From Chryseobacterium polytrichastri (lineage in GTDB: Bacteria > Bacteroidota > Bacteroidia > Flavobacteriales > Weeksellaceae): a DNA stretch of 64,000 nucleotides. The DNA lies in the NCBI RefSeq assembly GCF_900142445.1, contig NZ_FRAV01000005.1:124001-188000 (forward strand), given 5' to 3'. The notes below the pieces were generated by a model. It made no database searches, was not told the DNA's origin, and worked only from the letters and a program-made list of their open reading frames with translations. The position numbers were made by a program, and so were the translations under genes. Below, one piece after another: positions 1-64,000 of the stretch; the stretch's first letter is position 1, and the number at the start of each line of letters is the position of its first letter.

Positions 1-1
1 T

Positions 2-169
2 GGTGAAATTATTATTCCTGATGAGTTCATGCCCAAAGAAAAATCTCAGATTCAAAATTCTGAAACAAAATATGATAAACTGAAGAAGATAAAAGAACTG
101 AAAGATGCGGGAGTTTTATCAGATGAAGAATTCCAAAAGGAAAAAGATAAAATCATGGATGAAAAATAA
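2..169 (+). CDS. C-terminal fragment of a SHOCT-domain protein
   Basis: An open frame enters from the left edge and stops with TAA at 167-169. The last 30 or so residues (a basic helix, then 'LKDAGVLSDEEFQKEK') match the short C-terminal SHOCT domain, a two-helix oligomerisation tail found on many otherwise unrelated bacterial proteins. The N-terminal part, which would decide the function, lies outside the window. A hairpin terminator follows directly. Confidence 0.75.
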   Translation, partial: GEIIIPDEFMPKEKSQIQNSETKYDKLKKIKELKDAGVLSDEEFQKEKDKIMDEK

Positions 170-177
170 TCAACACA

Positions 178-210
178 CAAATGCTCTATTCTATGGAGCA
201 TTTTTTATTT
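178..210 (+). terminator. Intrinsic terminator after the SHOCT gene
   Basis: The inverted repeat AAATGCTC...GAGCATTT with a 9-nt loop is followed by a T-rich run. It lies directly downstream of the SHOCT-domain stop codon. Confidence 0.7.
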
Positions 211-235
211 TTACATTAAAATAACCAACTTTTGA

Positions 236-739
236 ATGAAAAAAATATCATCACTGCTATTTTTCTTAGCCCTACTTTATATAAATGCCCAAAATATCAC
301 TAAAAAAGAAACATTCGAAAAATGTAGAGAAACATATTCACGAAAAATATGTAAAACAGATACAGACAAAGATGGTATTATAGATAAAGAGGATAAGTGC
401 CCTGACATTCCTGGATTACATATATTCCAAGGTTGTCCTGATACAGATGGAGATAATATTCCAGATAAAGATGATAAATGTATAGAGGTAGCTGGACCTA
501 TTGAAAATAATGGCTGCCCTTGGCCTGACAAGGATGGTGACGGACTAAGAGATATTGATGATCAATGCCCAGATATAGCTGGCAATATTGAAAATAATGG
601 CTGTCCATGGCCAGATCAAGACAATGACGGAATTCCTGATAAAGATGATCACTGTCCTAATAAAGAAGGAATATCAGAATATAACGGATGCCCACGCCCT
701 ATACAAATATTACATGTAGTCCCAAAGAAAAATATTTAA
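236..739 (+). CDS. Exported thrombospondin type 3 repeat protein
   Basis: This is a 167-residue protein with an N-terminal signal peptide (Lys-rich start, hydrophobic core, cleavage near ...NAQ) followed by four calcium-binding thrombospondin type 3 repeats of the form DxDxDGIxDxxDxCP. Consecutive repeats carry the conserved GCPxPDxDxDG spacing. Such repeats usually form the linker before an OmpA domain in Bacteroidetes outer-membrane proteins. Here no OmpA domain follows, because the frame ends 14 residues after the last repeat. It may be a stand-alone calcium-binding envelope protein or a shortened relative of the OmpA family. A strong hairpin follows the stop. Confidence 0.8.
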
Positions 740-749
740 ATATTATGAA

Positions 750-790
750 AAAAAATGACTTCTGTACTATCGACAGAAGTCATTTTTTAT
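750..790. terminator. Bidirectional terminator
   Basis: A long inverted repeat (AAAAATGACTTCTG / CAGAAGTCATTTTTT) with a 9-nt loop has A/T tracts on both sides. It lies between the convergent TSP3-repeat gene and the delta-60 repeat gene and could serve both. Confidence 0.85.
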
Positions 791-817
791 TGAATCGATG
801 CCTATTACAGAAATCGT

Positions 818-2356
818 TTAATTCTTTATTAATTTTACAGAATGTTGATTTCCTTTTTTAGTTTCAACCTGAATGATATAATTTCCTTTTATAAGGTTTC
901 GAATATCTATGTGGTCGTTAAATCTTGAAGATCCAGTTTGAACAATTTTACCCGATAAATCAAAAATTTTAAAGTTAAAAGTTTCATTATCAGACTTCCC
1001 GTTTTGGATGGTAATACTATTACCTGCAGGGTTTGGATAAAGTGTCAATATATTATTTTGATCTTTATTTGATACAGAATCCGTACCTAAATATGAGGAA
1101 TCAATAAACTTAGACAAATAGGACTTGCTACCATATGTCACACTATCACCACTATATGAAAGAACAAGTGAACCATTATTTAGATTAAATAGTTTTTTAA
1201 TAAAATCAGCTCTCATTGAAGTATTTGGAGGAGTAGCCATAAATACCTGAAATCCAGTATTTGAAATGGTATAATCTATACTTCCATTGGGATTAAATCT
1301 CGTTACAAATAATTGTTGTAAAAAATTGGCAGTTCCGTTGAATAAATTAGTTATACTCCCCATTACTACTATTTTTGAATTAGGCAATACCGTTATCTGG
1401 CTCAAATCCAATTGATTTGCAGTCAAAAAGAAATAATTAGACGTTCTTCCGTTATTGGCAAAATTGGAGATCATTGCCCCGTCTGAAATTTGGATTTTTG
1501 ACAAAAAGAAAGTATCAGAGGAAGAAGAAGACTGATGCAAAATTAAAATAGAATTGTCTGAATAATTATATTCAAAACTTTTAATTCTACTCCCTTGATT
1601 ATTAGGCATCAATAAAGTTCCGCTATTACCGAATGTTGAATCATACGCTCCGTCAGGAAATCTTCTTTCTATATAAGACTCTTGCATGCTTGTTAATGGA
1701 TTAACTCTGGATCCAGCCATTACTAATTTCCCATCATTCTGAATATAGAACTTATACAATGTGAAAGAAGGTAATGATAATTTCCCATTGGTACCAAAAC
1801 TAGTATCAACCATTCCGTTGGAATTAATTTTTGTTAGATAATACCCAGCATTATACGCATACAGATAGCTATTGCCATTATTATCAACTACCATATCATA
1901 TACTGATCCATTTTGACCCACTGATTGGGTGGTAAATCCATTTGTCCCAAAACTGGGATCCAGAGTTCCGTCAAGATTAATTCTTGTAATAAATAAATCG
2001 TATAAACTATGAGTAGGAGTAGCATTCACTCTTCCATAAATAATTATTTTATCATTATGCAAAACAATTTTTTTTACCGCTTCGCTTTTTTCCAATGAAT
2101 TAGCCCCCATATCATGGTTTTTCGTACCAAAAGCAAGATCTATGTTCCCATTTTGATTTACTTTTCTAATGGTGATGGAACCTGTTGAAGTTGCAGTAAT
2201 AAATTGACCATCGGGAAGCATTACAGCATCTGAAGTTTCGTAATAATTATCATAATTAGAATAACCACCTGTTCCAAATGACGAATCTAACGTAATGCTT
2301 TGTGCATTAAAAAAATGTATTAAAATCAAGAATAGTAAAAAATAAATTTTTCTCAT
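818..2356 (-). CDS. Delta-60 repeat T9SS cargo protein
   Basis: A 512-residue exported protein. The start chosen is the internal ATG at 2356, which gives a textbook signal peptide (MRKIYFLLFLILIHFFNAQ); the open frame extends 21 codons further upstream but without signal-peptide character. The body carries delta-60 repeats, each ending in a motif like 'GxLDxSFGTNG', thought to form beta-propeller-like folds. The C-terminus (about 75 residues beginning LTLYPNPAGNS and ending in VKLIKN) is a type A T9SS sorting domain, so the product is probably secreted or attached to the cell surface. Specific function is unknown. Confidence 0.85.
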   Translation of the reverse strand: MRKIYFLLFLILIHFFNAQSITLDSSFGTGGYSNYDNYYETSDAVMLPDGQFITATSTGSITIRKVNQNGNIDLAFGTKNHDMGANSLEKSEAVKKIVLHNDKIIIYGRVNATPTHSLYDLFITRINLDGTLDPSFGTNGFTTQSVGQNGSVYDMVVDNNGNSYLYAYNAGYYLTKINSNGMVDTSFGTNGKLSLPSFTLYKFYIQNDGKLVMAGSRVNPLTSMQESYIERRFPDGAYDSTFGNSGTLLMPNNQGSRIKSFEYNYSDNSILILHQSSSSSDTFFLSKIQISDGAMISNFANNGRTSNYFFLTANQLDLSQITVLPNSKIVVMGSITNLFNGTANFLQQLFVTRFNPNGSIDYTISNTGFQVFMATPPNTSMRADFIKKLFNLNNGSLVLSYSGDSVTYGSKSYLSKFIDSSYLGTDSVSNKDQNNILTLYPNPAGNSITIQNGKSDNETFNFKIFDLSGKIVQTGSSRFNDHIDIRNLIKGNYIIQVETKKGNQHSVKLIKN

Positions 2357-2521
2357 TATATAATATTTTGAATTTCTTAAAATGCTGCAAATATACAACC
2401 CTTGCCTTTTAAATAGCACACCTATTTACTTTGACATAAGTGATTTTTCATATTCTTCAAAGAAACACATTCTCTTTCAATTGGCTTTTTGTAAATTGGT
2501 CCACCACTTTAAATCCATTAT

Positions 2522-3190
2522 ATGACAGACATTCTGAAAAATAAGGAAGAACTTTCCAGAAAAGAAAAGACTCACGAAATTCTCAAAAAAGAAGGTATCA
2601 AAATCAATGTTAATCTTCCTTACATTGAGTCGGAAGAGGAAACGACCCTTCGAACTCCTAAAGAAGTTGCAACAAGAGCGGCAATCTTGTCTATTACCAA
2701 CTTAGTTTCTTTTGACAGTATAGATTCGGAAGAAGCCATCAGCTATCTTGAAGAGTGCAATCTTTGGGAACATACAACATCTGATGAAAAAGACTTTCTA
2801 CAAAATCCTACCGAAGACAAAAAATTTCAGGAAACCTGGAAATCTGAATGCATCTGGGTTTTACTCTGGGCACTACAGCTTGTCGAAAATATTCCTTTTC
2901 CGAATGAATTATGTGATTTAAATGATATTGCTCTTGACAAATATCCTATTGGTGGAGATAACGATCCGAATGAGTTTATCAAAACCAACAATCAACTTCG
3001 TTCAAAAGCTGAAATACTAGATACGAATGATCTTTATTACAGATATCATTGGGCTTGTGTGGATGCCCGATTAAACAATTTGGAGATGACAACCATAGAT
3101 TCAGGAATTCTATATGAAAGACAGTATGCACTCAATTGGCTTGTGAATTATATGGGGCAGGAATGGGATGATGTTTCTTGTGATACTTAA
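2522..3190 (+). CDS. DUF4272 domain-containing protein
   Basis: A 222-residue soluble protein without a signal peptide. The N-terminal RKEKTHEILKKEGIKIN segment, the 'LR..KEVATRAAILS' stretch and the central tryptophan-rich helix (CIWVLLWAL) are hallmarks of DUF4272. The biochemical role of the family is not established. DUF4272 genes often sit near other small cytosolic proteins of toxin-immunity type, as here: the next gene begins 12 bp downstream on the same strand, so the two are probably cotranscribed. Confidence 0.75.
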   Translation: MTDILKNKEELSRKEKTHEILKKEGIKINVNLPYIESEEETTLRTPKEVATRAAILSITNLVSFDSIDSEEAISYLEECNLWEHTTSDEKDFLQNPTEDKKFQETWKSECIWVLLWALQLVENIPFPNELCDLNDIALDKYPIGGDNDPNEFIKTNNQLRSKAEILDTNDLYYRYHWACVDARLNNLEMTTIDSGILYERQYALNWLVNYMGQEWDDVSCDT

Positions 3191-3202
3191 TCTATTTCAG
3201 AG

Positions 3203-3961
3203 ATGACACAGCAAGAACTTATTGACCAATTCATCAACCTGTCTGAAGGAAAACTCGTTGCCGAGGAATGGATAAGCTGGTTTACTACCCATAAAGATTC
3301 CGTAGAAAAAATATGTGGGAGAACGGCCTTTCTTAAAATAAAACCTAAAGACAGTTTCAGTGGGGTCAGGAATTTATACATCGGACAACTGGCAGCTTTT
3401 GACTGGCTCACATCTAAAGAAATAAAAGTCTCTTTATCTGATCTCTATAAAAAAGGATGGGAAAAAGAATTTGATGATTTCTGTAAAGCAGAGAAACAAA
3501 AAGAAAAATTACTCCAGAAGGAGGTGGAGAATAAATTCGGATATTTAAAAGATAATTATCCCAAATTTTTCAAACAATTAACCAAATCTTATAGTAATTC
3601 CGATGTTATTGAAGCAGGCGAAAAACAGGAGGCTATTCAAAATACAGAGAAAGAACTTTCCATACAACTTCCTGAAGATCTCGCAACATGGTATCAAAAT
3701 GTATCAACCTTACGGCTTGAAGGGATAGACATTGATTTTAAAGAATTAACCACCGAAACGATTCAAAAGAAACAATATCTGATCCTAGGTGAATTTTGGT
3801 TGTATGGTGATGGAGATCAATTATTGTTTAATTTGGAAAATCAAAGCATCTATATTTTCGCCCACGAAAACCAACCTCCTAAAGCTATAAAAATAGCAAA
3901 TTCATTCACCGATTTTGTGGAGAAAAAAATGGTAACTTATTTAAAAGAATACGAATCTTAA
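3203..3961 (+). CDS. SMI1/KNR4 (SUKH)-like protein
   Basis: A 252-residue cytosolic protein. The C-terminal half (from about residue 145) contains an ELSIQLPEDLATWYQ-type helix, a central LGEFWLYGDGDQLLF strand and a terminal helix, resembling the SMI1/KNR4 superfamily, whose bacterial members are often immunity proteins for polymorphic toxins. The N-terminal about 110 residues are a separate charged helical region that I do not recognise. It is 12 bp behind the DUF4272 gene, suggesting an operon. No toxin gene is visible nearby, so an immunity role is only an inference. Confidence 0.55.
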   Translation: MTQQELIDQFINLSEGKLVAEEWISWFTTHKDSVEKICGRTAFLKIKPKDSFSGVRNLYIGQLAAFDWLTSKEIKVSLSDLYKKGWEKEFDDFCKAEKQKEKLLQKEVENKFGYLKDNYPKFFKQLTKSYSNSDVIEAGEKQEAIQNTEKELSIQLPEDLATWYQNVSTLRLEGIDIDFKELTTETIQKKQYLILGEFWLYGDGDQLLFNLENQSIYIFAHENQPPKAIKIANSFTDFVEKKMVTYLKEYES

Positions 3962-3995
3962 ATTCTTTAAGCAACTTATAAAACCAATAACTACA

Positions 3996-4490
3996 ATGCA
4001 ACATATATATAAAATACTTTTTACAGTATTCTTAACAATTTTTGTAAACCAAAACTTTTATTCTCAAAATATAAATTTAGAAGAATATGAAATTTATATC
4101 GAAAACACTTTGATTGCTAAACAAGACTTTGCCAAAAATGGACAGAATTTAAATGAGGTTCAGGTAAAAACAATTGAATTCAAACCAATAACAAATGGGT
4201 TTAAAAAGGCCTATTACCTAAATGGAAAATTATATTCAAGCGGGAAGATTGAAAATCTAAAAGAAAATGGAATTTGGGAATACTGGCATCCAAATGGTCA
4301 GAAAGCCCGCAAAGGAGAATTTATAAATGGAAAACCAAATGGAACTCATGAATACTGGTATGAAAACGGAAAGATCCGTGGCATAGGAAACTGGAAAGAT
4401 GGAGTCTACGATGGCAGATGGGAAATGTATAATGAGGATGGAAAAGAGAAAACAATTCAAAATTATAAAGCCGGAAAGCAAATTCTTTAA
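3996..4490 (+). CDS. MORN-repeat (YwqK-like) exported protein
   Basis: A 164-residue protein with a signal peptide (hydrophobic residues 5-20, cleavage near NFYSQ). The second half is a run of MORN_2-type repeats: 'GKLYSSGKIENLKENGIWEYWHPNGQ' followed by two further units with the conserved 'NGKPNG..EYWYENGK' and 'DGVYDGRWEMYNEDGK' pattern. Databases often label such proteins YwqK-family antitoxins, but the label rests on weak evidence, and the signal peptide here argues for an envelope location. It follows the SMI1/KNR4-like gene by 34 bp and may be cotranscribed. Confidence 0.75.
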   Translation: MQHIYKILFTVFLTIFVNQNFYSQNINLEEYEIYIENTLIAKQDFAKNGQNLNEVQVKTIEFKPITNGFKKAYYLNGKLYSSGKIENLKENGIWEYWHPNGQKARKGEFINGKPNGTHEYWYENGKIRGIGNWKDGVYDGRWEMYNEDGKEKTIQNYKAGKQIL

Positions 4491-4682
4491 ATTAGTACTT
4501 CTTAAAAATAAAACTTATCCGAATTCAACAAATAATAACTTAGAGAAAATCTAATAAATCCTATCAAAATTCATTTCCCAATTCAAAAAACTTCCCGAAA
4601 TTAGCAGCCTGTGCGTTAGATAAAAAATTTATGAATTAAAAGAACAATTAAAACAAACATACAGTAAAACTTAACATAAGTT

Positions 4683-4801
4683 TTCTTCGGGGCAGGGCGC
4701 AATTCCCTACCGGCGGTTACAGTCCGCGACTCCTTTTTAACGAAAGGACTGATTTGGTGAAACTCCAAAACCGACAGTTACAGTCTGGATGAGAGAAGAA
4801 A
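4683..4801 (+). ncRNA. FMN riboswitch (RFN element)
   Basis: The sequence carries the conserved FMN aptamer blocks in order: TCTTCGGGGCAGGG, ATTCCCTACCGGCGG, AGTCCGCGA, GGACTGATTTGGTGAAA, CCAAAACCGACAGT and AGTCTGGATGAGAGAAGA. The two ends (TCTTC / GAGAAGA) close the P1 helix. It lies about 95 bp upstream of ribB and should reduce ribB expression when flavin mononucleotide is abundant. The 190 bp before it (4491-4682) show no gene or clear promoter. Confidence 0.97.
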
Positions 4802-4896
4802 ATGAAACAATCAATAAGACTATTTTGATAGACTTGTTGTGTTGTCTTTCATTTCCATGTACCGAAGTGTATTTTAACTTTCAACAGTAAAATAAC

Positions 4897-5547
4897 ATGG
4901 AAAAATTATTAGAAAAATTCGGAGCTACCTCCCAAGAACGTGTAGAAAATGCACTTTTAAAATTACAAAAAGGAAAAGGCATCCTTTTAGTAGATGATGA
5001 AAACCGTGAAAACGAAGGCGACATCATCTTCCCTGCCTCCACCATTACAGAAAAAGACATGGCACTTTTGATCCGCGAATGCAGCGGCATCGTTTGTTTA
5101 TGCATCTCGGAAGAAAAAAGTAAACATCTTAATCTTCGCCCAATGGTGGAAAGCAACAACTCAAAAAATCAAACAGCTTTTACCATTACCATTGAAGCCA
5201 AAGAAGGCGTAGAATCTGGTGTTTCAGCGAAAGACCGTGTAACAACAATCAAAACAGCGATTGCTGAAAATGCATTGGCAGAACACATTGCAAGTCCGGG
5301 ACACGTTTTCCCTTTAATCGCCAGAAAAGATGGTGTTTTTGAAAGACGTGGACACACCGAAGGAAGTGTAGATTTGGTAAAACTAGCCAATCTTGGGGAT
5401 GATGCTGTGCTTTGTGAATTAACGAACGAAGACGGTTCTATGGCAAGACTTCCAGAGATCGTAGATTTTGCAGCAAAAAGAGAAATGACCGTCGTTACGA
5501 TTGAGGACATTTATTCTTACCGTAAAATGATGATCAGTCAGAACTAA
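4897..5547 (+). CDS. ribB: 3,4-dihydroxy-2-butanone 4-phosphate synthase
   Basis: This 216-residue enzyme converts ribulose 5-phosphate to 3,4-dihydroxy-2-butanone 4-phosphate plus formate, one of the two feeder branches of riboflavin synthesis. It aligns along its full length with the stand-alone E. coli RibB (217 residues): RVENAL, the acidic metal-binding loop [10 protein letters not shown] near residues 35-45, SGIVCLCI, the PGHVFPL block and the GHTEGSVDL block. It is not fused to GTP cyclohydrolase II, unlike the bifunctional RibBA of many Bacteroidetes. The FMN riboswitch directly upstream gives feedback control. A hairpin terminator follows. Confidence 0.95.
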
Positions 5548-5571
5548 ATTTTTAAATAGATAACGCACATA

Positions 5572-5606
5572 AAATTTCCGCTTGAGTTTTACTTGAGCGG
5601 ATTTTT
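5572..5606 (+). terminator. Intrinsic terminator after ribB
   Basis: A 9-bp stem CCGCTTGAG / CTTGAGCGG (with two G-U pairs) around a TTTTA loop is followed by ATTTTTATT, 30 bp after the ribB stop. Confidence 0.8.
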
Positions 5607-5790
5607 ATTGTTGAATTCATAAATATTATAGCTAAAGAATTTAACACTATTTCAGCTAAACTCTCAAAAGAAATACAGACTTAATTCATCAAACAATTCT
5701 CTTTTAAACATTTCATTAAAAATAAGTTACCCCTAAATAAAATATATTTTCGATAGGGCATTTTAATTATCTTTAAAGAAATTTTTAACT

Positions 5791-6780
5791 ATGAAAACAT
5801 CTGTACTTTTTTTGTTGGCAACCTTTAGTGTTTGTTCAGCACAAACAACCATTACCAAAGCATTTAATGATCCTATCATCGGTGACTTTGCAAATAATTA
5901 TAATGTAATCGGAACGGTAGACAATTCTGTAACAGGCTCAAATGCTATCTTTTCTAACAGCAGTTTAACCCAAGGTTCTGCTGCCTCGGCTAATTATTCG
6001 GCACCTACTTCCGGTGAAATCAGTACCTATCCGGGAACAACGATTAAAATGGTGAATGGCAGCAATACGATATACTATAAAGCAACGGCTTCTAAATTGG
6101 AAATCACGGGTCTTATTACGCCAGATGCCACCTTGAATTTCACAACAAATAACGGAACATTTATTTCTTATCCTGCTGCTTTTGGATATTCAGAACCTGA
6201 TACGGCATCCGGAACATTTACTTCCACCGCAGCCTCCGGAACATTTAGCGGAACGATCAATATTTCCGCCGATGCAAGTGGAACATTAATCGTAGGAGCA
6301 AAGACCTATACCAATGTATTAAGAATTAAATCTGTTCAGAATTTTAATTTGTCTGTAGCAGGAGTTCCGGTTCCTGTAGGAACAGTTACTAATACTGCTT
6401 ACACCTATTACGACAGTTCTCATAAATTCCCTTTACTTTCTTCAACAACTGCAAATATAAACGTACCACTTTTAAGCATTAATCAAACTACGGTAGGCGC
6501 GCAGGCTTTAAATGAAGCTTTCCTAGCCGTAAATGATCATACAGTTAAAAAAGAAGCTCTTAAAATATATCCTAATCCAGCACAGGATTTTATTGAATTA
6601 AAAGGAGAAACAGGAAATTATTCAACCGTTTCTATCTATAGTCTGGACGGAAAACTGATCAAAACATCGGATCTAAAATCCGGAAAAGTGCAGATCTCTG
6701 AACTTCCTACAGCCAATTACTTCATACAAGCTTCCGGAAAAGATGCAAAGACAGAAATCGTGAAGTTTATCAAAAAATAA
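5791..6780 (+). CDS. T9SS-sorted exported protein of unknown function
   Basis: A 329-residue protein with a signal peptide (MKTSVLFLLATFSVCSAQ) and a C-terminal type A T9SS sorting domain of about 75 residues (LKIYPNPAQDFIEL ... IVKFIKK). The middle is Thr/Ser/Gly-rich beta-type sequence without a domain I recognise. It is expected to cross the outer membrane through T9SS and be released or anchored at the surface. A TATCTTTA hexamer-like -7 element at 5769-5776 is a plausible promoter. The 243 bp upstream hold the ribB terminator and AT-rich sequence only. Confidence 0.85.
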   Translation: MKTSVLFLLATFSVCSAQTTITKAFNDPIIGDFANNYNVIGTVDNSVTGSNAIFSNSSLTQGSAASANYSAPTSGEISTYPGTTIKMVNGSNTIYYKATASKLEITGLITPDATLNFTTNNGTFISYPAAFGYSEPDTASGTFTSTAASGTFSGTINISADASGTLIVGAKTYTNVLRIKSVQNFNLSVAGVPVPVGTVTNTAYTYYDSSHKFPLLSSTTANINVPLLSINQTTVGAQALNEAFLAVNDHTVKKEALKIYPNPAQDFIELKGETGNYSTVSIYSLDGKLIKTSDLKSGKVQISELPTANYFIQASGKDAKTEIVKFIKK

Positions 6781-6829
6781 AAGTTTTAATGATTAATAAT
6801 TGAATGATATAAACACAGCATTCATCATA

Positions 6830-6866
6830 ACAAAAAAGCTCCAAAGCCTTTCGACTTTGGAGCTTA
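6830..6866. terminator. Bidirectional terminator
   Basis: The stem AAAGCTCCAAAG / CTTTGGAGCTT encloses a short loop, with an A-run on one side and a T-rich stretch on the other. It lies between two convergent T9SS cargo genes. Confidence 0.8.
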
Positions 6867-6905
6867 CTTTATACAAGCAGACCTATTTCTGAATTTTAGA
6901 ACAGT

Positions 6906-8402
6906 CTATTTCTTAATTATTTTAGCAAAAGTTGTATTACCTCTTAACAGATAATTCCCTGATGGAAACTCACTAAGATCAATACTATTATTTCCTTTAC
7001 TTAAAGTCATATTTTTAATGATTCTTCCTGTGCTGTCATACAAATAAGCTGTTTCGTTGGCTGTAGATTCAACAGTTATTAATCCCGTTGTTGGGTTAGG
7101 ATAAGCAGAAGTTTTTAATTTTGTTGAAGTTTCTAAAGTTGATAAACTTGCGCTGCAACTTGCATTATAAGTATCTCCAGTAATATTAAATCCTTTGTTT
7201 ACCAATTGAGCTCTTGCCATAATTGCTTGTGGTGTAGAATAAGTTATTCCTGCTGCTTCTATGACTCCAATTGCAGATCCTAAGTTTGATAATGTAGGAT
7301 TATTGCTGAGAGCAATTAGAAATTTATTATAATTAATACATGATAAACCAGAATTGTTAAATCCGAAATACACATAGGCCGAAGGAACATTTTGAAAGCT
7401 GATATTCCAGGTAGAAATATCCTGATCAAAAAGTGAAGCACCATTAAACATCCTAAAACTCTCAGCCCCCCAAACTTTACTAACATCCCAGTTTCCAATA
7501 GGCTGATTAAATGATGATGCATTGGTAAACATTTGACCAAAACTTATTACTTTACTGGTGTTCCAATTATTAAGAGGCTGATTAAAGGATGTAGCATTAG
7601 AGAACATATTACGGAAATTCGTTGCATTGCTTGTATTCCATGAATTTAATGGCTGGTTGAACGCTACCGCATCCTGAAACATTGAAATGAAATTGGTTCC
7701 GGACGAGGTATTCCAGGCAGAAATATTTTGATTAAAAGCTGATGCGTAAGAAAACATATCCCGAAAATCTGTTACTTTTGCTGTATTCCAAGTTCCAATA
7801 GGCTGATTAAACAACTTTGCTCTGCTAAACATACTGTTCATATTTGTAATGTTGCTTGTGTTCCAGTTAGCAAATGACGGATTACCAATCAAAGATGGGC
7901 AATGAATGAACATTTCAGATAAATTATTAATTTGTGTTAGATTAGGAGCATCTGTAGCGGTTACATCAAGGTTTGGACAGCTTGAAAATCCTTTATCAAA
8001 TTGCTGAAGCCAAAGGATATCTCCCCATTGACTCACTTCGAAGAGTTTTGGATTTCCAGCAGCAATCATATTTGCGCTACCTCTAAATCCATAAAATAAT
8101 CCACTCCCATTTGATGCTTTTACTCTGTAAGTTGCCTGAATAGGATTTGTATTTAAAGAAGTACCAAAAGAAATCACCGCAGGACTGCCGCTACTTGATG
8201 TTACAGAACTAAGTGCCCCATTATGCTGAGGATATCCTACTTCTTCCCAGGCAATGGTATAGCTGGTTCCGGTACCTCCAAAAGATATTGCATTATCAAC
8301 GGTACCCGTGATATTAGGTTTCCATACCGTAATAAATTCATTCTGCGCATAAGAAATGAAAAATAGAAAAAGAAAAATGGTTACTAGTTGTTTTTTATAC
8401 AT
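6906..8402 (-). CDS. BspA-like (DUF285) repeat surface protein, T9SS cargo
   Basis: A 498-residue secreted protein. After the signal peptide (cleavage near SYAQ) and a beta-rich N-terminal region, residues about 155-345 hold at least six repeats of some 25 residues of the form 'NMSxMFxxAxxFNQPIxxWNTSxVT', the DUF285/BspA-like leucine-rich-type repeat seen in surface proteins and adhesins. The C-terminal 75 residues (TSAYPNPTTGLITVE ... FAKIIKK) are a T9SS sorting domain. A surface or adhesin role is inferred from the repeats. A TATCTTTG-type -7 element lies upstream at 8471-8478 (minus strand), though no clear -33 element is seen. Confidence 0.87.
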   Translation of the reverse strand: MYKKQLVTIFLFLFFISYAQNEFITVWKPNITGTVDNAISFGGTGTSYTIAWEEVGYPQHNGALSSVTSSSGSPAVISFGTSLNTNPIQATYRVKASNGSGLFYGFRGSANMIAAGNPKLFEVSQWGDILWLQQFDKGFSSCPNLDVTATDAPNLTQINNLSEMFIHCPSLIGNPSFANWNTSNITNMNSMFSRAKLFNQPIGTWNTAKVTDFRDMFSYASAFNQNISAWNTSSGTNFISMFQDAVAFNQPLNSWNTSNATNFRNMFSNATSFNQPLNNWNTSKVISFGQMFTNASSFNQPIGNWDVSKVWGAESFRMFNGASLFDQDISTWNISFQNVPSAYVYFGFNNSGLSCINYNKFLIALSNNPTLSNLGSAIGVIEAAGITYSTPQAIMARAQLVNKGFNITGDTYNASCSASLSTLETSTKLKTSAYPNPTTGLITVESTANETAYLYDSTGRIIKNMTLSKGNNSIDLSEFPSGNYLLRGNTTFAKIIKK

Positions 8403-8726
8403 AATTTCAAGGTTAAAATTTGATTTAATAAGATCATAACTTCCCGGGATTCTGTTTCTTATTTCTAATACAAAGATATAGACGCATAGCGACAGAACTT
8501 GTCGTATTAAAATTTAATTTGATTATTTTACAAATTTATTTTCTTCCTATAAATCAAATTCAAACGTCATTGAATACTATTTTTCTATGATCAGATTTAT
8601 ATTTTGAATGCTCAGATAATTTTTTCAATAACACAAAACCCTTTCGCTTAATAATGCCATATATCCAAAAAGTAAATCCGCTCAGAATATTTCTGAGCGG
8701 ATTTTTTATTTAAGTTTAAACTCAAT
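8403..8726. other. Intergenic region between two minus-strand genes
   Basis: The 324 bp hold a candidate -7 box for the BspA-like gene (CAAAGATA on the plus strand, 8471-8478) and, at 8674-8710, the terminator of the TonB-receptor-like gene. The remainder is AT-rich with no open frame worth calling. Confidence 0.6.
8674..8711 (-). terminator. Terminator of the TonB-receptor-like gene
   Basis: The perfect stem AATCCGCTCAGAA / TTCTGAGCGGATT with a short loop has T-rich runs on both sides. It lies 16 bp beyond the stop codon of the minus-strand barrel gene. Confidence 0.85.
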
Positions 8727-10814
8727 TTAAAAAGTAGCTGCCGGCGCTGTTGAGTTATTTAATTTCTTTTCTAGATCTGTTTTTTTACCTTTTGAGAAAT
8801 CATAGCTTACTCCTAACACAAACATAGATTTATTATTCATAATTTGTCCTACTCGTGAATAATTAACCAAACTTTCTGGTAAACTTTTGGTTTTATATTG
8901 GGAAGGCATCCCGATCCAGTACATCCCTGTTGACAACGTCCATTCTTTCTTTTTATAACTTACAAATATATGGTTCTGATTCTCATTAAGGTTGAGAAAT
9001 GCTCCACTCAATGTATACACCGGAATATTGATCTGATACTGCATCGAAAATGATTTATATTCAGACGATACTACAAAATTATTTCCTATATAATTATTCT
9101 TAATCAAAGCGCCACTGCTTGTTCTCACAGTTTCTGATGCAGGGGCAATCACTGCTTTTATAACAAGAAGGCTACTTCCAAAAGGTTTATAAGAACCTGT
9201 TAGCTGAACACCATACTGTTGAGAACTTTTTGCATTTTCATACGTAAGGGCATAATTACCCAACGCCTCATCTAAAACATAGAATTGATTGATCGTACGC
9301 TGCGTATTCCAGTAAAAAAGATTCGCGTTAAAATCAAAATGTTTATTATTAAAAGAATAGATTAAGTTATTTCCAAACGTCTGCTGAGAAGTAAGAAAAG
9401 GATTTCCACGCTGTACAATATTCGGTGCCAACTGAACAACGTTGCTACTTAAAGCCGAACTTCCCGGACTTTTTGGTTTATAACTGCTTGTAAAACGAAG
9501 GCTCTGATTATTTTTCAGTTGGTACCCCAAAACAAGCTTGGGAACAAAAGACCATTCATCAAAAGTATTTTCGGCACTTTTATTATGAATATTCATTAGC
9601 CCGGCCCCAATACGATAGCTGAATTTCTTTATTTTTCCGGCAAATTCAGAATACACATACTGCTCCAGATAATTAACACTGTATTCCGAAAAACCCGATA
9701 AATTCTGCAAATCATTAGAAATAGAAGTATTAGAAACACGATATCCTGATGAAAGTTTACCTACTTCGAAATCATGAGTATAAGCCAACTCTCCTACTAC
9801 TCCGGTTTGTTTTGCTTTAAGATTCATATCATTATCAAAAACAGATTGCCCTGAAGAAATAATCCATTCTTTAGCAAACTCGGAAGTGTCAGTCGTAAAA
9901 TGGTTAGCCACAACATTTAAACTCAACTCATCTTTTTTACTTATATTTTTTGAAAAATATAGATCTAATGTGGGCGTTACATATTCTGTACTACCATTTT
10001 TAAGTATTTGATGTTCCTCCGAAAAATTATCTTTTGTAAAAATACTTCCTCCGTTACCATTTACAAAACTGTTGAAAATATCCATATTCAGTTTTGCCTG
10101 AAAGGCATAATTATCGGGAACCTGACGCGTGTAACGTAAGGCTATGTTTTGAAAGGTATATCCAAAATGGTCTTTTTTGTTTTCATCCGAACGGTAATGC
10201 TCTCCGCCCAACTGATAATCATAAATACTCTGAACTCTTCTGTCATCATAATCCCTAAGATTGATAGAATATTCTAACCCGAAATTATTCTTTCCTTTGG
10301 TATAATTAGCATATGCCGAACCGTTTATAAAGCCTGTGGTAAAAGCACTCGTAAGATCAGCACCGAAAACATATCCTGTTTCTGCCGAACGGGTCAACAG
10401 GTTAATTACAGTATCTGCTCTTGTAGCCCATCTCGCAGGTGGAATATCATAATATTCTACTTTAATAACTTCACTTGGCTGAACACTTCGGATCTGCATA
10501 TCCGTAGCTTCAATTCCATTGATCAAAAACAAGGTAGTTCCTCCTTTGATGCTTTTAAGCGTATTGGAAATAGGATCAAGCTGTAATTCCGGTAATGTTT
10601 TTAGAAGGTCTTTTGCATAACGGGCCTTTTCCAAAGCCTCCTTATCGAAAGTATACACTGCTTTGTCTGCAAATTGCTTTTTACGCTGAGCCTTCAGAAT
10701 AACTTCTTGAATCTCTCCCGTCTTTGTATCGTTTATTGTATCATTTTTTGCATTTTCCTGTGAGAAGACAAAAACTCCACAAAGGAAAAATACAGAACAT
10801 ATAGCTTTTTTCAT
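8727..10814 (-). CDS. TonB-dependent receptor-like outer-membrane barrel
   Basis: A 695-residue outer-membrane protein with a signal peptide (cleavage near FVFSQ). Residues about 35-140 form a TonB-receptor-type plug (GEIQEVILKAQRK, ARYAKDLLKTLPELQ, 'FLINGIEA'), and the remainder is an alternating beta-barrel sequence of the outer membrane protein beta-barrel family. It lacks the N-terminal carboxypeptidase-regulatory-like domain common in Bacteroidetes TonB receptors and no SusD partner is adjacent, so the substrate cannot be named. A TAAGTTTG -7 box (10877-10870, minus strand) lies about 55 bp upstream of the start. Confidence 0.85.
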   Translation of the reverse strand: MKKAICSVFFLCGVFVFSQENAKNDTINDTKTGEIQEVILKAQRKKQFADKAVYTFDKEALEKARYAKDLLKTLPELQLDPISNTLKSIKGGTTLFLINGIEATDMQIRSVQPSEVIKVEYYDIPPARWATRADTVINLLTRSAETGYVFGADLTSAFTTGFINGSAYANYTKGKNNFGLEYSINLRDYDDRRVQSIYDYQLGGEHYRSDENKKDHFGYTFQNIALRYTRQVPDNYAFQAKLNMDIFNSFVNGNGGSIFTKDNFSEEHQILKNGSTEYVTPTLDLYFSKNISKKDELSLNVVANHFTTDTSEFAKEWIISSGQSVFDNDMNLKAKQTGVVGELAYTHDFEVGKLSSGYRVSNTSISNDLQNLSGFSEYSVNYLEQYVYSEFAGKIKKFSYRIGAGLMNIHNKSAENTFDEWSFVPKLVLGYQLKNNQSLRFTSSYKPKSPGSSALSSNVVQLAPNIVQRGNPFLTSQQTFGNNLIYSFNNKHFDFNANLFYWNTQRTINQFYVLDEALGNYALTYENAKSSQQYGVQLTGSYKPFGSSLLVIKAVIAPASETVRTSSGALIKNNYIGNNFVVSSEYKSFSMQYQINIPVYTLSGAFLNLNENQNHIFVSYKKKEWTLSTGMYWIGMPSQYKTKSLPESLVNYSRVGQIMNNKSMFVLGVSYDFSKGKKTDLEKKLNNSTAPAATF

Positions 10815-10985
10815 ATATAAATCTAAGTAACATCTATAAAACAGCCGACAGCCGCAGTTTATTACATCACAAACTTAAGTTTTTTTATTATTCTATAAAT
10901 TTATTCATTAAAAATATTTTCCCTTCTTATTTCCTTTGTCTATAGACTTTTTTTAGATAATTTAGTTTTTCAAAATCATTAGGAA

Positions 10986-11624
10986 ATGAAGAGGTTTTTA
11001 TTTTTTACAATTCTATTTTTATCTGTTAAAATGTGGGCATGTAAATGTGAAGCTCAAAACATACAACAATCATTTAAAAATGCTGATTTTGTTTTCATTG
11101 GAGATATACAATCTGTTAAACAAACGCCATCGGGCTTCAAAACATTACAAAATTTTATAAGCACCGTAAAAATTGAAAAAGTTTTTAAATCGGAAAACTA
11201 TGATGGCTTTTATGTAGATCAGGCGACTCTTTTTACTTCACAAATTCGTTCTTGTGATTATCCCTTTATTGAAAAAGGGAGATATTTAATTTTTGGATAT
11301 ATTGATTCCGATACTGGATTTATATACTCCGAACATTGTTTGGCAACCAAAGAAATGAGTTTTGTAACTCAGGAAGATTTTAAATTACTTGAAAAATTAA
11401 ATGCAGATTTCACGCAAGAATTAAAAGTAAAAAATGCAAAACCTCAAGAACTTATAGAATTATTAGATGAACCTAATACTCCTAATCAGAAAATCAACAC
11501 CTTAGATAGAGAATTAAGTACCAGCCAATCAGAAAATAAGAATCTAAAAATTGTGATCATTGTTATTTCAATGGTCTTTATTTTAGTATTAGCTTTTTTA
11601 ATTTTAAAGAAGAAGAAAAAATAA
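10986..11624 (+). CDS. Netrin/TIMP-like exported protein with C-terminal membrane anchor
   Basis: A 212-residue protein. A signal peptide (residues 1-18) ends just before a C-K-C pair (C19, C21), followed by 'SFKNADFVFIGDIQSV', a beta-strand-rich stretch, and two more cysteines (RSCDY, EHCLA). A CxC at the mature N-terminus followed by this pattern is typical of netrin-like/TIMP-like domains, which in animals inhibit metalloproteases; the role of bacterial versions is unknown. A charged linker leads to a C-terminal transmembrane helix (about residues 187-207) and a five-lysine tail, so the domain should face the periplasm. The family call is by eye. Confidence 0.6.
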   Translation: MKRFLFFTILFLSVKMWACKCEAQNIQQSFKNADFVFIGDIQSVKQTPSGFKTLQNFISTVKIEKVFKSENYDGFYVDQATLFTSQIRSCDYPFIEKGRYLIFGYIDSDTGFIYSEHCLATKEMSFVTQEDFKLLEKLNADFTQELKVKNAKPQELIELLDEPNTPNQKINTLDRELSTSQSENKNLKIVIIVISMVFILVLAFLILKKKKK

Positions 11625-11776
11625 CTCAGGTTTAAATTTTCTTATAAGAATCAATATTATATTACTATTTTTAACCAAAATTAAAAATTAAACTCACAGT
11701 TTATTGATTTTTTGCTCGCTTTTTGCTTCCGTTTCCATACACCAACTCACAGAATGTATAATCAAAATATAAAGTC

Positions 11777-12529
11777 ATGAAAAAATACCTCATCGTTATT
11801 CTTTGCTTTCTTCTTTCGAAAGTGGAGGCACAAGAATCTGGCTCGGTTTCTTCAGACAAAATGAATATCATTAAAACCAACGTTACGGGATATGTGTTCA
11901 GAAACATTAATTTGTCTTATGAAAGATCAATTAACCAATGGTTTTCCATTAATGTAGGTTTTGGAACCATGCCTGAGGGAAAAGTTCCTTTCATCAATTC
12001 ATTTTTAAATGATGAGGACGAAAAGAGATTTCAAAATTTAAGAGTAAAAGCAACCAATTTTACCATAGAGCCTCGCTTTTATATCGGAAAAGGTTTTGGA
12101 AAGGGATTCTATATTGCCCCCTATTATAGATATTCAAAAGTAACTTCCAATACTTTCGATTTTTATTATGATTATAACGCTGCCAATGCTGTGACGTTTC
12201 AAATTCCTCTTAAAGGATCAGGAAGTACCAACGGAAACAGCGGAGGTGTTATGGTGGGTGCTCAGTTTTTCCTTAATAAAAGTGAAAGTTTAGTCTTAGA
12301 TTTTTGGATTGCAGGAGGCCATTATGGAAGCGGAAAAGGTGATTTCATTCTTACAAGTGATTATATCCTAACGCCAGAAATGCAGAACCAACTAAAAAAA
12401 GAAATTGAAAATTTAGATATTCCATTTGTAGATTACACCATAGAAACCAATGAAAGAGGCGCCAAAATAAAAGTAGACGGACCTTGGGCCGGTTTCAGAA
12501 GTGGATTGTCTTTGGGGTATAGGTTTTAA
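11777..12529 (+). CDS. Outer-membrane beta-barrel protein (DUF3575-like)
   Basis: A 250-residue protein with a signal peptide (cleavage near KVEAQ) and alternating hydrophobic/aromatic strands ending in an aromatic residue (LSLGYRF), as expected for an outer-membrane barrel. The opening 'IIKTNVTGYVFRNINLSYERSI' resembles DUF3575 and related small barrels of Bacteroidetes. Function unknown. It lies 77 bp upstream of the response-regulator gene and could be cotranscribed with it. Confidence 0.65.
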   Translation: MKKYLIVILCFLLSKVEAQESGSVSSDKMNIIKTNVTGYVFRNINLSYERSINQWFSINVGFGTMPEGKVPFINSFLNDEDEKRFQNLRVKATNFTIEPRFYIGKGFGKGFYIAPYYRYSKVTSNTFDFYYDYNAANAVTFQIPLKGSGSTNGNSGGVMVGAQFFLNKSESLVLDFWIAGGHYGSGKGDFILTSDYILTPEMQNQLKKEIENLDIPFVDYTIETNERGAKIKVDGPWAGFRSGLSLGYRF

Positions 12530-12606
12530 AAAATTACAGTCAACATTCCTGAGCAGATTTTTATATCTTTAAAAAGAATATACTATATTCGGATTAATAA
12601 TTTGAC

Positions 12607-13284
12607 ATGAAAATCCTTATCATAGAAGACCATAAAGATCTTGCAACCAATATTACAGACTATCTGAAGAAAGAAGATTACGTTTGTGAGGTGGCTTCTA
12701 ATACGCGAGAAGCTTTAGAAAAGATTGAACTTTTTGAATATGACTGTATTCTTCTAGACCTTATGCTTCCTGACGGAAATGGCTTAGAGATTTTACAACA
12801 GATCAAAAAAGATTCTCCATCAGCCAGCGTAATTATTGTTTCTGCAAAAAATTCTTTAGACACAAAATTAGCCGGATTAGATGATGGCGCAGATGATTAT
12901 ATCACAAAACCATTTTCTCTGCCCGAGCTTCATTCAAGAATTAAAGCGGTGGTAAGAAGAAAAACACCCGAAGCTAACCGCATCCTGAGTTTCAATGAAA
13001 TTACAATTGATCTGCAATCTAAGGAATGTAAAATCAATGATCAATTGCTAAATCTTACCAAAAAAGAGCTCAACATACTGATCTATTTTATTAATAATCA
13101 AAACAGGATGCTTTCTAAACAAGCCATCGCAAGTCATCTTTGGGGAGACTACACCTATAGCATTGATAATGTAGACTTTGTATATCAACATCTTAAAAAC
13201 TTAAGAAAGAAAATAATAGACGGAGGGGGAAAAGATTACCTACAAACTGTCTACGGATTGGGGTATAAATGGATCGACAAATAG
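12607..13284 (+). CDS. OmpR/PhoB-type response regulator
   Basis: A 225-residue DNA-binding regulator. The receiver domain (1-115) has the acidic pocket E7/D8, the phosphoacceptor D51 (LLDLMLPDG), the switch residue S79 and the conserved K101 (YITKPF). A winged-helix OmpR-type output domain follows (about 128-224), ending in the YxLQTVYGLGYKW signature. The histidine kinase gene follows after 61 bp and is the obvious partner. Likely targets are the porin and KgtP genes immediately downstream; an 11-bp tandem repeat upstream of the porin is a candidate binding site. Confidence 0.93.
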   Translation: MKILIIEDHKDLATNITDYLKKEDYVCEVASNTREALEKIELFEYDCILLDLMLPDGNGLEILQQIKKDSPSASVIIVSAKNSLDTKLAGLDDGADDYITKPFSLPELHSRIKAVVRRKTPEANRILSFNEITIDLQSKECKINDQLLNLTKKELNILIYFINNQNRMLSKQAIASHLWGDYTYSIDNVDFVYQHLKNLRKKIIDGGGKDYLQTVYGLGYKWIDK

Positions 13285-13345
13285 AAATTACACTTCAGAT
13301 TTACCTTGGAATAACATATGAAAATGCTAGTCTAATATCTTTAAA

Positions 13346-14611
13346 ATGAATTTAAGCTTCCGTTTTGCAAGAGCATTTACCATTTTGGTATTTTTCGTCC
13401 TCATCACAGGCTTTACAATTTTGTATTTTGCTTTTGAAAGGGCGACCATGCGTTCTGCCATTGTAAAACTGGAAGATCTCAATACGTATATCACGCATAG
13501 GCTTGAAAAAGATTCTGCTTATGATTATCTTAAATTTCACCGTCAAACGCAGGTTAAAATTCTTCCACCCGACACCAAGATTACCAAGGAAAAAATAATT
13601 GAAGAAAAATACACCTGGAATAAAAGCATCCAGTCTTATATCAACCGAATTTCTGTAACCTCCTACCCTGTTATTCATCAAAAAAAATATTCCATTACAA
13701 GTATAAGGTATATCACCATTATTGAGAACCAATTTATCATGAGTATCATTATGGTCGTAGCCTGGATCATGGTTTTTCTTATCATCCTTACCATTATTGT
13801 GAGTGTTTTGGTATCAAAAAAAATTCTTAATCCTTTTTATCATGCAATGGAAGAGATCAAAAAGTTTAGCCTAAAGGACGATCGTTCCATGGATCTTATG
13901 AAAACAGAAACCGAAGAATTCAAATCATTGAATAAGTTTCTCCTGAAAATGTCTGAAAGCTCAAAGAAAGACTATCATCTATTGGAAGAACTCTCAGAAA
14001 ATACCTCCCACGAATTGCAAACTCCATTAGCTTCTATTAAAGGAAAAATAGAATTATTAATGGACAGTGAACTTTCAGAAAATCAATTGATCACTCTTTC
14101 ATCTATGAATGACGAGCTCGACAGGCTTTCGTCCATCAATCAATCTTTGATTCTTCTCGCAAAATTAGAACACTTTGAAAAAAATGAATCTCAACGGATT
14201 AATTTCTCTGAATTATTAAAAGAAAGACTCCAATATTTTGAAGATCTCTTTGAAATTCAAAACCTTAGTTTAGTTAAAGAAATTCATGAGGATGTGTATC
14301 TTAATTTTGATGAAAATCTCGCTTCTATTGTTATTAACAACCTTATTAATAACTCCAAAAGACATAATATAAAGAATGGAAAGATTCTGGTAACCCTTAC
14401 AGAGAATTTTTTTCAGATCTCAAATACAGGAAATCCACCCTCAATCCCAACAGAAGAATTGTTCAAAAGATTCAAACGTGGAAACCCCAATCAAAATTCC
14501 ATTGGCATCGGTTTGGCGCTCGTGAAGAAAATTTTGGAGATTTATGACTATGAAATTTCGTATCATTTTGAGGACAACTTGCATACCATAAGAATCAATT
14601 TAACAAAATAA
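13346..14611 (+). CDS. Membrane sensor histidine kinase
   Basis: A 421-residue kinase with two transmembrane helices (about 9-29 and 130-155) enclosing a periplasmic sensor of about 100 residues. A dimerisation/phosphoacceptor domain follows with H222 in the motif SHELQTPLASIKG, then an ATP-binding domain with N box (NLINNSKRH), G1-like ISNTG and G2 GIGLALVKKI. The sensor domain has no recognisable ligand-binding fold. It pairs with the response regulator upstream; the downstream porin and 2-oxoglutarate symporter suggest that it may respond to a carboxylic acid. Confidence 0.92.
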   Translation: MNLSFRFARAFTILVFFVLITGFTILYFAFERATMRSAIVKLEDLNTYITHRLEKDSAYDYLKFHRQTQVKILPPDTKITKEKIIEEKYTWNKSIQSYINRISVTSYPVIHQKKYSITSIRYITIIENQFIMSIIMVVAWIMVFLIILTIIVSVLVSKKILNPFYHAMEEIKKFSLKDDRSMDLMKTETEEFKSLNKFLLKMSESSKKDYHLLEELSENTSHELQTPLASIKGKIELLMDSELSENQLITLSSMNDELDRLSSINQSLILLAKLEHFEKNESQRINFSELLKERLQYFEDLFEIQNLSLVKEIHEDVYLNFDENLASIVINNLINNSKRHNIKNGKILVTLTENFFQISNTGNPPSIPTEELFKRFKRGNPNQNSIGIGLALVKKILEIYDYEISYHFEDNLHTIRINLTK

Positions 14612-14660
14612 AACACTGAAAATCAAAATATTAATATCAAAAACTTCATTTCTTTAAAAA

Positions 14661-14682
14661 CTTCAGAATTTCTTCAGAATTT
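14661..14682 (+). promoter_or_regulatory. Tandem 11-bp direct repeat, candidate response-regulator site
   Basis: Two perfect head-to-tail copies of CTTCAGAATTT lie 32 bp upstream of the porin start codon. OmpR/PhoB-family regulators typically bind direct repeats with an 11-bp period just upstream of the promoter, and such a regulator is encoded two genes earlier. Binding is an inference. Confidence 0.5.
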
Positions 14683-14713
14683 ATGTATTGTTTAGGCACA
14701 AGTAAAAACGCCT

Positions 14714-16123
14714 ATGAAAAAAATAGTTCTAATTTTAGCATTTACGACCTTCCAATATGCTTATAGCCAAGACAGCATAAGAGTCGAAAAAATAGAAGAA
14801 GTTCCAACTGAAAAAAATCCATTAGATATTGGAGATCTTAAAATCAACCTGAATAAAAAAGGCGATCAATGGTTAAAATTTGGTATTTCCAGTCAGATCT
14901 GGCTTCGCAGTATTGATAACAATCCTGGAACGGCAGTCAATGGTGTTGCTCAGAATCAAACATACGATGTAGGAATAAGAAGAATGAGATTGACCATTCA
15001 AAGCCAGCTCACCCCATTTTATTCTGTTTTTTTGCAGATGGGAATCAATAATCAAAATTTCATTTCCGGAGGTGGAACGGGAACAGGAAGTAATGGAGCA
15101 GGAAAAAAAGCACCTTTCTTTTTTCATGATGCTTATAATGAATTGGCAATTATCCCAAGAAATGATTTTCAGACAGGAAAACCCAATAAAAATAACCTTT
15201 ACATAGGAGCGGGACTTCATTCATGGAATGGAGTAAGCCGGTTGACCAATACAAGTACAACCAAAATGCTTGCAGGTGATATTCCTATTTTTAATTTCCC
15301 TACGATTGAAATAGCTGATCAGTTTTCAAGACAGCTTGGTATTTTTGTTCATGGAGAATTTGATAGAGTTAATTATCGTTTCAGTGTTAATAAACCTTTT
15401 GCAACCAGTACAAAACCCACTGTTGGCGGGCCTGCTGTAGATAACAATCAAAGTGGAAAACTATCGTATGCAGGATATGCCTATTATCAATTTTTCAATA
15501 AAGAAGTTACCAGCACCTCATTTTTAGCCGGAAATAATTTAGCTGCAAAAAAAGTTTTGAACCTTGGAGCCGGTTTTTACACCAATAAAGACGCTGCCCA
15601 ATCTCAACCTTCACAAAATGTTTTTGAATCTCACGATGTCAATATTCTCGGAGCAGATGTATATTCTGAACTTCCATTAGGTGATAAAAGTAAAGAAATG
15701 GGACTTACGCTTTATTCTGTTTTCTACAACTATAACTACGGCCCAAATTACCTGAGAGTAAGCGGGATCATGAACCCCGGAACTGTGGATGCCGGATTCA
15801 CAGGCGAAAGAGCGTTGGAAGGCGCAGGAAATAATAGGGTTTTAATGGGAACCGGAAATATTTGGTTTTCACAGTTAGGCTTTGTCCTTCCAAAATTCAG
15901 TAAGATCGTGAAAGTACAACCCTTCTTTAATTATGCTCTTAAAGATATGAAAGCATTAAACCAAAGCGGAAGCTATTACGACATCGGGGCCAATCTTTTT
16001 TTATACGGTCAAAATGCAAGAATTGTCGCCCAATACAGCAGCAGACCTTTATATGATACAGCTTCAAAAAGAATTTTTGACAGAAAAGGAGAATTTTTAC
16101 TGTCTCTTCAAATTGTACTTTAA
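14714..16123 (+). CDS. Outer-membrane porin-like protein
   Basis: A 469-residue exported protein. A signal peptide (cleavage near YAYSQ) and a short linker precede about 430 residues of alternating barrel strands beginning 'LKFGISSQIWLRS' and 'YDVGIRRMRLTIQSQ', and ending in LLSLQIVL. The arrangement resembles phosphate-selective-type (OprO/P) and related porins of Bacteroidetes. The KgtP-type symporter starts 21 bp downstream, so the pair probably forms an operon in which this protein admits the same small organic acid across the outer membrane. The substrate is inferred from the neighbour only. Confidence 0.75.
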   Translation: MKKIVLILAFTTFQYAYSQDSIRVEKIEEVPTEKNPLDIGDLKINLNKKGDQWLKFGISSQIWLRSIDNNPGTAVNGVAQNQTYDVGIRRMRLTIQSQLTPFYSVFLQMGINNQNFISGGGTGTGSNGAGKKAPFFFHDAYNELAIIPRNDFQTGKPNKNNLYIGAGLHSWNGVSRLTNTSTTKMLAGDIPIFNFPTIEIADQFSRQLGIFVHGEFDRVNYRFSVNKPFATSTKPTVGGPAVDNNQSGKLSYAGYAYYQFFNKEVTSTSFLAGNNLAAKKVLNLGAGFYTNKDAAQSQPSQNVFESHDVNILGADVYSELPLGDKSKEMGLTLYSVFYNYNYGPNYLRVSGIMNPGTVDAGFTGERALEGAGNNRVLMGTGNIWFSQLGFVLPKFSKIVKVQPFFNYALKDMKALNQSGSYYDIGANLFLYGQNARIVAQYSSRPLYDTASKRIFDRKGEFLLSLQIVL

Positions 16124-16144
16124 AAAATTTAATATCTTACCCAT

Positions 16145-17443
16145 ATGAATACTAATACTACTCAAATTACAACTGCCCAACGAATAAAAGCCATCATTGG
16201 AGGTTCCATAGGAAATCTCGTAGAATGGTACGATTGGTATGCGTACGCTGCCTTCGCTATTTATTTTTCCAATTCGTTTTTTCCGGATTCAGATCTTAAT
16301 GCACAATTAATGAATACGGCAGGAATTTTTGCCGTTGGCTTTTTAATGCGTCCCATCGGAGGATGGATGTTCGGAAGTATCGCCGATAAAATCGGAAGAA
16401 AAAGAGCAATGACGCTTTCTGTTTTACTGATGTCATTTGGTTCTTTACTTATTGCATTAACGCCAACGTATAAAACGATAGGTATTTTAGCGCCTGCCCT
16501 CCTTCTTATCGCAAGGCTATTACAAGGATTAAGTGTTGGAGGAGAATACGGTGTTTCTGCAACCTACCTCAGCGAAATGGCAACAGAAGACCGAAGAGGG
16601 TTTTATTCAAGTTTCCAATATGTAACGTTGATTGGAGGTCAATTAATTGCTTTAGGAATTCAGTTGATTTTACAAAAATTATTATTAACAGAAGCTCAAC
16701 TCGAAGATTGGGGCTGGAGAATCCCTTTCGTTATTGGAGCTATTTTATCCGTAATTGCTTTATATCTAAGAGCTAATCTTCATGAAACTGAAGCTTTTGA
16801 AAATAAAAAGGAGGTTAACGATAAGAAAAAAGGAAGTATCACAGAACTTTTAAAACATCCAAAAGCTTTATTAACGGTTGTAGGACTAACACTAGGTGGA
16901 ACATTAGCATTTTATACGTACACCACTTACATGCAAAAGTTCTTGATCAATACTGTTCATCTTACCAAAGAACAATCTACGCTCATTTCATTTGTTTCCT
17001 TGTTTATATTTGCTTGTCTGCAACCTGTTTTTGGAGGATTATCTGATAGAATCGGAAGAAGACCTTTGCTTCTAGGTTTTGGAATTTTGGGAACAATATG
17101 TACTGTACCATTACTAACAGCTTTAAGTCATACAACTTCTATGTGGACCGCTTTTTTTCTTATTATGGCTGCTCTGATTATTGTAAGCGGATACACTTCT
17201 ATTAATGCAATTGTAAAGGCTGAACTTTTCCCTTCTGAAGTACGTGCTTTAGGTGTGGGATTACCGTACGCTTTAACAGTAGCGATATTTGGAGGAAGTG
17301 CAGAATATATTGCACTATGGCTGAAAAAATTAGGAATAGAGCATTACTTCTATTGGTATATTACTGCGTGTATACTCTTCTCTTTATTGGTATATGTAAG
17401 AATGAAAGACACCAAAGAAACTTCAAAATTAAATGAGGACTAA
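16145..17443 (+). CDS. kgtP: 2-oxoglutarate:H+ symporter (MHS family)
   Basis: A 432-residue major-facilitator permease with twelve predicted transmembrane helices. It matches E. coli KgtP in length (432) and nearly every diagnostic segment: GNLVEWYDWY in helix 1, GFLMRPIGGWMFG and DKIGRKRAM in loop 2-3, ARLLQGLSVGGEYG in helix 4, FQYVTLIGGQL in helix 5, and EVRALGVGLPYA near helix 11. KgtP imports 2-oxoglutarate with a proton. Within the metabolite:H+ symporter family related dicarboxylates are possible substrates. It follows a porin-like gene by 21 bp, downstream of a two-component system. Confidence 0.9.
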   Translation: MNTNTTQITTAQRIKAIIGGSIGNLVEWYDWYAYAAFAIYFSNSFFPDSDLNAQLMNTAGIFAVGFLMRPIGGWMFGSIADKIGRKRAMTLSVLLMSFGSLLIALTPTYKTIGILAPALLLIARLLQGLSVGGEYGVSATYLSEMATEDRRGFYSSFQYVTLIGGQLIALGIQLILQKLLLTEAQLEDWGWRIPFVIGAILSVIALYLRANLHETEAFENKKEVNDKKKGSITELLKHPKALLTVVGLTLGGTLAFYTYTTYMQKFLINTVHLTKEQSTLISFVSLFIFACLQPVFGGLSDRIGRRPLLLGFGILGTICTVPLLTALSHTTSMWTAFFLIMAALIIVSGYTSINAIVKAELFPSEVRALGVGLPYALTVAIFGGSAEYIALWLKKLGIEHYFYWYITACILFSLLVYVRMKDTKETSKLNED

Positions 17444-17464
17444 GAAACATTGAACCTCTTATAA

Positions 17465-17510
17465 AGAAAAACGCGTTTCAGAAATCCTGAACCGCGTTTT
17501 ATATTTTTTA
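17465..17510. terminator. Terminator between kgtP and the 70-residue protein gene
   Basis: A near-perfect stem AAAACGCGTTTCAG / CTGAACCGCGTTTT (one mismatch) is followed on the plus strand by ATATTTTTT, and on the minus strand by TTTTCTTTA. It can serve both convergent genes. Confidence 0.85.
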
Positions 17511-17720
17511 GGCATATGCCTGTCTGAATTTTACAATAAGCTCATCCAGGTGGTGACGTTGTACATAAATAGTTTTCACATCCTCATATCTTGGGGATTT
17601 ATAGAAAACTTCATGAAAGTCCATACTACCATTACCTACTTTTACAACTTTCTGTACTTCGATATTCAATTTTTTCAACTCGTCTCTAAAGACCTGAAAT
17701 TCTTCTTGGATATTATTCAT
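17508..17720 (-). CDS. Small conserved-looking hypothetical protein
   Basis: A 70-residue soluble protein without signal peptide: an amphipathic helical N-terminal half (EEFQVFRDELKKLNIEVQKVVKV), then a mixed segment with 'DFHEVFYKSPRYEDVKTIYVQRHHLDELIVKFRQAY'. I do not recognise the family. The codon use and amino-acid composition look like a real gene, it has an ATG start, and a good terminator lies just past its stop. The overlapping plus-strand frame in the same place is a shadow. Confidence 0.6.
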   Translation of the reverse strand: MNNIQEEFQVFRDELKKLNIEVQKVVKVGNGSMDFHEVFYKSPRYEDVKTIYVQRHHLDELIVKFRQAYA

Positions 17721-18182
17721 CTATATTTTTGGATTTAATTAAAAAATTATAACTTTATATTAAACATCCCCTACTTTTTAAAGGATAAGTTTAAATATTT
17801 AATAAATTTAGTGAATATTTCAATACAAACGTTAGGTATTCACCATTTTTTTATTAATTTCAATAGGATGCAAAAACTATACCTAACTATCTAGTTATTA
17901 ATTAATTGTTAACGAATTATTAATTAATAGTGAACAAATTGATTCGAAAACATTTTTTCTAAGGAAATAAAATTCTTCTTTAAAAGAGAATTTATTAGGA
18001 TACAATTATTATTAATTCTACTTTATTCAAGTAAAAAAATCTACATAATCTTTAAAAAATACTAAAACGCTGAAACACTGAACCATTGAAAACAAATCAC
18101 TTACGCCAAATATTTAACTAAAAAATAATCTAAATAATTTTTAAGTTTCATAAGTTTCATTACATTTGCGCAAACCTAATTG
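17721..18182. other. AT-rich divergent intergenic region
   Basis: About 460 bp between the divergent 70-residue gene and the patatin gene. It holds an inverted pair GTTAGGTA (17831-17838) / TACCTAAC (17880-17887), a direct repeat TTATTAATTAAT at 17896-17907 and 17918-17929 (22-bp spacing), and a TACATTTG -7 box at 18161-18168 just before the patatin gene. No open frame is convincing. Confidence 0.6.
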
Positions 18183-20549
18183 ATGAAAAAAATCATTTAT
18201 TATTTAACTTTCCTTTTCACATTCACTTTATTTTCAGCGCAAGATTCTTTACAGTCAAAAAAAATAATTACAAAAGACACTAAATTCGGACTTGCATTAA
18301 GCGGAGGTGGGGCAAAAGGCTTTGCTCATATAGGAATTCTAAAAGTAATAGATTCTTTAGGTATAAAAGTAGATTATATTACCGGAACCAGTATGGGAGG
18401 TATTTTAGGAGGTCTATATGCCATGGGATATAGCGGAGACAGCCTAAAAGAAGTTGTATATAATACAAAATGGAAAAGAGTTTTAAGCAATAAAATTCCT
18501 TACAACAAAGTAAACATCAGTGAAAAAGATGAATACAACAAATACATTATAGAGTTCCCAATGACAAATGGATTACCGTCCTTGCCAGGCTCTTATATAG
18601 AAGGACAATATATGTCTGAAGTATTGAACACCCTTACCTTTCCGGCTAAACACATCAATGATTTCAGCAAGCTTCCTATCCCGGTTGAACTTACCTCATC
18701 GGATATTATCAACGGAGGACTTATTATGCAGAAAAAAGGATCTTTAGCTTTGGCAATACGTGCTACTCTTGCTATACCTGCTGCTTTTGCACCGGTGTAT
18801 ATAGACGGAAACTTGCTCGTAGATGGAGGACTCGACAGGAATTTCCCAGTAAAAGAAGTAAAAGACATGGGAGCAGACTATATTATGGGTGGTTATACAG
18901 GATTTAGGCTTTTCACAAAAAAAGAGATTGAAAACCCTATGAAAATGATTTATCAGACACATGCCTTTCGCTCTGTTCAGGATTTTAATGAACAAAAAAA
19001 AATGTCTGATATCTTAGTAGACTTCGTAACTCCTCTTAATAAGTACACAACAAAAGATTTTAAAAACTATAAAGAAATCATTAAAATAGGTGAAGATGAA
19101 GCCAAGAAACATCTTCCCGAATTCATTGCTTTAGCCAATGAACAGCGTAGATTAGGAATTGTGTATGAGCACAAAATGATTCAAGAAGTAAAAAAGCCAA
19201 CCATACAATTTACTTACAGTGAAGATAATGGAACTCCTTTAACCAACCCTTCAGAAATCCAAAGTATCAGAGACCTTATGAGATTAAAAGAAGGTGAATA
19301 CTACGACGCAAAAAGTGCCAATGAAGCCATTGACAGGATTTTTGGTATGAGACAATATGAAAAAGTATATTATACTTATACCGATGCAGGGGAAGGACTT
19401 ATCATGAACATCTTCATCAAAAGAGTAAAAAATAGCGCACTTAAGCTTGCACTCCATTATGATACGGAACAATCAGTAGGTATTATTGTGAATTATACAT
19501 ACAGAAGTATTGAGCATAAATTTCGGGCCTTAGCAACGGTGGATATTTCTGAACGATTCAAAGGGCGTATTCAGTTTCAAAAATTCCTGGACAATGATTT
19601 TCGCTGGTGGATCAGTGCAGAAGCAAGCACGTCTCATCTGAAGAGTAATGACTTCATCCTCCGATTAACGAATGATTATAATGAATTAGATAACGCTCGT
19701 ATCTCAGATTATATTTACAGAAATTCTAACATAAATACGGCCATCAACTACACCCTTGCCCCTAATGCTATGGCCTCAATGGGAATTGAGTATAATACGG
19801 AAAGAATTAATCGTTCAATAGACAGAATAGGCCAAATAATATCGGGTACTAATGACAGAAAGGTATATCAGCATAATAATTTTGATATGTTTTTTAAATT
19901 CAACCAAAATAGTTTAAACGAAAAATATTATCCAACTTCTGGTAATAATCTACAAATATTATCTACCTATTATTTTGGACATCAGTATAATCTATATGAT
20001 TTACAAAAAGTGCAACCCGCATTATACGATTATTTGAATCCAAGTGACCCTGCTTATTTCAGACCAAAAAATATGATAAGCTTGGTGATCAATGAAAATT
20101 TCGTATTCCCTGTTAATAAAAGACTTTCTGTAAAAGCTAATGCATTTTTAGGTACGTTTTTCTCATCCAGAAATACGGGTGAAGATCAGGAGCAGATTCC
20201 TTATCTTTTTTTCAATCAAAAATATAATCTTGGAGGCAGTGAATATAATTTCAGTGGCCTCAACCCTGAGTTTAACGGATTCAGACAAAAAGAATTCCCT
20301 GTAAATTCTTTTGCTAAGCTAGGTCTAGATGTACAATATAAGTTGTATAAACACCTTTATCTTACTCCTTCTTTTCATTATGGTAGAGTAAGTGATGAAC
20401 TTTCTTCTTTTAAAAATGGAGCTGATATCTTAGGCTATGGCCTTAACCTTGGATACGAATCAATCTTAGGTCCCATTAATATTAATGTATCTAAAAATGA
20501 TGCGATTAATTTTTGGAGAGTTTATTTTAGTATAGGTTTTAAATTCTAA
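18183..20549 (+). CDS. Patatin-like phospholipase fused to an Omp85 barrel
   Basis: A 788-residue protein; the ATG at 18183 is preferred over the TTG one codon earlier. After a signal peptide (cleavage near LFSAQ) comes a patatin domain with the oxyanion-hole motif GGGAKG, nucleophile elbow GTSMG (Ser70) and DGG dyad (Asp214). A POTRA-like segment (about 330-420) and a C-terminal 16-stranded BamA/Omp85-type barrel ending in FSIGFKF follow. The layout matches type Vd autotransporters (PlpD) and related patatin-barrel proteins, which display a lipid-hydrolysing domain at the outer membrane. Substrate unknown. Confidence 0.92.
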   Translation: MKKIIYYLTFLFTFTLFSAQDSLQSKKIITKDTKFGLALSGGGAKGFAHIGILKVIDSLGIKVDYITGTSMGGILGGLYAMGYSGDSLKEVVYNTKWKRVLSNKIPYNKVNISEKDEYNKYIIEFPMTNGLPSLPGSYIEGQYMSEVLNTLTFPAKHINDFSKLPIPVELTSSDIINGGLIMQKKGSLALAIRATLAIPAAFAPVYIDGNLLVDGGLDRNFPVKEVKDMGADYIMGGYTGFRLFTKKEIENPMKMIYQTHAFRSVQDFNEQKKMSDILVDFVTPLNKYTTKDFKNYKEIIKIGEDEAKKHLPEFIALANEQRRLGIVYEHKMIQEVKKPTIQFTYSEDNGTPLTNPSEIQSIRDLMRLKEGEYYDAKSANEAIDRIFGMRQYEKVYYTYTDAGEGLIMNIFIKRVKNSALKLALHYDTEQSVGIIVNYTYRSIEHKFRALATVDISERFKGRIQFQKFLDNDFRWWISAEASTSHLKSNDFILRLTNDYNELDNARISDYIYRNSNINTAINYTLAPNAMASMGIEYNTERINRSIDRIGQIISGTNDRKVYQHNNFDMFFKFNQNSLNEKYYPTSGNNLQILSTYYFGHQYNLYDLQKVQPALYDYLNPSDPAYFRPKNMISLVINENFVFPVNKRLSVKANAFLGTFFSSRNTGEDQEQIPYLFFNQKYNLGGSEYNFSGLNPEFNGFRQKEFPVNSFAKLGLDVQYKLYKHLYLTPSFHYGRVSDELSSFKNGADILGYGLNLGYESILGPININVSKNDAINFWRVYFSIGFKF

Positions 20550-20707
20550 CATAAACATCGTTAATCATCAACAGTTTATTTTATCACCTAATATATTTTA
20601 AATAAATAACATAAATAATCCCTAATATTTCATTCAACTCATTTTTTGAATCAATTTGCTGAATCTGTTATTGTATACAAAATTCAATTTTACACTCTTC
20701 TTTATAC

Positions 20708-23029
20708 ATGATAAAAAAATATAAAATAAGTTTTCTTTTTACTTTTCTAGTTCTCTTTTTCCATGCCCAGACGAAAATCAAAGAAACAGGTAATGATGAT
20801 CGAAAAACAAAGCAAAAAGATTTACAGGAAATTAAAATCACAGGAAAGCCAAGAAAAAGCTTATCAAAAAAAGACAATCCTGCTTATAAAGTATTACAGG
20901 GCATCTGGAAAAATAAAGAAAGGAATAACATTCAGTCTTTAGACTATTATGATTACAGAAGATATACCTCCGTTAACATAGGAATAAATAACGTAGACAG
21001 CGTTATTGCTAAAAAAATCTTAGGAAATGATTATGCAGCACTGCGTAAAGCATCGATAGAAGGAGATCAGTCAGAAGAAAAAATTACCATTCCTATATTC
21101 CTCAATGAACTTAGTGAAAGGATTTATGGGCACAAAAACGAGGAAAAAACAGATATAGAAGGAGAAAGAAAATCAGGTTTAAATGAAGTAGGAAGAGGTT
21201 TTGGTGTAGAAAGATTCAGTCAAACTTTCACAACGATCAATCCGTACGAAGATGACATTCAAATTTTAGACAAAACCTTTGTAAGTCCGCTTTCAACAAG
21301 AGGCTATGGCGTATACAATTATATATTAAAAGATTCTATCACCGAAGCAGATCAAAAAATTTATATCATCCATTTTTTTCCAAAAAACCCGGAAGATCTT
21401 TTATTCCAAGGGCATTTTAACGTTGCAGATAAAGCATTTGCCATTACTGAGATTCTGATGAAAACAACCAAGCAGATCAATATGAGTCTGGTTCGTGATC
21501 TGTCTATTGAAAAATATTATTCGGAAACAAATGATGGAATTTACCTTCCCGAAAAAAGTATATATGAAGGAAATTTCACCCTAATTTCCAAGAGAAAAGA
21601 TGAAATGGGAGCCTATGTAAAAAAAGAGGTCAATGAATACGAATACCAGCTCAATCAACCTAAAGAAGCATCTTTTTATAAAGAAAAAACAGTGCAAACC
21701 CGTTCAGGTCAATTCGAAAAGAATGATGAATACTGGCAAAAATCTTTAGGACTAAGCAAAAACACACAGGAAACGTTGCAACTCATAAGAGGATTAAAAT
21801 CAAATGCAAGAGTACATGGTATCACCAGTGTAGTGAATGTTTTTTCTACAGGATATCTAGATCTTTTTAAAGGATTACAGGCTGGATCAATATGGAATAC
21901 AGTATCTAATAATGATGTTGAAGGCCTAAGGTTGCGCATGGGTTTCAGGACTTTTATTACCGAGGATGATAAATTCAGATTAACTTTTTACGGAGCATAC
22001 GGAAATAGAGATCATAAATTTAAATATGGTGCAGAGGGAATTTATCTACTAAGCTCGCAACCAAGAATTGTTATCGGTGCTTCCCATCTTAGAGATAACT
22101 TACAGTTATCAGGTAAATTACTGGATCCAAATGACCTGTTGCCAAGAAACAAAACTTCATTTATTACCCGTGGTAAAAATTACGATCTTTCGAATGTGAT
22201 GAGAAATACCGTTAATGTTGATTTAGCCTTCGATAAAAATTTACATTTAAATATTTCCGGAGTGCATCAACAAATACAGTCGGCAGATCCTCATGCATTT
22301 TCTATGGATTATGTTCTTCCCAATACCTCTGAGATTCACAATAAACTTACTGATTTCACAACGAATGTAACCCTAATTTATACGCCGGGCAGAAATGTAT
22401 ACGGATATGGAGCAGAGCAAAAATTTGGAAAACTACCTTATACCACAATCTTGCTGAAATATACCAAAGGATATAAAGGCATATTAAATAGTGATTTTGA
22501 TTACAATAAACTTCAATTCTCCGTTGAGAAAAACTTCTTTTTAAGCAATTTCGGTCGTTTAACCGCATCTGTAGAAATGGGGAAAACATTTAATACGGTA
22601 CCTATTTCTCTCTTAAGTCCGGTTCCGGCCAATCAAAGTATATCCGTAGTTTCTAAAACTTTTTCACTGCTTAACTACTATAATTTTGTTACAGACTCTT
22701 ATATTATGGGAAATCTGGAACATCATTTTAACGGATTTATTTTGAATAGAATTCCTTTACTTAATAAACTAAAATTAAGAAGCTTTATTTTTTACCGATT
22801 TGCCTATGGAAGTATCTCACAAAATAATATAGATATCAACAGATCTTCCATAATTTATGCTGCTCCTAATAAAATGTATAGTGAATACGGTTTTGGAATT
22901 GAAAATATCGGCTATGGAAACCTACGTCCGTTTAGAGTAGATTTTATCTGGAGAAGTAAAATTGGCGAGGTGTTTGGTATCACGCCGCCGAACTTTGGAG
23001 TGAGATTTGGTTTTTCACCTGGATTCTAA
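20708..23029 (+). CDS. DUF5686 family outer-membrane protein
   Basis: A 773-residue exported protein (signal peptide ending FHAQ). The sequence has the DUF5686 hallmarks: an early 'DNPAYKVLQGIWKNKERNN' helix, the SLDYYDYRRYTSV segment, the FFPKNPEDLLFQGHF block and a long C-terminal beta-barrel region ending FGFSPGF. DUF5686 proteins usually begin with a carboxypeptidase-regulatory-like domain; here that domain is absent and only about 30 charged residues separate the signal peptide from the conserved helix. Function is unknown. It follows the patatin-barrel gene by 158 bp on the same strand. Confidence 0.85.
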   Translation: MIKKYKISFLFTFLVLFFHAQTKIKETGNDDRKTKQKDLQEIKITGKPRKSLSKKDNPAYKVLQGIWKNKERNNIQSLDYYDYRRYTSVNIGINNVDSVIAKKILGNDYAALRKASIEGDQSEEKITIPIFLNELSERIYGHKNEEKTDIEGERKSGLNEVGRGFGVERFSQTFTTINPYEDDIQILDKTFVSPLSTRGYGVYNYILKDSITEADQKIYIIHFFPKNPEDLLFQGHFNVADKAFAITEILMKTTKQINMSLVRDLSIEKYYSETNDGIYLPEKSIYEGNFTLISKRKDEMGAYVKKEVNEYEYQLNQPKEASFYKEKTVQTRSGQFEKNDEYWQKSLGLSKNTQETLQLIRGLKSNARVHGITSVVNVFSTGYLDLFKGLQAGSIWNTVSNNDVEGLRLRMGFRTFITEDDKFRLTFYGAYGNRDHKFKYGAEGIYLLSSQPRIVIGASHLRDNLQLSGKLLDPNDLLPRNKTSFITRGKNYDLSNVMRNTVNVDLAFDKNLHLNISGVHQQIQSADPHAFSMDYVLPNTSEIHNKLTDFTTNVTLIYTPGRNVYGYGAEQKFGKLPYTTILLKYTKGYKGILNSDFDYNKLQFSVEKNFFLSNFGRLTASVEMGKTFNTVPISLLSPVPANQSISVVSKTFSLLNYYNFVTDSYIMGNLEHHFNGFILNRIPLLNKLKLRSFIFYRFAYGSISQNNIDINRSSIIYAAPNKMYSEYGFGIENIGYGNLRPFRVDFIWRSKIGEVFGITPPNFGVRFGFSPGF

Positions 23030-23062
23030 ATAAACTTTAAACGTCTATTTTTACTAATCATA

Positions 23063-23265
23063 TTTTTTACCACAAAAGGTAACAAAAGATTTTTGACACT
23101 TTAGCTATTTTAAGTTTAATACAAAACTGCTGATAAGAACACATAAGTTAAAAAATGTCATGATAATGAGCGAAGTAGAAATAGTACCCTTTTGCAAACT
23201 TTGTTTTCAAAATGTCCAAACTTTAAAGGCTTAAACAATAGCTTTCGCTCCTTTTGTGGTTAAAT
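23063..23265. repeat. Imperfect palindromic intergenic element 1
   Basis: Outer arms ACCACAAAAGG (from 23069) and CCTTTTGTGGT (to 23260) are inverted copies, and inner arms AGCTATTTTAAG and CTTAAACAATAGCT also pair. The roughly 200 bp have no open frame and carry AGCGAAG near the centre. The size and structure resemble a non-coding MITE-like or REP-type element. It fills most of the 309-bp gap between the DUF5686 gene and the next gene. Confidence 0.55.
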
Positions 23266-23338
23266 TTTTAATTATTTTAAACACAGGCTCATATTTAACT
23301 TTATCTCTATTTCCCCATCTATTATAGAAATAAAGCCA

Positions 23339-23677
23339 ATGAAAAACTCAAAATTATTTCTTTTATTGATCATGGTATCTATTTCTGGAGTATGCTTTGC
23401 ACAGAAAAACGATGAGGTAAAAGTGACGATTAAAGACAAGAATGGAAAAAGGTCAGCAGAAATTCTTCCTCATTTTATTCAGTTCGGAATCATGTCTAAA
23501 AACCACCAAGACTTCCGAAAAAAATATAACGTAGATGTGGTCTATCAAAACTGCGTGATCAGCCCTACACTTTCAAAACAGGCAGAAAAAAATAATTTAG
23601 CCTTAGCAAAAGAGCTAACCCAGAAATATGGTGAAGCCTGGAAAAAAGACTTAGGAATTATCCCTTATGGATTATAA
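23339..23677 (+). CDS. Small exported hypothetical protein
   Basis: A 112-residue protein with a clear signal peptide (MKNSKLFLLLIMVSISGVCFAQ) followed by about 90 charged, mostly helical residues (ISPTLSKQAEKNNLALAKELTQKYGEAWKKDLG). It has one cysteine after the signal peptide, and no lipobox. I do not recognise the family. It is flanked by a palindromic element upstream and a terminator downstream and is probably transcribed alone. Confidence 0.65.
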   Translation: MKNSKLFLLLIMVSISGVCFAQKNDEVKVTIKDKNGKRSAEILPHFIQFGIMSKNHQDFRKKYNVDVVYQNCVISPTLSKQAEKNNLALAKELTQKYGEAWKKDLGIIPYGL

Positions 23678-23704
23678 AATCAATTTGTTCATCAACTATT
23701 TAGC

Positions 23705-23745
23705 ATAAAAAAGATACTTTTTAAAAGTATCTTTTTTATTTTTTA
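23705..23745. terminator. Bidirectional terminator
   Basis: The stem AAAAAAGATACTTTT / AAAAGTATCTTTTTT lies between the convergent small exported protein gene and the ABC exporter gene, with T-rich tails on both strands. Confidence 0.85.
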
Positions 23746-23764
23746 AACAATCAATTATTTTAGT

Positions 23765-25525
23765 TTAATTATTTTGAACCGTCTCACTCTCCTCTACTTC
23801 ATGTCTTAGTTGAGCTTTATAAAGGGTAGAATAATATCCGTTTTGATCTAATAATTCAAGGTGCTTGCCTTCCTCCACAATCTTACCATGTTCCATCACA
23901 ATAATTTTATCTGCTTTTTCAATGGTTGATAATCTGTGGGCAATAATAATAGAGGTTCTGTTTTTAGTAATTTTCTCGGTTGCTCTCTGAATCAATTTTT
24001 CACTTTCGTGGTCAATAGAAGAGGTTGCTTCATCAAGAATTAAAATTTTAGGATCAGATAAATACGCTCTTAAGAAAGATAACAATTGTCTTTGTCCTAA
24101 GGAAATAGACGAGCCTCTTTCGCTCACCACATATTCGTATCCTCCAGGAAGGCTTTCAATAAAATCATCCACTTCAATTTCTTTGGCGCCTGCTTTTATT
24201 TTTTCTAATGTAATGCTATCATCTCCAAAAGCAAGGTTTTCAAAAATACTTCCGTGGAATAAGAAAACATCCTGCAACACCACTCCGATATGACTTCTTA
24301 AATTATATAATTCATAATCTTTAAGTTCCACATCATCAATAAAGATCTCTCCGGAATTAATATCATACAATCTTGTGATCAAGCTGATAATCGTAGATTT
24401 CCCCGCTCCGGTGGCTCCAACAATGGCTACCGTCTCTCCCGGATTTACTTTAAAATCAATTCCTTTAAGAACTTCCTGTTTTTCATCGTAGGCAAAACGA
24501 ACTTCTTTGAATTCAATTTTACCATCAAAATGATCTTTTTCTACTTTTCCGTTGTTCGGCATGGCATAGTCTTCATCCATCAAGCCCAATACTCTTTCAG
24601 CCCCTACAATTCCACGCTGGATATTGTTGAAACGGTCTGCGATTTGTCTCAAAGGACGAATCAACATCGAAATATATTGAATAAAAGCGATAACTACCCC
24701 GGCACTAATCGTGATATACCCTCCATAAAACAGAATAAACCCAATGAAAAGTGAGGAAATAAGTTCAACCACAGGAAAGAATAATGAGAAAATAAAAACA
24801 GTTCTCAACAACGCTCCTTTCAGGGTAATATTAATATCATCAAACTTTTTATATTCAGCCTTCTGTCTGTTAAACACTTGAATAATAGGCATTCCCGCCA
24901 GCCTTTCCTGCACAAAAGAGTTTTGATTCGAAGTCCAATTTCTTTCATCGCCAAACGCTTTCTTTAATCTTTTTTGGAAGAATCTTGTAATGAAAACCAT
25001 TAAAGGTAAAATAGCCAGCGTGATGTAACTCAAATGAACATTGGTACTGAACATCATCACCAAGACAAAAACGATTCTCAAAATATCTCCGAAAACCATC
25101 AGGAAACCATCTGTATAAACAGTTGCAATAGTTTCCACATCTCCAACAGCGCGGGTTACGAGTTGTCCGATTGGGGTTTTATCAAAAAACGAAGTTCTGA
25201 AATAGATCAGTTTAGCATATAATCTTTCTCTGATATCTCTGATAACGTTCTGAGAAATATAATTGGAGAAATAGACTAAGAAGAAGTTTAAAACTGTTTC
25301 GGCAAAAACCAAACCTACCAAAATATAGATATGCTTCATCATCAAAGCCTTATCGTGAAGTTTGGTAATATCGTTATCTACCACCTGCATGGTAAGGTAT
25401 GGCCTATAAGTAGAAACGATAGAAAGAAATATAGAAATCACCAACGTTATGATAAACCACGAACGGAATTTCATCCCGATGAAGAATAATCTTTTGATAA
25501 TTTCCCAGGTATCTTGTTTTTTCAT
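23765..25525 (-). CDS. ABC exporter half-transporter (MsbA/MdlB type)
   Basis: A 586-residue fused permease-ATPase. Residues about 1-310 form the six-helix type I exporter domain. The ATPase domain has Walker A GATGAGKST (about 370-378), the signature SLGQRQLL, Walker B ILILDEATSS and the switch histidine in IIIAHRLST. With no second half-gene adjacent it probably works as a homodimer, exporting lipids or drugs across the inner membrane. A TATTTTTG -7 element (25572-25565, minus strand) lies about 45 bp upstream of the start. Confidence 0.92.
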   Translation of the reverse strand: MKKQDTWEIIKRLFFIGMKFRSWFIITLVISIFLSIVSTYRPYLTMQVVDNDITKLHDKALMMKHIYILVGLVFAETVLNFFLVYFSNYISQNVIRDIRERLYAKLIYFRTSFFDKTPIGQLVTRAVGDVETIATVYTDGFLMVFGDILRIVFVLVMMFSTNVHLSYITLAILPLMVFITRFFQKRLKKAFGDERNWTSNQNSFVQERLAGMPIIQVFNRQKAEYKKFDDINITLKGALLRTVFIFSLFFPVVELISSLFIGFILFYGGYITISAGVVIAFIQYISMLIRPLRQIADRFNNIQRGIVGAERVLGLMDEDYAMPNNGKVEKDHFDGKIEFKEVRFAYDEKQEVLKGIDFKVNPGETVAIVGATGAGKSTIISLITRLYDINSGEIFIDDVELKDYELYNLRSHIGVVLQDVFLFHGSIFENLAFGDDSITLEKIKAGAKEIEVDDFIESLPGGYEYVVSERGSSISLGQRQLLSFLRAYLSDPKILILDEATSSIDHESEKLIQRATEKITKNRTSIIIAHRLSTIEKADKIIVMEHGKIVEEGKHLELLDQNGYYSTLYKAQLRHEVEESETVQNN

Positions 25526-25747
25526 TGTACGAATTGAAGAAAGGAATTAAATAAAATTCTTTTGCAAAAATAAGACTTTAAAATTTCTCTGCCTTTACAA
25601 CTTCATCAAATACTCATAGAAAATATCAGATACCTGTTATTTATGTTATGAATATTAATGATCTCTTTTCAACGAGTTAAAAAATAAATGATTGTCTTTT
25701 ATCAATGAATTTTGTCTCAGATAATAGGCTGTATGATATTGGACTAT

Positions 25748-26482
25748 TTAATCAAATTCATACCCCACGTCAACCAAAAACAAGCCTTGTGCAGGCGCCG
25801 AAGTTCCGGCGGAATTTCGGTTTTTATTTTCTATAACCTTGCGCAGATCTTCAGGTTTTATCTTTCCTGAACCTACTTCAACCATGGTTCCAACAATAGC
25901 ACGTACCATATTTCGAAGAAAACGATTGGCAGAAACGGTGAATTTCAATTCCGTTCCGTTCTGCTCCCACTCTGCTTTGTACATTTTACAAAGATTGGTT
26001 TTATTGTCGGTATGGAGTTTTGCAAAACTGGTGAAGTCTTCATACTCAAATAAGATCTTGCAGGCTTCATTCATTTTATCAATATCTAAAGGCTTTCTCC
26101 AATGTTGCCAAGCAGAATCTTGGGTAAACGGATTCTTCTCCATCGATATATAATATTCATACGTTCTGAAAGTAGCATCAAAACGTGCATGAAAATCGTC
26201 TCTTACCTCAAAAATTCTTTTGATGGAAATATCCGCCGGAAGAAAACCATTAAGTCTGTGACAAAGCTGGTCACTAATTACCTGCTCTGTATCAAAATGC
26301 GCATAGATTTTCTTGGCATGAACGCCTGTATCTGTTCGCCCTGCGCCAGTAGTTTTAATTTTTTCTCTTAAAATCGTGGAAAGTGCTTTTTCCAATTCTT
26401 CTTGCACCGATATAGCATTTGGTTGGATCTGATAACCAAAATAATTTTTACCGCTATAGGAAAACTCTATAAAATACCTCAA
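25748..26482 (-). CDS. truA: tRNA pseudouridine(38-40) synthase
   Basis: TruA converts uridines 38-40 of the anticodon arm to pseudouridine. The sequence has the family opening MRYFIEFSYSGKNYFGYQ, the catalytic aspartate in GAGRTDTGVHA (D51), and the C-terminal RFLRNMVRAIVGT block. I chose the TTG at 26482 because it places the conserved MRYFIEF at the N-terminus (244 residues); the open frame allows another TTG seven codons upstream at 26503, and no ATG is available. Confidence 0.93.
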   Translation of the reverse strand: MRYFIEFSYSGKNYFGYQIQPNAISVQEELEKALSTILREKIKTTGAGRTDTGVHAKKIYAHFDTEQVISDQLCHRLNGFLPADISIKRIFEVRDDFHARFDATFRTYEYYISMEKNPFTQDSAWQHWRKPLDIDKMNEACKILFEYEDFTSFAKLHTDNKTNLCKMYKAEWEQNGTELKFTVSANRFLRNMVRAIVGTMVEVGSGKIKPEDLRKVIENKNRNSAGTSAPAQGLFLVDVGYEFD

Positions 26483-26597
26483 TGTAATAAAATAACGATA
26501 CAAAAATACTTTAAATTATAATAATCATAAGCTCATTTTTCAAAATAAATATTGAAAAATCATTGTTAATAATAAGCCAATTAATTCTGAAAATTCC

Positions 26598-26605
26598 TAT
26601 TTTTG
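26598..26605 (+). promoter_or_regulatory. -7 promoter element of lpxK
   Basis: TATTTTTG matches the Bacteroidetes TAnnTTTG element and ends 8 bp before the lpxK ATG, implying a very short leader. No well-spaced TTG is seen upstream. Confidence 0.45.
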
Positions 26606-26612
26606 TAGGCGT

Positions 26613-27638
26613 ATGAAAAGATGGTACCTCTATCCTTTTTCCCTCGGCTATCATATGGTAACGGGTATCCGAAACACAATGTATGATCTGGGAATTTTAA
26701 AATCTACGAAATTCAAAACTCCGATAATTAATGTCGGCAACCTCTCTGTGGGCGGAAGCGGAAAATCACCCATGGTGATGTATCTTGCGCAATATCTGTC
26801 TAAACATTACAGAACGGGTGTGCTTTCACGTGGTTACGGAAGACTCACAAAAGGCTATGACGTAACGAATTACGAAAGTAATTATAAAACGGTAGGTGAT
26901 GAAGCGATGCAATTATTTGAACGTTTCAAAAACCGTTTTGTAATCGCTGTTTCTGAAGAAAGAGTGCCCGGAGCCAAGAAAGTTATTGAAGATATGGATC
27001 TGGACGTGTTAGTATTGGATGATGCCTTTCAACACAGAGCCATCAAAGCTGGATTTAATATTCTAATGACCGATTTTAATGATCCTTTCTTTAGAGATCA
27101 TTTGCTTCCTGCAGGAGATTTAAGAGAATCAAGAATCGGTTATAAAAGAGCAGACATCATTATGGTCAGCAAATGCCCTGATGAACTCACGGAAGAAACC
27201 AAGCAATATTACATTTCCAGAATCAGACCGGATCGTACCCAGAAAGTATTCTTTTCATCCATTGGGTATGACGAAAATGTGTACGGAAAAGAAAAAATGC
27301 TTCCTGACAACAACCTGAATTATTATGATATTCTGTTAATTACAGGAATTGCCAATCCAAAACCTTTGTTAGAACATTTAGCTAAATTCTCACAAAGAGT
27401 AAAGCATTTAAAATTCAGAGATCATCATAACTTTACAGATGATGATATTAAAAAAATTGTTGCTGAATATAAAAAATTAGGTGAATACAAATTGATCTTA
27501 ACTACTGAGAAAGATTATGTTCGTTTGAAATCCTTTGATTATCTTAGAGACATCGTTTACTACTGGCCTATTAATGTAGTGATCGACAAGAAAGAGGAAT
27601 TCAACCAAATCATCTTAGATTATGTTAGAAAAAATTAA
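26613..27638 (+). CDS. lpxK: Tetraacyldisaccharide 4'-kinase
   Basis: LpxK phosphorylates the 4' position of the lipid A disaccharide at the inner membrane. The 341-residue protein has the family's N-terminal amphipathic helix (MKRWYLYPFSLGYHMVTGIRN), the P-loop-like GNLSVGGSGKSP (residues 43-53), the SRGYGR segment and the DDAFQHRAI block that contains the catalytic acidic residues. The 3' end overlaps the punA start by 17 nt, so the two are cotranscribed. Confidence 0.95.
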   Translation: MKRWYLYPFSLGYHMVTGIRNTMYDLGILKSTKFKTPIINVGNLSVGGSGKSPMVMYLAQYLSKHYRTGVLSRGYGRLTKGYDVTNYESNYKTVGDEAMQLFERFKNRFVIAVSEERVPGAKKVIEDMDLDVLVLDDAFQHRAIKAGFNILMTDFNDPFFRDHLLPAGDLRESRIGYKRADIIMVSKCPDELTEETKQYYISRIRPDRTQKVFFSSIGYDENVYGKEKMLPDNNLNYYDILLITGIANPKPLLEHLAKFSQRVKHLKFRDHHNFTDDDIKKIVAEYKKLGEYKLILTTEKDYVRLKSFDYLRDIVYYWPINVVIDKKEEFNQIILDYVRKN

Positions 27639-28434
27639 GCAAACTGCTGATTTCATTAAAACTACGATTCAGGATATTCCTGATTTTGCGATTGTTTTAG
27701 GATCTGGATTGGGAAACCTTCAAGACGAGGTAGAAGCTATTCATGTATTAGAATACAAAGACATTCCTAATTTTCCTCAAACCACTGTTGTGGGTCACGG
27801 TGGAAAATTAATCTACGGAATTCTGGAAGGCAAAAAAGTATTGATGATGAGCGGCCGTTTTCATTATTATGAAGGTCATGCTATTGAAACCGTTACTTTT
27901 CCTATCCGAATTTTTCATTTATTAGGCATTAAAAATTTAATTCTTTCGAACGCTTGTGGTGGAGTAAATCCTAATTTCAGCGTTGCAGATGTGGTGATTG
28001 TAAAAGATCATATCAATATGATGCCTGAACATCCGCTTCGTGGTAAGAATATTGATTCTTTTGGTCCTCGTTTCGTTGATATGAGCGAGCCTTACAATAA
28101 AAGCATGATCGCTCTTGCCGAGAAAGTATGTATTGAAAACAACATAAAATTTCAACAGGGAGTTTACGTTGCGTTACAAGGTCCTACTTTTGAGACTCCT
28201 GCAGAATACGGAATGATCAAAGCCATCGGAGGTGATATGGTCGGAATGAGTACTGTTCCCGAAGTGATTGTTGCCAAACACATGGGAATGGATGTTTTCT
28301 GTGTTTCCATTATTACCGATCTTGGCGGACCGGATATTGCTTTAGCCGTTTCTCACGAAGAAGTACTGAATGCTGCCAATAAAGCAATCCCAAATGTGAT
28401 CACGGTTGTAAAAGGTTTAGTGAAAACTTACTAA
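27622..28434 (+). CDS. punA: Purine-nucleoside phosphorylase
   Basis: A 270-residue trimeric-type (PNP/MTAP family) phosphorylase that cleaves purine nucleosides with phosphate to base plus ribose 1-phosphate. Visible motifs are VLGSGLG (phosphate loop), GRFHYYEGH, SNACGGVNP, the base-binding GPTFETPAEYGMIKAIGGDMVGMSTVPE stretch and a terminal helix. Its ATG lies inside the end of lpxK (17-nt overlap), indicating translational coupling. Confidence 0.95.
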   Translation: MLEKIKQTADFIKTTIQDIPDFAIVLGSGLGNLQDEVEAIHVLEYKDIPNFPQTTVVGHGGKLIYGILEGKKVLMMSGRFHYYEGHAIETVTFPIRIFHLLGIKNLILSNACGGVNPNFSVADVVIVKDHINMMPEHPLRGKNIDSFGPRFVDMSEPYNKSMIALAEKVCIENNIKFQQGVYVALQGPTFETPAEYGMIKAIGGDMVGMSTVPEVIVAKHMGMDVFCVSIITDLGGPDIALAVSHEEVLNAANKAIPNVITVVKGLVKTY

Positions 28435-28513
28435 TAAGCATTTATAGAAATTCTCAATCTCTTAAATTTTTACTAATTAATAAGAAACCAATCTCCAATT
28501 GCGTTTCATTGTT

Positions 28514-28521
28514 TAGATTTG
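28514..28521 (+). promoter_or_regulatory. -7 promoter element of the TlpA-like gene
   Basis: TAGATTTG matches TAnnTTTG and lies 19 bp upstream of the ATG at 28541. A correctly spaced TTG is not evident. Confidence 0.4.
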
Positions 28522-28540
28522 CATTAAATGTAATTGAAAA

Positions 28541-29059
28541 ATGAAAAAGTTATTACTATTACTAATGATCAGTATTTTCGGATTAGGATATTCTCAAAAA
28601 ATCCCAACCGTTCTTAAAACTAAATTTTCTAAAGAAGCTTTACAACAGAAAGTAGAAAATGAAGAAGGCAAAAGCGTTACCATTCAACAGATTCTTAATC
28701 AGCACAAAGGAAAAGTTTTGGTGATTGATTTCTGGGCCGGATGGTGTAGAGACTGTTTAAATGCCCTTCCCAAAGCTAAAGAATTAGAAGAAAAAAACAA
28801 GAATACTATTGATTTTGTTTTCCTTTCATTAGACCGATCAAAAGAAGGGTTTGATAAAAGTCTGGAAAGATTCGAAATGAAAGACAAAGAAAACTACTGG
28901 TTCTCTTCTGGCTGGAAAAATGATTTCAATAATTACATCGATCTAAACTGGATTCCAAGATACATGGTAATTGATCAAAAATCTGCAATCGCAAAATATT
29001 ATGCTATTTCTCCTGAAGATCCTGAAATTCAGAAAACCATAGACAAGCTTTTAAAATAG
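28541..29059 (+). CDS. TlpA-family thiol-disulfide oxidoreductase
   Basis: A 172-residue exported thioredoxin-fold protein. A signal peptide (cleavage near GLGYSQ) precedes a TlpA/ResA-like domain with the redox pair in WAGWCRDC (C69 and C72) and the cis-proline segment NWIPRYMVID. It probably keeps periplasmic cysteines reduced or recycles disulfides. The CRDC dipeptide between the cysteines is unusual compared with the common CxPC. The GNAT gene starts 4 bp after its stop. Confidence 0.87.
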   Translation: MKKLLLLLMISIFGLGYSQKIPTVLKTKFSKEALQQKVENEEGKSVTIQQILNQHKGKVLVIDFWAGWCRDCLNALPKAKELEEKNKNTIDFVFLSLDRSKEGFDKSLERFEMKDKENYWFSSGWKNDFNNYIDLNWIPRYMVIDQKSAIAKYYAISPEDPEIQKTIDKLLK

Positions 29060-29063
29060 ATAA

Positions 29064-29522
29064 ATGATGATTGTAAGAGAAGCCATAGAACAGGATTTAG
29101 AAATACTTTTAGAGTTTGAGCAAGGTATTGTTTCTTCAGAAAGACCTTTTAATGAAACTTTAAAAGAGGGTGAAATTCACTACTACGATTTACATGCTCT
29201 TATTCTTTCCCCAAACACCCATTTAGTGGTGGTTGAGGAAAATAATGAAATTATCGCATCAGGATATGCTTTGATTAAGCAGTCTGAAAAAGATTATAAT
29301 AGCTTTAAAGAATATGGTTATCTCGGCTTTATGTTTGTAAAACCCGAACATCGAGGAAAAGGAGTCAATCAATTAATTGTAGATGCACTCATTGCTTGGG
29401 TAAAAGATAAAGGTATTTCAGAAATCAGACTGGATGTTTATGATCAAAATGAATCTGCCGTAAAAGCTTATGAAAAAGCAGGTTTTGAACCACTACTTCT
29501 TACGATGCGATTGAAAGCGTAA
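29064..29522 (+). CDS. GNAT family N-acetyltransferase
   Basis: A 152-residue protein with the GNAT fold: N-terminal REAIEQDLEILLEFEQ, central strands 'EYGYLGFMFVKPEHRGKGVNQLIVDAL' containing the acetyl-CoA pyrophosphate loop (Q/RxxGxG-like EHRGKGVN), and the C-terminal DVYDQNESAVKAYEKAGF motif. The acceptor substrate is unknown. It begins 4 bp after the TlpA-like gene. Either ATG at 29064 or 29067 may be used. Confidence 0.88.
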   Translation: MMIVREAIEQDLEILLEFEQGIVSSERPFNETLKEGEIHYYDLHALILSPNTHLVVVEENNEIIASGYALIKQSEKDYNSFKEYGYLGFMFVKPEHRGKGVNQLIVDALIAWVKDKGISEIRLDVYDQNESAVKAYEKAGFEPLLLTMRLKA

Positions 29523-29564
29523 TAATTCGATTATTAAAAATAAATGAATCCATATCTTTGTGAT

Positions 29565-30659
29565 ATGGATTTTCCTTTTCCCCTTCGCAAAATTATTCAT
29601 GTTGATATGGATGCATTCTATGCTTCCGTGGAGCAATATGATAATCCTGCTTTAAGAGGAAAACCTATTGCCGTAGGAGGTGAACATCGTGGTGTGGTTT
29701 CTGCTGCCAGCTATGAAGCCAGGAAATTTGGCGTACGTTCTGCTATGCCCAGTAAAACGGCAAAAGAAAAATGTCCGCATCTGATTTTCGTTCCGCCTCA
29801 TTTTGCGCGGTATAAAGAAGTTTCAAAAAAAATTCGGGAAATATTTCATGAGTATACCGATCTGGTTGAACCTTTGTCTTTAGATGAAGCCTATCTTGAC
29901 GTCACCGAAAACAAAAAAGGAATAGAATCAGCAAATCAGATTGCGAAAGAGATTCGTCAGAAAATATTTGAAGAAACGGGACTCACCGCTTCTGCCGGAA
30001 TTTCTATTAATAAATTTTTAGCAAAAGTTGCTTCGGACATTAATAAACCAAACGGACAAAAAACCATTCACCCCGATAAAATCGAAGGTTTTCTGGAAGA
30101 ATTACCTGTTGAAAAATTCTACGGCGTAGGAAAAGTTACCGCCAATAAAATGTTTACGCTAGGGATTTTTAAAGGCAAAGACTTAAAGAAAAAAACCTTG
30201 CAGGAACTTGTAAGTTTATTCGGAAAATCAGGAGGCTATTATTACAATGTTGTCCGTGGAATCCATACTTCTGAAGTGAAACCTCATCGCATTCAGAAAA
30301 GCGTTGCCGTAGAAAGAACATTTTTTGAAGATCTATTTGATGAACAGCAAATCAATGAAAAGTTAGAAAGTTTAAGTGCAGAACTTCATCAGAGATTACA
30401 GAAAAATAATATTCTCGGAAGATCTTTAACCTTAAAAATTAAATATAAAGATTTCTCATTATTTACAAGAAGTATCACGAAAGAAGAATACTTCAGTTCT
30501 CCCGAAGAATATTTTAAAACCTCTAAAAAACTTTGGGAACTTCGCCCATTTGATAAAGCCGTTCGATTATTAGGATTATCTCTTTCTCACCTTAATACAG
30601 AGGAAAAAAAGCAGGTCTCTATTCAACTAAAAATACCGTTTGAAGAATTTGAAAATTAA
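29565..30659 (+). CDS. dinB: DNA polymerase IV (Y family)
   Basis: DinB is an error-prone translesion polymerase. The protein starts the palm with IIHVDMDAFYASVE (metal ligands D14 and D16 from this start), has YEARKFGVRSAMP, the catalytic SLDEAYLDVT, the helix-hairpin-helix VGKVTANKM and a little-finger domain. I prefer the ATG at 29565 (364 residues): a TATCTTTG -7 element at 29553-29560 lies between it and the in-frame ATG at 29544, so a transcript from that promoter would begin near 29565. If transcription comes from further upstream, 29544 remains possible. Confidence 0.9.
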   Translation: MDFPFPLRKIIHVDMDAFYASVEQYDNPALRGKPIAVGGEHRGVVSAASYEARKFGVRSAMPSKTAKEKCPHLIFVPPHFARYKEVSKKIREIFHEYTDLVEPLSLDEAYLDVTENKKGIESANQIAKEIRQKIFEETGLTASAGISINKFLAKVASDINKPNGQKTIHPDKIEGFLEELPVEKFYGVGKVTANKMFTLGIFKGKDLKKKTLQELVSLFGKSGGYYYNVVRGIHTSEVKPHRIQKSVAVERTFFEDLFDEQQINEKLESLSAELHQRLQKNNILGRSLTLKIKYKDFSLFTRSITKEEYFSSPEEYFKTSKKLWELRPFDKAVRLLGLSLSHLNTEEKKQVSIQLKIPFEEFEN

Positions 30660-30703
30660 TAGTGAATAAATTTCACTACATTGTATAAACCAAATTACAA
30701 TAC

Positions 30704-32176
30704 ATGAACCAAACGATTATTCAATTTTTTCACTGGTACTCTGAAGGAGACGGAAAACTATGGAAAGAAGCAGAGAAACAAGCGAACTATTTATCTGAAT
30801 TAGGAATTACATCCGTTTGGCTCCCTCCCGCTTATAAAGGAACAAATGGTGGCTATTCGGTCGGTTATGATGCATACGATCTTTTTGATCTAGGTGAATT
30901 TGATCAGAAAGGAACCACCAAAACAAAATACGGAACGAAGGACGAATACACAAAAGCGATTAAAGCTTTGAAAAAACAAAACATCCAGATCATTGTTGAT
31001 ATTGTCTTGGGACATAAAGCCGGCGGTGATGAATTGGAAAAATTCAAAGCCGTAAAAGTGGATGAAAACAACAGAGAAAAAATAATTTCTGATGTTATTG
31101 AAATAGAATCGTATACCAAATTTACATTTCCGGGAAGAAGGAAAAAGTATTCTGATTTTGAATGGAACTTCACCTGCTTCAGCGGCGTAGATTATGCTGA
31201 AGGAATGGATTCTCATATTTTCAAAATACAGTCTGAATACGGAAACGACTGGGAAGAAATGATTGATGATGAAAAAGGTAATTACGATTATCTCATGTAT
31301 AATGATATAGAACATCGTAATCCTCACGTTCGTGAAGAGCTCAACAATTGGGCAAAATGGTATTTTGATCAAACTGATTTTGATGGCGTACGACTGGACG
31401 CCTTAAAACATATTTCTTTTGATTTTTATAAAGAATGGCTCACCTTACTCCGCTCCAATTCCGGAAAAAACATCTTTGCGGTTGGTGAGTATTGGGCCCC
31501 GGGATATTTGGCCTTGCTTCAAAAATACATTGAAGTTACAGAAGGTGCCATGAGTTTATTCGACAGCTCATTGCAAAATAATTTTCACACGGCATCCAAA
31601 GAAGGTGGCGATTACGATTTGAGAAGAATCTTTGATGAAACGCTTACTCAGGCTGATCCGCTGCATTCTGTAAGTCTTGTTGATAATCATGACACGCAGC
31701 CTTTACAGGATTTGGAAGCTCCCGTTGATGAATGGTTCAAGCCTCTCGCCTATGCTTTAATCTTGTTGAGAGAAAACGGATATCCCTGTATTTTTTATCC
31801 CGATCTATTTGGTGCTCATTACATCGATAAAGATAAAGAAGGAAATGATCAGGAAATATTTTTAAATAAGATTGATGGTATTGAAGAATTATTGAAAGCC
31901 CGAAAAAACAATGCATACGGTACTCAAAAAGATTATTTTGAAGATGCCAACTGTTTGGGTTGGGTGCGTGAAGGTGATGATGAACATCAAGGTTGTGCTG
32001 TCGTTTTAAGCAATAAAGAAGCCTACAACAAACCAATGGAAATGGGTGAAAAATATATTGGACAAAACTTTTACGATGTTCTCGGAAGGTTTGAAGATAA
32101 AGTAACCATTGATGAAAATGGATTTGGAAACTTCCTTGTCCCTGCGGGGAATGTGAGTGTTTGGATTCCTGAATGA
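30704..32176 (+). CDS. amyA: Cytoplasmic alpha-amylase (GH13)
   Basis: A 490-residue glycoside hydrolase without signal peptide, closely resembling E. coli AmyA (495 residues) over its whole length, e.g. FHWY, VWLPPAYKG, GYSVGYDAYDLFDLGEFDQKG and WFKPLAYALILLRENG. The catalytic triad is present: nucleophile D232 (GVRLDALKH), acid/base E262 (VGEYWAP) and D330 (VDNHDTQ). It should hydrolyse internal alpha-1,4 bonds of maltodextrins or glycogen inside the cell. No other glycogen or maltose genes are adjacent; it follows dinB by 44 bp. Confidence 0.93.
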   Translation: MNQTIIQFFHWYSEGDGKLWKEAEKQANYLSELGITSVWLPPAYKGTNGGYSVGYDAYDLFDLGEFDQKGTTKTKYGTKDEYTKAIKALKKQNIQIIVDIVLGHKAGGDELEKFKAVKVDENNREKIISDVIEIESYTKFTFPGRRKKYSDFEWNFTCFSGVDYAEGMDSHIFKIQSEYGNDWEEMIDDEKGNYDYLMYNDIEHRNPHVREELNNWAKWYFDQTDFDGVRLDALKHISFDFYKEWLTLLRSNSGKNIFAVGEYWAPGYLALLQKYIEVTEGAMSLFDSSLQNNFHTASKEGGDYDLRRIFDETLTQADPLHSVSLVDNHDTQPLQDLEAPVDEWFKPLAYALILLRENGYPCIFYPDLFGAHYIDKDKEGNDQEIFLNKIDGIEELLKARKNNAYGTQKDYFEDANCLGWVREGDDEHQGCAVVLSNKEAYNKPMEMGEKYIGQNFYDVLGRFEDKVTIDENGFGNFLVPAGNVSVWIPE

Positions 32177-32233
32177 AATATTTACGACTTATTTAAATTT
32201 TGGTAAATAATTAATGAAAGTTATAGATTAAGA

Positions 32234-32363
32234 AATTTTTAAACCATTAAGAATATGGAAGAAGTTAAGTATAATTAAGAAAAATCAAATAGATTTTTAA
32301 GTCTTCAAGCGAAGCTAAACTTAATATTCTTCACTTCTAAATAAGATCTTAATGGTAAAAATT
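32234..32363. repeat. Imperfect palindromic intergenic element 2
   Basis: The outer arms (AATTTTTAAACCATTAAGA at 32234-32252 and TCTTAATGGTAAAAATT at 32347-32363) are inverted copies with a 2-nt difference. Inner blocks (AGAATATGGAAG and CTTAATATTCTTC) continue the partial symmetry, with AAGCGAAGCT near the centre. There is no open frame. It looks like a small dispersed non-coding repeat, occupying the gap after amyA. Confidence 0.5.
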
Positions 32364-32411
32364 CAAGGATAACTACAATAAATTTGTGTTATTCGTGTTT
32401 AAATTCAAAAA

Positions 32412-33752
32412 CTAAACTTTTCGGAGTTCCAGCATAGAAGGCATTTCAGAAGATTCTGAAATGTTTCCGTTTCGGGCAAATTCTGCCCAAAGACCTCTTA
32501 GTATTTGTCCGTTCTCATGAATATATTTCCACGGAACATCTTTTAATAATCCTGAAGATTTCCATGCATTTTCATTTCCAAATAACAGAGGAAGGTCAAA
32601 TGCATGTGCTGCCCCAAAAAAGTTGTTGATCAATCGGGAATGAATTCTGAATAGATAAATATTTCCACCCGCTTCCGCAAAGCTTTCAGCAAAAGACTGA
32701 GTAGGCTTTCCATAAATAATTTCTGTTGTTGTCCGAATGGTTTTACTGATGATTTTTTTACCAAAACCATGGTCAAGATATTTATTCATCGAGTCTGAAG
32801 CTTTTATATAAAATGAGGTCTCATCTTCATTAATACCTATTAAAACATCATATTTTTTAGCGCTTTGTTTCCATTTCTCTATAGATTCTTCTTCCTTACA
32901 CAAAGGAGGAAAACCATATTGAGCACCAAAAGGCATGGCAGCTTTTAGTCCATATTTAAAGAAGGATGGTACAAAATTTTTATAGTTTTCTACAATTTCT
33001 AAAAGATCCGTATCTGCTGTGAATTTTTCTGTTTTTGCTAAAAATTCAGTGAGCATTTTCTGACGGTTATTTCGAAGCCCTAATGGTGCACTTTGAATAA
33101 TTACTCTATGAAATAAGTTTTCAACCTCATCAGAAATCATCAGATGAGCAATAGCATCACCGCCTGAAGACTGTCCTAAAAGGGTAATATTTTCAGGATC
33201 ACCACCGAAATCATTGATGTAAGTTTTGATCCATTTCAACGCTTCAATGATATCAAACAATCCCAAATTAGCAGGTCTTTTTTCACTTCCACCCAAGAAA
33301 CCGAAAAATCCTAATCGATAAGAAACTGTGACCACAATAATATTTTGTTCTTTTACCCAATCGGTAGGATCAGCAGTTGATAAATCACCACAGCCTATTT
33401 CATAAGATCCACCATGAATCCATACAACAACAGGTAATTTTTCATTTTGCCCAATATTTTCAGGTCGATAAATTGATAAATATTGTGTTGATTCTTCCAC
33501 CTCAAAAAGATCGAGATCTATTTTCCCAATCATTTTTTCTAATAACGGACTTATATTTTGTGGACAAACAGGTGTTCTATCCATAAAAACGATTTCCGAC
33601 GATGACGGTTTTTCAGGAACAGGTTTCTGAAACCTTTCAGAATGGGCGTAACGAATACTTTTTGCTTTTAAAATACCATTTTCTTTTAAGGCTAAAATTT
33701 TCCCAAAAGAGGAATGAAAGGTGTGGGTTCCGATATTTTGTTGTGTTGTCAT
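32412..33752 (-). CDS. Type B carboxylesterase family protein
   Basis: A 446-residue alpha/beta-hydrolase without signal peptide. It has the family's WIHGGSYEIG oxyanion-hole segment, VSYRLGFFGFL, and the nucleophile elbow GQSSGG with Ser195. The rest of the fold (NITLLGQ..., IIQSAPLG, late EDETSF) follows para-nitrobenzyl-esterase-like enzymes, though at 446 residues it is shorter than the usual 490-550. It probably hydrolyses small esters; the physiological substrate is unknown. Confidence 0.85.
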   Translation of the reverse strand: MTTQQNIGTHTFHSSFGKILALKENGILKAKSIRYAHSERFQKPVPEKPSSSEIVFMDRTPVCPQNISPLLEKMIGKIDLDLFEVEESTQYLSIYRPENIGQNEKLPVVVWIHGGSYEIGCGDLSTADPTDWVKEQNIIVVTVSYRLGFFGFLGGSEKRPANLGLFDIIEALKWIKTYINDFGGDPENITLLGQSSGGDAIAHLMISDEVENLFHRVIIQSAPLGLRNNRQKMLTEFLAKTEKFTADTDLLEIVENYKNFVPSFFKYGLKAAMPFGAQYGFPPLCKEEESIEKWKQSAKKYDVLIGINEDETSFYIKASDSMNKYLDHGFGKKIISKTIRTTTEIIYGKPTQSFAESFAEAGGNIYLFRIHSRLINNFFGAAHAFDLPLLFGNENAWKSSGLLKDVPWKYIHENGQILRGLWAEFARNGNISESSEMPSMLELRKV

Positions 33753-33830
33753 TTGATGTGGGCTTTAAGTAGTAAGCAATAGACTTTAAGCTGTTTTTCA
33801 AATACAATTTACAAATTTTGTTATTTAGTT

Positions 33831-34051
33831 AAACACAAATACCACAAATTTTTAAGCACGAATTTTCATTAATGAGAATTTATGCTTAAAAAGCTTTTAT
33901 TTGAATGTATTTTTATTTTTAACACAAGGATTTTAAACAACTAACTGTTTTAAGTTCTCAAAGGCGTTTCACTTAGCGAAGAGCTCAAAGTTTTAAATTA
34001 TAGATTGTAGATTCGTGTTATTTGTGAAAAATATTAGTGAAATTAGTGTTT
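33831..34051. repeat. Imperfect palindromic intergenic element 3
   Basis: The left end AAACACAAATACCACAAATTTTT and the right end (ATTCGTGTTATTTGTG, then AATTAGTGTTT to 34051) are imperfect inverted counterparts. The interior has no open frame and again carries TTAGCGAAG near 33973-33981. It fills most of the 307-bp gap between the carboxylesterase and AraC genes. Confidence 0.45.
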
Positions 34052-34059
34052 AAAAAAAC

Positions 34060-34962
34060 TTAATTCAACATCTTATATTCACTTGGAGAAACACCAACTT
34101 TAGTTTTGAATAAGCGAGTGAAATGTTGTGGATATTTAAATCCAAGATCATAAGAGATCTCGCTAATCGACTTTTCAGGATTGAAAATCTGTTCTTTCGC
34201 AACATCAATCAATTTATTATGGATAAACTCCTGAGCAGAAATTCCCAATTCTTTTTTAATAATATCTCCGAAGTAGTTTGCCGAAAGATTAAGCTGCTCT
34301 GCAAAATAATTAACCATAGGAAAACCCAAATTTTTAGGCTTGTCAGATTTTAAATATTCATCTAAAAGGTTTTCAAACTTGCCAATAACTCCCTGATTGA
34401 TATGATCTCTCGTAATAAACTGACGATCATAAAAACGCATGCAGTAATTTAAAAACAATTCAATATTATTAACAATTAAAGACTTGCTGTGTTTATCAAT
34501 TGACTGGTCGAGCTCTAGCTTGATATTTTTAAAACATTCTAAAATAATTTCTCTTTCCTTTTCAGAAAGATGTAACGCTTCATGTACATCGTATGAGAAA
34601 AATGAATATTCTTTGATGTTCTTTCCTAAATTGGTTCCTTTGATAAGATCCGGATGAAATAGTAAAGCAAAACCTGCCGGCTGAATTTGTTTTCCTTTAT
34701 TGTAAATTCCATACGTCTGACCGGGAGCAATGAAAACCAATGTTCCTTCCTGATAGTCGTAACTATTTTTACCGTACAACATATCTCCGCACATTACATC
34801 CTTCAAAAAAACAGTATAAAAACCAAATGTTCTTTTATGCTGGCTAATAGGATCAGATTTTGAAAAATCTATCACACTTACCATCGGATGTAAGGTTTCC
34901 TGATTCGCCATTTTATTATATTCCGAAACGCTATTATAAATTTCAACTTCTTGATTTTCCAT
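34060..34962 (-). CDS. AraC family transcriptional regulator
   Basis: A protein of about 300 residues with an N-terminal cupin-like sensor domain (TFGFYTVFLKDVMCGDM, FIAPGQTYG) and a C-terminal AraC DNA-binding domain of two helix-turn-helix motifs (LNLSANYFGDIIKKELGIS and SISEISYDLGFKYPQHFTRLFKTKVGVSPSEY). The start is uncertain: ATG codons at 34962 and 34971 both lie just after a TAATTTTG -7 element (34991-34984), while a GTG at 34995 would precede it. It is divergent from the cupin and alcohol dehydrogenase genes and probably controls them. Confidence 0.88.
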   Translation of the reverse strand: MENQEVEIYNSVSEYNKMANQETLHPMVSVIDFSKSDPISQHKRTFGFYTVFLKDVMCGDMLYGKNSYDYQEGTLVFIAPGQTYGIYNKGKQIQPAGFALLFHPDLIKGTNLGKNIKEYSFFSYDVHEALHLSEKEREIILECFKNIKLELDQSIDKHSKSLIVNNIELFLNYCMRFYDRQFITRDHINQGVIGKFENLLDEYLKSDKPKNLGFPMVNYFAEQLNLSANYFGDIIKKELGISAQEFIHNKLIDVAKEQIFNPEKSISEISYDLGFKYPQHFTRLFKTKVGVSPSEYKMLN

Positions 34963-35092
34963 GAATTTCATTTTAATCTTATTCAAAATTACCACTTTCT
35001 TTCGTACCTTTTAGATTGTCGGTAAAATTGGTACATCATTCAGTAATTTATATAAGTATTGTTCTTTTAAAAGTATCGACTTTTGCACTGTT

Positions 35093-35497
35093 ATGGAAAC
35101 ATTTAATACTTCTATTTTTCCTAAGGGAGAAAAGGCACCCTCTGAATATTTTTCAGGTGGAACCGCTTGGGTACAAATTTTAAAACCCAACGCAGATGAA
35201 CTTAACTGCCAGATCGGGAATGTAATTTTCGAACCGCGCTGTAGAAATAACTGGCATTCTCATGGCAGTGGACAAATCTTAATCGTAACCTCGGGAACTG
35301 GATTTTATCAGGAAAAAGGAAAGCCTGCTCAGGTTTTAACCCCTGGAGATATTGTTAACATCCTTCCTAATATCGTTCATTGGCATGGAGCTGGTCCTGA
35401 TAGTGAATTCACCCATATTGCCATCAATCCTAATACTCAAAACGGGATTGTAGAATGGATGGAACCGGTGACTGACGAAGAATACAACAATTTATAA
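35093..35497 (+). CDS. Cupin domain protein
   Basis: A 134-residue single-domain cupin. The metal-binding motif is visible: NNWHSHGSGQILIVTSGTG (two histidines and a glutamine in place of the usual glutamate region) and the second motif GDIVNILPNIVHWHGAGPD. The sequence resembles small cupins annotated as carboxymuconolactone- or mandelonitrile-lyase-like, with function unproven. It is followed after 24 bp by an alcohol dehydrogenase gene, and the divergent AraC gene lies upstream; this trio looks like an inducible detoxification or redox locus. Confidence 0.8.
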   Translation: METFNTSIFPKGEKAPSEYFSGGTAWVQILKPNADELNCQIGNVIFEPRCRNNWHSHGSGQILIVTSGTGFYQEKGKPAQVLTPGDIVNILPNIVHWHGAGPDSEFTHIAINPNTQNGIVEWMEPVTDEEYNNL

Positions 35498-35521
35498 ACT
35501 AAACTTAAATAAAAAAATCAA

Positions 35522-36574
35522 ATGAGCACATTCACCGTAAAAGCGTTCGCAGCAGAGTCTACGACGGCAGATTTAAAAGAAATGAATATTGAAAGAAGAG
35601 ATACAACTCCTAACGATGTAGAAATTGAAATTCTATATTGTGGCGTTTGTCACTCTGATCTTCATACGGCAAGAAACGACTGGGGCGGAACCATGTATCC
35701 GGCAGTTCCGGGACACGAAATTGTAGGAAGAATTACAAAAGTAGGAAGCGATGTTTCTAAATTTAAAGTAGGAGATTTAGCAGGTGTAGGATGTATCGTA
35801 GATTCTTGCGGACATTGCGACAGCTGTAAACAAGATCTTGAACAATACTGTTTAAACGGTTTCACAGGAACCTATAACGGAAAAGATAAACATTTGGGAG
35901 GTCATACTTTCGGAGGATATTCTCAAAAAGTGGTTGTAGATGCTAATCATGTTTTAAAAGTACCTGAAAACTTAGATCTTGCGGCAGTTGCTCCCCTTCT
36001 TTGCGCAGGAATCACAACTTGGTCTCCATTAAAGCACTGGAACGTTGGTCCGGGTTCTAAAGTGGCTGTTGTAGGTCTTGGAGGATTGGGTCACATGGCT
36101 ATTAAACTGGCAAAAGGTTTAGGTGCTGAAGTTACTTTATTCTCAAGAACTCCTGGCAAAACGGAGGATGCTAAACAATTAGGCGCTGATCATGTGGTAA
36201 TTTCTACTGATGATACTCAAATGGATTCTGTAAAAGGAAAATTTGATGTGATTATCGATACCGTTCCTTATGTACACGATGTTAACCCTTATGTTACGAC
36301 TTTAAATATCAGCGGAACACTTGTTTTGGTTGGATATTTAGGAGGTTTGGAGCCTATTTTGAACACCGTTCCAATGATTTTAGGAAGAAAATCTGTAGCA
36401 GGTTCTGTAATTGGTGGTATTGCTGAAACTCAGGAAATGCTTGATTTCTGTGGCGAACACAATATCGTATCTGAAATTGAAATGATCAACATGCAAGATA
36501 TCAACGGAGCATACGAAAGAATGTTGAAAAGCGACGTGAGGTACCGTTTCGTGATTGATATGAAATCTTTGTAA
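35522..36574 (+). CDS. Zinc-dependent NAD(P)H alcohol/aldehyde dehydrogenase (YahK/CAD type)
   Basis: A 350-residue medium-chain dehydrogenase. The catalytic zinc ligands sit in YCGVCHSDLH (C40) and PGHEIVG (H65-E66), the structural zinc ligands in the CGHCDSCKQDLEQYC cluster, and the Rossmann motif is VVGLGGLGHMAIKLAKGLGA. It matches the E. coli YahK/cinnamyl-alcohol dehydrogenase group (349 residues), broad-range NADPH-dependent aldehyde reductases. It is cotranscribed with the cupin gene (24-bp gap) and followed by a strong terminator. Confidence 0.9.
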   Translation: MSTFTVKAFAAESTTADLKEMNIERRDTTPNDVEIEILYCGVCHSDLHTARNDWGGTMYPAVPGHEIVGRITKVGSDVSKFKVGDLAGVGCIVDSCGHCDSCKQDLEQYCLNGFTGTYNGKDKHLGGHTFGGYSQKVVVDANHVLKVPENLDLAAVAPLLCAGITTWSPLKHWNVGPGSKVAVVGLGGLGHMAIKLAKGLGAEVTLFSRTPGKTEDAKQLGADHVVISTDDTQMDSVKGKFDVIIDTVPYVHDVNPYVTTLNISGTLVLVGYLGGLEPILNTVPMILGRKSVAGSVIGGIAETQEMLDFCGEHNIVSEIEMINMQDINGAYERMLKSDVRYRFVIDMKSL

Positions 36575-36596
36575 TTCTTTTTTTAAACATTTTAAT

Positions 36597-36630
36597 AAAA
36601 CAGGCTCTTACATTGGGAGCCTGTTTTACA
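36597..36630 (+). terminator. Terminator after the alcohol dehydrogenase gene
   Basis: The stem AAAACAGGCTC / GAGCCTGTTTT has a loop of about 9 nt and lies 22 bp after the stop codon. Confidence 0.85.
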
Positions 36631-36653
36631 TCGTATAACCTCGTAGACTGTAA

Positions 36654-36696
36654 GTAAAAACACCCCTTAGAATTAAATTTCCTGAAAGGGGTGATT
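36654..36696 (-). terminator. Probable minus-strand terminator
   Basis: The stem CACCCCTT / AAGGGGTG is followed on the minus strand by TTTTTAC. It lies about 145 bp past the stop of the minus-strand exported protein gene. Confidence 0.55.
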
Positions 36697-36839
36697 AAAG
36701 ATTACAATAATACTTTATGAGCAAGTATTAGATTACAGTTTAAGAGAGGGCTTAACAAACTCTTATTTTGTTCATTTTTTCATCCGCTTATCTCTATCCA
36801 TTTATAATTTTCGATTCCCTACTTTTTTAGTAATGACTA

Positions 36840-37679
36840 TTATCTATAACGTTTGGATTCCATTATAGAAATTGGAATATTACCACTCCCTGTATTTCGG
36901 GCAAATATTGAACCATTCTGATAGAAAAAGACAAGATTAGCACCAGAAGGAAAGCTAAAAGTAATATCTGCCGTATAAGAAGCAACCGAGCTATTGTTAT
37001 TACTTGTTGTGGTAACAGTCATAGGATATCGTGTACTACCAGATCCACTCCCCGCTATAGCATTAGAATAAGAAAAACCTGTATTAATACCAAAGTTTAC
37101 AGTAGCCAAAATATTACTTCCAACTCCAGCAGTCCCGAAAACTAATGCTGAACTCACTTTAAAGGTAGCAAGACCAAAAGCAGGCATGTCTACAATGCTA
37201 ATACCAGCAGTGCTATTAGGGGTAACATAGACTCCGTCAAAATTCGATGCAGTTACGGTGTTAGAAAAAGGATCATAAGCTTTCACCACATGTCCATTTA
37301 CATCAATATAAGCAGGAGACAAATGGTTATAATCTACTCCGGGCCTTGCAACACCGGCGCGCTGGTTTTGAGTAGAAGGAACATTATCTAGTTTCAGATT
37401 TGAACGATCTGTCCTACCATAAAGATTCACCAATGCATCATTTGTCACATCAGGAGTAATATTATCTGATTTTCCGATATAACTCCTACTATCTTCATAC
37501 ACGGTGATATTATTAGCATTTGAAGCGTTGCTGTTCTGAATATTTAAAATTTTATTTGTGGGAACAGCTGTTGATGAAACAACATCAAGAGTCGCTGTGG
37601 GTGTTGGGGTATTTATACCAACCTGCGCAGATAAACATACGCAATAGAATAAAGAAATAACGATTAGCTTTTTTTTCAT
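36840..37679 (-). CDS. Exported protein, downstream copy of a tandem pair
   Basis: A 279-residue protein with a signal peptide (cleavage LSAQ) followed directly by VGINTPTPTATLDV, the N-terminal signature common to a large set of Bacteroidetes exported proteins and resembling the start of phage tail-fibre/collar domains. The rest is Asn/Ser/Thr-rich beta sequence with no recognised domain and no T9SS tail. It is about 85% identical by eye to the neighbouring 279-residue protein; differences cluster at residues 20-70 and 165-215. Function unknown, probably surface-related. Confidence 0.75.
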   Translation of the reverse strand: MKKKLIVISLFYCVCLSAQVGINTPTPTATLDVVSSTAVPTNKILNIQNSNASNANNITVYEDSRSYIGKSDNITPDVTNDALVNLYGRTDRSNLKLDNVPSTQNQRAGVARPGVDYNHLSPAYIDVNGHVVKAYDPFSNTVTASNFDGVYVTPNSTAGISIVDMPAFGLATFKVSSALVFGTAGVGSNILATVNFGINTGFSYSNAIAGSGSGSTRYPMTVTTTSNNNSSVASYTADITFSFPSGANLVFFYQNGSIFARNTGSGNIPISIMESKRYR

Positions 37680-37736
37680 AATGTTTTTTTTAAAATTGTA
37701 TTAAATTATTTTTTCATAAGCGTGAGTGAAACAAGA

Positions 37737-38576
37737 CTATTGGTAACGTTTGGATTCCATTATAACAATTGAAATGCTACCACTCCCTGTATTTCGGACA
37801 AATATTGAACCATTCTGATAGAAAAATACAAGATTGGGACCAGAAGGAAAGCTAAAAGTAATATCTGCCGTATAAGAAGCAATCGAATTGCTGTTATTAC
37901 TTGTTGTAGTAACAGTCATAGGATAACGGGTACCATCAGATCCACTCCCTGACATAGCATCAGAATAAGAGAAACCTGTATTGACATCAAAGTTTACAGT
38001 AGCCAAAATATTATTTCCAACCCCTAGAGTACCGAAAACTAATCCTGAGCCCACTTTAAAGGTGACCAGACCAAAACTGTCTACCGTTACAATACTAATA
38101 CCAGCAGTGCTATTAGGGGTTACATAGATTCCATCAAAATTCGATGCAGTTACGGTGTTAGAAAAAGGATCATAAGCTTTCACCACATGTCCGTTTATAT
38201 CAATATAAGCAGGAGATAAATGGTTATAATCTACTCCCGGCCTTGCAAAACCTGCACGTTGGTTTTGAGTAGAAGGAACATTATCTAGTTTCAGATTTGA
38301 ACGACCTGTCCAACCATAAAGATTCACCAATGCATCATTTGTCACATCAGGAGTAATATTATCAGGTCTTCCAACATAGCTCCTACTGTCTTCATATATG
38401 GTGATATTATTCGCATTTGAAGTCCTACTGTTCTGAATATTTAAAATTTTATTTGCGGGGGCTGCTGTTGATGAAACAACATCAAGAGTCGCCGTGGGCA
38501 TTCGTGTATTTATGCCAACCTGTGCAGATAAGCATACGCAATAAAATAAAGAAGCAACAATTATTTTTCTTTTCAT
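37737..38576 (-). CDS. Exported protein, upstream copy of a tandem pair
   Basis: A 279-residue paralogue of the next gene on the same strand, with the same length, signal peptide and VGINTRMPTATLDV motif. The 57-bp spacer between the copies resembles the sequence upstream of this gene (a poly-T stretch then AAAATTGT.TAAATTATTTTTT), so the duplicated unit included the upstream region. No function can be assigned; being tandem and slightly diverged, the pair may provide antigenic or ligand variation. Confidence 0.75.
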   Translation of the reverse strand: MKRKIIVASLFYCVCLSAQVGINTRMPTATLDVVSSTAAPANKILNIQNSRTSNANNITIYEDSRSYVGRPDNITPDVTNDALVNLYGWTGRSNLKLDNVPSTQNQRAGFARPGVDYNHLSPAYIDINGHVVKAYDPFSNTVTASNFDGIYVTPNSTAGISIVTVDSFGLVTFKVGSGLVFGTLGVGNNILATVNFDVNTGFSYSDAMSGSGSDGTRYPMTVTTTSNNSNSIASYTADITFSFPSGPNLVFFYQNGSIFVRNTGSGSISIVIMESKRYQ

Positions 38577-39098
38577 AATGTTTTTTTAAAATTGTGTAAA
38601 ATTATTTTTTTTAGGCAAAATTTAAAAATAGATTTGTGATCTTAGATAACAGCCAAGTACTTAAACCTAAATTAACCTATCCACTTATTTACATATATCT
38701 AAATAAATAATACAAACAAATTAGGAGCGTGTACTTAATAATTCAGTTTGGCTGGACTAGCTTACTTAATCCTGCAATACATATAAACATATTGAAACTA
38801 ATTTAAGGATTGTGTTTTTTATTTTTCTAGAATGAAATTGCGGATAAATATACAAAATAATACTTTATCAATAATAACACTGTAAAAAACTGATTATCAA
38901 AAAGTTAAGATTTAGTCTATTTATGTACAAAAATCTACAAAATAGTAGGTCAAATAAAAGTATTTCATTTAGGGCAGCAATATCATTATATTTTAATTTT
39001 TGGGATAAAGCCAGATGGATGGTTTTAATTTTAAAAATTGATTACAGCCCATTCCTAATTAATAGATTTTAAAAATGCTGATGTTACTTTCTTTTCAA
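38577..39098. other. AT-rich intergenic region
   Basis: The 522 bp between the tandem exported-protein genes and the HxlR regulator gene (both minus strand) must hold the promoter of the former and the transcript end of the latter. I see no hairpin with a T-run, no exact TAnnTTTG element and no convincing open frame. Confidence 0.5.
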
Positions 39099-39467
39099 TT
39101 ATTCACTTTTATATTCACCATCCATATCTTTAAAAGCCCATTCTGCCATTTGATGGATAACGGGAATTAATCCTTTACCCGCTTTACTTAATTCATAGGT
39201 AACATGAGGAGGAACTACAGGTTTTGCAATTCTGATCACTAAACCATCTGCTTCCAATTGTTTAAGATGCTGAATGAGTACTTTTTCTGTCACAGCTGGA
39301 ATCGCCCGTTTCAAAACACTGTATCTTTTATCACCGTTCGAGAGTTGGTATAAAATAATCGGTTTCCAATGCCCTCCAATCTTTTCCATTACATAGGTAA
39401 CAGGGCATTTGTCTAATGCATATTTTTTATTCTGCTGAATCGTAGAGCTTTCTTTAATGGCTGTCAT
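39099..39467 (-). CDS. HxlR family transcriptional regulator
   Basis: A 122-residue winged-helix regulator of the HxlR/DUF24 type: CPVTYVMEKIGGHWKPIILYQLSNGDKRYSVLKRAIPAVTEKVLIQHLKQLEADGLV. The conserved N-terminal cysteine (CPV, residue about 21), the redox-sensing residue in this family, is present, so electrophile or quinone sensing is plausible. It is divergent from the NAD(P)-binding protein gene, with two TACT-N8-AGTA palindromes in the shared promoter region. Confidence 0.92.
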   Translation of the reverse strand: MTAIKESSTIQQNKKYALDKCPVTYVMEKIGGHWKPIILYQLSNGDKRYSVLKRAIPAVTEKVLIQHLKQLEADGLVIRIAKPVVPPHVTYELSKAGKGLIPVIHQMAEWAFKDMDGEYKSE

Positions 39468-39473
39468 GATACA

Positions 39474-39503
39474 TACTTTAGGGTAAGTACTTGTATAAAA
39501 GTA
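39474..39503. promoter_or_regulatory. Candidate HxlR operator (two TACT-N8-AGTA palindromes)
   Basis: TACT (39474-39477) pairs with AGTA (39486-39489), and TACT (39488-39491) with AGTA (39500-39503), each with an 8-bp spacer. GTAAGTAC is also directly repeated at 39483 and 39501. Palindromes of the TACT...AGTA type are known sites for regulators of this family. The second site covers the -33 element of the plus-strand promoter. Confidence 0.55.
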
Positions 39504-39521
39504 AGTACAAATATACCTTTG
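39491..39521 (+). promoter_or_regulatory. Promoter of the NmrA-like gene
   Basis: TTG (39491-39493), a 20-bp spacer, and TACCTTTG (39514-39521) match the Bacteroidetes promoter. Transcription would begin about 39526, supporting the translation start at 39548 rather than the longer open frame beginning at 39491. Confidence 0.7.
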
Positions 39522-39547
39522 TTATCAGAAATAAAAAAATATTACTT

Positions 39548-40426
39548 ATGGAAATTATTATCACAGGTTCGTTAGGAAATGTAGCGAAACCACTAGCTCA
39601 ACAACTTATTGCAGAAGGTCATCATATCACTGTAATCAGCAGTAATGAATCTAAAAAAAGTGAAATTGAATCTTTAGGAGCAAAAGCTGCCATCGGTTCT
39701 ATTACAGATGTAGATTTCTTAGTTACCACTTTTGAAAATGCAGATGCAGCTTTCTTGATGACGCCTCCCAACATGGGTGGAGTGGATATTGTAGAAAACA
39801 CCATTAATGCAGGAAAAAATTATGCTGAAGCCATTTCGAAAACAGGCGTTAAAAAAGTAGTTATGCTCAGCAGCATCGGTGCTGAATCTCCTGTAGAAAC
39901 AGGTCCAATAAAAGGACTTCATCATATTGAAAAATTATACTCCGATCTAGAAAATACCGATGTAACTTTCTTGAGAGCAGGATATTTCTACATTAATTTC
40001 TTTAATGACATTCCTTTAATTCAAAATGCTGGAATCATTGGTGCTAATTATCCTGAAAGTGCAAGTGTTCCATTAGTTCATCCAATTGATATTGCAAAGG
40101 CTGCTGCAGAAGAATTAGTAAAAGATTCTGAAGGCAAGACTATAAAATATATTGTAAGTGATGTTCGTCCAGCCTCTGATTTTGCAAAAGTTTTCGGTAC
40201 TGCCATCGGAAAGCCAGAACTTCCTTGGGTTGAATTCAAAGATCAAGATTCTCTAAACGGAATGTTACAAGCCGGACTTCCTAAGGAAATGGCTGAATTA
40301 TATACTGAAATGGGAAGAGGCGTTAGAACAGGAATTGTTCAAAAAGATTTTCTGGAGCATGGTTCGCCTGTTGAAGGAGAAACTAAATTAGAGGAGTTTG
40401 CTAAAGAGTTTGCATTAAAATTCTAA
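39548..40426 (+). CDS. NAD(P)H-binding NmrA/SDR-like oxidoreductase
   Basis: A 292-residue atypical short-chain dehydrogenase beginning with the dinucleotide-binding strand MEIIITGSLGNVAKPLAQQL and continuing with the NmrA/YtfG layout (MLSSIGAES, FLRAGYFYINF, HPIDIAKAAAEELV). Homologues such as QOR2 reduce quinones; others are regulatory sensors. The start at 39548 is chosen because the promoter lies inside the longer frame. The divergent HxlR regulator, the usual partner of such genes, suggests induction by electrophiles. Confidence 0.87.
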   Translation: MEIIITGSLGNVAKPLAQQLIAEGHHITVISSNESKKSEIESLGAKAAIGSITDVDFLVTTFENADAAFLMTPPNMGGVDIVENTINAGKNYAEAISKTGVKKVVMLSSIGAESPVETGPIKGLHHIEKLYSDLENTDVTFLRAGYFYINFFNDIPLIQNAGIIGANYPESASVPLVHPIDIAKAAAEELVKDSEGKTIKYIVSDVRPASDFAKVFGTAIGKPELPWVEFKDQDSLNGMLQAGLPKEMAELYTEMGRGVRTGIVQKDFLEHGSPVEGETKLEEFAKEFALKF

Positions 40427-40453
40427 TGATTATTTTTCCTATGTCGTTTTATA

Positions 40454-40493
40454 AACAATTTTCGGCGAGCCTTTGGCTCGCCGAAAATTGTTA
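40454..40493. terminator. Bidirectional terminator
   Basis: A perfect 17-bp stem (ACAATTTTCGGCGAGCC and its complement) with a 3-nt loop lies between two convergent genes. Confidence 0.92.
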
Positions 40494-40530
40494 TTTATAC
40501 TAAACTTTAGTTATAATTTCAATCTAAAAA

Positions 40531-41814
40531 TTATTTTTTATCTTCCAAAGTCTCTTTCAGTACTTTAAATTTTCCATCGATGGGTTGGGTAATTTTCAAT
40601 CCTAAAATTTTAGCTACTAGAGGATAAACATTTACGTTCGAAAATTCATCAATCACAACATTGCTTTTAAATTCAGGTCCCCAAGCAAAGAAAGTCGCTT
40701 TCATTTCAGGAACAAGCCTTGGATTATATCCATGTTTTCCAACCGATGTTTTCTTCCCTTTTTCTAAAAATATCTTTGGAGCTTTTGGAATTAGAAGTAT
40801 TTGTCCGATTCTGTTGTATCGATCATCTTTACTTCCAAAATGAAGATATTTCGGCAGCTTTTTATCTAAATAAACTTCATAATCATTCGTTTTATGAGAT
40901 TCCAATTCTTTATATACTGATTTTACTTCGGAAGGATTCTTCACTACCACTCTCAATAAGGTTTGAGAATTATAATAATCAAATCTGTTTTTATCTAAAA
41001 GCAACGCAGGAATTTCAAGTGGTGTTCCTCCATCCACTTTAATCATTCCATGATCTGAAACAAAGACGAAGTTGACGTTTTTCAAACCTAAATCATTAAC
41101 CTTTTGAACCAATTCTCCAATTGCTTTATCAATTAAATGAACAGCATCTTCCGTTTCTTTAGCTTCTGGGCCAAAGTGATGTCCGCTTCCATCCACTTCA
41201 GGAAAGTATAATGAAATAAAGTGTGGTCTTTTATCCATTGGTAATTTTAACCAGTTAATCACTTTATCCACTTTTTCAGAAGGCGTAAATTTTTCGTGGT
41301 AAGGATAATAATAAGTCGGTCTTTTTCCGCCTGCATCAGTTGCAGACCCAACCCACATTAAAGAAGCTGAAATCATTCCTTGTTTTTCAGCCAATCCCCA
41401 AAGCGGTGTACCGCCGTACCAACTTCCGTCTTCTGCATTTTTCTTATCGCTCATGGCATACGTCTCCTTTCTTTTATAATCGTAAAAAAAGTTATCGATC
41501 AAACCATGATGAGCAGGATATAATCCAGTAATCAAACTCCAGTGATTGGGAAAAGTAATGCTCGGATAACTCGGGATCATTGCTTTTGCCTGAACGCCTT
41601 CATTTGAATATTTCAAAAGATTTTCAGCATTATACTTTTTAGCATAATCATATCGAAAACCATCTGTAGAGATCATAATCACATAAGGTTTTGTTTGCGC
41701 CTCCACCGTATTATACCGATTAGGAATAACTATCTGAGCAGTATCAACAGGCGCTTTTTGAGCAACAACCGCTAATGACATCAAAAGCATTAAAAAATGT
41801 AATCCACGCTTCAT
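40531..41814 (-). CDS. Exported nucleotide pyrophosphatase/phosphodiesterase (NPP type)
   Basis: A 427-residue alkaline-phosphatase-superfamily enzyme with a signal peptide (MKRGLHFLMLLMSLAVVAQ). It has the NPP features: metal-binding STDGFRYDY (D51), nucleophile Thr in YPSITFPNHWSLITG (T87, with N90), the Glu/Asp-His site 'FPEVDGSGHHFGP', and late SDHGM and GKHGYNP. The family cleaves nucleotide or lysophospholipid phosphodiesters in the periplasm or outside. Start at 41814: a TACCTTTG -7 element (41837-41830) lies just upstream and inside the longer frame, which could begin at 41856. Confidence 0.9.
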   Translation of the reverse strand: MKRGLHFLMLLMSLAVVAQKAPVDTAQIVIPNRYNTVEAQTKPYVIMISTDGFRYDYAKKYNAENLLKYSNEGVQAKAMIPSYPSITFPNHWSLITGLYPAHHGLIDNFFYDYKRKETYAMSDKKNAEDGSWYGGTPLWGLAEKQGMISASLMWVGSATDAGGKRPTYYYPYHEKFTPSEKVDKVINWLKLPMDKRPHFISLYFPEVDGSGHHFGPEAKETEDAVHLIDKAIGELVQKVNDLGLKNVNFVFVSDHGMIKVDGGTPLEIPALLLDKNRFDYYNSQTLLRVVVKNPSEVKSVYKELESHKTNDYEVYLDKKLPKYLHFGSKDDRYNRIGQILLIPKAPKIFLEKGKKTSVGKHGYNPRLVPEMKATFFAWGPEFKSNVVIDEFSNVNVYPLVAKILGLKITQPIDGKFKVLKETLEDKK

Positions 41815-41829
41815 TATAAAAATTTTCAG

Positions 41830-41856
41830 CAAAGGTACTCTCCATACATTACACAA
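41830..41856 (-). promoter_or_regulatory. Promoter of the NPP-type phosphodiesterase gene
   Basis: Reading the minus strand, TTG (41856-41854), a 16-bp spacer and TACCTTTG (41837-41830). The -7 element is perfect; the spacing is slightly short. It gives a leader of about 10 nt to the ATG at 41814. Confidence 0.55.
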
Positions 41857-42014
41857 AAAAGTTTCTAAAGTTAAAAAAACATTAAAAGCATTTTTTAAAT
41901 TAGTGCGAAAGAATCACTTTTACCGAATACTTTAAAAAGATGAATTTCCTACTTGGTTTTATCATCTATTATCAATAAGATTAATCTATCTGAAAATATA
42001 ATGTTTTAATTTCC

Positions 42015-42050
42015 ATAAAAAAAGCCACTGAATAGTGGCTTTTTAGATCA
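42015..42050 (-). terminator. Terminator after redox cluster A
   Basis: The stem AAAAAGCCACT / AGTGGCTTTTT around a GAAT loop lies 15 bp beyond the stop codon of the YceI gene, with a T-run on the minus strand. Confidence 0.88.
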
Positions 42051-42064
42051 ATCTGTATGTTTTA

Positions 42065-42607
42065 TTATTGCTTTGTCAAAATATAATCATATTTTATTTT
42101 TACATTTTCTGCCACTTTTTTAGTAACCATTTTAGGAACTGTAACTTTATAATCTACCGGCTTAACTGAAAAAGCTCCCTGCATAAGTATTTTACCATCT
42201 TTGGTATATATATTTGCAATAGATGAGACTTCTTTATTTACACCATGAAAATTTAATATCCCATTTACTGTATATTTTTGAGGTGTTGCTGAAAGTTTAT
42301 TCTTATCAAAGTTTTGAATTTTTCCTTTAAAACTTGTCTTTGGATATTTTTCAGATTCAGCATAACTTTCATTAAAATGCTCCTCCATTAATTTTACTTT
42401 AAACTTAAAGTTTTTCACAACAGATAATGTTGCTAATTCTCCAGTATCAGTATTTAACACAGCAACATTTGTTTTATCTAAAGCATATACATCTTCAAAA
42501 AGTGGTACAGACGCTTCAAAACTCACTTTTCCTTCTTTTGAAAGATATTTTTGGGCAAAAGTTAGATTTACCATAAATATCAATGTCGCTATAATAATTT
42601 TTTTCAT
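42065..42607 (-). CDS. YceI family periplasmic protein (cluster A)
   Basis: A 180-residue exported protein; the ATG at 42607 gives a clean signal peptide (cleavage near LTFAQ), whereas the longer open frame overlaps the preceding gene. The YceI lipocalin-like barrel is recognisable from GKVSFEASVPLFEDVYALDKTNVAVLN, FKVKLMEEHFNESYAESEKYPKTSFKG and the C-terminal VPKMVTKKVAENVKIKYDYILTK. YceI proteins bind isoprenoid lipids such as quinones in a hydrophobic tunnel. It is the last gene of the three-gene cluster A and a clear paralogue of the YceI gene in cluster B. Confidence 0.9.
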   Translation of the reverse strand: MKKIIIATLIFMVNLTFAQKYLSKEGKVSFEASVPLFEDVYALDKTNVAVLNTDTGELATLSVVKNFKFKVKLMEEHFNESYAESEKYPKTSFKGKIQNFDKNKLSATPQKYTVNGILNFHGVNKEVSSIANIYTKDGKILMQGAFSVKPVDYKVTVPKMVTKKVAENVKIKYDYILTKQ

Positions 42608-42627
42608 ACATTTTATTATTAATATAA

Positions 42628-42978
42628 TTAATTTTCTAAAAGACCATCTGATTTCCATTGAATAAATGTATTGATTTGGCTAGGAGATAAAGCCCCTCCC
42701 GGAGGCATTCTTCCAGGCGCACCATTTGGCCTTTGTATTCTATCAATAATATTATCAATATGTTCTTTTACTTGATTGTAATTGGTAAAAGGGCGGAAAG
42801 CTGCAGGACCACCTGGAGAATGGCACCCAAGGCATCTCTCCTTAATAATAGGTTCCACTTCTACCGTGTATTTTACTATATCATTAATTGGTGTTGTATC
42901 AGATATTTGTTCAAAAGTTCTACTATCACATGATATTAAGAACACAGAAAACAATACAATATTTATTACTTTTTTCAT
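42628..42978 (-). CDS. Cytochrome c-type lipoprotein (cluster A)
   Basis: A 116-residue lipoprotein. The signal peptide ends at a lipobox (FLISC, C17). A mono-haem site CLGCH (C49, C52, H53) is followed by SPGGP, and GRMPPG supplies M91 as probable distal haem ligand. The C-terminal helix SPSQINTFIQWKSDG is typical of class I cytochrome c folds. Start at 42978 leaves a 1-nt gap to the preceding DUF5777 gene, an arrangement conserved in cluster B. It probably shuttles electrons at the envelope. Confidence 0.9.
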   Translation of the reverse strand: MKKVINIVLFSVFLISCDSRTFEQISDTTPINDIVKYTVEVEPIIKERCLGCHSPGGPAAFRPFTNYNQVKEHIDNIIDRIQRPNGAPGRMPPGGALSPSQINTFIQWKSDGLLEN

Positions 42979-42979
42979 A

Positions 42980-43828
42980 TTAAAAAACTCTATAAAGATT
43001 AAACCCAAAATAAATATTCCCTTTCCCCCAATTTCCAACTACATTTGTTAAATAGCCAATATCAGAATTAAGACGAGAATTACTAAAAACAAGTTGGAAA
43101 ATATGCCCGCCAGTTTCAACGTCCATACCTAATGACAGTGGATTTTTATAAAAACTATGATTATCATAATTTACAAAATACTCCGCATTTACAGATACTC
43201 TTTTTGAAATCTTATAGCGACCACCCAAACCTGTTAAAAATTGATTTTTTCCTTCTATAGTTGGTTCATATAAGTTCTTATGAACATAGGAAGGTGTTAA
43301 CTGCACTGAAAATTGATCACTTACTCTTCTCGATATTAATACTTGAGAGAGGTAGGAAAGTCTATCACTAAATCTAAGATTAGGGTAAGTATCTTTACTA
43401 AATTGTGTATTAGCTGCTATAACATTATAGCCAACAACATCTACAGGAAAGTGATCACTTTGTTGGAGAAGTCTGTATTTAGCACCCAACTCAAATGTTT
43501 TCATATTGGTTTCTCTAGATAGGCTTACAGAAATACCATCGGTAACACCATAAATGGCTCCCAATTTAGTTGAAGCAGCATCTAAACCAAAGAAATCTTT
43601 AAACCCCGTACTTACATCACCAAATCGATGGGCAATAACAATGTACCATTCATTTTTTGAAACAAGTTTAGTAGATTGCCCCGTTACGATCTGTAAGGCT
43701 TTAAATGCAGGAGGCGAAATCTCTACACTCTTCTTACTTTGTACTGTATCAATTTCTTTCAATAGGTCTTCTTGACCGAACGACCAACTTGAAAAAAACA
43801 ATATTGTATAAAAGTACTTTTTTTTCAT
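42980..43828 (-). CDS. DUF5777 family beta-barrel protein (cluster A)
   Basis: A 282-residue exported protein (start at 43828, or at 43834 two codons earlier; signal peptide ending SWSFGQ). It has the DUF5777 sequence: PPAFKALQIVTGQSTKLVSKNEWY, VIAHRFGDVSTGFKDFFGLD, VSLSRETNMKTFELGAKY, and a barrel-type C-terminus ending GFNLYRVF. It is predicted to sit in the outer membrane. It is strongly similar to the DUF5777 protein of cluster B. The function of the family is unknown; the constant neighbours are a cytochrome c and a YceI protein. Confidence 0.88.
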   Translation of the reverse strand: MKKKYFYTILFFSSWSFGQEDLLKEIDTVQSKKSVEISPPAFKALQIVTGQSTKLVSKNEWYIVIAHRFGDVSTGFKDFFGLDAASTKLGAIYGVTDGISVSLSRETNMKTFELGAKYRLLQQSDHFPVDVVGYNVIAANTQFSKDTYPNLRFSDRLSYLSQVLISRRVSDQFSVQLTPSYVHKNLYEPTIEGKNQFLTGLGGRYKISKRVSVNAEYFVNYDNHSFYKNPLSLGMDVETGGHIFQLVFSNSRLNSDIGYLTNVVGNWGKGNIYFGFNLYRVF

Positions 43829-44339
43829 TATCATTTTTTGTTTTAAGTTTAAAACAATGATATTAAAAAAAATTATTTGAGAAAACACACTTAGTGTATA
43901 TGCTTGATTTTAAGAATAAAAAAAAACAATACTCAATAACAAAATACTATGAAATAATTTTACTAAAGAAAAAAATCATCAATAGAAGATAAAAATTACA
44001 GAGCATAAATAAATGCAAACTTAATATTTTACGCTTAATGGAAATAATTAATGAATATTATAGTAAAAATAATATCCATTAATTATTTATAAAAAAATAG
44101 AGCAATATTAGGTGTAACCATTGAAATTTAACCATAAAAAACACATAAACAATTATTAACAATAAAAAGTCACAATATTAATCTCTTATTTGTAACTATT
44201 CATAAGAAAATACACATTCCCTTATTGAAAACATTTTTCTTAAAAAGACAATATTAGAACATTCTCTTTTTAAATTATTATAAATGAAAAATCCCCAAAA
44301 GATTTAACTTTTAGGGATAAAAATAATATATTATTAAAA
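43829..44339. other. AT-rich region between the two redox clusters
   Basis: The 511 bp hold the start of cluster A and, at 44287-44322, the terminator of cluster B. A near-consensus -7 element TATCATTG lies at 43862-43855 (minus strand). A degenerate GTGT-N6-TCAA sequence (43890-43877, minus strand) matches only 6 of 8 bases of a Crp box. No open frame is convincing. Confidence 0.5.
44287..44322 (-). terminator. Terminator of redox cluster B
   Basis: The stem ATCCCCAAAAG / CTTTTAGGGAT (one mismatch) is followed by TTTTTCATTT on the minus strand, 17 bp after the stop of the DOMON gene. Confidence 0.75.
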
Positions 44340-45098
44340 TTATTCTTTAATTAATTTCTGGTAAGATACACTTCCATCTTTTAATTTAACTTCAAAATAA
44401 TAGCTTCCGGATTGTAGATCAGAAACACTGATATTTTCTCCGTTCACCTGAACCGATTTTACCTTCCTTCCTGTTGCTTCATAAATATCAATAGATTTTA
44501 TTTTATCTGCATTTTTGAAATTCACAGTTTCTTTTGCAGGATTCGGATAAAGAACAACTTTTTTACTTTCAGCTAACAGATCATTAGTTCCTAATGTTCC
44601 CGTCATACTTAGCGTGGTATATCCTCTATTTCCACCACCGTGATAGCCACTTGACAAAGCAGTTCCAGGCCCTTTAGCAAAAAAGATATTTACACTTCCC
44701 GCAGCGTTTGCAATGGCCGTATCTCCCGCTCCTCCTGATAATGATCTTGTAGCAACTACTGTTCTTATTCCTCCAGCAGTTGTATTTGAAGTTTGAGTCC
44801 AGTCTTGGGAGGCATCTGCTGTAGGTGTTACCCCAATTCCACCAAAAGTATAATCCCTATTTGCAGAGGCATTGTAAATAAATCCATCTGCTCCGTTTGA
44901 CATTCCTGAGCCTACATTTCCGAAGCCGATTCCTAAATAAGAAGTATCAGCACCCGTAAGTGTTATTGTTGCTAAGGTTGAAGAAGTATCCAACTTTACC
45001 GTCATACCAGTTGACCCCAAGCTTACCGTACCAGAGGAAAACTGTGCTCCTACAGTGCTTGCAAGAGCTAAACTTAATGTGAGTAAAACTTTTTTCAT
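44340..45098 (-). CDS. T9SS-secreted DOMON-domain protein, probable b-type cytochrome
   Basis: A 252-residue protein: signal peptide (cleavage near TVGAQ), a DOMON-like domain (about 20-175) and a T9SS type A sorting domain (VVLYPNPAKETVNF ... YQKLIKE). The DOMON features are the strand 'TSYLGIGFG', M66 in SGMSNGADGF, 'DYTFGGIGV', the ATRSL and VNIFFAKG strands, and H153 in GYHGGGNRGY. In cytochrome-type DOMON domains a Met and a His in these positions bind haem b; that assignment is inferred here. The gene is last in cluster B, 3 bp after the ankyrin gene. Confidence 0.75.
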   Translation of the reverse strand: MKKVLLTLSLALASTVGAQFSSGTVSLGSTGMTVKLDTSSTLATITLTGADTSYLGIGFGNVGSGMSNGADGFIYNASANRDYTFGGIGVTPTADASQDWTQTSNTTAGGIRTVVATRSLSGGAGDTAIANAAGSVNIFFAKGPGTALSSGYHGGGNRGYTTLSMTGTLGTNDLLAESKKVVLYPNPAKETVNFKNADKIKSIDIYEATGRKVKSVQVNGENISVSDLQSGSYYFEVKLKDGSVSYQKLIKE

Positions 45099-45101
45099 AT
45101 A

Positions 45102-45629
45102 TTAATTTTTTAAGAGATTAATAATTTCTTTATTGTTTGTTTGTAAGGCATATTCAAAAGGAGTCATTCCCATTGAATCTTTTTTTAGTTTATCGGCTTT
45201 ATATTTTACCAATAATTCTATTAATTCTTTATTCCCAAATTTTACAGCCCAGAAAAGAGGTGTAGATCCTGTAGCATCTGCAATATTAGGATCTGCATTT
45301 TTGCTTAATAAATACATCACCAAATCTTTATTATACTTTACCGAAAGTCCGGCCAATGCAGTTCCTTCCTGGCTTTTATAATTAAGATCTTTTACATGAT
45401 CCATTAAAAACTTAGCAACCTCTGTGTTTCCTCTGTAGCAAGCTAAAATAAGAGGAGAAAAACCACTTTCGTTGGTTTCATTGATGCTGTTTGGATCTTT
45501 CTTCATCAATTCTTTAACCTCAGCCACACTCCCATTTCTCGCAATATCAAAAATAGATTTTGTTTTTTCCTGAGCAATCGCAAGTGAGAATCCCAGAAAA
45601 ACACTTAGTATTAAGATTAATTTTTTCAT
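45102..45629 (-). CDS. Exported ankyrin-repeat protein
   Basis: A 175-residue protein with a signal peptide (cleavage near SLAIAQ) and four to five ankyrin repeats: 'IARNGSVAEVKELMKKDPNSINETNESGFSPLILACYRGN', and later units ending in TPLFWAVKFGNKELIELLVKY and TPFEYALQTNNKEIINLLKN. Exported ankyrin proteins next to redox enzymes are known, for instance AnkB beside catalase KatB in Pseudomonas, where it protects the enzyme. The start codon overlaps the YceI stop (TAATG), showing translational coupling. No counterpart exists in cluster A. Confidence 0.9.
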   Translation of the reverse strand: MKKLILILSVFLGFSLAIAQEKTKSIFDIARNGSVAEVKELMKKDPNSINETNESGFSPLILACYRGNTEVAKFLMDHVKDLNYKSQEGTALAGLSVKYNKDLVMYLLSKNADPNIADATGSTPLFWAVKFGNKELIELLVKYKADKLKKDSMGMTPFEYALQTNNKEIINLLKN

Positions 45630-46171
45630 TATTTTGAAAGAATATAATCATACTTGACGTTCACATTTTCTGCCACTTTTTTAGATACCATTTTAGGAAT
45701 GGTTACATTATAATCTGCAGGTCTGGCAACAAAACCTCCTTGCATATAAATCTTCCCATCCTTGGCATATATTGTTGCAGAGGATGTAACCGCCTTGTCT
45801 ACCCCATGAAAATTAAGTTTCCCTTGTAGCGTATATTTTTGTGGTGATGCAGTAAGCTTCGCTTTATCAAAATTGGCAAGCTTTCCTGTAAAAGTTGCTT
45901 TAGGATATTTTGCTGATTCCGCATAATTTTCATTGAAATGCTCTTCCATTAGTTTCACGGTAAATCTATAATTCTTCACCATAGAAACAGAAGCTATTTC
46001 ACCAGTATCAGCATTTAGAATAACCAAATTATTACTATCCTTGGCACTGATATCTTCAAATAACAGAACTGATGCTTCAAAGCTTACCTGTCCTGTTTTA
46101 GAACTATATTTCTGAGCCAATGCAAGATTACCACATAGTAACGATGCAACAATTAATACTACATTTTTCAT
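45629..46171 (-). CDS. YceI family periplasmic protein (cluster B)
   Basis: A 180-residue exported lipocalin-like YceI protein (signal peptide ending NLALAQ), paralogous along its whole length to the cluster A protein: GQVSFEASVLLFEDISAKDSNNLVILN, MEEHFNENYAESAKYPKATFTGK, VPKMV/IPKMVSKKVAENVNVKYDYILSK. Expected to bind an isoprenoid quinone or similar lipid in the periplasm. It lies 11 bp after the cytochrome gene and overlaps the ankyrin gene by 1 nt. Confidence 0.9.
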   Translation of the reverse strand: MKNVVLIVASLLCGNLALAQKYSSKTGQVSFEASVLLFEDISAKDSNNLVILNADTGEIASVSMVKNYRFTVKLMEEHFNENYAESAKYPKATFTGKLANFDKAKLTASPQKYTLQGKLNFHGVDKAVTSSATIYAKDGKIYMQGGFVARPADYNVTIPKMVSKKVAENVNVKYDYILSK

Positions 46172-46182
46172 TTTTCTCTTTT

Positions 46183-46533
46183 TTAATTTTCTATAGAACC
46201 ATCAGCTTTCCACTTAATGAAAAAATTGATCTGACTTTGTGATAATGATGTACCTGGAGGCATTCTTCCCACAGCTCCGACTGGCCTTTGTATTCTGTCT
46301 ACAATATTGTCTATTTCTGCTTTTACCAAATTATAATTTGTTAACGGGTAAGCAGAAGCAGGACCTCCGGGTGAGTGGCATCCAATACAATTGGTTTCAA
46401 TAATAGGTTTTATATCCGTCTCATATTTTACAATTCCGGTGATGGGTGTATTATCTGAAATTTCTTCATAGGTTCTGCTTTCACAAGCCATTAATACAAC
46501 CGCTGATGATAGTAAGTATAGTATCTTTTTCAT
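46183..46533 (-). CDS. Cytochrome c-type lipoprotein (cluster B)
   Basis: A 116-residue lipoprotein, paralogue of the cluster A cytochrome, with exactly the same key positions: lipobox cysteine C17 (VLMAC), haem site C49-I-G-C52-H53 and ligand M91 (GRMPPG). The start at 46533 leaves a 1-nt gap to the DUF5777 stop; the junction sequence is almost identical to that in cluster A. Confidence 0.9.
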   Translation of the reverse strand: MKKILYLLSSAVVLMACESRTYEEISDNTPITGIVKYETDIKPIIETNCIGCHSPGGPASAYPLTNYNLVKAEIDNIVDRIQRPVGAVGRMPPGTSLSQSQINFFIKWKADGSIEN

Positions 46534-46534
46534 A

Positions 46535-47377
46535 TTAAAAAACTCTATAAAGGTTAAACCCAAAGAAAATCTGTCCTTTATCCCATTTTCCGGTAGCGTT
46601 TGTAAGATATCCTATATCTGAATTAAGCTGAGAATTACTGAATACAAGCTGGAAAACGTGTCCGCCAGTTTCAATATCCATCCCTAATGATAAAGGGTTT
46701 TTATAAAAACTGTGGTTATCAAAATTCACAAAATATTCTGCGTTGATGGAAATCCTTTTAGAAATCTTATATCTCCCTCCCAGCCCTGTTAGGAACTGAT
46801 TTTTATCTTCAATATTTGGTTCATAAAGATTCTTGTGTACATAAGAAGGTGTTAGCTGTAAAGAAAGCTTGTCATTAAACCTTCTTGAGATCAAAGCCTG
46901 AGTAAGATAAGAAAGCTTGTCATTGAATTGAAGATGTGGATAATTATCTTTGTTAATATCTGTTCTCAGTGCCATCACATTATAACCAACAATATCTACA
47001 GGAAAATTATCATTCTGTTTTAGGAGACTGTATTTGGCTCCTAATTCAAAGGTTTTCCCATTCGTTTCTCTAGAAAGACTTAAAGAAAGGCCGTCTGTAA
47101 CACCATAAATAGCTCCCAACTTTGTAGAAGCCTGATCAAGGCCAAAGAAATTTTTAAAACCTGTGCTGATATCTCCAAAACGATGGGCAACTACGATGTA
47201 CCATTCATTTTTTGCAGTAAGTTTGGTAGATTGTGCTGTGACAACCTGTAAGCCTTTGAAGGCAGGCTGCGAAATATCTGTGTTTGTTTTAATGGTGTCA
47301 ATATCTTTCAACAAATCTTCCTGAGAAAAGGCAAGACTTGATGAAAGTATCGACAAAAATAATAGAGTTTTTGTCAT
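46535..47377 (-). CDS. DUF5777 family beta-barrel protein (cluster B)
   Basis: A 280-residue exported barrel protein (signal peptide MTKTLLFLSILSSSLAFSQ). The ATG at 47377 is preferred to the in-frame TTG at 47383. It shares most residues with the cluster A paralogue, including SQPAFKGLQVVTAQSTKL, VVAHRFGDISTGFKNFFGLD and GFNLYRVF. It is the first gene of the five-gene operon, with a TAAGTTTG promoter element and a Crp-type box upstream. Confidence 0.88.
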   Translation of the reverse strand: MTKTLLFLSILSSSLAFSQEDLLKDIDTIKTNTDISQPAFKGLQVVTAQSTKLTAKNEWYIVVAHRFGDISTGFKNFFGLDQASTKLGAIYGVTDGLSLSLSRETNGKTFELGAKYSLLKQNDNFPVDIVGYNVMALRTDINKDNYPHLQFNDKLSYLTQALISRRFNDKLSLQLTPSYVHKNLYEPNIEDKNQFLTGLGGRYKISKRISINAEYFVNFDNHSFYKNPLSLGMDIETGGHVFQLVFSNSQLNSDIGYLTNATGKWDKGQIFFGFNLYRVF

Positions 47378-47405
47378 ATCCAATTTTTGATAAATATTAA
47401 TATGA

Positions 47406-47413
47406 CAAACTTA
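47406..47413 (-). promoter_or_regulatory. -7 promoter element of redox cluster B
   Basis: TAAGTTTG on the minus strand matches TAnnTTTG. The leader to the ATG at 47377 would be about 25 nt. No TTG is found at the usual spacing, consistent with an activator-dependent promoter. Confidence 0.65.
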
Positions 47414-47435
47414 TAGAGTTATGAATTCAAAAGTG

Positions 47436-47451
47436 TGTGATAAAAGTCACC
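47436..47451. promoter_or_regulatory. Crp/Fnr-type binding site
   Basis: TGTGA-TAAAAG-TCACC is a near-perfect GTGA-N6-TCAC palindrome. Its centre is about 40 bp upstream of the predicted transcription start of cluster B, the usual class II activator position. The Crp/Fnr gene just upstream has a recognition helix suited to GTGA. Confidence 0.75.
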
Positions 47452-47494
47452 GACTAGATAGTTTTTATCAATCACAGTAATAAAACATTATTTA

Positions 47495-48151
47495 TTAGAC
47501 TGGGCTAACATTTTCTTTTACAGGGATTTTGATTCCTTCTTTGCTCTGAACGATTTCTCCTTCGTTTTCAATTTTTTTCAAAACTCTGCTTACCACTTCT
47601 CTGGAAGTTCCTAAACTACTAGCAATTTCCCTATGCGTTAATTTTATCGGATGATTGCCCGTGATAGAGATTTGTTGTTTAATATAGCTTAAAACTCTTC
47701 TGTCAAGTCTATGAAAAACCGCTTCATTCACCATATTCATTACATCAGAAAAGCGCTTGTCATATTCACTGTAAAATACTCTGTTGATTTCCGGAAATTT
47801 GATGAGCCACTCATGCACCACAGATACGGGGATTAGCAAAACTTCTGAATCTTCTTCCGCAATAGCATAAACACGACTTATATAGTCACTAAAAATAGAT
47901 GAAAAAGTCATGAGGCAGCTGTCGTTAGGTCGAATATAATAGTAGATTAATTCTCTTCCGTCATTTAATGAAAAAACCTTTATAGACCCCTTAACCAAGA
48001 AAGGGACATATTTATTCTTTTGTCCTTCCTGAATAATTTCTGTTTTTGCCTTTATGGTAGCTACAATTGCATTTTTTTGGATTTCATTTGAAAAACCAGC
48101 TCCCAGAAACCCAAATTTATTAAGAATAAACTGATTATTTATCACATCCAT
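47495..48151 (-). CDS. Crp/Fnr family transcriptional regulator
   Basis: A 218-residue regulator: N-terminal cyclic-nucleotide-type barrel (IIQEGQKNKYVPFLVKGSIKVFSLNDGRELIYYYIRPNDSC), dimerisation helix and C-terminal helix-turn-helix (LTHREIASSLGTSREVVSRVLKKIE). The recognition helix keeps R184, E185 and R189 in the arrangement of E. coli CRP (RE..xR), which reads GTGA. It lacks the N-terminal cysteine cluster of oxygen-sensing FNR, so a different signal is expected. Start at 48151 is supported by the promoter just upstream. It likely controls the redox operon that follows. Confidence 0.9.
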   Translation of the reverse strand: MDVINNQFILNKFGFLGAGFSNEIQKNAIVATIKAKTEIIQEGQKNKYVPFLVKGSIKVFSLNDGRELIYYYIRPNDSCLMTFSSIFSDYISRVYAIAEEDSEVLLIPVSVVHEWLIKFPEINRVFYSEYDKRFSDVMNMVNEAVFHRLDRRVLSYIKQQISITGNHPIKLTHREIASSLGTSREVVSRVLKKIENEGEIVQSKEGIKIPVKENVSPV

Positions 48152-48168
48152 TATATAAAATTTAACAG

Positions 48169-48201
48169 CAAATATATACAATTGAATAATCCATATGGCA
48201 A
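48169..48201 (-). promoter_or_regulatory. Promoter of the Crp/Fnr gene
   Basis: On the minus strand TTG (48201-48199), a 22-bp spacer and TATATTTG (48176-48169) match the Bacteroidetes promoter; the leader is about 13 nt to the ATG at 48151. Confidence 0.65.
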
Positions 48202-48342
48202 TTTTTTATTATTTTAAAACTTATTAACAATAAGTAATGAACTTGAAATTATTTAAGTGAATAGTGAATTTAAAAAAATGAATTTTTGAATATCGTCTGC
48301 TAGGTTTATATGAAAATAAATCTCCAATATATATATATAGCA

Positions 48343-48375
48343 AAAAAAATGCCCCAATAAATTGGGGCATTCTTA
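48343..48375 (-). terminator. Terminator of the DUF3467 gene
   Basis: The stem AATGCCCCAAT / ATTGGGGCATT with a 2-nt centre is followed on the minus strand by TTTTTTTGC. It lies 20 bp past the stop codon. Confidence 0.88.
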
Positions 48376-48392
48376 TGTATGTTAAGAAAATC

Positions 48393-48701
48393 TTACGCTT
48401 GTACGTTGTTTCCACCTAATACGAAAGGCTCAACTTCTTTAATCTCTCCGAATTGTTGCTCGTAGTTAGTGATGTTTTGTTGAAGAGCAGTTAATACTCT
48501 CTTAGCGTGAAGTGGAGCAAGAATAACTCTTGAACGCACGTTAGCTTGTTGAACACCCGGCATTAATTGGATAAAATCTACAACAAACTCAGATGGAGAA
48601 TGGTTTACTAGAGCAAGGTTACAATATACCCCTGAAGCTACCATTTCGTTAAGTTGGATGTTGATGTTGTTTGGATCTTGATTTTGATTTTGATTGTCCA
48701 T
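48393..48701 (-). CDS. DUF3467 domain-containing protein
   Basis: A 102-residue cytosolic protein beginning with an Asn/Gln-rich tract (MDNQNQNQDPNN) and continuing 'GVYCNLALVNHSPSEFVVDFIQLMPGVQQANVRSRVILAPLHAKRVLTALQQNI', the DUF3467 domain. The family is widespread and often lies close to rpoBC in Flavobacteria, as here: it begins 85 bp after the rpoC stop. Its function is unknown. A terminator separates it from rpoC, so it may have its own promoter or depend on read-through. Confidence 0.88.
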   Translation of the reverse strand: MDNQNQNQDPNNINIQLNEMVASGVYCNLALVNHSPSEFVVDFIQLMPGVQQANVRSRVILAPLHAKRVLTALQQNITNYEQQFGEIKEVEPFVLGGNNVQA

Positions 48702-48726
48702 GTTTTCTTTAAATATTTTTTGTTTA

Positions 48727-48777
48727 AAAAGTTTCAGTCCTCTAATTTAAAATTTAAACTTGAATTCTGAAACTTTT
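48727..48777 (-). terminator. Terminator after rpoC
   Basis: A perfect 11-bp stem AAAAGTTTCAG / CTGAAACTTTT with a 29-nt AT-rich loop is followed by TTTTTAAAC on the minus strand, 10 bp past the rpoC stop. Confidence 0.65.
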
Positions 48778-48786
48778 CTTCACTTT

Positions 48787-51700
48787 TTAGTTAATATCTT
48801 CGAATTCTTTTTTAGAACCTACGATAACATTCTGATACTCTTTAAGACCCGTACCTGCAGGGATTCTGTGTCCTACAATTACGTTTTCTTTAAGACCTGT
48901 TAAGTAATCTACCTTACCAGCAACTGCTGCTTCGTTAAGAACCTTAGTTGTTTCCTGGAATGATGCTGCAGACATGAATGACTTAGTCTGAAGAGCTGCT
49001 CTTGTAATACCTTGCAATACAGGCGTTGCTGTAGCTGGTAAAGCTTCTCTTACTTCAACTAAAGCCTGATCTTCACGCTTCAATTTAGAGTTCTCGTCTC
49101 TTAATTCTCTTGCAGTAATCATCTGACCTGGCTTGAATTCTTTAGAATCACCAGCTTCTGTTACTACTTTAAGACCGAATACTCTGTTGTTTTCTTCTAA
49201 GAAATCAAATTTGTGCTCTAACGCTCCTTCAAGGAATTGAGTATCACCTCCATCAACAATAGATACTTTCGTCATCATCTGTCTTACGATAATTTCGAAG
49301 TGCTTATCATCAATTTTCACCCCTTGTAGACGGTAAACTTCCTGAATTTCATTTACTAGATATTCCTGAACCGCCGTTGGACCTTTGATTCTTAAGATAT
49401 CGTCTGGTGTAATAGAACCGTCAGAAAGTGGAGAACCTGCTCTTACGAAGTCATTCTCCTGAACCAAGATCTGGTTAGATAATTTAACTAAGTAAATTTT
49501 TCTTTCTCCAGTTTTTGCCTCAACAATAAGTTCACGGTTACCTCTCTTAATTTTTCCGTAAGAAACTACCCCGTCGATTTCAGTAACAACCGCTGGGTTT
49601 GAAGGGTTTCTTGCTTCGAATAATTCGGTAACTCTCGGAAGACCTCCGGTGATATCCCCTGCTTTTGCAGATTTTCTTGGGATCTTGATTAAAACTTTAC
49701 CAGCCTTAATTTTTTCACCATCGTTTACCATTAAGTGGGCTCCTACCGGTAAGTTGTATGCTTTCTGCTCAACACCTTTAGAATCTACCACCTTAAGAGT
49801 AGGTACGGCTTTCTTATTTCTAGATTCAGAGATTACTTTCTCTTCGAATCCTGTTTGTTCATCAATTTCCAATTGGAATGAAATACCTTGGATGATATCT
49901 TCATACTCTACCTTACCGGCAGTTTCTGCAATAATTACCGCATTATACGGATCCCATCTACAGATTGTATCACCTTTCTTCACTTTATCACCTGGTTTCA
50001 CAGCTAATATAGATCCATAAGGTACGTTAGCGATCATCAATGGAGTTTTAGTTTCGTTGTCAGCAACCAATCTAAATTCTGTAGAACGAGAAACCACTAC
50101 CTCAGCAGTGTTACCGCTTTCATCTTCAGATGTAATTGTTCTTACATCATCCATTTCAACGATACCGTCTCTTCTAGCTACGATTGATGGATTTTCTGAT
50201 ACGTTACCTGCAGTACCCCCTTGGTGGAATGTTCTCAATGTTAACTGAGTACCTGGTTCCCCAATAGATTGTGCACCAATTACACCTACTGCTTCACCCA
50301 TATGGATTACTTTACCTGTTGCTAAGTTTCTTCCGTAACATTTCGCACAGATACCTTTCTTAGTTTCACAAGTTAATGGTGAACGAACTTCAACAGCTTC
50401 TAATCCTGCTTCTTCAATTCTCTTAGCTAATGGCTCATTGATCACCTGATCTGCTGAAGCAATAAGTTCATCACTTTCAGGGTCATAGATATTATGTAGA
50501 GAAACTCTACCTAAGATTCTTTCAGAAATTCTTTCAACAATCTCATCATTTTTCTTCAAAGCAGTAACTTCAGTACCTCTTAAAGTACCACAGTCTGTTT
50601 CAGTAATGATAACATCCTGAGCAACGTCTACCAATCTTCTCGTTAAGTAACCCGCATCGGCAGTCTTAAGTGCGGTATCCGCAAGACCTTTACGAGCACC
50701 GTGAGTAGAGATAAAGTATTCTAGGATCGAAAGACCTTCCTTAAAGTTTGCAAGAATCGGGTTTTCGATAATCTCCGCACCAGTAGAACCGGCTTTCTGC
50801 GGTTTTGCCATCAAACCTCTCATCCCTGATAACTGACGGATCTGTTCCTTAGAACCCCTCGCCCCAGAATCAAGCATCATATATACAGAGTTGAACCCAC
50901 CTTGGTCGGTTTTCATTCTGCTCATGATCATTTCAGTTAATCCGGCGTTGGTATTAGTCCAAACGTCAATTACCTGGTTATAACGTTCTGTATCTGTAAT
51001 TAGACCCATGTTATAGTTGGCTCTAATTTCATCTACAGTAGAAATTGCTGTAGCAACCATTGCTTTCTTCTCAACAGGAACTACGATGTCCCCTAATGAG
51101 AATGAAAGACCTCCTTTAAATGCATTTGAATAACCTAAGTCTTTCATTGCATCCAAGAACTTCACAGTTGTAGGGAAATCTGTATCATCAAGGACTCTAC
51201 CGATAACGTTTCTTAATGATTTCTTCGTAAGAAGTTCATTAATATATCCTGACTGTTTTGGAACGATTTGGTTGAATAAAATTCTACCAACAGAAGTTTC
51301 AATTAGTTTTGTTGAGATCTCACCGTTTTCTTTAACAGGTAGTCTACATCTTACCTTAGCATTTAAAGAAACTTTTCCTTCTGCGTAAGCGATTTCCGCT
51401 TCCTCAGGAGAATAGAATGCAAGACCTTCACCTTTTACTTTCATCGTCTCAGTAGAGCTTAATTCTTTAGTCATGAAATAAAGACCAAGAACCATGTCCT
51501 GAGAAGGTACTGTAATAGGAGAACCGTTTGCAGGGTTCAAGATATTCTGAGAACCTAACATTAATAACTGAGCTTCAAGGATTGCTTCAGGGCCTAATGG
51601 TAAATGTACCGCCATCTGGTCACCATCGAAATCGGCGTTGAATGCCGTTGTTACTAACGGGTGTAGTTGGATTGCCTTACCTTCGATCATCTTAGGTTGG

Positions 51701-53052
51701 AAAGCCTGGATACCTAGTCTGTGAAGCGTAGGTGCTCTGTTCAATAGAACAGGGTGACCTTTCATCACGTTTTCAAGGATATCATAAACTACTGGTTCTT
51801 TTCTGTCAATAATTCTCTTTGCAGATTTTACTGTTTTTACAATCCCTCTTTCAATTAGTTTTCTAATGATAAATGGTTTGTAAAGTTCCGCAGCCATATC
51901 TTTAGGAATACCACATTCGTGAAGCTGTAAGTTTGGACCTACAACAATTACTGAACGCGCAGAGTAATCTACCCTTTTCCCTAGTAAGTTCTGACGGAAA
52001 CGACCTTGCTTACCTTTCAATGAATCTGAAAGTGATTTCAATGGTCTGTTTGATTCAGATTTTACTGCAGAAGATTTTCTTGTATTATCGAATAATGAAT
52101 CTACTGATTCCTGAAGCATACGCTTCTCGTTTCTCAAGATTACTTCAGGAGCTTTGATCTCCAATAATCTCTTCAAACGGTTGTTTCTGATAATAACTCT
52201 TCTATAAAGGTCATTTAAGTCAGAAGTAGCGAAACGCCCTCCATCCAATGGAACTAATGGTCTTAATTCTGGTGGAATAACAGGAAGTACACGCATGATC
52301 ATCCACTCTGGTCTGTTGATCATTCTAGTGTTAGCACCTCTCAATGCTTCTACAACGTTCAATCTTTTCAGGGCTTCAGTTCTTCTTTGCTTAGAACCTT
52401 CGTTGTGAGCTTTGTGTCTCAAGTCGAAAGACAAAGCATCAAGATCAATTCTCTTCAATAATTCTTCAACCGCTTCAGCACCCATTTTAGCAATGAATTT
52501 GTTCGGATCAGAATCATCAAGATATTGGTTTTCTACAGGAAGAGTTTCCATGATATCAAGGTATTCTTCTTCTGTAAGGAATTCTTTATCATCAAAATCA
52601 GAACCATCTAATTTCTTAGCGATACCTTGTTGAATAACAACATATCTCTCGTAGTAGATGATCATATCTAATTTCTTAGAAGGTATTCCTAAAAGGTAAC
52701 CGATTTTGTTTGGTAAAGAACGGAAATACCAGATGTGAGCGATAGGAACCACCAAGTTGATGTGTCCGATTCTCTCTCTTCTTACTTTCTTTTCTGTAAC
52801 TTCTACTCCACAACGGTCACAAACGATCCCTTTGTAACGAATTCTCTTGTATTTACCACAAGCACATTCGTAATCCTTAATAGGACCAAAGATTTTTTCA
52901 CAGAACAAACCATCTCTTTCAGGTTTATGCGTTCTGTAGTTAATAGTTTCCGGTTTTAGAACCTCCCCTCTAGAATCCTGTAAAATGGATTCCGGAGAAG
53001 CTAAACCGATGGTTATTTTATTAAATCTACTTGATTTATTTTTATTTGACAT
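48787..53052 (-). CDS. rpoC: DNA-directed RNA polymerase subunit beta'
   Basis: The 1421-residue largest subunit of RNA polymerase. The N-terminal zinc site ([20 protein letters not shown]), the catalytic magnesium loop NADFDGDQM (residues 472-480), the bridge-helix/trigger-loop region ([21 protein letters not shown]) and the second zinc site ([15 protein letters not shown]) are all intact. Length is normal for Flavobacteriia. It follows rpoB by 81 bp. Confidence 0.99.
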
Positions 53053-53133
53053 TTTTTAGATTTTAGATTTTGGATATAAATTTTGGGTTATAAATTCTGA
53101 ACTGATTCAAAATTCATTCGTCAAAATTTAAAA

Positions 53134-56100
53134 TTATTCCTCAAGTCTTACATCAAGTCCAAGTCCTTGTAACTCGTGAAGTAATACGTTGAAAGATTCT
53201 GGAATACCTGGTTCAGGCATTGCTTCTCCTTTCGCGATAGCTTCATAAGTTTTTGCTCTACCAATCACGTCATCCGACTTCACAGTCAAGATTTCTCTCA
53301 AGATGTTTGATGCTCCAAATGCTTCAAGAGCCCAAACCTCCATCTCTCCGAATCTCTGACCTCCGAACTGAGCTTTACCTCCTAACGGCTGTTGAGTAAT
53401 CAATGAGTATGGTCCGATAGAACGTGCGTGCATTTTATCATCTACCATGTGACCAAGTTTCAGCATGTAAATAATACCTACTGTAGCCGGCTGTGTAAAT
53501 CTCTCTCCGGTACCACCATCATAAAGGTGAGTGTTACCAAATTTAGGAAGACCTGCTTTTTCTGTGTACTCAGTAATTTGGTCTAATGTAGCTCCATCAA
53601 AGATTGGTGTAGCGAACGTCATTCCTAATTTCTGACCAGCCCATCCAAGAACTGTTTCATAAATCTGTCCGATGTTCATACGAGAAGGTACCCCTAGTGG
53701 ATTCAATACGATATCTACTGGTGTTCCGTCTTCAAGGAATGGCATATCTTCTTCACGAACGATTCTTGAAACAATACCTTTGTTACCGTGACGTCCTGCC
53801 ATTTTATCCCCTACATTCAACTTACGTTTCTTAGCGATATAAACTTTAGCCAACTTCATGATACCTGCTGGAAGCTCATCTCCGATAGAAATTGCGAATT
53901 TCTCACGGTTTTTAACCCCTTGGATATCATTGAACTTGATTTTATAATTGTGAATTAATTGTTTGATTAATTCATTCTTATCGTTATCTACCGTCCAATC
54001 TGCACCGCTTACGTTTACGTAATCTTCAACTGAAGTTAATAATCTGTGAGTAAATTTCACACCTTTACCGATGATCTCTTCATCAAGGTCATTTTGAACC
54101 CCTTGAGAAGTTTTCCCGCTTACAAGTGTATTTAATTTTTCAATTAAAGTATTTCTTAACTCATCAAACTTAGCCTTGTAAGTATTTTCAATCTCTTCAA
54201 GTTTAAGTTTTTCTTCAGTTCTTTTCTTTTTGTCTTTAATATTTCTAGAGAACAATTTTTTGTTGATAACAACACCTCTTAATGAAGAGTCTGCTTTCAA
54301 TGAAGCATCCTTAACATCACCAGCTTTGTCACCAAAGATTGCTCTAAGAAGTTTCTCTTCAGGAGTTGGGTCTGATTCTCCTTTTGGAGTAATCTTACCG
54401 ATCATAATGTCACCAGGCTTCACCTCGGCACCAATTCTGATCATACCGTTCTCGTCAAGATCTTTTGTAGCTTCTTCAGAAACGTTAGGAATATCTGCAG
54501 TAAGTTCTTCCATACCTAATTTAGTATCACGAACTTCTAGAGAATACTCATCTACGTGGATTGAAGTAAACCAGTCTTCACGTACAACTTTTTCGTTAAT
54601 TACGATCGCATCCTCAAAGTTGTAACCCTTCCAAGGCATGAACGCAACTACTAAGTTTCTACCAAGAGCTAATTCTCCTTTTTCAGTAGCATAACCGTCG
54701 CAAAGTACTTGTCCTTTTTGCACTGTTTCACCAATTCTTACGTTTGGTCTTAGTGTAATGGTTGTACTCTGGTTAGTTTTTCTAAACTTAGTTAAGTTAT
54801 AAGTTTTAGTAGCAGATTCGAAAGATACTAGATCTTCGTCATCGCTTCTTTCATATTTAATAGTAATCTTGTCTGCATCTACATACTCAACAGTACCGTT
54901 ACCTTCAGCATTGATCAAGATTCTTGAATCTTTCGCAACTTGTTGCTCAAGACCAGTACCTACGATCGGTGCCTGTGGCTTCAATAATGGAACTGCCTGA
55001 CGCATCATGTTAGATCCCATCAACGCACGGTTCGCATCATCATGTTCCAAGAAAGGAATTAATGAAGCTGAAATACCAGAGATCTGGTTTGGTGCAACGT
55101 CAATAAGGTTAACCTGAGAAGGCTCAACTACAGGATAATCACCATCTAGTCTTGCAATAATTCTATCAGTTTGGAATTCTCCCTGATCATTCAACTCAAC
55201 GTTTGCCTGAGCAATTACTTTATCTTCTTCGTCTTCTGCATTTAGATAAATAGGATCAGCATTAAGATCTACTGTACTATCGTTTACTTTTCTATATGGA
55301 GTTTCGATGAAACCTAAGTTATTAATTTTCGCATAGATACCCAAAGAAGAGATCAAACCAATGTTTGGTCCTTCCGGAGTTTCAATAGGACAAATTCTTC
55401 CGTAGTGAGTATGGTGAACGTCACGCACCTCGAAACCTGCTCTTTCTCTTGATAAACCACCAGGTCCTAGTGCAGAAAGTCTACGCTTGTGCGTGATCTC
55501 TGATAGTGGGTTGGTTTGGTCCATGAACTGAGAAAGCTGGTTGGTACCAAAGAATGAGTTAATAACTGATGTTAATGTCTTAGCATTTACTAGATCCAGA
55601 GGAGTAAATATCTCGTTATCTCTAACGTTCATTCTTTCCTTAATAGTTCTAGCGATTCTTGAAAGACCTACACCGAACTGTCCTGCTAATTGCTCACCAA
55701 CAGTTTTAATTCTTCTGTTAGAAAGGTGGTCAATATCATCAACCTCCGCTTTAGAGTTTACCAATTCGATCAAGTGTCTTACAATCGCAATGATATCTTC
55801 TTTTGTAAGAACCTCTGTTGTAGTTGGGATATTAAGATTCAACTTTTTGTTCAATCTGTAACGTCCTACTTCACCAAGTGAATATCTTTGCTCAGAGAAG
55901 AATAATTTTTCAATAATTCCTCTTGCTGTTTCCTCATCGGGTGGATCTGCATTTCTTAACTGACGGTAGATATACTCTACTGCTTCTTTTTCAGAGTTCG
56001 TAGGGTCTTTCTGTAATGTATTCTGGATGATAGAGAATTCATTTGCATTTTCTTTGTGAATCAAGATAGATTTCACACCTGCATCAAGAATAAGATCTAA

Positions 56101-56955
56101 GTGTTCTTTTTCAAGAATAGTTTCTCTGTCTAGGATGATTTCGTTTCTTTCGATAGAAACAACCTCTCCCGTATCTTCGTCTACGAAATCTTCGAACCAA
56201 GTGTTCAATACTCTCGCAGCCAATGTTCTTCCTTCAACTTTTTTAAGAGCAGCTTTAGAAACCTTCACTTCTTCCGCAAGGTCGAAGATCTGAAGAATGT
56301 CTTTATCAGATTCAAATCCGATAGCTCTTAATAAAGTAGTTAATGGTAATTTTTTCTTACGGTCAATATACGCATACATTACGCTGTTGATATCCGTAGT
56401 AAATTCCATCCAAGATCCTTTGAAAGGGATAATTCTTGAATAGTAAAGCTTAGTTCCGTTAGCGTGATAAGTCTGTCCGAAGAATACACCAGGTGAACGG
56501 TGTAGCTGCGTAACAATAACTCTCTCTGCACCATTGATAATGAAAGAACCACTATCTGTCATGTAAGGAACCGGCCCTAAATATACATCCTGAACTACAG
56601 TTTGGAAATCTTCGTGCTCAGGGTCTGTACAATACAGTTTAAGTCTTGCTTTAAGAGGGACTGAATACGTCAATCCTCTTTCTACACACTCATTAATAGA
56701 ATAACGTGGAGAATCTACCAAATAATCTAAGAATTCCAAAACGAATTGGTTTCTAGAATCGGTAATCGGGAAATTTTCTTGGAAAGTCTTGTGCAGACCT
56801 TCTTTTTTTCTGTCTTCAGGAAGCGTATCAAGCTGGAAAAACTCTTTAAACGACTCTAATTGGATATCCAAGAAGTCTGGAGTAATAATTTTTCCTTTCG
56901 CTGAAGAGAAATTAATTCTCTGATTCCCCCTAGTTGTTGATGTTGTTTTACTCAT
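53134..56955 (-). CDS. rpoB: DNA-directed RNA polymerase subunit beta
   Basis: The 1273-residue beta subunit. Recognisable are the rifampicin-pocket region with [27 protein letters not shown], the [18 protein letters not shown] motif, GYNFEDAI and the C-terminal [22 protein letters not shown] block. The rifampicin pocket looks wild type (intact D, H and S positions). Unusually, rpoB is not directly preceded by rplL: about 2.6 kb with unrelated genes separate them, and rpoB has its own promoter and a leader of about 330 nt. Confidence 0.99.
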
Positions 56956-57287
56956 AAAACTTTTAAAGAAAGGGTTAAAAAATATTTTGATTTATACAAA
57001 AAATATCAGAAACAGAAAAAAGATGAAAAACATTGGGTAAAAGACTGTTAAGATTTTTGGCGCTATCAGAATGAGTCTTTAATTCTATGTTCTTGTTTCT
57101 TAAGTTCTTATTTCTAACTGCAACGCTGGTATATCTTTTCACAGCGTAATGCAAAATATTTTAAAATTTTACTTTTTGAGGCAGAAATTACCGCAACATC
57201 TATATACATAAAATCTCTTTCATTATTACGAAAGAGTTGATATTTAATATATTATAGATTTACAAACAATTATAAGCGCCAAAAGAG
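56956..57287 (-). other. Structured 5' leader of rpoBC
   Basis: Between the predicted transcription start (about 57287) and the rpoB ATG lie about 330 nt without an open frame. Three hairpin-forming pairs are visible: CTCTTTC / GAAAGAG (57215-57221 and 57230-57236), ACGCTG / CAGCGT (57123-57128 and 57142-57147, extended by flanking TGCA on each side) and AAAGACT / AGTCTTT (57040-57046 and 57074-57080). Regulatory function is inferred from length and structure only. Confidence 0.5.
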
Positions 57288-57291
57288 TTGG

Positions 57292-57322
57292 CAAAGATAC
57301 AAAAAGTTACTAACAATTACAA
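57292..57322 (-). promoter_or_regulatory. Promoter of rpoBC
   Basis: On the minus strand TTG (57322-57320, within TTTG), a 20-bp spacer and TATCTTTG (57299-57292) match the Bacteroidetes consensus exactly. It is the only such element upstream of rpoB in this gap. The 110 bp between it and the next gene fragment show nothing further. Confidence 0.75.
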
Positions 57323-57431
57323 ATAAAACATCTTCATTTTGAAGGAGTTAAAATTTATTAGAATAATTCAATTAAGAAATTTATAATAACCATGATTATT
57401 GACGTATCAAAAAAATAATCGTTTTTTGAGA

Positions 57432-57626
57432 TTATAAAGTTTCAAATAATATTTTAATAACACAAATTAGTATACCTAAAACAAGTATCGTTTTTAATGT
57501 CCAATATTCAAATAGGTTAATCTCTTTATAAATTCCAAATATTGAAGAATTTAGCCCATTATCAGGTTCTACATCAAGTAAATTTTTGATACTTTTTTTC
57601 TCTTCATTACTTAAATCTTCATTCAA
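57432..57626 (-). pseudogene. C-terminal fragment of an unknown membrane-anchored protein
   Basis: A 64-codon frame ending in a predicted transmembrane helix (WTLKTILVLGILICVIKILF). It has no ATG: the open frame continues ten codons upstream (KHYLEKKLKSF) to a stop, so the visible part looks like the 3' remnant of a longer gene whose front was lost at the adjoining inverted repeat. The family is not recognised. A TTG at 57626 could in principle start a short protein. Confidence 0.4.
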
Positions 57627-57672
57627 AAATGATTTAAGCTTCTTTTCTAAATAATGTTTTCAATGATAATAT

Positions 57673-57806
57673 GACACAACGTTAACAGGTTTATATTTTG
57701 TCCGATTAAAAGCACTTCATTGTCGCGCGAGCAACAAAGCAATTAAAAAGCAGAAACTTTCAAGTACCACGTCACTCGGGCATAATTCAAACCTGATGTT
57801 GTGTGC
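57673..57806. repeat. Cassette-like inverted repeat (attC-like shape)
   Basis: Two imperfect inverted arms, ACACAACGTTAACAGGTTT (57674-57692) and AAACCTGATGTTGTGT (57789-57804), differ by a 3-nt insertion and enclose about 96 bp that include a GC-rich patch (TGTCGCGCGAGCAAC) and CACGTCACTCGGG. The right arm is also the last six codons and part of the stop of the membrane-protein gene. The layout is reminiscent of integron attC sites or of Bacteroidetes gene-cassette repeats; no integrase is nearby. Confidence 0.45.
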
Positions 57807-58209
57807 TGTGACTTTTTCTGTACTTGGTATACAGTCGTAAAATTATTGGAGTCGTTGATAATATATAAAGTCCAAAGATTATTTGTAAAACAATTTTATA
57901 ATCATCAGAATTGCCAAATCTTTCAAATGTCAACCAGTTTGTATTTATTAGTACGTCTGAAACAATGATTAAATTAGAAATTATTAAAGCTGGAACAATA
58001 CTTCTTAAAACTAAGATAATAGCTAAAAAATCTAAGAAAGTTAACGATATCCAATATATGTTTTTCCACGTAGGCACATTTTTATTAAGTATTAAGCCAT
58101 GATTTAACAAGTCCAATACATGAGTAGTTGTCCCAATGGCAAAACCTAAAACATAGATTGCTAGCAATATTTTTATTGTCTTAGGATATTCTAAAAAGTC
58201 TATTTTCAA
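57787..58209 (-). CDS. Small polytopic membrane protein
   Basis: A 140-residue protein with four predicted transmembrane helices (about residues 12-32, 49-70, 71-91 and 106-125) and short polar ends. There is no ATG and no internal methionine; TTG at 58209, directly after an in-frame stop, is the only reasonable start. No family is recognised. Its final residues (STQHQV) are encoded inside one arm of the cassette-like inverted repeat. It lies in the unusual interval between rplL and rpoB, suggesting acquisition by insertion. Confidence 0.6.
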   Translation of the reverse strand: MKIDFLEYPKTIKILLAIYVLGFAIGTTTHVLDLLNHGLILNKNVPTWKNIYWISLTFLDFLAIILVLRSIVPALIISNLIIVSDVLINTNWLTFERFGNSDDYKIVLQIIFGLYILSTTPIILRLYTKYRKSHSTQHQV

Positions 58210-58451
58210 TTATTTTCGTTTTTTTTGTCAAATCCTTAAATGAGAATAAATAAGCTATTTGCATATCCTGGTTATCACTTGGTGAACATTGCCCGATTGG
58301 AAAACTTTTCACTTCCTCTGAAAGCATATTTATACTATCTAAAAGTTTTGACATTTATTGGTAGCTTTAAATTTAATGAGTTTAATTACGATAAACCTTT
58401 TGTATCGTTTTTTCAGATTTTTAATAGGTTATTGAAGTTGAGTAATTTTTA

Positions 58452-59444
58452 TCAGTTCTGATTATCCAGTTCAAATTTCACTCTGTCTGCCTCTATCAAA
58501 TTTTTCAGCTCTTTTTCGTCAGGAAGATATGTTCTGTATTTACTTGCGAATAGCTTCTCATTTTCTGACATTACAGAGTACTTTACGACCGTTTCATCTT
58601 TTTCGGTACATAAAATAATTCCTATTGTAGGATTATCATCCGCTTCTTTCTTAAGGTCATTATATATTCTCACATACATGTCCATTTGACCTATCGATTC
58701 GTGAGTCAGTTTATGCGTCTTTAAATCTACAAGCACAAAGCATTTCAGAAAATAGTTATAAAATACAAGATCTATATAGAAATCTGAAGTATCCGTAACA
58801 ATATGTTGCTGCCTTGCAACAAATGCAAAGCCTTTTCCTAATTCCATTAAAAATTGCTGAAGGTGCGTAATTAAAGCTGATTCTATTTGAGTTTCAGCCT
58901 GTGATATGTCTGAAGGAAGTCCTAAGAATTCAAAAATATAAGGGTCTTTAATATAATTGGATATGTGCTTGTTTTCAGCTTCCGGAAATTTTAATAATCT
59001 ACCTAAATACTGGCTATCAATGTTTCTTTGAAGTGTTCTGGTATTCCAGTTTCCTTCAATAGAATGTTCTATATATTGTATCCTGTGTTAAGTATTCTCA
59101 ATTCTACTAATAATTCGGTAGTGAGTCCAGCTCAATTCGGTACGCACTGCGTTCCAAATTGGAAATGCGATGAAAAAAGCTCGCATATTATTAAGATTCC
59201 TATCATTAAATCCCTTTCCAAACTCCACTGATAGATGACTAGCAAGATTTTTCAAGACTGACTTACCATACTTTGCACGAAGTTCACCATTTTGTTCATC
59301 CTCTATAATAAGCTGTCCAATTTCCCAATACATTTTCAGTAATATAGTATTACTGTTTCTATAAACTTGGTCTTTGGCATCAACAATAATTTTTGCAATG
59401 GAACCGTAAAGGTCTTGATTAAATTCTGGTGTCTTTTCTATCAT
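58452..59444 (-). pseudogene. PDDEXK nuclease (DUF1016/YhcG family) interrupted by a stop
   Basis: A single reading frame of 331 codons matching YhcG-type proteins. The N-terminal DUF1016 winged-helix part (MYWEIGQLIIEDEQNG, FNDRNLNNMRAFFIAFP, ELSWTHYRIISRIENT) runs to a TAA at 59090-59088, after which homology continues in the same frame (YIEHSIEGNWNTRTLQRNID) through the nuclease half with the PD-(D/E)xK-like core DFYIDLVFYN...VDLKTHK. About ten residues after the NTRTLQRNI block also seem missing. A nonsense change (for example GAA to TAA) explains the break. Intact members are putative restriction-associated nucleases. It probably no longer makes a full protein. Confidence 0.8.
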
Positions 59445-59599
59445 TTACCAAAATTACAAAATTTACTATTGGATTAATAAAACGATTTTAGAATCGTTTT
59501 GTGAGATTTAGTTTTATCTATTGTTAAGCTGAAAGAGAATCTGATTCTTCTAAAAGCAATTTAAATGAGCTATAACTGATAAAAGAATAAACAAAAAAA

Positions 59600-59628
59600 A
59601 AGCCCGAGCAAATGCTCGGGCTTCATAT
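59600..59628 (-). terminator. Strong terminator between rplL and the rpoBC region
   Basis: The stem AAGCCCGAGCA / TGCTCGGGCTT with a 2-nt loop is followed by nine T residues on the minus strand. It lies 18 bp after the rplL stop and should stop ribosomal-protein transcripts from entering rpoBC. Confidence 0.92.
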
Positions 59629-59645
59629 TTCTAGCGTAAATTGAA

Positions 59646-60011
59646 TTATTTCAATTCTACTTCAGCACCAGCTTCTTCTAATTGCTTCTTAAGAGCTTCA
59701 GCTTCGTCTTTAGAGATACCTGTTTTGATTGCAGCAGGAGCTCCATCTACGATATCTTTAGCTTCTTTAAGACCAGCACCAGTTAAATCTTTTACCAATT
59801 TAACGATAGCTAATTTAGATGCACCTGCAGACTTAAGAATTACGTCGAATTCAGTCTTTTCTTCAGCAGCTTCTCCACCACCTGCAGCAACTACTACAGC
59901 AGCAGCAGCTGGCTCAATTCCGTACTCATCCTTAAGGATAGTAGCTAATTCATTTACGTCTTTTACTGTTAAGTTTACTAGCGTTTCAGCTAAATTTTTT
60001 AAATCTGACAT
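59646..60011 (-). CDS. rplL: 50S ribosomal protein L7/L12
   Basis: A 121-residue stalk protein: N-terminal dimerisation domain ([20 protein letters not shown]), Ala/Gly-rich hinge ([17 protein letters not shown]) and the factor-binding C-terminal domain ([38 protein letters not shown]...). It recruits translation GTPases. It is the last gene of rplK-rplA-rplJ-rplL, followed by a strong terminator. Confidence 0.98.
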
Positions 60012-60058
60012 TGTTGTAATGTTTTTGTTGATTATTTTATTTAATTTTTTGAGTCTAA

Positions 60059-60655
60059 TTATTCAGCACTTGGAGTTTCTTCCGTGCTTTCTGCAGCAGG
60101 AGCTTCCGGAGCCGCCTCAGCAGGAGTTTCTTCTACAGCAGGAGCAGCAACTTCTTCAGTTGTAGCTTCTACAGCTTCAGATTTGTTTTGAAGAGCAGAA
60201 ACAACTCTTTGAATTGGAGATTGAAGTAATCCGATGATTTCTCCGATCATTTCTTCTCTAGACTTGATGTTAGCAAGTGCAGATAAGTTTTCGTCTCCAA
60301 CATAGAAAGTTTCTTGAAGGTAAGCAGACTTTAAAGCTGGCTTATCTTCTTTCTTTCTGAACCCTTGAATTAATTTCGCAGGAGCATTTGCAGTATCAGA
60401 AACCATTATTGCAGAGTTTCCTTTGAAAGTTTGGAACATTTCAGAGTAATCTACTCCTTCAATTTGTTCCATAGCTTTTTGCAAAAGCGTATTTTTTACT
60501 ACTTTTACTTTGATATTTTGTTTGAAAGCCTGTCTTCTGAATTCTGAAGACTTAGCAGCGTTCAATCCATCTAGATCTGCTACATATACTACTTTTGCAT
60601 CCTGAAGCAAGTCTTTGATCTCTTGTATTGCTACAACTTTTTGGTCTTTTGTCAT
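60059..60655 (-). CDS. rplJ: 50S ribosomal protein L10
   Basis: L10 anchors the L7/L12 dimers. The first 155 residues form the normal L10 fold ([54 protein letters not shown], and the C-terminal helix [17 protein letters not shown]). The last about 40 residues are an acidic, Pro/Ala/Glu-rich low-complexity tail, so the protein (198 residues) is longer than the typical 165-175. It starts 17 bp after rplA, too close for an E. coli-style L10 leader. Confidence 0.97.
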
Positions 60656-60672
60656 TGTCTTAAGGATTTATA

Positions 60673-61365
60673 TTAGTTAACAGATTTAGTATCAATTGCA
60701 ATACCAGGGCTCATTGTAGAAGACAAATAAATGCTTTTTACATAAACTCCTTTAGCAGCAGTTGGTTTCATTTTGATCAATGTAGAAATTAATTCCTGAG
60801 CATTTTCTCTGATCTTATCAGCATCAAAAGATACTTTACCGATACCTGCATGGATAATACCATACTTATCTACTTTGAAATCAATTTTACCTGCTTTTAC
60901 TTCAGTTACTGCTTTACCAATTTCCATAGTTACAGTACCTGATTTAGGGTTAGGCATCAAACCTCTTGGTCCTAATACTCTACCTAAAGGTCCTAATTTA
61001 CCCATAACAGCTGGCATAGTAACGATAACGTCAACATCTGTCCAACCATCTTTTATTTTTTGTAAGTACTCGTCAAGACCCACATAATCAGCACCAGCCG
61101 CTTTAGCTTCTGCTTCTTTATCTGGAGTTACTAGAGCTAATACTTTAACATCTTTACCAGTTCCGTGAGGAAGAGATACAACACCTCTTACCATTTGGTT
61201 TGCTTTTCTTGGATCTACACCCAATCTTACAGCGATATCTACAGAAGCATCAAACTTTGCAGTGTTCACTTCTTTTACAAGAGCTGAACCTTCTTCAAGG
61301 TTATAGATTCTTCCTTTTTCTACTTTGCTTAAAGCTTCTTTTTGCTTTTTCGTTAATTTTGCCAT
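60673..61365 (-). CDS. rplA: 50S ribosomal protein L1
   Basis: A 230-residue L1 protein with the family signatures: [35 protein letters not shown] and the terminal [30 protein letters not shown]1 forms the mobile stalk at the tRNA exit site and in many bacteria represses its own operon by binding the leader RNA. It lies 11 bp after rplK. Confidence 0.98.
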
Positions 61366-61376
61366 TTCTTTAAGTT

Positions 61377-61823
61377 TTAAGCGTTAAAAGTTGGTTTAGT
61401 TCCTGTTACTCTTAATCCCATAGATCTAGCAGTACCTGCAACCATAGAAACAGCAGAATCCATTGTAAAACAGTTTAGGTCAGTCATTTTATCTTCAGCG
61501 ATTTTTTGAACTTGAGCCCAAGATACAGCACCTACTTTGTTTCTGTTAGGTTCTCCAGAACCACCCTTGATCTTAGCCGCATCCATTAACTGGATTGCTG
61601 CAGGAGGAGTTTTAATTACGAATTCAAAAGATTTGTCTTCGTATACTGTAATTACTACAGGTAAAACTTGTCCTGGCTTATCTTGAGTTCTTCCGTTAAA
61701 TTGCTTACAAAACTCCATGATGTTCACACCTGCAGAACCCAATGCTGGACCTACTGGTGGAGAAGGGTTGGCAGCGCCACCTTTCACCTGAAGTTTTACC
61801 ATTTTAAAGACTTTTTTAGCCAT
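61377..61823 (-). CDS. rplK: 50S ribosomal protein L11
   Basis: A 148-residue L11: [36 protein letters not shown] and the C-terminal [12 protein letters not shown] region that binds 23S rRNA in the GTPase-associated centre. It is first in the operon. In most bacteria secE-nusG lie directly upstream; here there is a promoter, a leader of about 93 nt and then unrelated surface-protein genes. Confidence 0.98.
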
Positions 61824-61875
61824 TTTTCTTTATTTTATTTTGAATAATTAATGAGTTTGGAAGCATTTATTATTC

Positions 61876-61910
61876 AGCAGGTTACCGCACTCACATAAAG
61901 TAAACCTACT
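61876..61910 (-). promoter_or_regulatory. Hairpin in the rplK leader
   Basis: In the transcript AGUAGGUU (61910-61903) pairs with AACCUGCU (61883-61876), eight pairs with one G-U, around a 19-nt loop. It starts a few nucleotides after the predicted transcription start and could be a site for autoregulation by L1 or L11; that role is an inference. Confidence 0.45.
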
Positions 61911-61920
61911 TTTCGGACTG

Positions 61921-61950
61921 CAAAATTATGAAATATTTTTGAAATAGCAA
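61921..61950 (-). promoter_or_regulatory. Promoter of the rplKAJL operon
   Basis: On the minus strand TTG (61950-61948, in GTTTGC), a 19-bp spacer and TAATTTTG (61928-61921) match the Bacteroidetes promoter; the predicted start lies about 93 nt before the rplK ATG. Confidence 0.8.
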
Positions 61951-62307
61951 ACGGATACGCTTGATTTTTAGAAAGTTTTACGAAAAAAAATATTTTAGAA
62001 TTTTATTTATGAATGAATTGTAAGTTATTAAATACTTTATTCTCCCTCTTTTTTCCAAATATCTGAACAGCACAATCCCTGCTATCTGTTAAAAAATCTC
62101 ACTAAATATAATAAGGCTCCTAAAAAGCACTGAAAGGTAAACATAAAAAACATACATTTCTCCAACTGATCTTCATTCATTAAGCCTTTTACTCATGAGA
62201 TTCTATTTATTCATAAAATTAACAGACTCTGAATTTATACTGTAGCCCTATTACCATTCCAGAATTTATACGACAGATAAATCATTAAGATCTTTCCATA
62301 AATAAAA

Positions 62308-62338
62308 AACTAGACAATCTTAATAGACCGTCTAGTTT
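62308..62338 (-). terminator. Terminator of the surface-protein gene array
   Basis: The stem AAACTAGAC / GTCTAGTTT (9 bp, 14-nt loop) is followed by TTTTTATTT on the minus strand, about 25 bp after the stop of the last array gene. Confidence 0.8.
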
Positions 62339-62364
62339 CATTATAAGTGAATATGAAATATTAT

Positions 62365-63033
62365 TTAAAACCCTGAAGGCTTATTAATTGTTTTACTTGA
62401 ACCATCATTTCCTCCAAGATCAGTCGTAATATCATTGATATTTTGTTTCGTGATCAATCTTTTATAAGCCATTAAGTAAAGATCTACAGTAAAATTATTA
62501 TATGTTCTTGCCGGATTAGCTGACGCAAGAGCAATAAGCCTACTATTAGAGAACCTTGCTTTTATATGCCATGTTCCGTTACTTTTAAATGCAACCACAT
62601 CCGGAGAACCCTGCCTGTTATCATTGGTTCCGTTATCTCCATAATCCAGAGCAACATTGGTAGATCCGTCATTCATTTTAAATGAATAATTATGAACTAC
62701 CACAAGAAAATTATTGGCATCAATCTTAGTATCATAATCCGTAATTCCTGAACCCGAAACTCCCGTCAGCGATACTTTAAGGTAGTTGAACAAGCCACTG
62801 CTTTCCAAATTAGGATCATACACCTGAAGAGCATTCTCAGAAGTAGCCATAAAGCTTCCTCCCGTCATTGTAGGTTCCCCTGGATTCCTAAGATACAATG
62901 AGTTTGTATAGGTAGTTCCATTTACATCAAGCGTTTCTTGCGGGTTTGTTGTTTTAATACCTACTCTTCCTGACTGTGCATTTAAAAGCAATCCTAAAAA
63001 CATTGCTAATATTATATATGTGTTTCTTTTCAT
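62365..63033 (-). CDS. Exported surface-type protein, array gene 3
   Basis: A 222-residue protein with a signal peptide (cleavage near LLNAQ) and the N-terminal motif GRVGIKTTNPQETLDVNG shared by the next two genes. A central stretch 'DTKIDANNFLVVVHNYSF' and a C-terminal 'FTVDLYLMAYKR' segment align with the other members of the array. The motif resembles the start of collagen-like or tail-fibre/collar proteins of Bacteroidetes; no enzymatic domain is seen. It follows the preceding gene by 9 bp. Confidence 0.7.
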   Translation of the reverse strand: MKRNTYIILAMFLGLLLNAQSGRVGIKTTNPQETLDVNGTTYTNSLYLRNPGEPTMTGGSFMATSENALQVYDPNLESSGLFNYLKVSLTGVSGSGITDYDTKIDANNFLVVVHNYSFKMNDGSTNVALDYGDNGTNDNRQGSPDVVAFKSNGTWHIKARFSNSRLIALASANPARTYNNFTVDLYLMAYKRLITKQNINDITTDLGGNDGSSKTINKPSGF

Positions 63034-63042
63034 GATTGATGA

Positions 63043-63690
63043 TTATTGAAGCCCTACAGGCGTGTTAGTTGATACTCCTGAATATCCGGGCGAAGCTGAT
63101 GAAGATACAGATCCGGTGAATGTTCCCCAATCCTTAACTAATGATTTTTCAAAAACGTTAAGCGTAAGTGTCCATGTTCCATTGGCAGAAGAAACCGTAC
63201 CAGCCCCTTTAAAAGCTAAATTAACGGCATGATACTTATTGCTTCCACTTGTTACTTGGGTCACTTCGGTAGAATATGCTCCGAAAGACTTAGGATTGGT
63301 AGAGGTGTTAGCTGCAGAAATAGCGTCGCTAAACACAGCACCCGTAATTGCAACCACATATTTATTAACATCAAGACCTGTATTCAGGCTTACTACTTCA
63401 TCCTGCTTAACATTTTTCAAAATAATCGTATAGATATTTACGGGAGCTACTTTACGAAGCGAAATATCTAACATCTTAATCTTCCCTACAGGATTAGTAT
63501 CTTTAGAACGTGTAAGTAAAAAGTAACTTCCTTTTGCCGGTGAATTTACTGTATCAATCAAATAAGATTCCACCAATGTTTCTCCTGCCACATCTAAGGT
63601 TCCCTGAGGATTAGCAGTATTGATTCCAACTTGGGCTTGCGCTGCGAAAAAACCGCATATTGTAAGAAATAATGTAATATTTTTTTTCAT
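63043..63690 (-). CDS. Exported surface-type protein, array gene 2
   Basis: A 215-residue protein with signal peptide (cleavage FFAAQA) and QVGINTANPQGTLDVAG, then a domain with 'SLNTGLDVNKYVVAITGAVFSDAI' and 'NGTWTLTLNVFEKSLVKDWGTF'. It is a distant paralogue of its neighbours rather than a recent copy. It lies 10 bp from the upstream gene and 9 bp from the downstream gene, so the three are one operon. Function unknown. Confidence 0.7.
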   Translation of the reverse strand: MKKNITLFLTICGFFAAQAQVGINTANPQGTLDVAGETLVESYLIDTVNSPAKGSYFLLTRSKDTNPVGKIKMLDISLRKVAPVNIYTIILKNVKQDEVVSLNTGLDVNKYVVAITGAVFSDAISAANTSTNPKSFGAYSTEVTQVTSGSNKYHAVNLAFKGAGTVSSANGTWTLTLNVFEKSLVKDWGTFTGSVSSSASPGYSGVSTNTPVGLQ

Positions 63691-63700
63691 TGTATACTTT

Positions 63701-64000
63701 TTATTGAATTAAAGGAGCTGCAGCTGATCCCGTTGTAGACGCACCCAAATCTTGTGTTTTATTTACTTCTTTGGCATACGCTCGGTCAAAAACCAAAAGG
63801 TTAAGCGTCCATACTCCTGTAGGCAAAGAACTGTCAGGCGCAAATCCTTGATAATCTGCTTTAAGTTTCCATGTATCTCCCGAAGAATAGGCGAAAATCT
63901 GCGGAACGGGTGTTAACCAATCTGCAGAGTACGTTCTTACAGGCTGCGTAAATCCAAATGAGGAAATCACCACCAGAAATTTATTAGAATTGATCTTGGT
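63701..64000 (-). CDS. Exported surface-type protein, array gene 1 (C-terminal part)
   Basis: The frame is open to the right edge. The first visible residues TKINSNKFLVVISSFGF align with TKIDANNFLVVVHNYSF of array gene 3, and the later 'TGVWTLNLLVFDRAYAKE' aligns with the NGTWTLTLNVFEK strand of array gene 2. An internal GTG at 63973 is not the real start. The N-terminus and signal peptide lie outside the window. Confidence 0.65.
   Translation of the reverse strand, partial: TKINSNKFLVVISSFGFTQPVRTYSADWLTPVPQIFAYSSGDTWKLKADYQGFAPDSSLPTGVWTLNLLVFDRAYAKEVNKTQDLGASTTGSAAAPLIQ

Follow-up and report, generated by a model that had tools for sequence, protein, structure and literature searches.

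A tandem pair of DUF5777 barrel, cytochrome c and YceI gene sets and a possible electron relay to the outer membrane

What would a bacterium do with two neighbouring gene sets that are each predicted to encode an outer-membrane barrel of unassigned function, a haem lipoprotein and a lipocalin of a quinone-binding type? In the window (the whole 64,000-nucleotide stretch of DNA analysed), modules A (42065-43834) and B (44340-47377) lie in tandem on the minus strand, both in the order DUF5777 barrel, mono-haem cytochrome c lipoprotein and YceI. The gene calls and the PF19089 and PF04264 matches agree with the first-pass annotation on the genes, order and strand, and the identical 1-nt junction that it described between the DUF5777 and cytochrome genes reads TAA-T-ATG in both copies. 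Its wording "tandem duplicated" is right about the position, but the suggestion of a recent event does not hold. The copies share 62-76% identity across the three genes (210/278 aligned residues in DUF5777, 72/116 in the cytochrome and 116/179 in YceI). In the DUF5777 tree, both fall inside the genus clade with no resolved branching between them, A being on a long branch. These identities and the tree rule out copy A as a recent duplicate; modules A and B are old, diverged copies. Two full-length DUF5777 genes are present in 5 of 118 sampled genus genomes, side by side in this genome only and far apart or on different contigs in the other four. Genome-wide (5.14 Mb), there are nine YceI genes, and the module cytochrome is matched by two genes only, both at this locus, so the grouping of the genes here is not due to chance.

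The DUF5777 proteins of copy B (46535..47377, minus strand, 280 aa, PF19089 E 1e-84) and copy A (42980..43834, minus strand, start at 43834 or 43828, E 2.9e-83) clearly belong to the family, with scores of 284.1 and 279.3 bits for the two copies vs a curated cut-off of 23.1. The AF2 model of copy B (pLDDT 92.7) has 12 strands, and structure comparison relates the fold to the 12-strand porins KdgM/NanC. Identity to these porins is 10-15% over the aligned part, and DUF5777 differs from them in its predicted outer-wall conservation and its redox neighbour genes. A sequence search of solved structures gave no meaningful relative for DUF5777, the cytochrome or YceI. H65 and H240 are each conserved in 174/177 sequences and R278 in 173/177, the remaining four being gapped there. 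Judging from strand alternation, the most conserved residues, including these three, are predicted to lie on the hydrophobic, lipid-facing outer wall. The possibility that H65 and H240 bind a haem or metal in the barrel interior was considered and dropped, since the same alternation puts both residues outside. The three proteins without H65/H240 form a single clade with no carrier nearby, so the joint loss of histidines and carrier counts as one event.

The two cytochromes (copy B, 46183..46533; copy A, 42628..42978; both minus strand and 116 aa) have a lipobox cysteine at C17 and one haem motif each. Their predicted haem ligands, a CXXCH motif with a distal Met (C49, C52, H53 and M91), coincide in both proteins, just as the first-pass annotation had stated. 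Pfam Cytochrome_CBB3 was matched only under its curated cut-off, so the identification rests on the motifs, and these are well kept: C49, C52 and H53 are present in 139/140 aligned cytochromes and M91 in 137/140. Among 147 lipobox-like cytochromes no clear surface-export signal was seen, as no sequence has more than two acidic residues at +1 to +5, and 26 have two. The YceI lipocalins of copy B (45629..46171, minus strand, PF04264 E 5e-11) and copy A (42065..42607, minus strand, E 1.9e-9) score 43.6 and 38.5 bits vs a cut-off of 23.7, with partial coverage of the profile (positions 50-147 and 51-147 of 150).

DUF5777 is a large family (of 5895 candidates scored, 5001 proteins reach E 0.001 or better) with members in Bacteroidota, Ignavibacteriota, Calditrichota, Gemmatimonadota and others. 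We surveyed 178 DUF5777 copies and counted the neighbours within 4 kb. A cytochrome was found at 149 copies, YceI at 158 and both at 131; any of cytochrome, YceI or Rieske was found at 176. In a second scan, the best 80 of 361 relatives included 76 with YceI, 62 with a cytochrome and 77 with at least one partner, and two of the three partner-less loci are cut at a contig end. Seven of these loci overlap the first survey; the other 73, mostly from other phyla, give 69, 55 and 70, respectively. The cytochrome profile found matches in 20/20 genomes with DUF5777, the best one always adjoining DUF5777, and in 4/20 genomes without it, where a small stand-alone frame occurred in one only (G107). DUF5777 thus usually adjoins both partners, as the conserved trio proposed from this locus would have it; cytochrome, YceI or Rieske is kept at 176/178 copies, and at least one partner at 70/73 further loci. 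The gene set is kept together across several phyla.

The predicted carrier varies between these loci. A Rieske gene lies near 15/178 copies, 14 of which have no cytochrome, and at least seven label changes between cytochrome and Rieske are needed on the DUF5777 tree; a Rieske protein repeatedly takes the place of the cytochrome. The two are not strictly exclusive, since they occur together at L103 of the first survey and at L238 and L244, the only Rieske loci of the second scan. Any electron carrier was found within 4 kb of 163/178 copies and none at 15/178.

Module B has two further genes, which had been noted as an exported ankyrin protein and a secreted DOMON protein. The ankyrin assignment is supported (45102..45629, minus strand, Pfam Ank_2 E 1.2e-28). 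For the second protein (44340..45098, minus strand), Pfam DOMON gave no match at E 0.01, and only the T9SS tail was found in this way. This tail is a type A C-terminal sorting domain (TIGR04183 and PF18962, fold match 8gl8). The DOMON assignment is instead supported by fold matches to the dopamine beta-hydroxylase DOMON, ethylbenzene dehydrogenase gamma and the cellobiose dehydrogenase cytochrome, and by a Met/His pair (H153 in 27/27 and M66 in 25/27), which we take to be the axial ligand positions known from cellobiose dehydrogenase. The fold and ligand positions predict a DOMON-fold haem-b protein. It shares the fold and the conserved pair with ethylbenzene dehydrogenase gamma and the cellobiose dehydrogenase cytochrome domain, whereas it is a separate protein with a T9SS tail in an operon without a catalytic subunit. 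Matches at E <1e-50 occur in 13/13 genus genomes with full-length DUF5777 and in 0/7 without it; one of these seven (G413) has a weak match (E 3.9e-11, 27% identity) spanning most of the protein. The ankyrin gene lies near 34/178 DUF5777 copies, with DOMON present every time, and a DOMON neighbour is absent at the other 144. As no DOMON is found at 144 copies and no carrier at 15, neither is needed everywhere. A defence system was also considered and rejected, since PADLOC on six module B proteins matches the ankyrin protein alone (two ankyrin-type models).

We tentatively favour, at somewhat short of an even chance, a module recurring across phyla that relays electrons from quinol to the outer membrane and would end, in copy B, on the predicted surface DOMON haem-b protein. 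(Mena)quinol would leave the inner membrane with YceI, and at the outer membrane the lipid-anchored cytochrome, or its Rieske counterpart in other lineages, would accept electrons from YceI one at a time. The carrier step is suggested by the cytochrome/Rieske gene swaps. The 12-strand barrel may be where the partners dock, by way of conserved His, Phe and Arg residues predicted from strand alternation to form a patch on its outer wall. In copy B, the T9SS-exported DOMON protein may pass electrons to an extracellular acceptor, and the ankyrin protein may help it mature or hold it; AnkB and Cj1386 are precedents for ankyrin proteins serving haem proteins. The quinone link is supported by two observations. 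Ubiquinone-8 or related isoprenoids are bound in structures of other YceI proteins (PMC9113575), and NrfD and 4Fe-4S genes occur in eight DUF5777 loci, of which 8/8 have a cytochrome and 0/8 have YceI.

The crossing of the membrane is the weak step. With its 12 predicted strands, the barrel lacks the width for a cytochrome, and electrons would not be expected to pass from a single haem in the periplasm to one at the surface; both were counted against the relay at this step. To our knowledge, no member of the genus performs extracellular electron transfer. In MtrCAB, an outer-membrane barrel also stands with haem proteins on either side, an arrangement that the module may share, but that 26-strand barrel encloses a decahaem cytochrome (PMC8406198), whereas the module has a narrow barrel and single haems. 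An MtrCAB-like conduit is therefore unlikely, and it was rejected on the 12 predicted strands and one haem motif per cytochrome. The first-pass annotation had read the locus as electron transfer across the envelope. The redox reading is strengthened by the cytochrome/Rieske swap and by the DOMON fold with its conserved Met/His; transfer through the barrel itself finds no support, given the predicted strand number, the single haem motifs and the conserved residues on the predicted outer wall.

The best-surviving alternative, though in our view improbable, is an envelope antioxidant resembling BcnA-LcoA. On this view, YceI would keep quinol close to the outer membrane to quench lipid peroxyl radicals, the spent quinol would be regenerated by the cytochrome or Rieske protein, and DUF5777 would serve as the membrane anchor of the pair. 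The linkage of YceI and cytochrome is the commonest pattern, and the genus is largely aerobic, both of which favour it; DUF5777 is also found, however, in lineages usually called anaerobic. Such a scheme needs electrons to arrive at the outer membrane, and a small cytochrome of the soluble type is not an evident candidate for a quinone reductase. The surface DOMON protein and the YceI-less NrfD loci fit poorly. In Burkholderia cenocepacia, BcnA (a YceI protein) and a linked cytochrome b561 protect envelope lipids from peroxidation (PMC9113575), which resembles the module in the lipocalin-cytochrome linkage, the envelope location and the quinone in YceI structures. However, LcoA is a membrane cytochrome b561, unlike the CXXCH lipoprotein here, and no cytochrome b561 was matched beside YceI among ten neighbouring genes scanned. 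In the sections of PMC9113575 drawn on here, BcnA-LcoA is described with neither an outer-membrane barrel nor a Rieske alternative or a haem protein at the surface.

Less probable still is a split device like Cyc2 of iron oxidisers. Here the narrow polar barrel would admit a small redox-active solute (an Fe or Cu ion or a phenolic), and the lipoprotein cytochrome would oxidise or reduce it at the periplasmic mouth of the barrel. Cyc2 also combines a mono-haem cytochrome c with a small outer-membrane barrel, but fuses the two into a single protein whose barrel has 16 predicted strands, whereas the module has separate genes, 12 predicted strands and YceI, which such a device leaves unexplained. 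The strongest conservation is also predicted for the outer wall rather than the lumen. Natural fusions of DUF5777 with a cytochrome were looked for in seven frames >340 aa, a set without the long frames of L198 and L199, and none of the seven has a CXXCH upstream of the barrel. A more speculative and rather doubtful idea makes the outer-wall patch (H65, F67, H240, F242, F274 and R278) a quinol site, to which YceI would bring lipid-borne quinol for oxidation by the anchored cytochrome c or Rieske protein; quinone itself would then ferry electrons into and across the outer membrane and on to haem-b proteins at the surface. If so, Bacteroidota, Ignavibacteriota, Calditrichota, Gemmatimonadota and others would have an outer-membrane quinol chemistry in common.

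If the relay is right, the very common DUF5777 family marks an undescribed link between quinone pool and outer membrane, giving this domain of unknown function a testable role. The named residues, the cytochrome-for-Rieske swap and a regulator with a candidate site offer handles for such tests. Within the open-licence literature, we found no paper naming DUF5777, none on YceI with cytochrome c, a beta-barrel and DOMON in Bacteroidetes, and none on YceI with menaquinone or a c-type cytochrome in Flavobacterium or flavobacteria.

A Crp/Fnr-family regulator gene (47495..48151, minus strand, 218 aa from ATG, HTH_Crp_2 and cNMP_binding) and a Crp-type palindrome, GTGA-N6-TCAC (47437..47450), lie upstream of module B, in addition to the parts named before. 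The protein has one cysteine rather than the four Fe-S cysteines of Fnr, so it has no Fnr-type Fe-S site. The palindrome is the single match in the window, a number within chance there (mean 0.49). It is found upstream of DUF5777 in 28/142 loci-copies (29/143 frames; L172 gives two), and 27 of these 28 have a crp-profile neighbour, L157 being the exception. It is likely the operator of module B, through which the regulator would switch copy B on. Crp-profile and ECF sigma factor genes lie near 30/178 and 28/178 DUF5777 copies, respectively, and the first 140 loci include 12 with FecR and 12 with TonB-receptor genes. Such lineage-specific regulators could suit a module for sensing or assembly, with cytochrome and YceI reading out the envelope redox state or handling haem or lipid and any electron transfer being incidental. 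However, regulator genes of this kind control any operon, and without electron transfer it is difficult to account for the complete haem ligands and the replacement of cytochrome by Rieske; we consider this reading very unlikely. Copy A has no Crp-type site, Crp/Fnr regulator, ankyrin or DOMON gene, so it would be under other control. A terminator-like hairpin (44291..44318, minus strand), a consensus match only, follows module B.

The window carries two minus-strand copies of a module made up of a predicted outer-membrane barrel (DUF5777, PF19089), a mono-haem cytochrome c lipoprotein and a YceI lipocalin. Module B (44340-47377) adds an ankyrin protein and a T9SS-tailed DOMON-fold protein predicted to bind haem b, in the order DUF5777, cytochrome c, YceI, ankyrin, DOMON. 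Module A (42065-43834) lies about 0.5 kb downstream of B and holds DUF5777, cytochrome c and YceI. The haem-ligand residues, gene junction and coordinates reported for both modules in the first-pass annotation were all confirmed on re-reading. Upstream of module B is a Crp/Fnr gene, and still further upstream are DUF3467 and a gene that we take to be rpoC from its sequence. The nearest named relative of the barrel is from C. glaciei (92%), and every named one among the 120 relatives listed is from Chryseobacterium, which places the window in this genus or close to it. Our preferred reading is a relay that takes electrons from quinol to the outer membrane and, in copy B, on to the surface. What the analysis shows directly is gene linkage, partner swaps, conserved ligand residues, predicted folds and a conserved palindrome. 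In such a relay, YceI would carry the quinone, docking would take place on the barrel wall, electrons would presumably flow outward, and the ankyrin protein of copy B may have a role. The relay does not account for passage across the outer membrane, as a barrel with the predicted 12 strands would not be expected to hold the cytochrome.

The first survey took in 176 loci around DUF5777, each spanning at most about 15 kb: 156 came from a phylum-wide draw (DUF5777 match in 153 of 395 genomes) and 20 from the genus. These loci and the window were searched with iterated profiles, and neighbours were tallied within 4 kb on either strand of 178 DUF5777 copies. These copies are not independent draws: some genomes contributed more than one locus, and the genus is sampled too heavily. 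A cytochrome was near 149 copies, YceI near 158 and both near 131; at least one of cytochrome, YceI or Rieske was near 176, and at least one electron carrier near 163. The two copies without any partner were L109 and L200; L200 is a contig of 3.5 kb. Accessory neighbours were an OB-fold protein (43 copies), DOMON (34) and ankyrin (34), followed by Crp/Fnr (30), ECF sigma (28), NrfD (8), FeS (8) and EB_dh (6). The OB-fold neighbour (PF12869, tRNA_anti-like; 43 loci, e.g. L097:7789-8211) is small and begins with a hydrophobic stretch near its N-terminus. An outer-membrane barrel-domain protein, 433 aa long at L105:4982-6280, adjoins DUF5777 in 24 of the 178 copies, usually beside an ECF sigma factor gene.

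A second scan, run over named genome records with a profile built from remote family members, gave 361 relatives. The best 80 were taken, 7 of them at the same places as first-set loci. The 73 new loci were labelled Calditrichota (18), Ignavibacteriota (16), Gemmatimonadota (15), Bacteroidota (8), Zixiibacteriota (4) and four other phyla (one each), with 8 lacking a phylum; their titles mark the records as MAGs, so an isolated unexpected label may reflect a binning error. YceI was found in 76 of the 80 loci, cytochrome in 62, both in 61 and at least one partner in 77; the corresponding counts for the 73 new loci were 69, 55, 54 and 70. The prevailing order was cytochrome-YceI-DUF5777, and the DOMON and ankyrin profiles gave no match in the 80 loci. 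We conclude that the trio is probably ancient, and that the arrangement in which DUF5777 comes first and ankyrin and DOMON are added probably developed later.

Of the 15 copies near a Rieske gene, 14 lacked a cytochrome, and the Rieske motif was present in 14 of the 15. A quick tree of 177 DUF5777 proteins requires at least seven changes of the Rieske label, all forced by supported branches, with L103, which has both carriers, scored as Rieske. Both carriers also occur together in second-scan loci L238 and L244, so the exclusion is not strict. We take these swaps as the best evidence that electron transfer is the partner's job. Eight loci (L060, L066, L075, L088, L092, L095, L120 and L130) combine DUF5777 and cytochrome with a 4Fe-4S protein and NrfD, a pair known as a quinone-linked membrane oxidoreductase, and YceI was found in none of the eight. 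From few tree branches, we infer that YceI and NrfD/FeS are alternative links to quinone, and these loci are a candidate respiratory variant of the module. EB_dh, which is related to the DOMON fold and here carries a lipobox-like N-terminus, occurs in four of the eight and in two loci without YceI or NrfD; one second-scan match to it (L213) is near YceI. In 43 of 140 cytochromes (e.g. L088, L138), the haem motif CX4CH replaces CX2CH. One main rival to the relay, by analogy, is an antioxidant role like that of the Burkholderia YceI and cytochrome b561 system BcnA-LcoA, as outlined in PMC9113575.

Among the 177 DUF5777 proteins, H65, F67, H240 and F242 were each conserved in 174, G273 in 177, F274 in 176 and R278 in 173 (four gapped). 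In the 80 second-scan loci, H65 was kept in 80, H240 in 79 (one gap), R278 in 78 (two gaps) and G273 in only 68. By hydrophobic/polar alternation, H65, F67, H240, F242, F274 and R278, which lie on strands 1, 11 and 12, are predicted to point towards the lipid, whereas the predicted lumen side bears charges that are kept less strictly. Conservation of the C-terminal strand may in part serve barrel assembly. DUF5777 of L064, L071 and L184 lacks H65 and H240, with YceI and an OB-fold gene present and no carrier within 4 kb; as these form one supported clade, the joint loss counts as one event and not as a statistic, and in L064 and L071 a histidine lies one residue off in the alignment. The other main rival is a solute device by analogy with Cyc2, the fused cytochrome-porin of iron oxidisers, as outlined in PMC8406198.

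The partners also go together across genomes. In a search that scored no more than 105 of up to 229 candidates per genome, the cytochrome profile matched in 20 of 20 genomes with DUF5777, every best match lying beside DUF5777, and in 4 of 20 without it: in G107 the match is a small frame standing alone, and in the other three genomes it falls in frames 471 to 1101 aa long. Within the genus, all 13 of the searched genomes that have full-length DUF5777 gave a DOMON protein match with E below 1e-50, against none of the 7 that lack it. The matches listed in the latter were mostly to the T9SS tail, except in G413 (residues 18-249, 27% identity, E 3.9e-11).

Copy B may be under the control of the Crp/Fnr protein. 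GTGA-N6-TCAC has a single match in the window (47437-47450), in the interval separating crp from DUF5777; one match per 64 kb is within chance (mean 0.49), and the weight rests on the site's conserved place. It lies upstream in 29 of the first 143 DUF5777 frames; L172 accounts for two of the 29, which leaves 28 distinct copies. All but one of the 28 (L157) have a crp-profile match in the locus, and of the 30 loci in this set with such a match, only L039, L070 and L080 lack the site. In L172 (G454), a genus genome, DUF5777 is broken into three pieces.

A and B share 72/116 aligned residues in the cytochrome, 116/179 in YceI and 210/278 in DUF5777, identities that speak against a fresh duplication. 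On a concatenated DUF5777, cytochrome and YceI tree (41 rows), both sit within the 27-row clade of the genus (support 100/99) with their mutual placement unresolved and a long A branch; A is also more AT-rich (31% vs 35% GC). DUF5777 matched in 112 of 118 sampled genus genomes (111 above cut-off), and two full-length copies occur in 5 of the 118, adjacent only in the window's genome. Second copies L153, L158 and L159 are near-identical across three genus genomes and have common flanking genes, a pattern pointing to horizontal transfer of the entire module. NmrA-like genes lie beside probably transferred copies (L158:9033-9938, L159:9033-9938) and near module A, where 39099-40426 holds what we take to be an NmrA-like NAD(P)-binding gene and an HxlR-type regulator; this may be coincidence. 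A second minus-strand tandem pair, at 36840-37679 and 37737-38576, encodes two closely similar 279-aa proteins with signal-like N-termini.
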